Source of the DNA: an uncultured Chlorobiota bacterium
GTDB lineage: Bacteria; Bacteroidota; Bacteroidia; Bacteroidales; JAADGE01
Assembly (NCBI GenBank): GCA_947311445.1
Contig: CAMZKV010000017.1
Location: forward strand, 1 to 37,743
Direction of reading: 5' to 3'
DNA length: 37,743 nucleotides
The translations under genes and the position numbers were made by a program. Under the pieces are notes generated by a model. That model did no database searches and was not told the origin of the DNA. It saw only the letters and a list, made by a program, of their open reading frames with translations. Of the stretch, positions 1 to 37,743 are shown in pieces; the first letter of the stretch is position 1; the number at the start of each line of letters is the position of its first letter.

Positions 1-1
1 C

Positions 2-1930
2 GGAGACACTGCATACCTATCATGTGGTTTTGGAATTGTTGTTTTAAACACTGATAAAATTGAAATTTCTGACACTTACTTCATAGGAGAAAATTCGTCT
101 TATAAGAAGATTAATGACGTAACAATTTTTAACTCAAATATCTATGCTGCCACAGACGAAGGTTTATTATATGCTAATTTAAGTTCAAACCTTTCAAATT
201 TTGAAAATTGGCAATTACAAACCGACATCCCTAATTATCAACTTCCAATAAACGCAATTTTACCTTATAATGACCACTTATTTCTTAGTCAGTATAATTC
301 TTCAACTAACAGAAGTAATATATATAAATTTAAAGATAATATTTGGAGTATTTTTTCTTCTTCATTAAAAAGTTTTAGATCTTTTAGTAGTACTAATAAA
401 TTCCTTACAATAACTTTAAGTTCAGAATCAAAAGTGTATAATAAAAATTTAGCTGAAATTTCAAGCATAAAACCTTCATATTCTTTTGTAGATGATGAAG
501 TAAATCATTGGCCATTTATGAACTTTGGCTTTGCTGATGAAGACACAACTTTTTATATTGCAGACAAAAGATACGGTTTAGTTTTCGGAAAACAAGAAGA
601 GCTTTATTACACCTACCCAAACGGACCAATAAACAACACTACTGCAAGAGCAAAGTATATGAATGGTGAAATAATAACAACAAATGGAAATAATAAAGCA
701 CAAAAATGGCATAGTCCTATTTATAATGTTTTTAAAAATGAAGAATGGCAAACATATAGCGTAAGAAGAGACACTGCATTTAATTTTTTTTCAATAGCAG
801 TTAATCCGCTGAATCAAAAAAATATTTTTATTGGTTCATGGGGCTACGGAGTTTTTGAATTTAACAACAATGAATGGACAGACCATTACCATCATCAAAA
901 TAGTACTCTCCGCCCTGACATTAAAATTCCGGAATATGGCTTTATAAAAATTCCTGACATGGCTTTCGATAAAAACAATAATCTATGGATGCTAAATCAT
1001 CATGTTGTAAATCCTATTTCTGTTAAAACAAAAGACAATGAATGGGAAAGTTTTAATTTTAATGGTTTGATTACAAATTATTATCCTAACAAAATTTTAG
1101 TAACTGAAAGCAACAACAAATGGATAATACTGGGAGAAGCAAAAGGACTTCTAGTTTTTGATGATAATAATACTCCCCTTGACAAGAATGATGATACTTT
1201 TAAGAAATTTTCTCCTGTTGAAAGTAATGGAGAATTAATTTCAAATACTGTAAATTCAATTGCACAAGACAAGGAAGGAAAAATTTGGGTAGGAACTGAT
1301 GATGGCATTGTCGTTTATTACAATCCTGACAATGTATTTGAAGATAATTTCTATGCCGACAGAATCCAACTTACCTCATATGGAATTGACACATCAGAAC
1401 AATACCTTTTTAGCACAGATATTGTTACCGACATTGAAGTTGATGGAGCAAATAGGAAGTGGATTGCAACTAAAAGTTCCGGGGTTTTTTTAGTTTCTGA
1501 TAATGGAAAAGAGGAAGTTCATAATTTTAATAAGTTTAACAGTCCATTAATTTCTAATTCAATTAATGATATTTCAATTAATGATATTTCCGGTGAAGTA
1601 TTTATTCTTACAGATATAGGAATTATGTCTTACAGAAGTGATGCAACAAAAGCCACCGAAGAATTTGGAGATGTATATGTATTTCCTAATCCGGTTAGAC
1701 CCGAATATTCCGGAAAAATTACTGTAACAGGTTTGGCTGATGATGTAAATGTAAAATTTACGGATATTTCAGGAAATGCGGTTTATGAAACGACATCACT
1801 TGGAGGACAAGCAATTTGGGATGGCAATACTTTTGATGGCAGAAGAGTGAGTAGTGGAGTTTATCTTGTTTATTGCACTAATTTGGATGGCTCTCAAACT
1901 TTTGTAACAAAATTTCTATTTATGAATTAA
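2..1930 (+). CDS. porZ: PorZ-like T9SS beta-propeller protein (5' partial)
   Basis: This is the C-terminal part of a protein whose start lies before the window; frame 2 is open from base 2 to the TAA at 1930 (about 642 codons). The first residues (LSCGFGIVVLNTDKIEISDT) match what I recall of the N-terminal propeller of PorZ-type proteins. Two-component-regulator-type propeller repeats follow, seen as IWVGTDDGIVVY, RKWIATKSSGVFLV and INDISGEVFILTDIGIM. The last 80 residues form a beta-sandwich sorting-type domain with VFPNPVRPEYSG, then GQAIWDGNTFDGRRVSSGVY and a terminal FVTKFLFMN. In Porphyromonas gingivalis, PorZ works at the cell surface with the PorU sortase and delivers anionic LPS for cargo attachment. 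That role fits the T9SS cargo genes elsewhere in this window. A GTG at 434 could look like a start, but the upstream in-frame sequence is clearly part of the same fold. Confidence 0.85.
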   Translation, partial: GDTAYLSCGFGIVVLNTDKIEISDTYFIGENSSYKKINDVTIFNSNIYAATDEGLLYANLSSNLSNFENWQLQTDIPNYQLPINAILPYNDHLFLSQYNSSTNRSNIYKFKDNIWSIFSSSLKSFRSFSSTNKFLTITLSSESKVYNKNLAEISSIKPSYSFVDDEVNHWPFMNFGFADEDTTFYIADKRYGLVFGKQEELYYTYPNGPINNTTARAKYMNGEIITTNGNNKAQKWHSPIYNVFKNEEWQTYSVRRDTAFNFFSIAVNPLNQKNIFIGSWGYGVFEFNNNEWTDHYHHQNSTLRPDIKIPEYGFIKIPDMAFDKNNNLWMLNHHVVNPISVKTKDNEWESFNFNGLITNYYPNKILVTESNNKWIILGEAKGLLVFDDNNTPLDKNDDTFKKFSPVESNGELISNTVNSIAQDKEGKIWVGTDDGIVVYYNPDNVFEDNFYADRIQLTSYGIDTSEQYLFSTDIVTDIEVDGANRKWIATKSSGVFLVSDNGKEEVHNFNKFNSPLISNSINDISINDISGEVFILTDIGIMSYRSDATKATEEFGDVYVFPNPVRPEYSGKITVTGLADDVNVKFTDISGNAVYETTSLGGQAIWDGNTFDGRRVSSGVYLVYCTNLDGSQTFVTKFLFMN

Positions 1931-1934
1931 TAAG

Positions 1935-1965
1935 TTTGTAAAAAAGAATAAAAAATATAGTTTTG
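1935..1965 (+). promoter_or_regulatory. Bacteroidota-type promoter of tRNA-Leu
   Basis: TTTG at 1935-1938 and TAGTTTTG at 1958-1965 are separated by 19 bases, an exact match to the Bacteroidota primary-sigma consensus (TTTG, 19-21 bases, TAnnTTTG). Transcription would start near 1972, about ten bases before the tRNA. The element begins four bases after the porZ stop. Confidence 0.75.
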
Positions 1966-1982
1966 CAAACTCTAATTCAAAT

Positions 1983-2066
1983 GCCTGAGTGGCGGAATTG
2001 GTAGACGCGTTGGTCTCAAACACCAATGATAGCAATATCGTGCCGGTTCGACCCCGGCCTCAGGTA
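1983..2066 (+). tRNA. tRNA-Leu (anticodon CAA)
   Basis: Class II tRNA. The acceptor stem GCCTGAG (1983-1989) pairs with CTCAGGT (2059-2065), leaving one G-U pair, and the discriminator is A2066. The anticodon stem TTGGT/ACCAA encloses the loop CTCAAAC, so the anticodon is CAA, reading UUG. A long variable arm follows, then a perfect T-arm (GCCGG, TTCGACC, CCGGC at 2042-2058). The 3' CCA is not encoded. Confidence 0.95.
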
Positions 2067-2074
2067 CAAAACAT

Positions 2075-2110
2075 AAAAAAGTCAGTTCCATATAAAACTG
2101 ACTTTTTTTT
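2075..2110 (+). terminator. Bidirectional intrinsic terminator between tRNA-Leu and upp
   Basis: The stem GTCAGTT (2081-2087) pairs with AACTGAC (2096-2102) around an 8-base loop. Eight T follow on the plus strand, and six A precede the stem, giving a U-tract on the minus strand. It can end both the tRNA transcript and the leftward upp transcript, whose stop is 14 bases away. Confidence 0.8.
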
Positions 2111-2123
2111 GAATAAAACATAT

Positions 2124-2774
2124 TTATTTTTTGCTACCATACGCCAAATCTCCTGCATCTCCAAGACCTGGCACTATATACGATTTTGCTGTTAATTCGG
2201 CATCTACTGCTCCTGCCCAAATTGTATATTTTCCTTTTGGTAGGTTCTCTTGTAAAAACTCAATACCTTCTTTTGCTGCAATTATTGTAACAATATGTAT
2301 ATGTTTTGGATTATCATCTCTTGTTAGTTCTTTGTATGCCAAAACTAGTGAAGAGCCACTTGCTAACATAGGATCTGAAAGTATTAAAAATTTATCTTCT
2401 ATACTTGGAGATGATAAATACCCTGATTTTATTTCAAATGAGTTGTCTTTATGGTATTTCCTAAAAGAGCCAACAAAAGCATTTTGTGCATAATCAAAAT
2501 AATTCAAAAGTCCTTGATGCAATGGTAGTCCTGCACGCAAAACAGTAGCAAGCACAATATTGTCTTGCAAAATATTAATGTCTTCTGTTCCAAGTGGAGT
2601 GGTAATTTTTTCTTCCTTATACTCTAAGCTTTTACTAATTTCATAGGCAAAAATTTCTCCTATACGTTCTAAATTTCTTCTAAACCTTAACCTATCATTT
2701 TGAACATCAATATTTCTTATTTCAGCAATAAATTTATTAAAGACTGAATTTTGCTTACCCAATATTTTTACCAT
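2124..2774 (-). CDS. upp: Uracil phosphoribosyltransferase
   Basis: Upp converts uracil and PRPP to UMP in the cytoplasm, the key step of uracil salvage. The protein has 216 residues, close to the family norm. The PRPP-binding loop is DPMLASGSS at about 134-142, and the C-terminal uracil-binding segment VPGLGDAGDLAYG lies near 202-213. The substrate region with VLRAGLPLHQGLL is near 78-90. It sits 24 bases after nupG on the same strand and shares the block with udk, so transport and both salvage entry points (base and nucleoside) are encoded together. The product ends at the bidirectional terminator. No unusual residues were seen. Confidence 0.95.
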   Translation of the reverse strand: MVKILGKQNSVFNKFIAEIRNIDVQNDRLRFRRNLERIGEIFAYEISKSLEYKEEKITTPLGTEDINILQDNIVLATVLRAGLPLHQGLLNYFDYAQNAFVGSFRKYHKDNSFEIKSGYLSSPSIEDKFLILSDPMLASGSSLVLAYKELTRDDNPKHIHIVTIIAAKEGIEFLQENLPKGKYTIWAGAVDAELTAKSYIVPGLGDAGDLAYGSKK

Positions 2775-2798
2775 CTTTTCAATTTTTTAAATAAATTT

Positions 2799-4055
2799 TT
2801 AATGACTAAAATTTTTAATTTCTTCCGGATTGTGTTTATGTTTAAATAAAAAGATAAACAAAATTGCAACTATAAACGCATAACTTGCAAAAGCAATCCA
2901 AATATCTTTCCAATCCCAAATGCCTCCTGAAAGCACAAAAAATTTATCAATAATAACACCGCTTCCTAATGCTCCAATCATAGTTCCAAACCCATTAGTC
3001 ATCATCATAAAAAGCCCTTGAGCACTAGCTCGCATTTTACTGTCTGTTTCTGTTTCTATAAATAATGAACCAGAGATATTGAAGAAGTCAAATGCCATAC
3101 CATAAACAATTCCGGAAAGAATAATCATCCAAAGCCCTGCTCCTGGATCTCCAAAACCAAATAAAGCAAAACGAAGAACCCATGCAAACATACTAAAAAT
3201 CATAACTTTTTTAATTCCAAAACGTTTCAAGAAAAATGGTATTGATAGAATAAATAAAGTTTCAGATATTTGAGATATAGACATTATTATTGTTGAATAT
3301 CTTACTACAAAAGAATCGGCAAATTCCGGAACATCTTTAAAGTGGTCTAAAAAACGGTCTCCGTACATATTTGTTAATTGTAAGGAAGCTCCCAAAAGCA
3401 TAGAAAAAATAAAGAAAATTGCCATTTTGTAATTACCAAATAATTTAAAAGCCTCTAGCCCAAATAGTTTTACAAAAGAAGATTTTTCTGCAACTTTCTG
3501 TTGTGGTGGGCATTTTGGCAAAGTAAAAGAGTATATTCCTAAAATAAGTGAAGCGATGGCTGAGATATAAAATTGATTTTCACTTGATTTATTACCTGTT
3601 AAATTTGTAAACCACATTGCAGCAATAAACCCAATTGTTCCCCATACTCTAATTGGCGGGAAACTTTTCACAACATCCATCTTTGCCATATTCAGAGCAT
3701 TATAGGCAATTGTATTTGTGAGTGCTATTGTGGGCATATAAAAACTCATTGCAATAAGCATAACCCAAAAGAAAGTATTTGGGTCTGTAATAAATGGAAA
3801 ACTTGCCACAGCCATACCTGCAATTATATGAGAAACTGCATATACAACTTCGGCATTAACCCATCTGTCGGCTATAATTCCGGTTATTGTGGGCATAAAT
3901 AATGATGCTATTCCAAGTGTAAGAAAAACCATACCAAATTCTGTTGGTCCCCAGCCCATTGTTCCAAACCAATAATTTGCAAATGTTATCAGCCAAGCTC
4001 CCCAAACAAAAAATTGGAGAAAATTCATAACAATTAATCTAAATTTCATTCCCAT
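2799..4055 (-). CDS. nupG: Nucleoside:proton symporter, NupG type (MFS)
   Basis: Inner-membrane permease of 418 residues with about 12 hydrophobic segments. It resembles E. coli NupG/XapB (NHS family) throughout: LQFFVWGAWL near the start, the stretch around FPPIRVWGTIGF, IMSISQISETLFILSIPFFL, and AFDFFNISGSLF followed by RASAQGLFMMMTNGFG. Even the final Ser-His matches E. coli NupG as I recall it. The family imports purine and pyrimidine nucleosides with protons. It lies between the bifunctional nuclease gene (29 bases upstream) and upp (24 bases downstream), which supports a role in feeding uridine and related nucleosides to Udk and Upp. Substrate range cannot be read from the sequence. Confidence 0.92.
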   Translation of the reverse strand: MGMKFRLIVMNFLQFFVWGAWLITFANYWFGTMGWGPTEFGMVFLTLGIASLFMPTITGIIADRWVNAEVVYAVSHIIAGMAVASFPFITDPNTFFWVMLIAMSFYMPTIALTNTIAYNALNMAKMDVVKSFPPIRVWGTIGFIAAMWFTNLTGNKSSENQFYISAIASLILGIYSFTLPKCPPQQKVAEKSSFVKLFGLEAFKLFGNYKMAIFFIFSMLLGASLQLTNMYGDRFLDHFKDVPEFADSFVVRYSTIIMSISQISETLFILSIPFFLKRFGIKKVMIFSMFAWVLRFALFGFGDPGAGLWMIILSGIVYGMAFDFFNISGSLFIETETDSKMRASAQGLFMMMTNGFGTMIGALGSGVIIDKFFVLSGGIWDWKDIWIAFASYAFIVAILFIFLFKHKHNPEEIKNFSH

Positions 4056-4084
4056 ATCTTTCTAAAATTAATATTCTTGATATA

Positions 4085-4657
4085 TTACTTTATTTTTCTA
4101 TTTTTAATTTCATCTCTTATTTTTGAAGCAGTTTCATAATCTTCATTATCTATTGCTTCTTTCATCATATCCTTTAATTCTTTATCTGAATAATCTTTAT
4201 ATGTTTTTTCTTTTGATTCAACTTCTTCTTCTCTAATAACTTCATCACTTGAAATATTAATACTTGCTTTCTCCATAATGGTTTCTTTAACAAATATTGG
4301 AGCTTTGAGTCTTAAAGCAATAGCAATAGCATCAGATGTTCTTGCATCAATTTTAATTTTCGTATTATCTTTTTTGCAAATAAGTTCAGAATAAAATATC
4401 CCTTCTTCAAGTCTAATAATATTTACTTCAAGAACTTTAATTTTAAAAGAATTTACCATACTTACAAACAAATCATGAGTTAAGGGTCTAAAAGGATTAA
4501 GTCCTTCTAACTGAATTGCAATGGATTGAGCCTCGGAGGTTCCAATTATTACGGGCAACCTTCTTCCTCCCTTTTCTTCTTCAAGGATTAGAGCATATGC
4601 ACCATGTCTGGTTTGGCTGTAGGATAAACCTGCAATTTTTAAACGAATTTTCTTCAC
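4085..4657 (-). CDS. Bifunctional nuclease family protein (DUF151) with C-terminal UVR motif
   Basis: 190 residues. Residues 1-125 form a DUF151/BFN domain: the LPVIIGTSEAQSIAIQLEG segment at about 34-52 and DARTSDAIAIALR at 104-116 are hallmark stretches. After a charged linker, residues about 155-188 form a UvrB/UvrC-type UVR helix pair with LKDMMKEAIDNEDYETASKIRDEI. Some family members have DNase and RNase activity, but the role in Bacteroidota is not established. Translation probably starts at GTG (4657-4655): the only nearby upstream ATG is out of frame and runs into a TGA overlapping the GTG. A promoter-like element (4699-4729) lies just upstream, so this gene may open a separate transcript with nupG and upp. 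Confidence 0.88.
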   Translation of the reverse strand: MKKIRLKIAGLSYSQTRHGAYALILEEEKGGRRLPVIIGTSEAQSIAIQLEGLNPFRPLTHDLFVSMVNSFKIKVLEVNIIRLEEGIFYSELICKKDNTKIKIDARTSDAIAIALRLKAPIFVKETIMEKASINISSDEVIREEEVESKEKTYKDYSDKELKDMMKEAIDNEDYETASKIRDEIKNRKIK

Positions 4658-4698
4658 AAGATTAAAGTTCTTTTTAACATTTTATATCAACTAAAAAA

Positions 4699-4729
4699 CA
4701 AAGTTAAAAATTAGCATTTATTAAGCAAT
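4699..4729 (-). promoter_or_regulatory. Candidate promoter for the DUF151-nupG-upp transcript
   Basis: Read on the minus strand, ATTG (4729-4726) is followed after 19 bases by TAACTTTG (4706-4699). The -7 element is a perfect TAnnTTTG and the -33 element has one mismatch. The start would fall near 4693, about 35 bases before the GTG start codon. Confidence 0.5.
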
Positions 4730-4731
4730 AT

Positions 4732-5439
4732 TTATTCTACACTTATAATATTTTCGGGCAAAATTAAATCTTGATTTTTATATCTCAGAAATAATTGAAC
4801 TACAGCAACAACGTCCTTTTCGCAATATTTTACAATACGTTCAATGTCATTATCTTCATAAAAAACTTTTGAAACCATACTTCCGTCAATATCATCTTTT
4901 GGTGTGGGAATGTTAAAAATTTCAGTTAAAAGCTCTAATGAAGTGTAGTGTTTATAATCTCCAAATTTCCACAATTCAAGTGTGTCCAAATGCTTAATTT
5001 CCCATGGTTTTTTTCCTGCTAAATCTAAGATTTTAGGTAAACTAATTCCATTTATAAGCATTCTTCGGGCAATATACGGATAATCAAATTCTTTTCCATT
5101 ATGAGCACATAAATATTTGTCATTTTTATTGAAATATTTTATTGTAAGCTCTCTAAATTCGTGTAAAAGTTTCCTTTCATCATTTCCATAAAACGATTTT
5201 AGTCTCAATTTTTCTTCTGTAATAAAACCAACAGAAATACATATTATTTTTCCAAATTCAGCATAAATTCCCGCTTTTTTCCATACATCAGCCGGAGCTT
5301 CGTCTTCTTTTAGGAAATATGCGGATTTTTTTGCCCAGAGGTTTTTCCAACTATCTTTTAAATCATTATAAAATTGAAATTGAGGGACGGTTTCAATATC
5401 AAGAAATAGTATTTGATTATTTTTGATATTATTCAACAT
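4732..5439 (-). CDS. DEDDy-type 3'-5' exonuclease (PolB-exonuclease-like)
   Basis: 235-residue stand-alone RNase H-like exonuclease. The three exo motifs are visible: ExoI with LDIET (Asp14, Glu16), ExoII with AHNGKEFDYPYI (Asp119), and ExoIII with YCEKD (Tyr205 and Asp209, the YxxxD form). All four metal ligands and the general-base tyrosine are therefore present, so an active two-metal nuclease is expected. It matches the predicted family related to the proofreading domain of PolB, without a polymerase part. Substrate and role are unknown. The gene begins two bases after the udk stop, so the two are almost certainly co-transcribed. Confidence 0.85.
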   Translation of the reverse strand: MLNNIKNNQILFLDIETVPQFQFYNDLKDSWKNLWAKKSAYFLKEDEAPADVWKKAGIYAEFGKIICISVGFITEEKLRLKSFYGNDERKLLHEFRELTIKYFNKNDKYLCAHNGKEFDYPYIARRMLINGISLPKILDLAGKKPWEIKHLDTLELWKFGDYKHYTSLELLTEIFNIPTPKDDIDGSMVSKVFYEDNDIERIVKYCEKDVVAVVQLFLRYKNQDLILPENIISVE

Positions 5440-5441
5440 TT

Positions 5442-6059
5442 TTATTTTGTTTTTTTAAGATTCTTTTCAATTATAACTGAAAGAACTTCAATTGCAACTT
5501 TATTGTGTCCTCCTTGCGGAATAATTAAATCTGCAAAACTTTTTGATGGCTCAATAAATTGAAGGTGCATTGGTTTAACGGAATCTTCGTATCGTTCTAA
5601 TACTTTTTTCACATCTCTGCCTCTTTCTGCAATATCTCGCATTATAACTCGCCCTAACCTGTCATCATCATCAGCATAAACAAATATTTTTATATCAAAA
5701 AGATCTCGTAGTTTTTTGTTTGTTAAAATTAAAATTCCTTCTACAATAACTACATCGTGGGGTTCAATTGTCTTAGTTTCTTTTTTTCTTGTACAAGTTA
5801 AATATGAATAAATTGGTTCATTAATTGATTTTCCTTTTTTAAGTCTTTTTAAATGCTCAATTAACAGTTCAAACTCAATAGAATTAGGGTGGTCAAAATT
5901 TATTTTTTGTCTTTCTTCAAGAGGCAGCTGGCTATTATCTTTATAATACGAATCTTGCGAAAGTATAGCAACTTTTCCAGTTGGCAATTGCTCTACAAGT
6001 TTTTTAACAACAGTTGTTTTTCCTGAACCGGTTCCTCCGGCAATTCCTATAACTAACAT
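5442..6059 (-). CDS. udk: Uridine/cytidine kinase
   Basis: Udk phosphorylates uridine or cytidine to the monophosphate with ATP or GTP. The protein has 205 residues, the usual length. Walker A is GGTGSGKTT at 8-16. SQDSYYKD (around 34-41) and FDHPNSIEFELL are the family's substrate-lid stretches. VIVEGILIL is the Walker B region, and RDIAERGRDVKKVLERY is the arginine-rich C-terminal segment. It completes the nucleoside branch of salvage with nupG and upp. The exonuclease gene follows after two bases. A TAATTTTG sequence at 6098-6091 could be a -7 element, but no matching -33 element is present. Confidence 0.95.
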   Translation of the reverse strand: MLVIGIAGGTGSGKTTVVKKLVEQLPTGKVAILSQDSYYKDNSQLPLEERQKINFDHPNSIEFELLIEHLKRLKKGKSINEPIYSYLTCTRKKETKTIEPHDVVIVEGILILTNKKLRDLFDIKIFVYADDDDRLGRVIMRDIAERGRDVKKVLERYEDSVKPMHLQFIEPSKSFADLIIPQGGHNKVAIEVLSVIIEKNLKKTK

Positions 6060-6189
6060 TTTTTTTAATTTTGAAGATTAGAAGACCTTTCAAAATTAAC
6101 AAATATTTTTAAACTTAAAAGATTTGACTAAACATATTGTTTTAATCGGCATGAAAAAGAGCATTATTAATGTGAGTTAATGAAAAAAA

Positions 6190-7737
6190 TTACAAAGGAA
6201 TATTATTATGTTTTTTCTTTGGCAATTTATCAACTTTATTTTCTAACATTTTAAAACCTCTTATTAATCTTCCTCTTGTATCTTCCGGCCTAATAACCTC
6301 ATCAATATATCCTCTTGCTGCCGCTATGTATGGATTTGCAAACATTTCATTATATTCATCTTCTTTTTCTTTCAGTTTTTTAGAAGAATCTTTTGCTTCT
6401 AAAATTTCTTTTTTAAAAATAATTTCGGCTGCTCCTTTTGCTCCCATAACAGCAATTTCGGCAGTTGGCCAAGCAAAATTCAAATCAGCTCCAATGTGTT
6501 TGGAATTCATAACATCATATGCCCCTCCGTATGCTTTTCTGGTAATTACAGTAATTCTGGGAACTGTTGCCTCCGAAAAAGCAAAGAGTAATTTTGCTCC
6601 ATTTGTAATTATTCCTCTCCATTCTTGGTCAGTTCCCGGAAGGAAACCCGGCACATCTTCAAAAACTAAAAGAGGGATATTAAAAGCATCGCAAAAACGA
6701 ACAAAACGAGCTCCTTTTTTTGATGATTCAATATCTAAAACTCCTGCCATTGACATTGGTTGGTTGGCTACAATTCCAATACTTCTTCCGGCTAAACGTG
6801 CAAAACCTACAACAATATTCTCGGCATAGTCTTTATGAACTTCATAAAAAGATTCTTTATCAATTACTTTACAAATAACTTCTTTAATATTATATGGTTG
6901 ATTAGGGTTTTCGGGTACAATTGAGTTTAATTCAGGATTTGCTTCATTATCTCTTTCATATTGTATTTCAGGAGTTGTGTCTTCGCAATTTTGCGGAATA
7001 TAACTTAATAGTTTTTTTATTTGTTCAATTGCATCAACATCGTTAAATGCAGTAAAATGTGCAACTCCGGATTTTGTTGAATGTGCACTTGCCCCTCCCA
7101 ATTCTTCTGCTGTAACTTCTTCATGAGTAACAGTTTTAACAACATTTGGTCCTGTAACAAACATATAAGATGAGCCTTCAACCATAATATTAAAATCGGT
7201 AATTGCAGGAGAATAAACAGCCCCTCCTGCACAAGGTCCCATTATTGCAGAAATTTGCGGAACTACACCGGATGCTAATGTGTTTTTATAAAAAATATCT
7301 GCATAGCCTCCAAGTGAAACAACTCCCTCTTGAATTCTTGCTCCTCCTGAATCGTTTAATCCAATAAGAGGTGCTCCATTTTTCATGGCAAGATCCATTA
7401 TTTTAACAATTTTTTCGGCATGTGCTTCTGCTAGAGAGCCACCAAATATTGTAAAATCTTGCGAAAATATATAAACTAAACGTTGATTTACAGTTCCATA
7501 TCCGGTTACAACACCGTCTCCTAAAGGAATGTTTTTATCTAGTCCGAAATCTTGCGACCTGTGAGTTACAAATCTTCCTGTTTCTTGGAAAGAACCTTCG
7601 TCCATTAGTAACTCAACTCTTTCTCTTGCAGTAAGTTTACCTTTTTTATGTTGTTTTTCTATTCTATGTTTTCCTCCTCCTTGAAGTGCTTTTTTATTGG
7701 TTTTTTCAAGTCTGTTAAATTTATCTTTATTTATCAT
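6190..7737 (-). CDS. Biotin-dependent acyl-CoA carboxylase, carboxyltransferase (beta) subunit
   Basis: 515 residues from the chosen start. Both crotonase-like halves of the carboxyltransferase are present: the N-half with [10 protein letters not shown], the oxyanion-type segment [14 protein letters not shown] and [13 protein letters not shown], and the C-half with [29 protein letters not shown] and [12 protein letters not shown]. The family includes propionyl-CoA carboxylase beta and the alpha subunit of methylmalonyl-CoA decarboxylase; the sequence alone does not separate them. No biotin carboxylase, biotin carrier or decarboxylase membrane gene is adjacent, so its partners must lie elsewhere. 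An in-frame ATG exists 11 codons upstream (7770), but the residues it adds do not look like the family, and [18 protein letters not shown] is the more usual N-terminus. TAAATTTG at 7775-7768 may be its -7 element. Confidence 0.9.
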
Positions 7738-7800
7738 TGTATGTAAATATTTATATATTTTCAACAACAAATTTACAAAAAAAGTCTTTTAAAAAGCATT

Positions 7801-10800
7801 TTATTTAAAAACAACAACAGATTTCAGTTTTTCAGAATATTCTTTATCAGTATGCTTTTCGGTTACTGATAATAATAAGTTAATGTCATTTAATAAATCT
7901 GCTTTTTCGGCATAAATTTCTTTTTTAAAGGAATTGTAGTAAATCATTTTTTCGGAATAATCTTTAATTATTACATCTAAGATATTATGAGCCTTTTCTT
8001 TCTGCGCTAGTTTTAAATAATTATCTACTATTCCAGACATTGAACCATCATATGGAACTTTATTTTCGGGAAACATTTCAACTATATAATCTAAAACTTC
8101 AGCTGCTTTATCTTTTTTATTTTCTGAGATTAAAACAGAAGCTAAATTAGCGTATGTTTCCCTAACTCTCATAACTCTAATGTTTCTTAAAATGAAATTA
8201 TCAACAAATACGTCATCTTCTTTTATTCTTCCCCATACAAATTTATTTATTAAATTTTCATACATTATATCTGAGTTCACGTATCCTATTTGCCCATCTG
8301 ATTTATAGGGAACGAGGCGATATGCAAAGCCTTCTAATCTGAAATACTTTTGAAGCCCATAGTAATTTTTAGAAGGAACACTGGTTGCAAAATAAATAGG
8401 ACGCTCCCAATTATTTCGAGCAATTATCTCAAGAACTGCCATATCATTTTTATAAATATACGATTTATTAAGTGTCCATTTAATGTTTCTCTCAAACTTG
8501 CTTAATTCTTTTGCTGTATAACTACCTGAATTAGCAACTTTTGGCCAAGGAACGTATAAAGATAATTTCTTTGATGGCAAATAATTAATTTCATCTCCAT
8601 AGCCTTGTAATTTTGTTTCTTTATTATTGGAAGCAACAAAATCCATTGCATTATTTAGAGGTAAATAATTTTCAGAAATTTTTGTTAGAAATTTTTGGGT
8701 TAATTCTTTCAAATCTTCAACTAAATTTCCATTTATTTTATACTTATTAATAAATTTTGAATTTGATAAATTATTAATTATACCACCAAATTCAGTAGGA
8801 GATATTTTAGATAAGGCATCTATAAGTCCGGAATATTCTTTTTCATTTAAATTGGGATAATTAGAAGAATTAATTATTATCCTTAGTTTTTCTTTAAGAA
8901 AATCAAAATCATTTTTATACTTTATTTTACTTACTTCATATTTTTCATCAATAAAAACCTGAGGATTTTCAGTAACATAAACTGCATCTCTATTTCCTTC
9001 TCTGTAATCATCATGTTTCATTGAAAACGGGATGGGTTTTGCATCATAAGATTTCGTTTTCATTTGGTCTATATACCAATCTGTTCCTAACAGACTTAGG
9101 TTTACTACTTTAATATCTGTTCTAAAACCTTCAACTTCTTGCATATACCATAAAGGAAAAGTGTCATTATCTCCATAAGTAAATAGTATTGCATTTTGCT
9201 CACACGAGTTCAAATAGTTTTTAGCAAAATCAGCGGCTGTATATCTTCCTGATCTATCATGATCGTCCCAATTTTCGGTTGCCAAAATTAAAGGGACTGG
9301 TATTGCAATTATAACGACCAATAATGTTGTTAGTTTTTTTGAAATCTTGTTGCTTAAAAAATGATATGCTGATGCTATTCCGAGACCAATCCATATTGTG
9401 AAAGCATAAAAAGAACCAGCATATGCATAATCTCTTTCGCGTGGTTGGTAAGGTGTTTGGTTTAGATAAACAACAATTGCTATTCCTGTAAAAAAGAATA
9501 ATAAGAATAATATTGAAAAACTTTTTTTATCATTAAGGAAAGTATAAAACAGTCCAAACATTCCTAATAAAAAAGGTAGTAGGTAATAAGTGTTTCTACT
9601 TTTGTCATTTTTAATTTTTTCTGGCAAATCTGCATTAGTACCAATTAACATACTATCTATAAGAGGTATTCCGCTAATCCAATTCCCTTTTGTTGCTCTG
9701 CCATGAGATTGTATATTATTTTGTTTACCTGAGAAATTCCACATAAAATACCTTAAATACATATGGCTTAATTGATACGAAACAAAAAAGTTTATATTAT
9801 TTAAAAAAGTTGGTTTTTCATCTTGACCAAGGCCTCCCCAATTTCTATATGCTTGTATGTGATATTTTTCTCTACTATACATTCTAGGAAACAGAGTTTT
9901 TCTTTTTTTATCAAATTCGTAATCTGGATTGGTTTTTTCAATTTTTAAATATTTTCCATCTTTAGGTATATAAGTATATCGAGGATGAGTTACATATTCT
10001 CCATTATTAGTTTCTAATTCAGCATCAAAATACTGCCCGTATATAAGTGGTCTTTGCCCGTATTGCTCTCTGTTTAAATAAGAAAGCATAGAGAATATAT
10101 TTTCGGGGTTATTTTCGTCCATTGGAGGATTTGCAAGGGATCTAATCATAATTATTGCATATGAAGAATATCCTATAAGAATTACAGTTATTACAGTTAA
10201 TGCAGTATTTAAAACTATTTTCTTGTTTTTAAAAGAATAGTATATTCCGAAAGTGAGCAATCCAAATGTTAAGAAAATGTAGAATAATAATCCGCTGTTA
10301 TAGGGTATTCCAAAACTATTCACAAAAAGCAATTCAAATTTTGATGCCAGTACTACATATCCCTGAATAATTCCATACATTAAAAAGCCTACAAGACCAA
10401 CTGAAATTAGAGCAGAATAAAACAATCCTTTTTTTGATACTTTGTATTTTTTAAAATAAAACACAAAAACAATTGCAGGAATTGCTAAAAGATTTAATAA
10501 ATGCACACCTATTGAGAGCCCCATCATGAAAGCAATAAAAATAAGCCATCTGTTTGAGTATTTTTGCATGGAAACAGATTCCCATTTTAAAATTGCCCAA
10601 AAAACTATGGCTGTAAATAAAGAAGAGCTGGCATAAACTTCAGCTTCAACAGCAGAGAACCAAAAAGTATCTGAGAAAGTATATGCTAATGCCCCTGCAA
10701 GTCCGCTTGCAAAAATTGCAATTGCTTTTGAATTTGTTATTTCTCCGGTTTTTACAATAAGTTTCTTGGCAAAATATGTTATTGTCCAAAAAAGAAAAAG

Positions 10801-11106
10801 AATAGTAAATGCACTTGAAAGAACTGAAACTGAATTAATCATTAATGCAACACTTTCTTTGCTTGGGGCAAATAATGAAAAAACTCTGCCAACCAACATA
10901 AACAATGGAGCACCCGGCGGATGTCCTACTTCAAGTTTATAGCTTGAAGGAATAAACTCTCCGCAGTCCCATAAACTTACTGATGGTTCTACGGTTAAAA
11001 AATAAGTTGTTAGTGCTATTGCAAAAGCAATCCAAGCAAAAATATTATTATAGAGACTGTATTTTTTTGGTGTCATTTTTAAGATTTTGATATTTTTTTT
11101 TGCCAA
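7801..11106 (-). CDS. DUF2723 / GT117-type membrane glycosyltransferase
   Basis: 1101-residue protein. The N-terminal half is a polytopic membrane domain with about 12 or more hydrophobic segments. It opens with LTVEPSVSLWDCGEFIPSSY and LEVGHPPGAPLFMLVGR (about residues 38-75), the acidic-loop signature of the DUF2723 family, which resembles protein O-mannosyltransferase folds. RERDYAYAGSFYAF around 560-575 is a second family stretch. The C-terminal half is a large soluble part with ILFTYGDNDTFPLWY, NNWERPIYFATSVP and TPR-like helices near the end. The family probably transfers sugars from lipid carriers to envelope or secreted proteins, but acceptors are poorly known. An alternative start is Met11 (TPKKYSLYNN). 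It is transcribed away from the accessory cassette on its right and is 64 bases from the carboxyltransferase gene. Confidence 0.88.
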   Translation of the reverse strand: MAKKNIKILKMTPKKYSLYNNIFAWIAFAIALTTYFLTVEPSVSLWDCGEFIPSSYKLEVGHPPGAPLFMLVGRVFSLFAPSKESVALMINSVSVLSSAFTILFLFWTITYFAKKLIVKTGEITNSKAIAIFASGLAGALAYTFSDTFWFSAVEAEVYASSSLFTAIVFWAILKWESVSMQKYSNRWLIFIAFMMGLSIGVHLLNLLAIPAIVFVFYFKKYKVSKKGLFYSALISVGLVGFLMYGIIQGYVVLASKFELLFVNSFGIPYNSGLLFYIFLTFGLLTFGIYYSFKNKKIVLNTALTVITVILIGYSSYAIIMIRSLANPPMDENNPENIFSMLSYLNREQYGQRPLIYGQYFDAELETNNGEYVTHPRYTYIPKDGKYLKIEKTNPDYEFDKKRKTLFPRMYSREKYHIQAYRNWGGLGQDEKPTFLNNINFFVSYQLSHMYLRYFMWNFSGKQNNIQSHGRATKGNWISGIPLIDSMLIGTNADLPEKIKNDKSRNTYYLLPFLLGMFGLFYTFLNDKKSFSILFLLFFFTGIAIVVYLNQTPYQPRERDYAYAGSFYAFTIWIGLGIASAYHFLSNKISKKLTTLLVVIIAIPVPLILATENWDDHDRSGRYTAADFAKNYLNSCEQNAILFTYGDNDTFPLWYMQEVEGFRTDIKVVNLSLLGTDWYIDQMKTKSYDAKPIPFSMKHDDYREGNRDAVYVTENPQVFIDEKYEVSKIKYKNDFDFLKEKLRIIINSSNYPNLNEKEYSGLIDALSKISPTEFGGIINNLSNSKFINKYKINGNLVEDLKELTQKFLTKISENYLPLNNAMDFVASNNKETKLQGYGDEINYLPSKKLSLYVPWPKVANSGSYTAKELSKFERNIKWTLNKSYIYKNDMAVLEIIARNNWERPIYFATSVPSKNYYGLQKYFRLEGFAYRLVPYKSDGQIGYVNSDIMYENLINKFVWGRIKEDDVFVDNFILRNIRVMRVRETYANLASVLISENKKDKAAEVLDYIVEMFPENKVPYDGSMSGIVDNYLKLAQKEKAHNILDVIIKDYSEKMIYYNSFKKEIYAEKADLLNDINLLLSVTEKHTDKEYSEKLKSVVVFK

Positions 11107-11172
11107 ATATCGTATATTTATAAAGGAATAATTAATTTTTATGAAAATTTCTTTGAATATATTTTTTGAAAT

Positions 11173-11460
11173 CTATTTCCTAATAATCATTTCCCTAAGA
11201 AACTTTATTTCTTCTTCAAGACTAGAAATACGTTTATCATACATTGTAACTAGCTTATCAGATATATAATTGTTAAAAGTATGATACTTCCCAGATTGTG
11301 GGCTATTATTAAAAACCATGCTATCATTAAAATTAATTAAATCAACAGGTTCAATTTCTAATATTTTTGAAATTATAGCAATTCTATCCCAATCTAATTT
11401 TGTTTCATTACGTTCAATTTTACTATATGCTCTTTGAGAAATTTCTAAAACATTCGCCAT
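11173..11460 (-). CDS. XRE-family regulator, readable part of an interrupted gene
   Basis: Small helix-turn-helix protein. From the ATG at 11460 it has 95 residues: helix-turn-helix residues with SQRAYSKIERNETKLDWDRI, a bridging segment (EIEPVDLINF), then a C-terminal amphipathic coiled coil around RISSLEEEIKFLREMI. This start would lose the first helix and half of the second. Upstream in the same frame the missing part (EKIRELKGFTQDY) is intact and preceded by an ATG at 11511, but codon 4 is TGA. As read, the gene therefore makes either a truncated product or none. It lies divergently from the lipoprotein/ABC cassette (200 bases between the 11460 start and the lipoprotein start), so it is the likely cassette regulator. 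Confidence 0.7.
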   Translation of the reverse strand: MANVLEISQRAYSKIERNETKLDWDRIAIISKILEIEPVDLINFNDSMVFNNSPQSGKYHTFNNYISDKLVTMYDKRISSLEEEIKFLREMIIRK

Positions 11461-11511
11461 ATAATCCTGTGTAAAACCTTTTAACTCTCTAATTTTTTCT
11501 CAAATTTTCAT
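11461..11511 (-). pseudogene. Separated N-terminal codons of the XRE regulator with in-frame TGA
   Basis: On the minus strand the expected start ATG (11511-11509) is followed by AAA, ATT, then TGA (11502-11500), then GAA AAA ATT AGA GAG TTA AAA and onward in frame into the gene. The residues after the stop are a typical first XRE helix. A promoter with good spacing starts transcription upstream of this ATG, so 11511 is the natural start. One base change (for example AGA or CGA to TGA) or a sequencing error would explain it. TGA is an ordinary stop elsewhere in the cassette (12993-12995). Confidence 0.7.
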
Positions 11512-11534
11512 AACAGATAGTATTAATTTAGAAC

Positions 11535-11566
11535 CAAAAGTATGCTATTTAGAACTTTAAAACAAA
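11535..11566 (-). promoter_or_regulatory. Promoter of the XRE regulator gene
   Basis: On the minus strand, TTTG (11566-11563), 20 bases, then TACTTTTG (11542-11535). Both boxes match the Bacteroidota consensus. The predicted start near 11529 leaves a leader of roughly 18 bases before the ATG at 11511. Confidence 0.6.
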
Positions 11567-11660
11567 CAAAATTAAAATTTATTTGTTTTTATTTGCAAAC
11601 TGAAAATTGTGCACAAGTTTTCATGTAAATATTTATTTTTAACTTTAAAAACAAATTAAA

Positions 11661-12290
11661 ATGAAAAAATTATTTAGTTTTGCAATGATATTAGCAATTT
11701 TAATATCTTTTATTGGATGTAATGAGAACACAAAAGTTACAGATGAAGCAATTGAACATAATTGTTTGAATGATAATAACATTAAAAGTATTTCTGCAAT
11801 ACAAAACAGTTTATTAGTTTCTGTTAAAAACAATTTTAACGCAAATAAAAACTTAAATGAAGTTGATTTTGATAATGCACAAGTTGTCGAGTATACTAGT
11901 GTTGATATAAAAGGAATTATTGCTGATTTTAAAGAAAATAGTAATAAAACATTTGTTGCATACTATGATGAAGATGATAATTATTATGGGGTAGACTTTA
12001 TTCTGGAAACGTCAGAAAATAACGGTATTAGAACTACAATAATGTCAAATAATAGTGAAATACAACAATTAAGAGTAAAAGCTAATATTGAAACAAATAA
12101 AATTATAGAAGTGCAATTATTAAACCCTGACAAAGATTATAGCGCGTTTGCTGCTTGTGTTGGCTATGCCTGGTCTGCTTGCATGGATGATCCTGGATGC
12201 CGAGCAATATGTTTGGCTACTTTCCCAGCTTGTTGGAGTGCAATTGTAGCTGGATGTGCTGTTTCTCCAATAGCACCTTCTGAACATTAG
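11661..12290 (+). CDS. Lipoprotein with six-cysteine C-terminal peptide, putative bacteriocin-like precursor
   Basis: 209 residues; I do not recognise a named family with confidence. Residues 1-19 form a signal peptide ending in ISFIG|C, so Cys20 is a lipidation site. Residues 21-160 are a hydrophilic, Asn/Glu-rich region with beta-strand-like stretches (TFVAYYDEDDNYYGVDFIL). Residues about 161-209 change character. They are small, hydrophobic and Cys-rich, with Cys166, 174, 180, 184, 191 and 199 set among Ala, Trp and Gly. Such a pro-region plus Cys-rich tail recalls precursors of disulfide-bonded bacteriocins (fulvocin C-related or halocin C8-like proteins are comparisons, not matches I can prove). 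The ABC ATPase gene starts 18 bases downstream, and the last gene of the operon is a thioredoxin-like protein. A weak promoter candidate is TTTG at 11592-11595, 19 bases, then AAGTTTTC at 11615-11622. Confidence 0.75.
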   Translation: MKKLFSFAMILAILISFIGCNENTKVTDEAIEHNCLNDNNIKSISAIQNSLLVSVKNNFNANKNLNEVDFDNAQVVEYTSVDIKGIIADFKENSNKTFVAYYDEDDNYYGVDFILETSENNGIRTTIMSNNSEIQQLRVKANIETNKIIEVQLLNPDKDYSAFAACVGYAWSACMDDPGCRAICLATFPACWSAIVAGCAVSPIAPSEH

Positions 12291-12308
12291 TTTAAATATA
12301 TTTTTATA

Positions 12309-12995
12309 ATGATATTATTAAAAAATATTACAAAAAAATACAAGTCTAAAAAAGCATTAAAAAATTTTAACCTTGAAGTAAAGAAAGGTGAAGTTCATGC
12401 TTTAATAGGACCAAATGGCAGTGGTAAATCCACTGCCATTGGCATTATTTTATCTTTGTTAAATTACGATGGAATTGCACAAGTAGGGGTTGAACAAATA
12501 AAAATAGGTGTTAGTTTAGAAAATGACTTATTCTTTGAAAGATTATCGGCTTATGATAATTTAAAATTTTCTGCAATATCTAAAAGTATCCCAGCACAAG
12601 ATATTGATAGAGTTGTTGAAATGTTATATCTTGAAAGTGAAATTAACAATAAAGTAAAGACTCTTTCGAAAGGAAATCGCAGAAAAGTTTCTTTGGCTTC
12701 TGCTTTACTTGGCAATTCTGAATTATATATTTTTGACGAACCTCTTTCCGGTCTTGACCATGACAATATAGTTCTTTTTAGAAAACTAATTATTAAATTA
12801 AAAGAACAAGGGAAAACAATTTTAATTAGTAGCCACATTTTATCTGAGATTGAAAAAATGTGTACTAACTTTACATTTATTTATAGAGGGCAGATGCGAG
12901 AAAGTTTTAGTTCAAAAAAATTGTTTGAAAAATACGCATCATTAGAAGTTGCATATGATAAAATAATACCAAAAAGTATCAAATTCCAAATATGA
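12309..12995 (+). CDS. ABC transporter ATP-binding protein
   Basis: 228-residue cytoplasmic ATPase. Walker A is GPNGSGKST at 34-42, the signature loop is LSKGN at 119-123 (a variant of LSGGQ), Walker B is LYIFDEPLSGLD at 139-150, and the switch histidine lies in SSHILSE at 174-180. The region between the P-loop and the signature is short (MLYLESEINNKVKTLSKGN), as in BcrA/CcmA-type exporters with a separate ABC-2 permease. Its TGA stop overlaps the ATG of the permease by four bases (ATGA), so the two are translationally coupled and form one transporter. The context suggests export of, or self-protection against, the upstream Cys-rich peptide; this is inference. Confidence 0.9.
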   Translation: MILLKNITKKYKSKKALKNFNLEVKKGEVHALIGPNGSGKSTAIGIILSLLNYDGIAQVGVEQIKIGVSLENDLFFERLSAYDNLKFSAISKSIPAQDIDRVVEMLYLESEINNKVKTLSKGNRRKVSLASALLGNSELYIFDEPLSGLDHDNIVLFRKLIIKLKEQGKTILISSHILSEIEKMCTNFTFIYRGQMRESFSSKKLFEKYASLEVAYDKIIPKSIKFQI

Positions 12996-13726
12996 AATAC
13001 TCTGATTTAATAAAACTTGAAATTATAAAAGCCAAAAGTATGAGAATGCTTTTAATTTTATTACTGTATTTTATTATAAGTACTTCATTTTTTTATTTTA
13101 TGGGTGCTGCAATGCGTGATATTAAAACTATTTCTCTGAGTGATAATTCTTTTATTGAGCAAAATTATTTAAGTGCAGTATCATTTTTTTTTGTTGTTTT
13201 AATTATTAATATCGGTATTGATTATAAAAAAATATATGCAAGCCAAATTGTTTCCGGTATTAGTAAAAATAATTTTATTATTGGAAAATTTTTGTTTATA
13301 ATATTATTTGCTTTTGCTGTAGTTTGTGTGGAATTAGTAAAATTTTTTATAATTCAATTCTTTCTTTTTAACCAATTTAACATTGATATTGAAGTTTTAT
13401 ATAAGTTGTCTTTTGTATTTTTTCTTCTTTTATTAATTATAGGTTCTTATGCGTTTGTTATTGTAACAATAATAAAAAAAACTATTATTTCAATTGTTGT
13501 TTTTTATATTTTAACTAAGATAGAGGAGGTCATTAATATTTACCAAAGTTTTTATAACAAATTTCCCTTCATAGATTATTTACCATACACTCTCACAACA
13601 AATTTAATTAAAAACACAATTTTAAATGTTGAACATTTTTTTATATTAATGACTTATTTCTTTGCTTCAATATTTTTTATCAGTTATACTCTAAATAAAA
13701 ATGAAATAAAACTTAATAATGACTAG
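12992..13726 (+). CDS. ABC-2-like permease
   Basis: 244-residue, highly hydrophobic protein with about six predicted membrane helices: near 17-37, 62-80, 95-125, 130-155, 158-178 and 213-233. There is no large periplasmic or ATPase domain, which fits the membrane half of a BcrA/BcrB- or NatA/NatB-like exporter. A conserved sequence motif is hard to see, as usual for this group; the assignment rests on topology and coupling. It overlaps the ATPase by four bases upstream and the thioredoxin-like gene by eight bases downstream. Base composition is very AT-rich, even for this window. Confidence 0.75.
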   Translation: MKYSDLIKLEIIKAKSMRMLLILLLYFIISTSFFYFMGAAMRDIKTISLSDNSFIEQNYLSAVSFFFVVLIINIGIDYKKIYASQIVSGISKNNFIIGKFLFIILFAFAVVCVELVKFFIIQFFLFNQFNIDIEVLYKLSFVFFLLLLIIGSYAFVIVTIIKKTIISIVVFYILTKIEEVINIYQSFYNKFPFIDYLPYTLTTNLIKNTILNVEHFFILMTYFFASIFFISYTLNKNEIKLNND

Positions 13727-14255
13727 ATTTGTAAAACTTTTAATATTTCCTTTTTTGTTTGCTGCATTAATTTTTTATTTTAATCAAAAAATTACATTAT
13801 CAATTCTACAAAAAAATGCAAAGCAAATTAAGGAAATAAATGTATTTAATAAATTAAAATCAGGTAATATAATTATTAAAAATAAACATATCTTTAATAA
13901 AGATACAGTGTATGTTATTAATTTATGGGGAGCAAGATGTAAACCCTGTATTAAAGAAATGCCTGAACTAAATAAGTTATACGATAAACACAAGCAAAAA
14001 CCTGTTAGATTTATTGCTTTAAGCAGATATAATGACGATTCTATTAAATTTTCAAAATTAAATATTGACTTTAAATTTAATAAATATTACCATGAAGGAA
14101 ACCTCTTTGATTATTTTCAAAACTTAAACCTTTCAAAAAACAAAGTTATACCTGTTACAATTCTTATTAATAAAGAGGGAACTATTGAATATTATTTAAA
14201 AGGAGCAAATGAAAATAATATAAAATTTTTGGATAATTATTTATCGAACATATAG
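13719..14255 (+). CDS. Membrane-anchored thioredoxin-like protein (TlpA/ResA type)
   Basis: 178 residues. A hydrophobic segment at about 5-21 anchors it in the inner membrane with the rest in the periplasm. The thioredoxin fold follows: VYVINLWGARCKPCIKEMPEL holds the redox pair Cys74-Lys-Pro-Cys77, and VIPVTIL has the expected cis-proline. The family reduces or rearranges disulfides outside the cytoplasm. As the last gene of an operon whose first product carries a six-cysteine tail, it may shape or reduce the disulfides of that peptide; this is inference. It overlaps the permease gene by eight bases. Its TAG stop abuts the convergent sugar-transferase stop with no base between (TAGCTA at 14253-14258). 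Confidence 0.85.
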   Translation: MTRFVKLLIFPFLFAALIFYFNQKITLSILQKNAKQIKEINVFNKLKSGNIIIKNKHIFNKDTVYVINLWGARCKPCIKEMPELNKLYDKHKQKPVRFIALSRYNDDSIKFSKLNIDFKFNKYYHEGNLFDYFQNLNLSKNKVIPVTILINKEGTIEYYLKGANENNIKFLDNYLSNI

Positions 14256-15671
14256 CTATTTCCCATCTCTCTTTAAAACAACCAAAACTGTGTGGATTAA
14301 TATTTTAAAATCAAGATAGAGAGTCATGTTTTCAATATAAAAAATATCGTAATTCAATCTTTCAATCATCTCATCAATATTTTCGGCATAGCCGTATTTT
14401 ACTTGTCCCCACGAAGTTATACCGGGCTTCACTTTCAAAAGCCTTAAATAATGTGGGGCTCTTTTAACAATTTTGTCTATAAAAAATTGTCTTTCCGGTC
14501 TTGGTCCAACTAGTGACATATCTCCTTTTAATACATTAATGAATTGCGGAATTTCATCTAAACGAGTTTTTCGCATAAATCTTCCAAATTTTGTTATTCT
14601 GTTGTCAGAAACAGAAGATAATTGAGGTCCATTTCTTTCGGCATTGGTGTACATAGAGCGGAATTTTATAATTTTAAAAGGTTTTCCGTCTAAGCCTATT
14701 CGTTCTTGCACAAAAAACACAGGACCTTTTGAAGAAAATTTCACTCCTAATGCAGCAAAAATATATAATGGGGATAATAAAATTAATGAAAAAAAAGATG
14801 CTACAAAATCAAACACTCTTTTAAAAGATTCTTGCCAAGCTGGCATTAAATTATGAGAAATAATTATTAAAGGTGTCCCGAGAAAACTTGACATTCTAAC
14901 TCTTCCTGTAAGAATTTTAAACATACCGGGAATAACTTTTGTTATTACATTTACACCTTGAAGTTTATAAATAATTTTTTCTATTTCTTTGTGTTCAGAA
15001 GATTCAATTGCAATAATAACTTCTTCAATTTTTTCTTTTTTAATAATATTTTCAACATCATCTAAATCTCCAAGATGTTTTAGATGTTTACTTAAAACTG
15101 CATCCTTTTTATTAAAAATATTAATAAAACCAATAAATTTATAACCGTACTTTTCTTCTTGGGATGTTAATTGATGATATAGTTTTAATGCTTTTCCGTT
15201 ACTTCCTATTAATAAAGTATTAAATCCTATTTTACCTAATTCAATTCTTTTTGCGGTAATACTTGTAATAGTAAGCCTAGGAATATAGGTTAAAATAAAA
15301 TGTGCAATAAACAAGGCACCGGCAGATAAATAATAATCTTTGTATGAAAAAACAGTATCGTCAAGAATTAAAATAAAGAATATTATAATAACTCCTATAA
15401 CAGTGCTTATAAAAGTTTGCCCAAGTTCTTGCAATCTAGATTTTCGGTATATATTAGAATAATATCCAAAAGCAGAGTATATCATCAACCAAAATAATGG
15501 AAGACCAAATAAGGCAATAAAAAAACTTGTATTATAATCAATCTCAATATGAATTCCGTAGTTTATTGATTCAATATATTCTTTACGAAATAAATTAAAC
15601 AAGAACCAAGCTAATGCAGCAGCTAGATAGTCTGAGAAAAGATATTTTAAGACTTGCAGTTTTTTATTCAT
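14256..15671 (-). CDS. Polyprenyl-phosphate hexose-1-phosphate transferase (WcaJ-like)
   Basis: 471 residues. The N-terminal part has about four membrane helices, then a cytoplasmic Rossmann-like region (FNTLLIGSNGKALKLYHQL). A further hydrophobic hairpin near 285-310 leads into the bacterial sugar-transferase domain. There, FKIIKFRSM and DEIPQFINVLKGDMSLVGPRPE contain the Asp-Glu catalytic pair, and KPGITSWGQVKYGYAEN follows. The family transfers glucose-1-P or galactose-1-P from a UDP-sugar to undecaprenyl phosphate, the first step of exopolysaccharide or O-unit assembly. No other polysaccharide cluster genes are adjacent except a GT2 gene about 1.2 kb away, so this is an isolated initiating transferase. 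The sugar cannot be read from the sequence. Confidence 0.9.
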   Translation of the reverse strand: MNKKLQVLKYLFSDYLAAALAWFLFNLFRKEYIESINYGIHIEIDYNTSFFIALFGLPLFWLMIYSAFGYYSNIYRKSRLQELGQTFISTVIGVIIIFFILILDDTVFSYKDYYLSAGALFIAHFILTYIPRLTITSITAKRIELGKIGFNTLLIGSNGKALKLYHQLTSQEEKYGYKFIGFINIFNKKDAVLSKHLKHLGDLDDVENIIKKEKIEEVIIAIESSEHKEIEKIIYKLQGVNVITKVIPGMFKILTGRVRMSSFLGTPLIIISHNLMPAWQESFKRVFDFVASFFSLILLSPLYIFAALGVKFSSKGPVFFVQERIGLDGKPFKIIKFRSMYTNAERNGPQLSSVSDNRITKFGRFMRKTRLDEIPQFINVLKGDMSLVGPRPERQFFIDKIVKRAPHYLRLLKVKPGITSWGQVKYGYAENIDEMIERLNYDIFYIENMTLYLDFKILIHTVLVVLKRDGK

Positions 15672-15841
15672 AAAAATCTTTTTACAGTTGAAATAAGATT
15701 TTAGTTAATCTTTTTATTGCTAAAATAAAGTATAATATTTCAACGCAAAATAATAACAATCATTGTGTTAAAACAAGTTTTTTTAAACTTTTTTAAAAGT
15801 TAATTATTATTATCTTTATGCCGTGAATAAAAACATTAGAA

Positions 15842-16483
15842 ATGACTGATTCATATAGATTTAAGGGCTTACGAAAAAGATTGGTAGATATTTTAAAAAG
15901 CAAAGGAATATCAGATGAGAAAGTTTTAAATGCAATCTTAAAAATTCCCAGACATTTATTTATGGGAAAGGGATTTGAAGAACATGCGTATAAAGATAAC
16001 GCATTCCCAATTGCTTCTAATCAAACAATTTCTCAACCATATACAGTTGCTTTTCAAACAAGTTTACTTGATTTAAAAAAAACAGACAAAATTTTGGAAA
16101 TTGGAACCGGTTCCGGATACCAGGCTGCAGTTTTATCAGAAATTGGTGTTAAATTATTTACAATTGAAAGGCAAAGAGAACTTTATTTATCATCAAAAAT
16201 CATTTTAAAAAAATTAGGTTATAACCCATATTCGTATTATGGAGATGGGTATAAAGGGCTTCCTACTTATGCCCCATTTGATAAAATACTAATTACGGCG
16301 GGGGCAGAAAAAATTCCGGAAAACTTATTAGAACAATTGAAAATAGGAGGTGTTATGGTTGCTCCTATTGGAGAAAGTAGTTCACAAGATATGCTTAGAA
16401 TTACAAAAATTGATGATTTTAAATTTAAAAAAGAGAATTTTGGAAAGTTTGTTTTTGTTCCGATGTTAAAAGGCAAGAATTAA
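15842..16483 (+). CDS. pcm: Protein-L-isoaspartate O-methyltransferase
   Basis: 213-residue cytoplasmic repair enzyme that methylates isoaspartyl residues in aged proteins using S-adenosylmethionine. The family motif ASNQTISQPYTVAFQ lies at about 58-72 and the SAM-binding loop LEIGTGSGYQAAVL at 85-98. YGDGYKGLPTYAPFDKILITAGA is the post-motif segment with the acidic residue and substrate loop. Length is standard. It is a single gene with a near-consensus -7 sequence TATCTTTA at 15811-15818 but no clear -33 element. Its 3' end faces the small gene at 16496 across 12 bases. Confidence 0.93.
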   Translation: MTDSYRFKGLRKRLVDILKSKGISDEKVLNAILKIPRHLFMGKGFEEHAYKDNAFPIASNQTISQPYTVAFQTSLLDLKKTDKILEIGTGSGYQAAVLSEIGVKLFTIERQRELYLSSKIILKKLGYNPYSYYGDGYKGLPTYAPFDKILITAGAEKIPENLLEQLKIGGVMVAPIGESSSQDMLRITKIDDFKFKKENFGKFVFVPMLKGKN

Positions 16484-16495
16484 ACTATATAAAAT

Positions 16496-16714
16496 TCATT
16501 CTTTTTCGGCTTTTTGTTTTTCTTTTAGTTCTTTATACCATTCAAAAAAATCATCATAAGTAATAATTGTTTCCCCAAAATCTTCAAGGAATTTATCTTT
16601 CTCATTTTCATTAAGATGGACTTTTTTAATTTTATAAACCCAGTTATCCCTTACTGAAAGTGAGTATCCTCCAATAATTCTGTTCCTCTCAATTACTTTA
16701 ACTTTATGAGCCAT
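16496..16714 (-). CDS. Small hypothetical protein
   Basis: 72 residues, not recognised. The N-terminal half looks like two or three beta strands (HKVKVIERNRIIGGYSLSV, NWVYKIKKVHL). The C-terminal half is helical and acidic-basic (EKDKFLEDFG, DFFEWYKELKEKQKAEKE). There is no signal peptide or membrane segment, so it should be cytoplasmic. The composition and the clean ORF between two convergent or divergent real genes favour a true gene. No promoter match was found upstream. Confidence 0.6.
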   Translation of the reverse strand: MAHKVKVIERNRIIGGYSLSVRDNWVYKIKKVHLNENEKDKFLEDFGETIITYDDFFEWYKELKEKQKAEKE

Positions 16715-16850
16715 TGATTTTTAAACTTTATGGAATTTTCACTTAGGTTAAACCATTTCAACAAATAATATCAAAATTTATACCAAAAGAAAGTAACTAA
16801 TTCTATTGAATAGAAAATAATTAACGATTATTCAAAAATGAACGAGTTTA

Positions 16851-16882
16851 TTTCGTTTTGATATTTCAATTAACTATTTTTG
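16851..16882 (+). promoter_or_regulatory. Possible promoter of the GT2 gene, with overlapping inverted repeat
   Basis: TATTTTTG at 16875-16882 is a perfect -7 element; TTTC at 16851-16854, 20 bases upstream, is a one-mismatch -33 element. An inverted repeat AACGA-7-TCGTT (16841-16857) covers the -33 position and could be an operator. Confidence 0.35.
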
Positions 16883-16907
16883 GGGTTTAAATATAGATAT
16901 AAAAAAT

Positions 16908-17858
16908 ATGACTCCTAATATTTCCCTTGTTATTTCATTATTGAATGAAGAAGAATCTTTACCAGAATTAACCGATTGGATTGTTAAAGTTTGTGATAAA
17001 AATAATTTTATGTATGAAATTATTTTAATAGATGACGGAAGTACTGATACATCATGGAATGTTATTAAAAAAATCTCTTCTGAAAACAATAATGTAAAAG
17101 GCATTAAGTTTATGAAGAATTATGGAAAATCTGCAGCAATATATGAGGGGTTTGCTGCTGCAAAAGGCGATGTTGTTATTACGATGGATGCAGACTTACA
17201 AGACAATCCGGAGGAAATACCTGAACTTTATGAGATGATTATGAAAGATGGTTTTGATATGGTTTCAGGATGGAAAAAGAAAAGATACGACCCTATTTTA
17301 AGTAAAAATTTACCAAGTAAGTTATTTAATTTTACTGCAAGAATGGTTAGTGGTTTAAAACTACATGATTTTAATTGTGGTCTAAAAGCATATTCGAATA
17401 AAGTTGTTAAAAACATTGAAGTTTATGGAGAAATGCACAGATATATTCCTATTTTGGCAAAACGTGCCGGTTTTAAAAAAATTGGAGAAAAAATTGTTAA
17501 ACATCAAGAAAGAAAATACGGAAAATCTAAATTTGGTTTAGAAAGATTTATAAATGGTTTTTTGGATTTATTATCTATTACATTTATAACAAGGTTTGCA
17601 AAACGTCCAATGCACTTTTTTGGAACAATTGGTTCTATTAGTTTTTTTGGTGGTTTGTTAATTTTACTTTATCTCTCTATTGAAAAAATATTCTTCGGAC
17701 AACATTCAATGACAAGCCGTCCTCTATTTTTCTTAGGTTTTCTTGCAGTAATTTTTGGAACTCAATTGTTTCTTACCGGCTTACTTGCTGATTTGGTTTC
17801 AAGAACTTCACAAGACAGAAACAAATACAATGTGGATGAGAAAATTAATTTAAAATAA
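16908..17858 (+). CDS. GT2 family glycosyltransferase (DPM1/GtrB-like)
   Basis: 316 residues. The GT-A domain occupies about 1-220: SLVISLLNEEESLPEL, the nucleotide-binding DDGSTD at 42-47, and the metal-binding MDADLQDNPEE at 93-103. HQERKYGKSKFG (around 199-210) is the typical motif before the membrane part. Two hydrophobic helices near 226-255 and 270-300 anchor it to the inner membrane. Relatives such as GtrB, ArnC and DPM1 load sugars onto polyprenyl phosphate. It may therefore make a lipid-linked donor for envelope glycosylation, for example for a GT117-type enzyme like the one at 7801; that link is speculation. The gene stands alone, with the convergent HTH gene 16 bases after its stop. 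Confidence 0.88.
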   Translation: MTPNISLVISLLNEEESLPELTDWIVKVCDKNNFMYEIILIDDGSTDTSWNVIKKISSENNNVKGIKFMKNYGKSAAIYEGFAAAKGDVVITMDADLQDNPEEIPELYEMIMKDGFDMVSGWKKKRYDPILSKNLPSKLFNFTARMVSGLKLHDFNCGLKAYSNKVVKNIEVYGEMHRYIPILAKRAGFKKIGEKIVKHQERKYGKSKFGLERFINGFLDLLSITFITRFAKRPMHFFGTIGSISFFGGLLILLYLSIEKIFFGQHSMTSRPLFFLGFLAVIFGTQLFLTGLLADLVSRTSQDRNKYNVDEKINLK

Positions 17859-17874
17859 AATTTACAACTGTTTT

Positions 17875-18870
17875 TTAAGAAGTTTCATCAATTTTTTTTC
17901 TAAGTCTTTCTAGTTTGTCTGATGCTCGTTTAAAAAACTTATACCTATGAATCTGCGAAACTCCACTAATTTGATTTGATTTTTTTGTTAAATTATTTAA
18001 CCAAACCTTAGTATCTCCAACAAAATTGGGATTTCCAGTTATTATTTTATTAAAAGTATGAACACTAAAATAGATTGATTCAAATTCAGCTTTTCGAGTA
18101 TAGATGCAATTATTACCTATTTCAATTTGACTATGGAATAAAACAAAATTCTCTTCTGTTTCTGCATTATTTATATTTTTATTGCCTATTTCTGCTTGTT
18201 TATTAAGAGTTTCAATTTCATTTTTTGCTTGTTCGCATACAATAAGTGCATCATCTTTGCTTTCAAAATTTCCTGTATCCCAGTAAAATTCTATCTGTTT
18301 AATAAGACTATTTATAGTTTCATCTGTCCAAATTTCTATTGATGGTATTTTACAATATATTTCAAATATTTTTTTGCCTAATTCAGCAAATTCCGGACTA
18401 ACATGAGCAACTGCAAACTTTTTGTCTAACAATGTTGGAACATTAACAACTGCTTTCATCCAATAAAACATTTTAAAAGCAGAAAGTTCCGGATATTTAA
18501 AATGATGAAAAATAGGGACATCAATAGCTGCATATATAATCTGTTTATTGTCAGCTCTTTCAATCTGTTCCATATCGTTTAAAATAGAAGTTAAATATGT
18601 TTTGAAACTTGATGAAGTTCCCATGGGTTCATAATTGAAAGCTATGTTTTTAGAGTTTTGAGTAAAAAGGTCGAATGAAATTTTATAATAAGTACACAAA
18701 TCATGAATTTCATTAATAGATAAAAGAGTTTCTCCTCTCACACGCCTATATACGCTATCTGAACTAATACCTAATACACTTGCCAACTCATCGGTAAAAG
18801 AAGTTGAGTTTGGAATCATTTCTTTAATTCTATTTAAGAAATTTATTTGTAAGGTATTATCTTTTAGCAT
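17875..18870 (-). CDS. Helix-turn-helix protein of unknown role, downstream of murA
   Basis: 331 residues. Residues about 8-55 form an N-terminal DNA-binding HTH: FTDELASVLGISSDSVYRRVRGETLLSINEIHDLC has the pattern of an XRE/BetR-like motif. The remaining 270 residues are mostly helical, with no motif I recognise, and may be a sensor or oligomerisation region. There is no signal peptide or membrane segment. The gene starts 11 bases after the murA stop and is probably read from the DUF4290-murA transcript. This kind of HTH protein is common in Bacteroidota. Target and ligand are unknown. Confidence 0.75.
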   Translation of the reverse strand: MLKDNTLQINFLNRIKEMIPNSTSFTDELASVLGISSDSVYRRVRGETLLSINEIHDLCTYYKISFDLFTQNSKNIAFNYEPMGTSSSFKTYLTSILNDMEQIERADNKQIIYAAIDVPIFHHFKYPELSAFKMFYWMKAVVNVPTLLDKKFAVAHVSPEFAELGKKIFEIYCKIPSIEIWTDETINSLIKQIEFYWDTGNFESKDDALIVCEQAKNEIETLNKQAEIGNKNINNAETEENFVLFHSQIEIGNNCIYTRKAEFESIYFSVHTFNKIITGNPNFVGDTKVWLNNLTKKSNQISGVSQIHRYKFFKRASDKLERLRKKIDETS

Positions 18871-18881
18871 ACTTAAATGTT

Positions 18882-20186
18882 TTAAATTCTTTCTATTTGA
18901 GCTCCTATTTCATTCAAACGTTTATCTATATTTTGATAACCTCTATCAATTTGCTCAATATTATGAATTATGCTTGTTCCATCTGCAGACATTGCAGCTA
19001 TAAGCAAAGCAATTCCTGCTCTGATATCAGGAGATGTCATTGTTGAAGCTCTGAGGTAGGATTCTCTGTTTAAGCCTATTACTGTTGCCCTATGTGGGTC
19101 GCAAAGTATAATCTTTGCTCCCATATCTATTAATTTATCTACAAAAAACAATCTACTTTCAAACATTTTTTGATGAATTAAAACACTTCCTTTTGCTTGG
19201 GTTGCTACAACTAAAATTACACTTAGAATATCAGGTGTAAGTCCTGGCCAAGGAGCGTCAGCAATTGTCATTATTGAGCCGTCAATAAATGTTTCTATTT
19301 CATAATTCTTATGTGCAGGTATTTTTATATCGTTCCCAACTTGTTCAATAATAACTCCAAGTTTTTTGAATGCTTGGGGCATCATTCCTAAGTCCGGAAT
19401 ATACACATTTTTTATAGTAATTTCAGAAGCAGTCATAGCTGCCAGACCAATAAAACTTCCAACTTCAATCATATCCGGCATAATTGTATGAGTACATCCT
19501 CCTAATTCTTTTACTCCTTCAATTATTAGCATATTTGAGCCAATACCTGAAATCTTGGCTCCCATACTGTTAAGCATTTTACTAAGCTGTTGCAAGTATG
19601 GTTCGCAGGCAGCGTTGTAAATAGTAGTTTTTCCTTCGGCAAAAACTGATGCCATTAGCGTATTTGCAGTTCCGGTAACAGAAGCCTCATCCAAAAGCAT
19701 ATATGAGCCTTTTAGCTTTTTCCCCTCTACAGAATATACTTTTTTTTCTGAATCATAGTTAAATTCAGCTCCAAGTTTTTTAAAACCCAGAAAATGTGTG
19801 TCTAATCTTCTTCTTCCAATTTTATCACCACCCGGAGCAGGAATAAATGCTTTTTTAAAACGAGCCAATAAAGGCCCTAAAATCATTACAGAACCTCTAA
19901 GCCTTGCTCCTTGTTGCTTAAATTCTTCTGTTATAAGGTAGTCTAAGTTTATCTTTTCAGCTTTAAAAACATAATCTGTTGCATTCAGCCTTGTTACTTG
20001 AACCCCAAGTTTATTAATTAACTTTATAAGATTATTTACATCTAAAATATCAGGAATATTTTTTACAATTACTTCTTTGGGTGTTAATAAAACTCCGCAT
20101 ATTATTTGTAGTGCTTCGTTTTTTGCTCCTTGAGGTATTAACACTCCGCTTAATTTTGTTTTTCCTTTTATTTTAAATGATGACAT
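18882..20186 (-). CDS. murA: UDP-N-acetylglucosamine 1-carboxyvinyltransferase (Asp-type active loop)
   Basis: MurA adds enolpyruvate from PEP to UDP-GlcNAc, the first committed step of peptidoglycan synthesis. The protein has 434 residues. Lys22-Asn23 in GAKNEAL, ARLRGSVMILGPLLARF, and the C-terminal PDIRAGIALLIAAM are family hallmarks. In the mobile loop the sequence is PAPGGDKIGRRRLDTH, so Asp121 replaces the cysteine that fosfomycin alkylates (Cys115 in E. coli). Enzymes with this change stay active and are fosfomycin-insensitive in other bacteria. DUF4290 lies 44 bases upstream and the HTH gene 11 bases downstream, all probably in one transcript. Confidence 0.95.
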   Translation of the reverse strand: MSSFKIKGKTKLSGVLIPQGAKNEALQIICGVLLTPKEVIVKNIPDILDVNNLIKLINKLGVQVTRLNATDYVFKAEKINLDYLITEEFKQQGARLRGSVMILGPLLARFKKAFIPAPGGDKIGRRRLDTHFLGFKKLGAEFNYDSEKKVYSVEGKKLKGSYMLLDEASVTGTANTLMASVFAEGKTTIYNAACEPYLQQLSKMLNSMGAKISGIGSNMLIIEGVKELGGCTHTIMPDMIEVGSFIGLAAMTASEITIKNVYIPDLGMMPQAFKKLGVIIEQVGNDIKIPAHKNYEIETFIDGSIMTIADAPWPGLTPDILSVILVVATQAKGSVLIHQKMFESRLFFVDKLIDMGAKIILCDPHRATVIGLNRESYLRASTMTSPDIRAGIALLIAAMSADGTSIIHNIEQIDRGYQNIDKRLNEIGAQIERI

Positions 20187-20230
20187 TTTAGTTCTTTAAA
20201 GTGATTTATCAATAATAAAAAAAAATATAA

Positions 20231-20875
20231 TTAATATCTTCTGCCTCCTTTATTTCTATCCTTTTTATCGTAATATTTTTTACCTGAATACTTCTTATCA
20301 GAATTATTTTTTCTTGGTTTCTTGCTTACTAAACTTCCTGATGCACTTAAAATCAAATCTTTATTGACTTTTAATTTGCCTTTTGTTAATTCTGAAATTT
20401 TCTGAAAAATAAAGCTATCATCTACTTGGTCTTTGCTCCAAGTAAGATATAATTTTTTCATATGGTTTGCCAACAGAGCAGTAAGAATAGTTTTTTCTTC
20501 TCCGTCTTCTAATTTTGAAGCATAATCTAACATATCAATAATATTTTTCCCAAAATGCTTATATCTAAAATTCTTATTTTTATAGGGTATTTTTTCCGGT
20601 TCTTCGGCAAAAGTTGTTGATTTTGGTACTGGAAAAGGAGAATCTTCACTAAGTTTAAATTTAGATATTATTACAAAATGGTCCCAAATTTTATGTTTAA
20701 AATCTCTTAAATCACGTAGGTATGGGTACATATTTCCCATATGATTTATTATTCCTTCTATAAATTTTGAACGTTTTTCTTTGTCTTCAATTTCAACTGC
20801 CTGTTCTACAAGTTTTTGAACATTTCTTCCATATTCAGGTAATATTAATTTGTTTAAGTTTGAGTTATATTCCAT
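20231..20875 (-). CDS. DUF4290 domain-containing protein
   Basis: 214 residues. Residues 1-180 are an all-helical DUF4290 domain opening with EYNSNLNKLILPEYGRNVQKL and containing HMGNMYPYLRDLRDFKHKIWDHF. The last 35 residues are very basic and Tyr/Gly/Lys-rich (KKPRKNN, KYSGKKYYDKKDRNKGGRRY), which suggests RNA or nucleic-acid contact, although no function is known. There is no signal or membrane segment. The gene precedes murA, a pairing I recall as common in Bacteroidota, and has a well-formed promoter 64 bases upstream of its start. Confidence 0.85.
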   Translation of the reverse strand: MEYNSNLNKLILPEYGRNVQKLVEQAVEIEDKEKRSKFIEGIINHMGNMYPYLRDLRDFKHKIWDHFVIISKFKLSEDSPFPVPKSTTFAEEPEKIPYKNKNFRYKHFGKNIIDMLDYASKLEDGEEKTILTALLANHMKKLYLTWSKDQVDDSFIFQKISELTKGKLKVNKDLILSASGSLVSKKPRKNNSDKKYSGKKYYDKKDRNKGGRRY

Positions 20876-20938
20876 TTTTATAATTAAAGTTTATTAAATT
20901 TTGTAAGGGTAAGTTCTGAAAAATATTTTTTCAAGAAA

Positions 20939-20969
20939 CAAATATAATGAACAAAATGCGAGGTGCAAA
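20939..20969 (-). promoter_or_regulatory. Promoter of the DUF4290-murA-HTH operon
   Basis: On the minus strand, TTTG (20969-20966), 19 bases, then TATATTTG (20946-20939). Both elements match the Bacteroidota consensus. The start would be near 20933, giving a leader of about 58 bases. Confidence 0.65.
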
Positions 20970-21008
20970 ATGTTTATTTATTTTATTAGATTTAGCAATG
21001 CCGAAGAA

Positions 21009-21830
21009 TTAATCAATTTTATTAAAAACATCATTGTTAACAGGGGGGTCATATTTTTTAATTTCAACAACAGACACTGTTGCAGCAATTACAGAAATAA
21101 CTGATACAAAGGCAGATATAACTATTCCAATATAGGGAATAAATAAAACCAAAGCAAAAATAGATCCATTAACTATTGCAACCCATTTGTATTTTCTTAT
21201 AAATTTTACACTTTCTTTTATACTTTTTTTTTCTCTTTCATTTGAATAATCCATATATGAAAACCCAAAAAAGTATGCAGAAATAAAAAACATGAATATT
21301 ACTCCAATCCAACTTATAAAAGATAATATTAGTCCAGCAATAAATACTAAAAATAGTATTCCCATTTCAAAAGATAAATTTCTAACTGCAATTGTTATTC
21401 CTCTTAAAATATCATTAATAAATTGTTTGAGATTAAAAGGGTATTCAAATTTGCCTTCTGTTAGAACAAATTCTGTTTTTTCAGAAATAATTGAAAAAAG
21501 AGGCGACATAAGTATTATCATAATATACCCCCCTAAAAAGGCAAAAGTTATGAAAAAAAGAACGTATATTAGACCCGTAACAAACACATTTAAAGTTCCT
21601 TGTAAAAATTTTGCTCCCCAAAATTCAGCACTTCCTAAATTAATCCAATCTATTAAACTTTCTCTCCCTACAACTGCTAAGTCAATAACTTGACTCATTC
21701 CAACAGTAAAAATTAAAATTGAAAGAAAAAAGGGAACAAGCATATATAAAATAAAGCCTTTAGAAAACAAAAGCTCAAGAGCTTTAAAATATCCTTTAAA
21801 CCCAATTGATATTTGTTTACTAAAAGTCAT
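21009..21830 (-). CDS. EI24/CysZ-like membrane protein
   Basis: 273 residues with about five membrane segments: near 28-48, 80-110, 150-175, 178-192 and 215-255. The opening FSKQISIGFKGYFKALELLFSKGFILYMLVPFFLS and the central FLGGYIMIILMSPLFSIISEKTEFVL segment match the EI24 domain family, to which CysZ belongs. E. coli CysZ transports sulfate. The role of the Bacteroidota members is unclear, and no cysteine or sulfate genes are nearby. The gene starts 30 bases after the lon stop, so it may be read from the lon transcript. Confidence 0.8.
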   Translation of the reverse strand: MTFSKQISIGFKGYFKALELLFSKGFILYMLVPFFLSILIFTVGMSQVIDLAVVGRESLIDWINLGSAEFWGAKFLQGTLNVFVTGLIYVLFFITFAFLGGYIMIILMSPLFSIISEKTEFVLTEGKFEYPFNLKQFINDILRGITIAVRNLSFEMGILFLVFIAGLILSFISWIGVIFMFFISAYFFGFSYMDYSNEREKKSIKESVKFIRKYKWVAIVNGSIFALVLFIPYIGIVISAFVSVISVIAATVSVVEIKKYDPPVNNDVFNKID

Positions 21831-21860
21831 ACAATGCTTTTTTTAAAAATTAAAATAATA

Positions 21861-24317
21861 TTATTCTTTTTCATTAATTTTAAACTTCACAGGATTATCC
21901 ACTTTTTGTTTTAGCAATGCTATTTCAAGAACTTCTGAAATGTTTTCAACAAAATGAAATTTTAGTCCTTTTAAGTAAAGTTCATTTATTTCTTCAATGT
22001 CTTTTTGGTTATCTTTTGATAATATAATCTCTTTAATATCAGCACGTTTTGCAGCAAGAATTTTTTCTTTAATTCCGCCAACGGGCAATACTTTTCCTCT
22101 AAGCGTCATTTCTCCGGTCATTGCTAATTTACTTTTAACTTTTCTTTGAGTAAAAGTTGAAGCTAATGAAGTTACCATAGATATCCCAGCCGAAGGTCCA
22201 TCTTTTGGTGTTGCTCCTTCTGGCACATGTACATGTACATTATAATTTTTAAAAACTTCATCATTTATATTCAGGCTCTCTGAATGCGATTTTATATATT
22301 CGTATGCAATTGTTACCGACTCTTTCATAACTTGACCTAAATTACCGGTTAAATTCAACTGCCCGCTTCCTTTACTTATGCTTGATTCAATAAATAAAAT
22401 TGTTCCTCCCACAGAAGTCCAAGCTAAGCCTGTTACTAATCCGGCATATTCATTCCCCTCATATTTCCCTTTTATATATTTAGGCACTCCAAGATAATTA
22501 ATAATATCTTCGGGTTTTAAATTTTTATTATAATTTTCTTCTGTCGCTATTTTTTTTGCAATTTTTCTTGTAACAGCTGCAATTTTCTTTTCTAAATTTC
22601 TAACTCCTGATTCTCTTGTGTAATTTGAAATTATTTCTTCAATAGCAGCTTTTGAAAACTTTAATTGACTTGCTTTTACTCCGTGTTCTTTTAGCTGGCG
22701 AGGAATAAGGTGTCTTTTGGCAATTTCAACTTTTTCTTCAATAATATATCCTGAAACATCTATCAATTCCATTCTGTCTCGCAAAGCAGGTTTTATTGAG
22801 CTAAGTGTGTTTGCAGTTGCAATAAATAGTATTTTAGAAAGATCGTATTCTAATTCTAAATAATTATCATAGAAAGTGCTATTTTGCTCAGGATCAAGAA
22901 CTTCTAAAAGTGCCGATGATGGATCACCTCTGTGGTCGTTCCCAATTTTATCAATTTCATCGAGTATAAAAACAGGGTTTGAAGTTTTTAATTTTTTTAA
23001 ATTCTGAATAATTCTACCCGGCATTGCTCCAATATAAGTTTTTCTGTGTCCTCTAATTTCTGCTTCATCATGCAATCCTCCAAGTGACATTCTGGCATAT
23101 TTTCTATCCAAAGCTCTTGCAACTGATTTTCCTAATGAAGTTTTTCCTACTCCGGGAGGTCCGTACAAACAAATAATTGGAGCTTTTAAATCTCCTTTTA
23201 ATTTTAGAACTGCCAGATGTTCTAAAATTCTATCTTTTACTTTATCTAATCCAAAATGGTCTTCATCTAAAATATTTTCTGCTCTTTCTAAATCAAAGTT
23301 ATCTTGGGTAAATTCGTTCCAAGGAAGTTCAACAAGTGTTTGAGCATAAGCTATTTGATAGGAATAATCTGGCGACATTGGATTTATTTGCTTCAATCTG
23401 CTTATCTGTTTTTTGAAAGCTTTTTTAACTTCTTCATTCCATTTTTTCTTTTTTGCTTTTTTCTGCAAACCTTCTATTTCAACTTTTGGAGATTCATGCC
23501 CAAGCTCGTCCTGAATAGCTTTCATTTGTTGATGTAAAAAATATTCTTTTTGTTGCTGGCTCATTTCAGTTTTTGCCTTGTTTTGAATATTATCTTTCAA
23601 CTCTAATTTCTGTATTTCTTTTGCAAGGTGTTTTATAAGCTCTCCCGCCCTATTGGAGATTTTATTCACTTCAAGTAGTGCTTGTTTATTTTTAGTAGCA
23701 ATATCACTATTAGAGGAAACAAAATTTATAAGAAATTCTGGATTGTCGATATTTTTTACAGCAAAAGTTGCTTCTTTGGGTATATTAGCAGACAGGTGAA
23801 TTATTTTAATAGAAAGTTCTTTTATTGAAAAAAGTTTTGCATCAAATTCTTGGGTTTCTTTTTTATTCGGTATAACATTTTCAAGAATTTCATATTTAAC
23901 AGTTAAGTTTGGTTTAACTTTAATAGTTTCAGTAATTTTAAATCTTTTTATACCATGAAGAACTGCTGTTTGTTCTCCTCCGGGCATATCAAATAGTTTT
24001 ACTACACGTGCAAGAGTTCCTACTTGATATATATCTTCAAATCCTGGATCTTCTACTTTTTCGTCTTTTTGGCTAACAATTCCAATAACTTGCCCTTTTT
24101 TAAATGCAGTTTTAACAAGTTTCAAGGATTTTTGCCTTCCTACAGCAATTGGAACAATAATTTTAGGAAAAAGCACAGAGTTTCTTAGTGTCATTAACTG
24201 CAACTTATCCGGAAGTTCAGAGTCTTCTAACTTTTCATTATTAATGTCTGAAATTATTGGGAAGAAGTCTGTATTATTATCTTGTTTATTGTTATCAAAA
24301 ACTATATCGTCGAACAT
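21861..24317 (-). CDS. lon: ATP-dependent protease Lon
   Basis: 818-residue cytoplasmic serine protease and AAA+ ATPase that degrades misfolded and regulatory proteins. The N-terminal substrate-binding LON domain runs to about 230 ([19 protein letters not shown] at 39-57), followed by a coiled-coil arm. The AAA+ module has Walker A GPPGVGKT at 386-393 and Walker [12 protein letters not shown]. The protease domain has the catalytic serine in PKDGPSAG (Ser709) and the lysine in GGIKEK (Lys752), 43 residues apart as in E. coli. All key residues are present and length is typical. No promoter matching both boxes was found in the 107 bases upstream. Confidence 0.97.
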
Positions 24318-24424
24318 AAATTATTTTTTTTATTTAAGGTATAGTCAAGCCTTATGCCAATTATAAAACAGGAAAATGTGTCATATAATTTATAGTACTT
24401 GAATATCGGAGATTGAACTTTTTA

Positions 24425-26173
24425 TTATTTCCCTCTAAATAATCTAATAGTTCCTTTGGCTTCTTCGGTAGTTTTTCCTTTGTATTCTTCTCCATCTTTC
24501 CCAAGAGCTTTTATTACATAGTAATATACACCTGGTTTACATTTTCCTCCAAGAGGAGTTTTTCCGTCCCACCCAGGGTCAATTGCTTCTTCCAAACTAT
24601 CAGTTTGATAAACTTTTTCTCCCCATCTATTGTATATTGTCAGATGAAACTCTTCCATTCCTTTTAAGTCATCTTTTTTAAAATGATATGTATCGTTAAT
24701 ACCATCTTTTGGAAAAGGAGTAAATACATTTGGAACATTTTTAAGTTCTGTTGGTTCAACTTTCACAAGAATTGTAATTGTGTCTGTATCTGAACAGCCT
24801 AAAGCATTTGTTGCAATAAGAATTGCTTTGTAATCTCCTTTTACAACATATTCGTGAGAAATTGTATCAGAATCGGTAATTAAGACAGGTGGAGTTTTAT
24901 CTCCAAATGTCCATTCTCTTTCGGTTGCCCAACTGGTAGTATTTAAAAAATTTACGTCCAATTTAGCTTCTCCTGTTTCAGGATTTGCTGTAAAAGAGGG
25001 TTCTTCAACATTCACTTTTATAAACGTGTCTTGTGGGCAAGACCAATTATTTATTACATGAAAATAATAGAAGTTATCGAATCCATATCTATCTGGAATA
25101 ACCGTTGCATTTGCAGCAATTGTATCTCCAATTTTATTAATTGAACCTGTTACGGCTTCTTTTCCTTCCCAAAAAGTATATAAATCATTTGGAACATCAA
25201 TTTGAGAAACTAAAGTATCTTTAAATCTCCAAATTGGAGGGAGAACATCTTCTTCAAAAACAATGTTCCAAGAGCTCACGAAACCACTATCAACATCTTG
25301 ATTATCAGCAATTTCCAATTGCCATTTGCCATTTAAAGGGCAACCGGATAAAATATCAAAATTACCTTCGGGCAGATATGCCTTCTCGGGTATTGAGTCT
25401 TCAATAATACTATTCATTGTTTCAGAAGCACTCATAGACCAATAATACATAAATGGAGTATTGCTTAGTGTGTCTCCAAATAATGCGTGATTGCTTGCAT
25501 CATAATTTTTAAGAACAACAGAACTATTTTCACATGAAAGTGTAATTTGTAAATCTCCCATATCTGCGTGAATGATTTTTAATCCTATTGAGTCAATATT
25601 TCCTGATATGTAAGTTGCTCCTACTTCAAACTCATCAAAAATTAAACTATCAACATAAGGAGTATTATTGTCAAGTAATTTTTCGGGAGTTTCTTTTATT
25701 TCATATATTGGTTTATCTTCCCATAAAACCGGTACTGCTTTTCCAATAATTCTTGCAGAACTTCCCATGCAAATTCCAACATGTTCATCCGGAATATCTA
25801 ATTTTGATTTTGAGTAATCTGGTTTAACTGCAACTTTTACAGGAATTATTGCAAAACCTGTATTTGCACCTTTAACAACTTTTAATTTTACTCTGTAACC
25901 TCCTCCTTCTTCATAAAATCGTGTAACAGAATCTTTATCAATCCCTGTTGATATACCATTATCAAAATCCCATAAATATTCTGCACCTATTACAGGAACT
26001 CCGGCATTTGTTACGGTTGCTTTAAAAATTATTGTATCATTTTCTCTACATATACTTAAGGTATCTCCATCTGATGGATAGAGAGGAAGAAAATTTGTTG
26101 TAATACTTATGTCTAATTGCGAAAATAGAGCAAAAGGAATCAGTAAAAGAATTATTAAAGAGATTTTTTTCAC
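24425..26173 (-). CDS. Secreted PKD/P-domain protein with gliding-motility C-terminal (T9SS) domain
   Basis: 582 residues. A signal peptide occupies 1-18 (ILLLIPFALFSQ). A PKD-like domain spans about 45-115 (GAEYLWDFDNG). The region near 170-308 looks like a proprotein-convertase P-domain (jelly roll), with MGDLQITLSCENSS and LNGKWQLEIADNQDVDSGFVSSWNIVF, yet there is no protease domain. A second PKD domain lies at about 395-475 (REWTFGDKTPPVL). The last 100 residues are the gliding-motility-associated C-terminal domain: VPNVFTPFPKDGINDTYHF, LTIYNRWGEKVYQT, WDGKTPLGGKCKPGVYYYVI. That domain is a T9SS export signal, so the protein is predicted to be surface-attached or released. TAATTTTG at 26199-26192 may be its -7 element, but the nearest upstream TTTG is only 16 bases away. 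Confidence 0.88.
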   Translation of the reverse strand: MKKISLIILLLIPFALFSQLDISITTNFLPLYPSDGDTLSICRENDTIIFKATVTNAGVPVIGAEYLWDFDNGISTGIDKDSVTRFYEEGGGYRVKLKVVKGANTGFAIIPVKVAVKPDYSKSKLDIPDEHVGICMGSSARIIGKAVPVLWEDKPIYEIKETPEKLLDNNTPYVDSLIFDEFEVGATYISGNIDSIGLKIIHADMGDLQITLSCENSSVVLKNYDASNHALFGDTLSNTPFMYYWSMSASETMNSIIEDSIPEKAYLPEGNFDILSGCPLNGKWQLEIADNQDVDSGFVSSWNIVFEEDVLPPIWRFKDTLVSQIDVPNDLYTFWEGKEAVTGSINKIGDTIAANATVIPDRYGFDNFYYFHVINNWSCPQDTFIKVNVEEPSFTANPETGEAKLDVNFLNTTSWATEREWTFGDKTPPVLITDSDTISHEYVVKGDYKAILIATNALGCSDTDTITILVKVEPTELKNVPNVFTPFPKDGINDTYHFKKDDLKGMEEFHLTIYNRWGEKVYQTDSLEEAIDPGWDGKTPLGGKCKPGVYYYVIKALGKDGEEYKGKTTEEAKGTIRLFRGK

Positions 26174-26383
26174 ACTTAAATTATTTTTTTACAAAATTAA
26201 TTAAATTAGGTAAAACAAAAAAAGATATGTTTAAAACAGATTTTTTAATAAATTATTTTGTGAGTGTGTTTTATTTTAAAGAATAAGTCTATAAAGTCAT
26301 CGGACGATTATTATATGAAAAGACAGACCTTATTGGCTAAGAGTAATAGCTTATTTAAAAAAGTAAATGTTTTATTATAGAGT

Positions 26384-26983
26384 TCAGATTTTTCTTTTAT
26401 TAAAAAATGTTTTGTTTAAGTGATTAATAGTTTTTGTAGCGTTTGTCTTCATTAGTACAGATCTTGTTTTCAGTCCTTCTTTTAAAAACACATCACTCTC
26501 AGCAATTGTTTCTGCATTTAACAATTTTTTATAGAATTTTTCATGCTTGGTACTAAAAGAATAGAGACAAGTTTCAATATCCATTTCTATAATAATTTCA
26601 ACTGTTTTCCTAATTATATCTAACAATAAACCAATATTGTTTCTATAATTCTTGTCTGTTGCAATTCTCCAAGAACTTCCTATTTTATTTGTGGATTCTT
26701 TTCTAATTAAATCTGTTTCTTCTTTAAAATATGAATCTGTATGAAGCCCGTATTCTCCATCAACAGTAACAGAATTTGTTCCAATAATTTTGCCGTCTTT
26801 TTCAGCAATAATTATTTTTGTTTCTTCAATTCTATTAAGATGAGGGTACAAATTAAGAAGATTATTTGTTTTTTTGGGACAAAGACCTGCATCAACAAAA
26901 GCATCATGTACTAAGGAATGGACTTCATTAAGACGGCTGAAATCATTTAGCACACTAATTGTGTAACTAATAGAGTTTTGCAT
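26384..26983 (-). CDS. GNAT-fold N-acyltransferase, FeeM-like
   Basis: 199 residues from the chosen start (26983). An in-frame ATG 16 codons upstream (27031) would add a short hydrophobic stretch that looks untranslated. The pattern resembles the FeeM N-acyl-amino-acid synthase branch of GNAT enzymes: a helix with EVHSLVHDAFVDAGLC, then KIIIAEKDGKIIGTNSVTVD (central strands), then LHTDSYFKEETDLIRKE (the segment FeeM relatives use near the acyl site), then the beta-bulge region SSWRIATDKNYRNN. FeeM-type enzymes join a fatty acyl chain from acyl-ACP to an amino acid or amine. The gene starts 61 bases after the histidine kinase and could be co-transcribed with it. Substrate is unknown, and a plain GNAT acetyltransferase is possible. 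Confidence 0.6.
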   Translation of the reverse strand: MQNSISYTISVLNDFSRLNEVHSLVHDAFVDAGLCPKKTNNLLNLYPHLNRIEETKIIIAEKDGKIIGTNSVTVDGEYGLHTDSYFKEETDLIRKESTNKIGSSWRIATDKNYRNNIGLLLDIIRKTVEIIIEMDIETCLYSFSTKHEKFYKKLLNAETIAESDVFLKEGLKTRSVLMKTNATKTINHLNKTFFNKRKI

Positions 26984-27044
26984 GGCAATATTTTGTGTTT
27001 TTATGCCAACAAAGATAAAAACTATTTGCAAGAAAACTCTAAAA

Positions 27045-28121
27045 TTAAATTATAATTTCTACTGATGTTCCTTCGTCTTTTTTTGAATTTACTTTTATAA
27101 ATCCGGAATGTAAGTCTATCAGACCTTTTGCAATACTCATACCTATTCCAACTCCCCTGTATAAATTATCTTTATCTTCAAATTTTCTAAAATAATCAAA
27201 GACATGAAGTAAATCTTTCTTGGAAATACCTAGCCCATTATCAGTTATCTTAATAACAGCTCTTCTATCATTTTTATAACAAGCAAGTCTTATCTCTCCA
27301 CTTTCAGAGAATTTAACTGCATTTTCAAGTATAAAGGTTATTGCTTTTTTTAACAAATCTTTATCTGCATTTATTGTTATTTTTTCAGATTTATTAAAGT
27401 CTAAAACCGGTAAAATATTTTTTGATTTAAACTTAATTTCATTTTGCAAAAAAATAAACATTTCATTTATTAAATCATTAATATTAAAATTAGTAATATT
27501 AATTTCTGATTCATTTACTTGAAGTTTTGAAAGCAGAAGTATATCATCAATTGTTTTGGTTAAATCATCAAGGCTCTTTTTTATGATATTATATTCTTTT
27601 GAGATATTAGGATACCTATTAGATAATATCTGGATGAAGCCTTCAACTGCATTAAGAGGTGTTCTAATTTCATGTGAAATATTTTGAAGAAATGAAGTTT
27701 TAAGCTCATCATTTTCCTTAGCTTTTTTTAGGGCAAGTTTTAAAGATTTTGTTTTATCTTCAACAATTTCTTCTAGTTTAATATTTAACTGGCTAAGTTT
27801 TTCTTTTTCAATATCCAAAAAATAATTTGATTCAAAAGCCCTAAATCTAAAATTACTTTGAACTTTATTTATTACAAATCCAACAAAAACAAATATTAAA
27901 GTGTTTATTATTGGTGTATAGAGATTTTTTGAAAAATAAGAATAAAAAAACAAATAAAAAACAATAAAAAATAAAAAAAGCGGAAAAAGATAAACTAAAA
28001 TAGTTTTTAAAGTATTTGTTCTAAGCTCAAGTGATATAATAAAAACAGCAATAATAATTCCTAATACATTTGTTGAAACAGAGCCTTCTCCCAAATGCAC
28101 AAAAAATTTTGCTAACATCAT
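27045..28121 (-). CDS. Sensor histidine kinase, main part (5' end in another frame)
   Basis: 358 residues as read from the first ATG in this frame. Membrane helices lie near 15-33, 38-60 and 68-86, then a coiled coil (EKEKLSQLNIKLEEIVEDKTK), then the DHp helix with QNISHEIRTPLNAVEGF (phospho-acceptor His150). The ATPase part has the N box FILENAVKFSESG at 263-275, the G1 box DNGLGIS at 294-300 and the G2 box GVGIGMSIAKGL. All catalytic boxes are intact. The frame is open upstream to 28190 and continues a membrane segment (LLTTLYHIFLVSIYV), so this start is not natural. The true N-terminus is the 79-codon piece at 28160-28399 in a different frame. No response regulator gene is adjacent. Confidence 0.88.
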   Translation of the reverse strand: MMLAKFFVHLGEGSVSTNVLGIIIAVFIISLELRTNTLKTILVYLFPLFLFFIVFYLFFYSYFSKNLYTPIINTLIFVFVGFVINKVQSNFRFRAFESNYFLDIEKEKLSQLNIKLEEIVEDKTKSLKLALKKAKENDELKTSFLQNISHEIRTPLNAVEGFIQILSNRYPNISKEYNIIKKSLDDLTKTIDDILLLSKLQVNESEINITNFNINDLINEMFIFLQNEIKFKSKNILPVLDFNKSEKITINADKDLLKKAITFILENAVKFSESGEIRLACYKNDRRAVIKITDNGLGISKKDLLHVFDYFRKFEDKDNLYRGVGIGMSIAKGLIDLHSGFIKVNSKKDEGTSVEIII

Positions 28122-28159
28122 TACATAAATACTTACTAAAAAGATATGGTATAAAGTTG

Positions 28160-28399
28160 TTAATAATGATTTATCTTTTTTTTTTGATAATTATTTAGAA
28201 AAAGTATAATAATTGCAAGGAGTAAAGAAGGAAGTCTTGTGCACATAGCAATTGTACTTTTTCTTAAAAAAAAGTCTAATAGCATTAACAAAACGAGCAA
28301 AATAATACCCATAGAAACATAAATATTTAGACGTTTCACAGTTATATCATTGATATAATTTTTATACTCTAAATTTATTATTGATGATTTATTTCTCAT
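28160..28399 (-). CDS. N-terminal fragment of the histidine kinase (frameshifted)
   Basis: 79 codons encoding a cytosolic start and two membrane helices (YVSMGIILLVLLMLLDFFL at about 28-46 and RLPSLLLAIIILFLNNY at 55-71), ending in QKKKINHY and a stop. The protein stops a few residues after a run of ten A (28176-28185). With eleven A, or eight, the frame would pass into the kinase frame with KKKDKSLLTTLYHIF, giving a six-helix sensor of about 450 residues. It has its own promoter upstream (28521-28551), whereas the kinase piece has none. It is therefore best read as the 5' end of the same gene, not as a separate small membrane protein. Confidence 0.75.
   Translation of the reverse strand: MRNKSSIINLEYKNYINDITVKRLNIYVSMGIILLVLLMLLDFFLRKSTIAMCTRLPSLLLAIIILFLNNYQKKKINHY
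28176..28185 (-). repeat. Ten-A homopolymer at the kinase frame break
   Basis: On the minus strand the run reads C, ten A, G. It sits exactly where the two reading frames of the kinase overlap (28160-28193). Such a run could be a site of replication slippage, transcriptional slippage, or a sequencing error. Confidence 0.8.
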
Positions 28400-28520
28400 T
28401 AAAAAATATTTATTAAAAATTTTAAATTAATATACACTAAATTATATTAAAAATTAAAACATTTTACATGAATAAAAAAATACACACTAAAACATTTACT
28501 TGTTGTCAATCAAATATTTA

Positions 28521-28551
28521 CAAAGATATAAAGCGTTTTTTAAATATCAAA
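28521..28551 (-). promoter_or_regulatory. Promoter of the histidine kinase gene
   Basis: On the minus strand, TTTG (28551-28548), 19 bases, then TATCTTTG (28528-28521), an exact consensus match. The start near 28515 leaves a leader of about 115 bases before the ATG at 28399. Confidence 0.65.
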
Positions 28552-28605
28552 ACTTACTTTGAGTCAATACAATAGAAAATTAGAAAATAAAAACTATAAT
28601 TTGAC

Positions 28606-28647
28606 AAAACCCCTATATATATATTGACGAATATACTTAGGTGTTTT
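28606..28647 (-). terminator. Possible terminator after the T9SS hydrolase gene
   Basis: AAAAC-C-CCTA (28606-28615) pairs with TAGG-T-GTTTT (28638-28647) with one mismatch, and an inner TATATT/AATATA helix closes on a GACG loop. On the minus strand only four T follow, so it is a weak terminator. Confidence 0.3.
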
Positions 28648-28682
28648 TGATGATTTTAAAAAAACTATATTTTAAAACATTA

Positions 28683-31600
28683 TTATTTAACAATAAATTT
28701 ATTAAATATTGAATTATTTGAAGACGACATTTTTATTAAATAAATACCGGAAGGTAAATTAGAAACATTAATCTCGTGTTTTTTTTCTTTATCATTAATT
28801 GACATAATTATTTTTCCCTGAGTATTTATTATTTCAACTTTTTCAATAAATGAATCGTACTCAATATTTAAAATCTCTTTTGCCGGATTTGGGTACATTT
28901 TTATATCTTCAGAACGGATTTTATTTACAAATATACTTCCTGCAACTTCCAAACTGAAGATATCAGAAACACTTTCAAAAGAATTATCTGTTGCGGTTAC
29001 TTTTATTTCATAATCCTCTGCAACATTTGGCGTTCCTGAAAAAGTTCTTGTTAATGAGTTAAAGCTAAGCCAAATCGGCAAGTCGTCTCCATTATTTTGA
29101 ATTGCAGAATAAGTTAAAACATCTAATAAATCAACATCATTAAATGTGTTTTCAGCAAAAGTATAGGTAAAAAATTCTCCTTCGGTTGCTTCTTGATCTA
29201 TTAGATTATTTTCTAATGTTGGAGCATCATTTGTATTACTAACTGTTATTGAAAATATTTGGTCAACATCAACGGTACCATCATTCACTCGAAGTGTTAC
29301 ATTATGCGTTCCAACATCTTCATTTAAAGGTGTTCCGCTTAAAATTCCAGTTCCGGAATCAAAACTTAACCAAGAAGGTATTGTAACTGCCGACAATGTG
29401 AGAACATTACCAGTAGGGTCTTCATCCGTTGCTGTGAAAGTATAGGTATATTCCGTATCTTCGGTTGCTGTTTCAATTGCTGTTGAAGTTACAACTGGAG
29501 CATCATTTGTGTTTGCTACCGTTATAGTAAAATTTTGTTCAACATCAACAGTTCCGTCATTTACGTTTAAAGTAATATTGTGCGTTCCAACATCTTCATT
29601 TAAAGGTGTTCCGCTTAAAATTCCTGTAGAAGCATCAAAATTTAACCAAGTAGGTATTGTAACTGCTGACAATGTGAGAACATCGACAGTAGGGTCTTCA
29701 TCCGTTGCTTTGAAAGTATAGGTATATTCCGTATCTTCCGTTGCTGTTTCAAATGCTGTTGATGTTACAACCGGAGCATCGTTTGTGTTTGAAACGGTTA
29801 TAATAAATGTTTGGATAGTTTCGTCAAGTTCATCTTTAACCTTTACAGATACATTGTGAATGCCAACATCTTCGTTTAATGGAGTTCCTAAAAATTCTCC
29901 TGTTGCAGAATTAAAATTAAGCCATTCCGGCTTTTCAACTAATTCATATGTTAGAACATTCCATTCATTTTCATCTGTAGCAGTAAGAGTATATGAATAA
30001 TTTGCATCTTCATCAACACTTGTAATAGGGGTTGAAGTAAATTCAGGTGCAAAATTTATAACTTCATGATAAAACCAAGTGTATGATTCAGGGGTTATTG
30101 CAACATGTTCCTGATTTTCTGATGGATAGTAAATTTTATCAAATGGAGTTACAATAGAATTAATATTAGCATCAACATTAAAGTAAGGGTCTGTTGTATT
30201 TTGAATACACAATGCACTAATTGTTGGAATGAAAGCATGCGAGTCCCAAGGGGCAGTAATATCTCCATAACCTGGGTCAGTATCTGCCAATTCTTGTAAA
30301 GTATTTCTATTGCCTCCTGGTGCACCATCATAAGGTAGTGTATTATTTACATAAATATTTTCGCTTTCATTTGTCCATCCAATTGGATTATATAAACCCT
30401 CAAAAATTTGATGGTAAGTTTGATTAGGCACAGCCCAAACATCTCCGTCAAGATCAACAAGAAAACTTCTGTATCGATAATAAATTATTTTATCTCCTCC
30501 GAAAAAACCTTGTCCATTTCCATATCCGTCACCATTAACTATTGATGCTATTCTTGTGTTTTGAGGAAACCCCATTACATTTAATTCATTATAAAAAGAA
30601 GTATAAAGCCCATTATTGTTTGCAGTATTTCCTGATGTTCCTGTGTAATGGTAAACCAGCATTTGCTTAGCAGCAGGTCCGGAAAGTGCTGTCAATGCTT
30701 CTTGCGCACTTTCAACATCCGCTTCTTCTGCAAAAAATCTCACCCAGTGTTGCAGTCCAAGAGGTATGTCTGCTCCTTTCATGGGAGAATCAAAAGCAAT
30801 CCAATTTCTAACATTATGGTTTAGACCATCTTGCTCCATTTTTCTAAGTGCAAATCTTGTTATTAGACCTCCCATACTCGGACCAATAACCACAATTTGG
30901 CTGGCATCTTTCATTGTTCCAGCCGAAGTCATTCTCATATTTATTTCTTGAATTACTTTTTTAACAAGCATTGCATTTCTTTGAATATAATCATCTCCGC
31001 CATAGAAATTTACGATAACAAAATCATAACCTTCCGCAGTTAAATTATCTACCATATTTTGTTGGTTTGCTATATCCCACAAACCTGCGATATCTCGTGT
31101 ATCTCCCGGATCAAATCCATCAACAATAATGACAGGTCTAGTAAAGTTTGAATTTCCATTTCCAAAAAACACACCGACTTCTCCGTGTGCAAATTCACCT
31201 AAATACGATTCATCTGCTGTATAATCTGTCCAAGTTTCATCAGGTGGTGGCATTCTTGTAGATTTCACATCCAAAGTAAAAATGGTTTTTAATGAAACAT
31301 TATTTTCAAAAACTGCTTTTATTTTTATTGTTTTTATGCCATCTTTTTGATAATTAATTTTAATCTTATCATTAAGATTAACATCCCTGTAACCTTTTGC
31401 ATCATTAAAATCAACTTTTATAGATATAAGTTTTGTTTCTGAATTGGAAAAATAATACTCTTTCGAAAAATCAAAAATAGGAGAAAGCCCTGTATATTGT
31501 TTCTTATCAATTACTGATGCAGCAAAAACTTGAAACTTATCAAGAACATTTTCATTTTCTATAATAAATTTATTATTTATAATTTTTACAGAACTGCTTT

Positions 31601-31970
31601 CTATTGCATTTTTTTTAAATTCATTATATGAAAAATTTACTATCCCAACAGGGAAAATATTTTTCCTTATTTTTGATTTAATACTTTTTTTAAGATTTTG
31701 GTAATTAACGAAATCTTTTTTAAGAGATGACCGAGATATTTCTGAATATATATCTCTCCACTCAAAGGAATTTAATACTTTTATTTTTGAAGTCCCATTA
31801 CAGTCATGAATATTAGAAACAGGCAGTTTAACTTTATTATATAGAAAACCTGTTTTAACTTTAGATATATCTATATCTGAAAAAGGATTGTTTTTAGTTT
31901 GAGAAAACACATTTAAAAAACTGAAAACAAACACAATAAGAATTAAAAATGACGTAGATTTTTTTTGCAT
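28683..31970 (-). CDS. T9SS-secreted alpha/beta hydrolase with Ig-like repeats
   Basis: 1095 residues. A signal peptide occupies 1-23 (VFVFSFLNVFSQ). After about 240 residues of beta-rich sequence comes a hydrolase domain: RPVIIVDGFDPGDTRD, then FVIVNFYGGDDYIQRNA, then the nucleophile elbow VIGPSMGG with Ser365 in GxSxG form, then WIAFDSPMKGADIP. This resembles lipase/PGAP1-like hydrolases. Residues 641-915 are three tandem repeats of 91-92 residues (putative Ig/cadherin-like), with a more diverged fourth unit from 916 to about 1010. Each of the three contains LNFxxxTG and GTPLNEDVG. The last 70 residues are a T9SS type A sorting domain (MYPNPAKEILNI, LPSGIYLIKMSS, FNKFIVK). Surface lipase or esterase activity is inferred; the substrate is unknown. 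It has its own consensus promoter. Confidence 0.88.
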   Translation of the reverse strand: MQKKSTSFLILIVFVFSFLNVFSQTKNNPFSDIDISKVKTGFLYNKVKLPVSNIHDCNGTSKIKVLNSFEWRDIYSEISRSSLKKDFVNYQNLKKSIKSKIRKNIFPVGIVNFSYNEFKKNAIESSSVKIINNKFIIENENVLDKFQVFAASVIDKKQYTGLSPIFDFSKEYYFSNSETKLISIKVDFNDAKGYRDVNLNDKIKINYQKDGIKTIKIKAVFENNVSLKTIFTLDVKSTRMPPPDETWTDYTADESYLGEFAHGEVGVFFGNGNSNFTRPVIIVDGFDPGDTRDIAGLWDIANQQNMVDNLTAEGYDFVIVNFYGGDDYIQRNAMLVKKVIQEINMRMTSAGTMKDASQIVVIGPSMGGLITRFALRKMEQDGLNHNVRNWIAFDSPMKGADIPLGLQHWVRFFAEEADVESAQEALTALSGPAAKQMLVYHYTGTSGNTANNNGLYTSFYNELNVMGFPQNTRIASIVNGDGYGNGQGFFGGDKIIYYRYRSFLVDLDGDVWAVPNQTYHQIFEGLYNPIGWTNESENIYVNNTLPYDGAPGGNRNTLQELADTDPGYGDITAPWDSHAFIPTISALCIQNTTDPYFNVDANINSIVTPFDKIYYPSENQEHVAITPESYTWFYHEVINFAPEFTSTPITSVDEDANYSYTLTATDENEWNVLTYELVEKPEWLNFNSATGEFLGTPLNEDVGIHNVSVKVKDELDETIQTFIITVSNTNDAPVVTSTAFETATEDTEYTYTFKATDEDPTVDVLTLSAVTIPTWLNFDASTGILSGTPLNEDVGTHNITLNVNDGTVDVEQNFTITVANTNDAPVVTSTAIETATEDTEYTYTFTATDEDPTGNVLTLSAVTIPSWLSFDSGTGILSGTPLNEDVGTHNVTLRVNDGTVDVDQIFSITVSNTNDAPTLENNLIDQEATEGEFFTYTFAENTFNDVDLLDVLTYSAIQNNGDDLPIWLSFNSLTRTFSGTPNVAEDYEIKVTATDNSFESVSDIFSLEVAGSIFVNKIRSEDIKMYPNPAKEILNIEYDSFIEKVEIINTQGKIIMSINDKEKKHEINVSNLPSGIYLIKMSSSNNSIFNKFIVK
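29226..30050 (-). repeat. Three tandem ~276-bp repeats coding for Ig-like domains
   Basis: Unit borders on the minus strand are 30050-29778 (273 bp), 29777-29502 (276 bp) and 29501-29226 (276 bp). The second and third units are nearly identical along much of their length, including a shared stretch around CCAACATCTT at 29311 and 29587. The first has CCAACATCTT at 29863 but is more diverged. This fits recent duplication of the last two units. Confidence 0.9.
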
Positions 31971-31999
31971 ATTGAATAATTTAAACTGTTCTTAAACAT

Positions 32000-32030
32000 C
32001 AAATATAATCATTTTATTAGATATGTCAAA
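32000..32030 (-). promoter_or_regulatory. Promoter of the T9SS hydrolase gene
   Basis: On the minus strand, TTTG (32030-32027), 19 bases, then TATATTTG (32007-32000), an exact match to consensus and spacing. The start near 31994 leaves a leader of about 24 bases. Confidence 0.7.
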
Positions 32031-32057
32031 ATCTAAATGTGAAAAAATTAACAAAAT

Positions 32058-33113
32058 ATGTATAAATTTGGGAAAAATATAAATATGTACGATTTAAAAA
32101 ACTTAAATTTCAGAACTATAGTTGAACCATTGATTTTAGATTTTAAAATATCTTATTTATCAAATATAATGTTTTTAGGATCTTGTTTTACGGAAAACAT
32201 AGGGTTTGAATTAAAAAAAAGTAAGTTTAATATTGATATTAATCCTTTTGGCATTTTATACAATCCATTATCTATAAAAAACACACTTGACTTTTTAATA
32301 GAGAAGCAACTATTTTCTGAAAATGACATCTTTTATTTTAATGAAAGATGGAACAGTTTTTATCATCACAGTAAATTCTCAAATCCTAATAAAAAAGAAA
32401 TGATACAAACTGTTAATGACAGAATTAAATCATCTTCTAAGTTTTTAAAAAAAACTGATGTTTTATTTGTAACATTTGGAACATCCTATGTGTATGAACA
32501 TATAACATCAGAAAAAATTGTTTCAAATTGTCATAAAATTCCATCAAAAAAATTTAAGAGACGACTTTTAAATATTCACGAAATTACTGATGCTTATTCT
32601 GAAACAATAAAGAGAATTAATAAAATTAACAAGAATTTAAAATTTGTTTTTACAATAAGTCCGATTAGACATATTAAAGACGGTTTTACTGAAAACAATT
32701 TAAGCAAATCAACATTAAGCCTGGCTATTGAAAATATTATTAACAATAATCTTAATTGTTATTATTTCCCTTCTTACGAAATTATGATGGACGATTTACG
32801 TGATTACAGATTTTACGAACCAGACTTGCTGCATCCTAATAAAACAGCTATTGAATATATTTTAAATTATTTTAAAAACACATTTTTCTCAAATAACACT
32901 TTTAATATTTACAATAAAATAATGCAGATTAATAAAGCAAAAAAACACAAAGTTTTTAATCCAAAGTCAAAAGAATATTCAAATTTCTTGGATAAACAAA
33001 TTGAAAAAATTAATTTATTAGCACTTGAATATGATTATATTGATTTTGCAGAAGAGCTTTTATCTTTAAAAAATAAAAAGTCCAACATTTCTGTCGGACT
33101 TTTCAAACCATAA
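32058..33113 (+). CDS. GSCFA family protein
   Basis: 351 residues as given. The defining motif is FLGSCFTENIG at about 39-49. It is followed by INPFGILYNPLSI, SFYHHSKFSNP, LFVTFGTSYVYEH and FTISPIRHIKDGF, then YYFPSYEIMMDDLRDYRFYEPDLLHPN near 230-260. The layout (Gly-Ser, then Asn, then Asp-x-x-His) is that of SGNH-like hydrolases, so an esterase or acyltransferase role is plausible, but none is established. There is no signal peptide. An alternative start is Met10 (32085): a -7-like TAAATTTG at 32063-32070 lies between the two ATGs and favours the later one, although no -33 element is visible. Confidence 0.85.
   Translation: MYKFGKNINMYDLKNLNFRTIVEPLILDFKISYLSNIMFLGSCFTENIGFELKKSKFNIDINPFGILYNPLSIKNTLDFLIEKQLFSENDIFYFNERWNSFYHHSKFSNPNKKEMIQTVNDRIKSSSKFLKKTDVLFVTFGTSYVYEHITSEKIVSNCHKIPSKKFKRRLLNIHEITDAYSETIKRINKINKNLKFVFTISPIRHIKDGFTENNLSKSTLSLAIENIINNNLNCYYFPSYEIMMDDLRDYRFYEPDLLHPNKTAIEYILNYFKNTFFSNNTFNIYNKIMQINKAKKHKVFNPKSKEYSNFLDKQIEKINLLALEYDYIDFAEELLSLKNKKSNISVGLFKP
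33075..33103 (-). terminator. Terminator hairpin nested in the 3' end of the GSCFA gene
   Basis: AAAAGTCC-A-ACA (33076-33087) pairs with TGT-C-GGACTTTT (33092-33103) around TTTC, with one mismatch. On the minus strand the stem is followed by TTTTTATTTTTT, a good U-tract; on the plus strand the tail is poor. It would stop leftward transcripts, yet it lies within the last codons of the rightward GSCFA gene. Confidence 0.5.
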
Positions 33114-33269
33114 AAACACCAAAAAATTATTTAAGTTATAAAACTTCTCTTGTTTAATTTATATTAGCTTATACGGATATAAATAAAAAAGGTTTCATTT
33201 TTTTTACTTTTTTTTTAAAAAAAATAAAACATCACTCTAAAATACTTATTATTAGAAATATACAAAACA

Positions 33270-33297
33270 AAAAAAATCGGCAATCCATACCGATTTT
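33270..33297 (-). terminator. Intrinsic terminator after the small T9SS-signal gene
   Basis: AAAATCGG (33273-33280) pairs with CCGATTTT (33290-33297) around a 9-base loop. On the minus strand eight or more T follow the stem. It lies 28 bases past the stop of the leftward gene at 33325. Confidence 0.75.
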
Positions 33298-33324
33298 ATA
33301 TATTAATTTGTTAAAGTGCAACTT

Positions 33325-33693
33325 TTATTTAAGAATTATCTTTCTTATAACAGATTTTCCATTTTTTAGTGTAATTTTTACCAAATACATTCCTTTTTGA
33401 ACGTCTCCTAATTCTACAAAGATATTATATGCAACATTTGTTTCATTATAAATTTTCTTTATATTTTCTCCTAAAACATTCAAAACTTCAACAGATTTTA
33501 TAACAGTCTCAGATTTTACATAAAATTTATTATTCTTAACAGGGTTTGGGTATATCAATATATTAGAACTAACAACAGAAGTATTAACACCTGAGTTATT
33601 CTCATATTTTTTTTGTGCATTTACATTTAAAAATGAAAATAACATAAAAAGTAAAAATGCAGTAAAGAATATTTTTGTAAAATTAGTTTTCAT
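33325..33693 (-). CDS. Minimal secreted protein: signal peptide plus T9SS type A sorting domain
   Basis: 122 residues. Residues 1-26 are a signal peptide (IFFTAFLLFMLFSFLNVNAQ). Only about 18 residues of polar linker follow (KKYENNSGVNTSVVSS), and then a complete T9SS type A sorting domain starts: ILIYPNPVKNNKFYV, VEVLNVLGENIKKI, GDVQKGMYLVKITLKNG, and terminal VIRKIILK. There is no passenger domain. It may be a remnant of a larger cargo protein whose middle was lost, or a real small protein that uses the T9SS. The reading frame is clean, and a strong terminator follows. Confidence 0.8.
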   Translation of the reverse strand: MKTNFTKIFFTAFLLFMLFSFLNVNAQKKYENNSGVNTSVVSSNILIYPNPVKNNKFYVKSETVIKSVEVLNVLGENIKKIYNETNVAYNIFVELGDVQKGMYLVKITLKNGKSVIRKIILK

Positions 33694-33743
33694 AACTTTT
33701 TGTTTTATATACGATAAAAAAAAGATAAAAGTTCCATAAAATA

Positions 33744-34487
33744 TTACATTTCTTTTAAAACTTTTTTTAAATCTTCCGGTGTGTCAATTGAAATGCTTTC
33801 TTTATCAGTATATTCTACTGTTATTTTAAATCCATTTTCAATCCACCTATTTTGTTCTAATGATTCTTTTATTTCCAAATTACTCTGCCTTAATTTAGTA
33901 ATTTCATGTAAAACAGAACTTTTATAAGCATATATTCCAATATGTTTATAGAAAACATTTTTCAAATGCCACTCTTCTTTCTTAACATCTCTGATAAAAG
34001 GTATTGCTGATCTGCTAAAATAAATTGCATTATTATTTTTATCAATAACAACTTTTGGCTTATCAGAATTAAAAATATCTTCATTTGTTACAATTCTTTT
34101 TACAAGACTTGCAATTTGAGTACTATTTTTTTCAATTACCCCTTTAACTTTTTCAATATGCTCCGCTTGAATAAAAGGCTCATCTCCTTGAACATTTATT
34201 ACTGCATCAAATTTTTTGCCAGTTTGTTTTTCATAAACAAGTAATGCTTCCGCACACCTATCTGTTCCACTTTTGTGTCTATCAGATGTCATCACATAAG
34301 TTCCATTAAATCTTTTAATTTCATCAGCAATTTTATTATCATCTGTTGCAACAATAACATTATTTGTAATTGCAGAAACACTTTCATAAACTCTCTGTAT
34401 CATTGTTTTCCCATTAATAACAATTAAGGGTTTTCCTAGAAATCTTGAAGACTTGTATCTTGAAGGAATTATAGCTAAAATTTTCAT
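33744..34487 (-). CDS. kdsB: 3-deoxy-manno-octulosonate cytidylyltransferase
   Basis: 247-residue cytoplasmic enzyme that activates Kdo as CMP-Kdo for lipid A-core synthesis. The nucleotide-binding N-terminus is IIPSRYKSSRFLGKPL at 6-21, followed by TSDRHKSGTDRCAE at 67-80 and VNVQGDEP-type INVQGDEPFI at 97-106. YFSRSAIPFIRD and KHIGIYAYKSSVL are substrate-site stretches. Length is standard. Its presence shows the cell makes Kdo-containing LPS, in line with the LptE gene nearby. TATTTTTG at 34530-34523 may be the -7 element, with only a poor -33 element. Confidence 0.95.
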   Translation of the reverse strand: MKILAIIPSRYKSSRFLGKPLIVINGKTMIQRVYESVSAITNNVIVATDDNKIADEIKRFNGTYVMTSDRHKSGTDRCAEALLVYEKQTGKKFDAVINVQGDEPFIQAEHIEKVKGVIEKNSTQIASLVKRIVTNEDIFNSDKPKVVIDKNNNAIYFSRSAIPFIRDVKKEEWHLKNVFYKHIGIYAYKSSVLHEITKLRQSNLEIKESLEQNRWIENGFKITVEYTDKESISIDTPEDLKKVLKEM

Positions 34488-34549
34488 TTTTAAAATTTAT
34501 TTATCATAACAACATTGTTTTACAAAAATATACTATATTTTTACATCAA

Positions 34550-34581
34550 TTTGATTTTTTTTAATAAAATTAACAATTTTG
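34550..34581 (+). promoter_or_regulatory. Candidate promoter of the sigma-54 activator gene
   Basis: TTTG (34550-34553), 20 bases, then CAATTTTG (34574-34581), one mismatch from TAnnTTTG. The start near 34588 leaves about 23 bases before the ATG. Confidence 0.45.
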
Positions 34582-34610
34582 CATTTTATTCAAAGATTTA
34601 GACATAAAAA

Positions 34611-35864
34611 ATGACAATACAACAAATAAAACAAAGATTTGGAATAATAGGAAACTCGGCAGGTTTAAACAGAGCTATAGATATTGCAATGCAAGTTGCT
34701 TCAACCGATTTATCTGTACTAATTACAGGTGAAAGTGGCACAGGAAAAGAAACCTTTCCCCAAATAATACATCAACTTAGCACCCGAAAACACAATAAAT
34801 ATATTGCCGTAAATTGTGGAGCAATACCCGAAGGAACTATTGACTCTGAACTATTTGGACACGAAAAAGGTTCTTTTACAGGAGCAGTTAAAAGCAGAAA
34901 AGGATACTTTGAAGAAGCAAATGAAGGCACTATTTTTTTAGATGAAGTTGGAGAATTACCTCTATCTACACAGGTAAGATTATTGCGTGTTTTAGAAACA
35001 GGCGAGTTTATAAAAGTAGGATCTTCACAAATGCTTAAAACTAATGTAAGAGTTATTGTTGCAACAAATGTTAACCTGCAAAAAGCCGTTCATGAAGGAA
35101 AATTTAGAGAAGATTTATACTATAGATTAAATACTGTTCCAATTAATATCCTGCCTTTAAGAGAAAGAAAAGAAGATATTCATTTACTATTCAGAAAATT
35201 TGTTCAAGATTTTTCCGAAAAATACAAAATGCCACCTATTAGATTAGATGATGAAGCAAAATTAATACTTGAAAATTATAGCTGGCAAGGGAATGTTAGG
35301 CAACTAAAAAATATTTCTGAGCAAATATCCGTAATTGAGGAAAATAGATTAATTAATTCTGAAACTCTGAAAAGGTATTTACCAAAAACTGTTGCTAATT
35401 TACCTATGATATATAAAAACAGTGTTAACAAAGAAGATTTTGCTAATGAAAGAGAAATATTATACAAAATACTTTTTGATATGCGGAATGAAATTAATGA
35501 GCTTAAAACAATTGTTAATAGCATTGCACAAAATAATGACAAGCAAATTAATATTCCCGAGAAATTATACAATAGAGAAAAAGGCATAACAAAATTTGAA
35601 AATACTTCTGAAAGCATTTATAATCTTCAAGAAAATTTTACAGAGCAATCTTCTGAAAAAACTAAATTTGACAAAAGAGATCCTTATATTGAAGATACAG
35701 AGGAAATTATAGAAGAATCACTATCTTTAAAAGATAAAGAAATTGAACTAATTATAAAATCATTAGAAAAACATAAGGGAAAAAGAAAATATGCCGCACA
35801 AGAACTCGGAATTTCGGAACGAACTTTGTATAGAAAATTAAAGGAGTATGATATAAATACTTAA
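34611..35864 (+). CDS. Sigma-54-dependent Fis-family activator without receiver domain
   Basis: 417 residues. The AAA+ domain starts almost at the N-terminus: Walker A GESGTGKE at 40-47, the sigma-54 contact loop GSFTGA at 87-92 (usual form GAFTGA), Walker B GTIFLDEVGE at 106-115, and REDLYYRLNT with arginine fingers. A poorly conserved linker of about 110 residues follows, then a Fis-type HTH at about 390-415 (KYAAQELGISERTLYRKL). There is no receiver, GAF or PAS domain, so activity must be controlled in another way. LptE starts five bases after the stop, so the two are one operon. The Ser variant in the contact loop also occurs in other functional activators. Confidence 0.92.
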   Translation: MTIQQIKQRFGIIGNSAGLNRAIDIAMQVASTDLSVLITGESGTGKETFPQIIHQLSTRKHNKYIAVNCGAIPEGTIDSELFGHEKGSFTGAVKSRKGYFEEANEGTIFLDEVGELPLSTQVRLLRVLETGEFIKVGSSQMLKTNVRVIVATNVNLQKAVHEGKFREDLYYRLNTVPINILPLRERKEDIHLLFRKFVQDFSEKYKMPPIRLDDEAKLILENYSWQGNVRQLKNISEQISVIEENRLINSETLKRYLPKTVANLPMIYKNSVNKEDFANEREILYKILFDMRNEINELKTIVNSIAQNNDKQINIPEKLYNREKGITKFENTSESIYNLQENFTEQSSEKTKFDKRDPYIEDTEEIIEESLSLKDKEIELIIKSLEKHKGKRKYAAQELGISERTLYRKLKEYDINT

Positions 35865-35869
35865 CGAGC

Positions 35870-36373
35870 ATGAATAAAACTACATTTATAGTTATAATTT
35901 TATCTGTCATAATATTAAATTCTTGTGGCATTTATAGATTTTCCGGAGCTTCACTTCACCCGGATGACAAAACTGTTACTGTTAAATATTTTCCAAACAG
36001 AGCAGCAATTATAAATACAAATTTAAGCCAAACCTTTACAGAAGCACTTAAAGATAAATTTATTTCTCAAACAAGCCTTAGCTTAACAGATTTTAATGGC
36101 GATTTAATGTTTGAAGGTGAAATTACAGGATATTCTACAAAACCGGTAGCTGTTACTAAAAACGAACAATCGCAATATAACAGGTTAACAATTACAGTTA
36201 AAGTTAAATACACAAGTATAAACAATCCAAAATATAATTTCAGCACTTCTTTTTCTAGATATAGTGATTACGAAAGCACAAAATTATTAACTGATGTAGA
36301 AGATGAATTAACAGAAACAATTATTAAAGAACTTATTGACGAAATTTTTAAGAAATCAGTTGAAAACTGGTAA
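35870..36373 (+). CDS. lptE: LptE-family LPS-assembly lipoprotein
   Basis: 167 residues. The signal peptide ends in IILNSC, giving lipidated Cys19. The mature part fits Bacteroidota LptE: CGIYRFSGASLHPDDKTVTV, FPNRAAIINTNLSQTFTEALKDKF, then alternating strands (LMFEGEITGYSTKPVAV, LTITVKVKYTS) and a C-terminal helix. LptE plugs and helps fold the LptD barrel that delivers LPS to the outer leaflet. It sits directly after the sigma-54 activator (five bases) and before the Lys/Glu-rich gene (17 bases). Confidence 0.88.
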   Translation: MNKTTFIVIILSVIILNSCGIYRFSGASLHPDDKTVTVKYFPNRAAIINTNLSQTFTEALKDKFISQTSLSLTDFNGDLMFEGEITGYSTKPVAVTKNEQSQYNRLTITVKVKYTSINNPKYNFSTSFSRYSDYESTKLLTDVEDELTETIIKELIDEIFKKSVENW

Positions 36374-36390
36374 ATTTAAATTTATTACAA

Positions 36391-37743
36391 ATGGAAATTC
36401 AAAAAATTCAAGAATATATTGCCGACCCTATAAAAATGGGAAAAGATGATTTTGAAAAAATCAAAGAACTTATCGAAAAATATCCATTTTTTCATACAGC
36501 ACATCTTTTATATATAAAAGCTGCACATAATATAGAACACGAAGATTATAAAACTGAAATTAATCGTGTTTCTGCTTCTATTCCAAATAGAGAAATTCTT
36601 CATGAATTAATTTTAAAAAAAGAAATTAAAGTTTTTTCTAAAACTATAGATAAACAAGAAAAACCAAAAGAAAGTGGAACAAGAAAAGATATTAGAGAAC
36701 GAATTAAAAAAAGACGCGAAAAACGTAAATCTATTAAAGATGATACAAGTGGACTAAGTACAAATGGTAAATTAAAACACGAAAGCATAATAAATGATTT
36801 TTTTCTTCCAATAATTGAGCAAATAAAAAAACACCCCGAAGAATATGCCGTTACCTTTGACAGCAATATTAAAATTGTTGAAAAAATTTCTGACGCTTCA
36901 AAAAATGATGAACGAGAACGTAAAAAATTAGAACGTAAAAAAAGATTAGAAGCAAAAAGAATTCAAAGAGAAAAAGAAATTGCTACCGAAGGCGGAAACG
37001 TTGACCTGAGAGAAAAGAGAAAACTTGAACGGGAAAAAAGAAAACTTGAACGGGAAAAAAGAATGAGTGAAAAACTTGCTGTTTCTGACCAAAACACAAC
37101 AGAGCAAGAAACAAATAAACAAACTGAAAAACCTGTAACTAAAAAAACTTTTGAAGAAAAACTTGCAGAAAGAGAACTAAAAGAAAAAGAACAAACTCCG
37201 GAAGAGGCAAAATTAGAAAGAGAAAAAAGAAAAGAAGAAAGAAGAAAATTAAGAGAAGAAAAAAATGCAAGTAAAATTAAAGGATTAAGCGAAAACATAA
37301 AAATAGAAACAGAAGTTCCCGAAGAAAAGATTCTTAAAAAAGAAACAACTAAAGAACAAATTACTGAAACTGAAACAAAAAAAGAAGACCCATACACAAA
37401 AGTTATTATAATTGGCGAAAGCAAAGAAAAAGAAGATATTTCTAAAATAAAAGAAGCGGAAGAACGTAAAGCTAAACGAATTAAAGAAAAAAGAAAAGCA
37501 GATAGAATTAAAGAAAGAAAAATAGAAGAAAATAATGTTGTTGAAAATGGAGAAACAAAAACTGAAAAAGAAAACGAAGTAGAAGATATTTTCAATGCAA
37601 TTATTAGTTCAAAAAAATCAAAAACTCCAATAAAGAAAACTCACATTGAAATTGCGGTAGAAAGTCCTACTGTTAGTGAAAAGAAAAAGACAGAGGCAAT
37701 AACTGAAAAGAAAATTAAAGTTGAAAAAATTCAAAAAGAAAAA
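36391..37743 (+). CDS. Lys/Glu-rich coiled-coil protein (3' partial)
   Basis: Open from the ATG at 36391 to the end of the window (451 codons without a stop). Residues 1-75 look like a small helical domain (EIQKIQEYIADPIKMGKDDF, KYPFFHTAHLLYIKAAHNIE), possibly TPR-like. The rest is dominated by Lys, Glu and Arg in long charged helices (REKRKLEREKR, EAKLEREKRKEERRKLREEK), with short uncharged breaks such as DPYTKVIIIGES near 331-342 and VEDIFNAIISSKK near 397-409. There is no signal peptide, so it is probably cytoplasmic. It follows LptE by 17 bases in the same operon. I recall an uncharacterised protein like this between lptE and secG in other Bacteroidota; secG is not in the window. Confidence 0.8.
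   Translation, partial: MEIQKIQEYIADPIKMGKDDFEKIKELIEKYPFFHTAHLLYIKAAHNIEHEDYKTEINRVSASIPNREILHELILKKEIKVFSKTIDKQEKPKESGTRKDIRERIKKRREKRKSIKDDTSGLSTNGKLKHESIINDFFLPIIEQIKKHPEEYAVTFDSNIKIVEKISDASKNDERERKKLERKKRLEAKRIQREKEIATEGGNVDLREKRKLEREKRKLEREKRMSEKLAVSDQNTTEQETNKQTEKPVTKKTFEEKLAERELKEKEQTPEEAKLEREKRKEERRKLREEKNASKIKGLSENIKIETEVPEEKILKKETTKEQITETETKKEDPYTKVIIIGESKEKEDISKIKEAEERKAKRIKEKRKADRIKERKIEENNVVENGETKTEKENEVEDIFNAIISSKKSKTPIKKTHIEIAVESPTVSEKKKTEAITEKKIKVEKIQKEK
37018..37059 (+). repeat. Exact 21-bp tandem duplication
   Basis: Two identical copies (37018-37038 and 37039-37059) encode RKLEREK twice, in the charged coiled coil. Being in frame and heptad-length, it adds two turns of helix without breaking the reading frame. 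Confidence 0.85.

Follow-up and report, generated by a model that had tools for sequence, protein, structure and literature searches.

What does a lipoprotein gene with a cysteine-rich end do beside genes for an ABC ATPase, a permease and a TlpA-like thiol-disulfide protein? This arrangement occurs in an uncultured Bacteroidota bacterium, on a 37,743-nucleotide stretch of DNA that was analysed whole and is called the window here. A preliminary description had read the genes as a possible bacteriocin-like system. That reading is upheld as the best of several, at about even odds (a probability of roughly 0.5): the lipoprotein would be a bacteriocin-like precursor with swappable immunity, carried in a module that was gained horizontally and recently. 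The reading frames and their overlaps (4 bases between ATPase and permease, 8 bases between permease and TlpA-like gene) lie where they were first placed.

The precursor lipoprotein (11661-12290, plus strand) has 209 residues, which divide into: a signal peptide with a lipobox ending in FIGC, the lipid-bearing residue being Cys20; a middle domain; and a six-cysteine tail. Neither Pfam nor NCBIfam contains a family that matches it, in line with the earlier description, which could not name an existing family with confidence. The model of the whole precursor is poor (mean pLDDT 61.7), and a fold search with this model (pLDDT 62) gave a weak best match to DUF2874-type Bacteroides proteins (Z 7.1, rmsd 4.2, 123 residues aligned). 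A weak PepSY match in one relative, G052 (E 0.006), accords with this, and the modelling suggests a weak resemblance of the middle domain to PepSY/DUF2874 proteins. No site of cleavage can be recognised in the precursor, and neither a conserved double-glycine leader nor a dedicated protease is apparent. It is not a double-glycine-leader (class II) bacteriocin, as it has a lipoprotein signal in place of that leader. In Bacteroidetes, the surface-export (LES) signal is K-(D/E)2, Q-A-(D/E)2 or S-D-D-x-x directly after the lipidated cysteine (PMC5080379). Residues like these are clear in the relative G165 (C-SDDTT), near in L095 (C-QDDK) and in G052 and L099 (C-NDE), and weak in the window precursor (C-NENTK).

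The tail (residues 161-209; 12141-12287, plus strand) places its cysteines at 166, 174, 180, 184, 191 and 199, all within the last 44 residues of the precursor. Their spacing, C-x7-C-x5-C-x3-C-x6-C-x7-C, is identical in nine of the ten relatives outside this genome, the tenth having a single longer gap. A profile of nine tails built without the window recovers the window protein at E 6e-8, and the next of the 491 window ORFs follows at E 0.12. The same spacing at nine other loci and this leave-one-out match take the six-cysteine tail beyond chance, and the original description of a lipoprotein ending in a separate six-cysteine domain is confirmed by them. The tail is also the part that is retained most strictly. 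Between G052 and L099, identity is 83% in the tail, 60% in the middle domain and 44% in the signal, with pN 0.12 and pS 0.73 for the tail, and in each of the ten pairs compared the tail has diverged less than the middle domain. These comparisons indicate that the tail is under purifying selection. When the last 50 residues are modelled together with the other tails, three helices result (mean pLDDT 84.4), which predicts an autonomous three-helix domain able to fold by itself. Foldseek returned no chain for the tail model, a result uninformative on fold novelty. Among solved structures, sequence comparison gave a single weak match, 14 residues of a knottin-type chain at E 0.036, judged to be chance.

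How widespread is this precursor? The first full-length relative, G052 (23% identity), came from a search of 99 related genomes, and two more, G165 and G314, belong to the same order; tail spacing is exact in all three. A convincing match is present in 4 of 393 genomes of the order and in none of 13 sister species. A DNA-pattern scan of 84,980 genomes, in which the cysteine spacing was combined with one Ala and one Asp/Glu, yielded 47 stretches. Eight of them are ORFs from Bacteroidota that end in the motif: G165 and G052 again, and six new members (L072, L074, L083, L094, L095 and L099). The others appear to be chance matches or planctomycete-type cysteine repeats. Although the pattern permitted Asp or Glu, every member carries Asp. 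A further member, G949, lies outside the class and has a Cys4-Cys5 gap of 9; it emerged when 395 genomes of the phylum were searched with a profile. Other searches gave nothing further: a first, protein-based contig scan of genomes produced 53 pattern matches, none confirmed; a plain TGY-spacing DNA pattern, applied to 395 genomes, was swamped by CTG/TTG repeats; plasmids held no match to the full protein and eight weak matches to the tail, which at E 2 to 10 were taken as chance; and viral contigs held only low-complexity cysteine ORFs. The precursor family is real and rare, and the curated libraries searched here hold no description of it.

Some copies of the family look decayed: at L083 (5899-6531) and L102 (940-1665), a single in-frame stop (TAA and TAG, respectively) lies between lipobox and tail, the tail being otherwise intact. 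At L074 (1478-2066, minus strand), the precursor frame changes just ahead of the tail, and the signal peptide has no visible lipobox cysteine. Given coverage of about 3x, this frame change is likely a sequencing error.

The relatives also reveal which neighbours are constant. In all ten, a protein of 53-81 residues with two membrane spans is encoded directly downstream of the precursor (at G314 next but one, a thioredoxin gene lying between). This partner is PLDc_N-like at seven loci: the score exceeds the PLDc_N (PF13396) gathering cut-off of 23.3 bits at G314 (24.7 bits) and L074 (46.3 bits), and is under it at G052, G165, L094, L095 and L099. At L083, L110 and L102 there is no PLDc_N match, and the partners are different small two-span proteins. 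No PLDc_N match falls within the window cassette, and the whole source genome contains one. ABC genes stand beside the precursor in the window only, in none of the ten relatives, and a TlpA-like gene is found in two of them: near L074, and at G314, where it separates the precursor gene from that of the two-span protein. The idea that ABC and thioredoxin genes would be the defining neighbours is therefore not borne out. Instead, the constant pair is the precursor and a small two-span membrane protein, and in the window the slot of the second is held by the ABC ATPase, the permease and the TlpA-like protein. The gene set as first proposed is refuted by the homologues without ABC and thioredoxin genes, an outcome named beforehand as refuting; yet every relative keeps the tail, and a different partner, the small two-span protein, recurs in all ten. 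Peptide toxins and their immunity are commonly encoded in this way, with a bacteriocin-like gene first and one for a small membrane protein after it. Our literature search on immunity by PLDc_N proteins found nothing usable. In L020, L095 and L099, the pair occupies one common site next to a sigma-54-type response regulator, and there it looks vertically inherited, not mobile.

What, then, do the ABC genes contribute in this genome? The ATPase (12309-12995, plus strand; 228 residues) has ABC_tran as its sole Pfam domain (E 9e-22), with no C39 peptidase domain. Its best NCBIfam model is TIGR03740, for lantibiotic-protection ABC proteins, which leads 191 models at 143 bits and lies under its curated cut-off of 309.75 bits, short of membership in the LanF family. 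Glu71 replaces the Q-loop glutamine, S-L-E71-N-D aligning to C-P-Q-x-D of ABCA proteins. Glutamate at this position (the E-loop) is a feature of LanF and BcrA proteins; a literature search on the E-loop found nothing usable. PADLOC matches of the ATPase were set aside as generic ATPase matches. The permease that partners it (12992-13726, plus strand) has six hydrophobic segments and no match in Pfam, NCBIfam, PHROGs or PDB sequences. Within the ATPase gene, a perfect 11-bp hairpin with a T-rich tail (12414-12440, plus strand; z -3.7 for 12395-12460) covers the Walker A codons, and could curb read-through into the ABC genes from the precursor gene.

Immunity through an ABC ATPase and a permease is known for lantibiotics (LanFEG), bacitracin (BcrAB) and AS-48 (PMC4239024). 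The preliminary description allowed the ABC pair either to export the tail or to give immunity. Export is rejected, as a Sec/SPII signal is built into the precursor and the relatives lack ABC genes; immunity is kept in the best explanation, the lipoprotein signal making it the more plausible role of the pair. The same gene set supports the strongest rival, in which the cassette serves resistance only. Here, the cell would be defended against peptides from other producers: the lipoprotein would act as a scavenger or decoy of the LanI type, the ABC pair as a pump resembling LanFEG/BcrAB, and the tail as the peptide-binding or mimic part. We regard this as unlikely. A lipoprotein with an ABC ATPase and permease does reproduce the LanI plus LanFEG layout (PMC4239024), and the ATPase has lantibiotic protection as its best model. 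This account fits the window, but not the ten relatives, which have only the two-span protein by the precursor. In addition, the most conserved part of the lipoprotein is a compact terminal cysteine domain, whereas the binding surface of a scavenger might be expected to diverge.

The TlpA/ResA-like protein (13719-14255, plus strand; Redoxin E 3e-10; CKPC) is probably membrane anchored, and similar proteins are encoded at L074 and G314. Proteins of the TlpA and ResA type usually act as reductants. This raises the prospect of a fixed envelope lipoprotein whose cysteines bind metal or sense redox state, with TlpA keeping them reduced and the ABC pair moving a metal or cofactor. Such neighbours at 3 of 11 loci speak for a redox or metal role, which we nevertheless consider quite improbable: a screen for the CxxC motif found no TlpA-like gene at the remaining eight loci; neither His nor Met is conserved beside the tail cysteines; the tail is a hydrophobic helical domain; and the two-span partner is left unexplained. 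By eye, genes just upstream of the G949 precursor (L103 3528-6449, plus strand) look like those of a peroxiredoxin-like protein and of a thiol transporter of the DsbD type, so that thiol-redox genes recur at G949 in another form.

The XRE-like gene divergent from the precursor (listed as 11173-11460, minus strand; HTH_3 E 5e-4) had been described correctly, but its reading frame is interrupted close to the start. The frame reads ATG AAA ATT TGA at 11511-11500, with the in-frame TGA at 11502-11500, three codons after the upstream ATG, and the rest of the HTH is intact. The full HTH needs the stretch up to 11511, and the listed ORF lacks its first part. A divergent relative of this gene is present at L074 (55% over 33 residues), where an in-frame ATG for the full HTH is likewise missing. 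If the tail were a signalling peptide, it would be released and read by this regulator or by a membrane sensor. The divergent placement in the window and at L074 suits such a role, but we think it very unlikely, since none of the other loci examined showed an XRE gene next to the precursor, the window frame holds the in-frame TGA, and a 49-residue six-cysteine domain is large for such a signal.

Under the bacteriocin-like reading, the cassette probably makes a membrane-tethered, disulfide-stapled mini-protein that is used against other bacteria, plus a protective pump. As judged from sequence, the steps would be: export of the lipoprotein through Sec/SPII as a pro-protein that its lipid keeps in the envelope, perhaps at the cell surface, with the middle domain acting as a pro-domain; attack on the membranes of rival bacteria, either on contact or once proteolysis has freed the active part, by the C-terminal 47-49 residues, a three-helix mini-domain that is hydrophobic, roughly neutral to acidic and held together by three disulfides; and self-protection by an exchangeable membrane partner. 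In the relatives this partner would be the two-span PLDc_N-like or similar small protein, and in this genome a BcrAB/LanFEG-like ABC ATPase and permease may clear the peptide from the membrane, with the TlpA-like protein as an optional thiol partner. The analysis shows the family, its cysteine pattern, the partner gene and the insertion; from these we infer the disulfides, cleavage, killing and immunity of this tail system. Several observations weigh against it: no cleavage site, leader or protease of its own is recognisable; the net charge of the tail across the family is -5 to +1, mostly not cationic; the ABC pair occurs only here; the TIGR03740 score is far under its cut-off; some copies look decayed; and the regulator frame is broken.

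How does this compare with known systems? Halocin C8 is, like the window tail, a cysteine-rich hydrophobic peptide. Nonetheless, a relation to it, raised by the preliminary description, found no support: TIGR04449 has no match to the precursor or to three relatives (NCBIfam, E up to 10, HMMER filters applied) or to this genome, and its two sub-cut-off matches in 149 genomes of the class have stops inside and were judged noise. The halocin precursor, ProC8, resembles the window protein in joining a large N-terminal domain to a C-terminal peptide, and in its export by a signal peptide (Tat) with no dedicated exporter (PMC11509114). It differs in being archaeal, in not being a lipoprotein and in holding its immunity in the N-terminal part of its own precursor. 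For fulvocin C, with the relation judged through NCBIfam and Pfam models alone, the precursor has no match, and a literature search gave no usable source. The Cdz system of Caulobacter (CdzC/CdzD, CdzI) is Gram-negative; it keeps its small toxins on the producer surface, and the producer is protected by a small membrane protein (PMC5380434). Cdz differs by type I secretion, glycine zippers, two peptides and the lack of a lipid anchor. With LanFEG/BcrAB, the window shares an ATPase and ABC-2-like permease beside a peptide gene, the best-scoring model and the Q-loop glutamate; it differs in a score far under the family cut-off, a single permease and a cassette with no lanthionine enzymes. Myxococcus SitA is a lipid-anchored toxin with an adjacent immunity gene, but is transferred by outer membrane exchange. 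Bacteroidetocins (class IIa-like) are antibacterial peptides of the same phylum, but are short double-glycine-leader peptides with one disulfide; a leader of their type is absent from the window precursor. Peptide weapons described from Bacteroidota are few, and we know of no case among them in which the C-terminal end of a lipoprotein is itself the peptide.

The remaining question is how the genes came to be here. Comparison with sister genomes supports the earlier view that they form one cassette, but moves its limits from 11661-14255 to 11181-14256, with the XRE gene included. This insertion of 3,076 bp separates a DUF2723-type gene, named by eye (7801-11106, minus strand), from a sugar transferase gene (14256-15671, minus strand). 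In all ten sister genomes showing both, these flanking genes are adjacent, 11-97 bases apart. The closest, G004 (L129), has about 95% DNA identity up to 11180 and from 14257, and the 3,076 bases between are absent there. A direct repeat, TATTTCC, flanks the insert, its left copy at 11174-11180 (8 bp, CTATTTCC, within the window) and its right copy at 14257-14263. G+C is 24% in the insert and 29% in the rest of the window; no transposase or integrase was seen among the insert ORFs. Gain of the cassette as one block in this lineage is the simplest reading of these sequences.

More tentatively, and with somewhat less than even confidence, the locus may represent a new antibacterial class in Bacteroidota: a lipid-anchored pro-protein with a C-terminal three-disulfide, three-helix killing domain, able to move as a regulator-to-immunity cassette whose immunity part is exchanged from species to species, being either the two-span protein or an ABC pump. 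If so, the cysteine spacing and adjoining two-span protein would be a searchable signature for an undescribed antibacterial family, and a locus where an ABC pump replaces small-membrane-protein immunity would make the immunity mechanism testable by swapping. At the left border of the insertion, the DUF2723-type gene has a second copy (G000:C79) in nearly every genome of the genus.

Follow-up and report, generated by a model that had tools for sequence, protein, structure and literature searches.

A sensor histidine kinase gene split between two reading frames at a ten-A tract: off allele, assembly error or switch?

Introduction

When a gene for a sensor histidine kinase changes reading frame within a run of ten A, the break may be a switch, a leak, a lesion or a mistake in the assembly, and the locus described here raises the question of which of these applies. 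The gene lies on contig C17, the whole of which (37,743 nt, 28.5% GC) was analysed and is referred to below as the window. The AT-rich genome is 2.75 Mb in 113 contigs and 93.75% complete, and we read its phylum as Bacteroidota from the type IX secretion signals (Por_Secre_tail, CHU_C) that a Pfam profile search detected. A preliminary description of the locus had proposed that slippage or phase variation at the tract could allow the kinase to be made in only a fraction of transcripts or cells.

Results

The kinase gene is divided between two frames on the minus strand that overlap at 28160-28190, around the A10 tract (Table 1). The 5' frame, of 79 amino acids, terminates in ..NNYQKKKINHY; the 3' frame carries HisKA (3.8e-14) and HATPase_c (2.4e-17), both above the Pfam cut-off, and all of the catalytic boxes (H, N, G1, F and G2), which are visible in the alignment of orthologues. 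The kinase gene here lacks a single unbroken frame that includes the sensor part. The preliminary description had stated that two frames of one sensor kinase meet at ten A and that one added A, or the loss of two, would join them; the first is seen directly in the letters and the arithmetic of the second holds from the overlap. Its further claim, that the joined product would be a six-helix kinase with all catalytic boxes, agrees with the domain matches and with an AlphaFold model of the whole protein of the sister genome (nine sequences, mean pLDDT 78.7), which has six helices. On this model the break is predicted to sit in a loop that is rich in lysine and connects helices 2 and 3. Nearly all of the 50 matches listed in a structure search were to catalytic parts of known kinases, and the sensor part was not informed by them.

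A promoter of the form TTTG-N19-TATCTTTG, matching what we take to be the Bacteroidota consensus, precedes the 5' piece, and a search for TAnnTTTG on the gene's strand inside the kinase gene returned no match, in keeping with the earlier statement that only the 5' piece has a promoter. A generic sigma-70 scan gave no excess (15 found versus 16.2 expected). The first ATG of the 3' piece, 39 nt past the stop of the 5' piece, is a candidate start from which that piece might be translated.

Table 1. Features of the split kinase locus, in coordinates of the window
Feature	Position	Strand	Remarks
FeeM-like N-acyl amino acid synthase	26384..27031	-	PF21926 8.4e-23; next gene downstream of kinase
3' piece, open frame	27045..28190	-	helices 3 to 6, HisKA, HATPase_c; first ATG 28121
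5' piece, 79 aa + stop	28160..28399	-	ATG 28399 to TAA 28162-28160; sensor helices 1 and 2, from sister-protein model
A_AAA_AAG heptamer, 0 frame	28175..28181	-	codons CAA AAA AAA AAG ATA; shift-prone site according to PMC5009743
A10 tract at frame break	28176..28185	- (T10 on +)	longest homopolymer of window
Bacteroidota-type promoter, TTTG-N19-TATCTTTG	28521..28551 (28551-28521)	-	both boxes identical in sister

Each species was represented by one genome in the comparison, the sister species by G004 (contig CAMZKL010000051.1; approximately 94% DNA identity). Its kinase gene is whole and shares 93% DNA identity with that of the window over the gene. At the break the sister reads TTT CCG AAA AAA AAA GAT and the window TAT CAA AAA AAA AAG ATA, one base fewer; the sister tract is thus A9, in frame. 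Either a once longer tract may have lost an A, or the adjacent C may have been deleted; from the sister form the latter needs, as far as the tract is concerned, only that deletion and a single synonymous change. A search with the 3' piece matched all 40 genomes (this one included), mostly through general kinases. A search of 21 genomes of the family with the whole sister protein (cut-off E <= 1e-45) gave matches in 11, namely the sister, the window genome and nine others. An internal stop was found in one of these 11 only, the window genome; in G013 the contig ends short of the break site. Among these genomes the break is shared by no second species, and the tract is not kept outside the sister: it is absent from the DNA of the next orthologue, and the loops of the other orthologues are without three consecutive lysines.

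The reliability of the assembly at such tracts was assessed from 141 kb aligned with the sister in four contigs, covering 106 ORFs of the window genome with the kinase interval added by hand. The aligned genes contain 240 A/T runs of at least 7 (164 of 7, 65 of 8, 8 of 9 and 3 of 10; runs in the 3' kinase ORF were counted twice and those lying 30 nt or less from an ORF end were omitted), and a frame change occurs at one of the 240, the kinase tract. Further, 315,572 bases, made up of stretches picked for their A10 runs together with neighbours for the sister comparison and including the window, hold 38 runs of at least 10, with 11 inside ORFs of at least 100 aa and 27, the kinase tract among them, outside. 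All 11 of the former, of length 10-14, are in frame, and their hosts include uvrC, coaBC, queA, gmd and an amylase-like gene; translations were inspected for 19 of the 38 runs, and a further break among the others is possible. An A14 lies in frame within coaBC (L075:3506-3519, contig C5), and uvrC, queA and gmd each hold an A10. Frame errors being rare in this assembly, the kinase break is probably real, and we infer that the DNA itself carries ten A. The assembly handles long A/T tracts well; an error at this particular tract is less likely.

The tract by itself marks nothing special, given the A10-A14 runs that stand in frame in housekeeping genes. Runs of A10 are not unusual genome-wide (73 and 71 overlapping hits), and the window has fewer runs of nine A than its shuffles do (7 versus 34). 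The unusual feature of the kinase A10 is that it breaks a gene.

Of the 107 sister ORFs compared, two have an internal break in the window genome and both are kinases, one of them having been fetched on purpose, while none of the 106 ORFs of the window genome is broken internally in the sister. The second of these histidine kinases (L071:8118-8885; contig C37, 47117-47884) has a GAA to TAA change past its HisKA part, at a position where the sister frame stays open; it was fetched because a first search had shown its stop and is not an unbiased draw. As this stop is beyond repair by slippage, loss of a kinase by plain mutation does occur in this genome. Six breaks had been flagged among the 107, of which four, all at amino acids 2-17, were taken as differences in start site. 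Of these apparent breaks, the one at a gene that we presume to be htpG lies just before an ATG, and a tract at L070, close to a gene end, was examined and not counted as a break.

The dnaX gene (L088:2308-3516, contig C22) was considered as a second break at an A tract. It is 402 aa long and ends shortly after an A11, whereas the frames of seven genus mates, counting matches that do not end at a contig end, are open for 567-604 aa, and that of the sister for 570 aa. There is no frame change at the dnaX tract; instead, homology to the sister is lost approximately 30 nt beyond it, close to where the contig ends. The candidate was rejected as a junction or insertion and not slippage. Elsewhere in the window, a block of approximately 3 kb (11181-14256) has no match at the corresponding place in the sister contig.

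The age of the break was examined through substitutions. Against the sister, dN/dS of the 3' piece is 0.32, below 1 (Fisher p 1e-5), with 0.43 for its membrane part and 0.21 for its catalytic part; that of the 5' piece is 0.49, and 19 other genes range from 0.02 to 0.24. The kinase thus ranks first in dN/dS among the genes aligned, which fits either relaxed constraint or a fast-evolving sensor. Polarisation with eight orthologues assigned 13 derived residues of the 3' piece to the window branch and 12 to the sister branch, with 9 ambiguous; for the 5' piece the figures are 3, 3 and 4. Neutral decay along the whole branch would predict approximately 61 changes and is rejected (p 3e-4, 25 assigned sites); decay along half of the branch is compatible if all nine ambiguous residues are given to the window (p 0.12). 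Since amino-acid change in the 3' piece is equal on both branches, either the break is of recent date or selection still acts on the gene; from these counts we regard the break as probably recent.

Two routes could rejoin the frames in expression. One A added by RNA polymerase at the A10 would restore the kinase frame, and in transcripts of E. coli and Buchnera insertions of a single base predominate at A/T runs and become more frequent with run length (PMC5574713). A -1 ribosomal shift at the 0-frame A_AAA_AAG, a site overlooked in the preliminary description, would do the same; this heptamer is highly shift-prone where there is a sole tRNA-Lys (PMC5009743). Here tRNA-Lys(UUU) was the only tRNA-Lys found among the tRNA loci read (26 of 30 loci and the window; of 34 tRNA matches, two on C81 and C36 were unread). 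No stimulating RNA structure was found downstream of the heptamer, the fold being no better than shuffles (z 0.02). Loss of one base from AAA AAA AAA GAT by itself creates both the A_AAA_AAG and the need for an added A, and so neither feature is a sign of design. By either route the locus may leak some full-length kinase.

Directly after the kinase, on the same strand, stands a gene for a FeeM-like protein in all 10 of the genus genomes that have the kinase. It occurs in 11 of the 21 genomes, all of this genus, and neither of the two kinases examined from further afield has a FeeM-like match next to it. In the window its listed start is the TTG at 27031; an ATG approximately 48 nt further in is likelier. 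The protein has no NCBIfam match, and a sequence search at E <= 0.1 gave no relative of solved structure. The arrangement is reminiscent of LuxM/LuxN, where a synthase stands next to its sensor, and the interval 26384-28399 could possibly encode a pair of signal synthase and sensor. A bolder version, in which the kinase senses an acyl-amino-acid signal that is common to the genus and produced by the FeeM-like synthase and the A10 renders sensing leaky or switchable, such that only some cells or few transcripts respond, seems to us very doubtful. The gene pair may nevertheless prove a more useful lead than the frameshift.

Discussion

The account that we hold on balance to be the likelier is that of a recent off allele, either a pseudogene in the making or a variant that segregates within the population, perhaps leaky or reversible. 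The ancestral state would have been one conserved gene for a six-helix sensor histidine kinase, in which a recent net loss of one base from the A-rich lysine codons of the loop between helices 2 and 3 would have shifted the downstream frame. A small share of full-length kinase might still be made through +1 A slippage or a -1 shift, and we would see in such a leak a side effect of the codon run and not a programmed device. The nonsense codon in the C37 kinase favours ordinary loss of a kinase, while the intact catalytic boxes and open 3' frame would be seen in a functional leaky gene too. The off allele thus ranks as most likely, followed in order by assembly error, phase variation and functional slippage or shifting.

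An assembly or sequencing error, by which the real tract would be one base longer and the kinase gene whole, we consider unlikely. Such errors usually fall at long homopolymers, all other orthologues are whole, and in a survey of frame transitions most singletons that have homologues are expected to stem from sequencing errors (PMC3711429); yet no other of the 240 A/T runs of at least 7 showed a frame change, 11 other runs of 10-14 are in frame inside ORFs, and the deletion of one C from a CCG codon run like that of the sister is as simple as a miscount of A. Under phase variation, slipped-strand replication would alter the tract length and toggle the kinase within the population. DNA polymerase is prone to slip on poly-A/T tracts (PMC3711429), a precedent exists in FlgS, a sensor kinase of Campylobacter jejuni that is turned on and off at such tracts (PMC7677240), and the promoter and both kinase pieces are retained here; but with a shortest derivation from the sister form that need not invoke slippage on A, a tract that is not kept beyond the sister, a sister A9 that is in frame, and in-frame A10-A14 runs in the housekeeping genes uvrC, coaBC and queA, we find this reading rather improbable.

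Least probable of these, in our estimate, is a functional role for slippage in transcription or for a -1 ribosomal shift, by which truncated and full-length products would be made in a set ratio. Either event would rejoin the frames; the 11 A of Citrobacter rodentium tssM1, with approximately 20% frameshifting, provide a precedent (PMC4256274), and the rise of insertions with run length and the apparently sole tRNA-Lys also suit it. Against this, no relative shares the break, the sister loop is read in one frame, structure downstream is lacking, and any loss of a single base in this codon run gives the same features, so that the fit is automatic. Of the original proposal, the split, the joining arithmetic, the kinase and the promoter hold. 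The tract is long enough for slippage or phase variation, and either may occur; as a selected mechanism neither finds support here, with the sister whole at A9, distant orthologues without the tract, and A10-A14 in frame elsewhere. An ordinary frameshift of recent origin is the simplest account.

As a frameshift, the off allele that we favour would be nothing unusual. The genome, however, is AT-rich and has many in-frame tracts of at least ten A inside genes, and as a clean and recent example the kinase break could be used to gauge the leakiness of such breaks outside E. coli and Buchnera.

Several described systems resemble the locus in part. FlgS of C. jejuni is likewise a sensor histidine kinase whose frame shifts at homopolymers of A/T, but there switching was shown experimentally, whereas the window kinase is known from one genome (PMC7677240). 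In tssM1 of C. rodentium the interruption also lies just past a long A run and an added A restores the frame; it differs in that its run has 11 A, slippage was shown in mRNA and both products are needed (PMC4256274). With dnaX of E. coli the locus shares the same 0-frame A_AAA_AAG, here alongside a tRNA-Lys(UUU) that is the only one found, but no stimulating structure was seen at the window site and its break is not conserved (PMC5009743). The singleton frame breaks catalogued with GeneTack form a class within a survey and not a mechanism, and they share with the window kinase an isolated break in one species whose homologues are whole elsewhere (PMC3711429).
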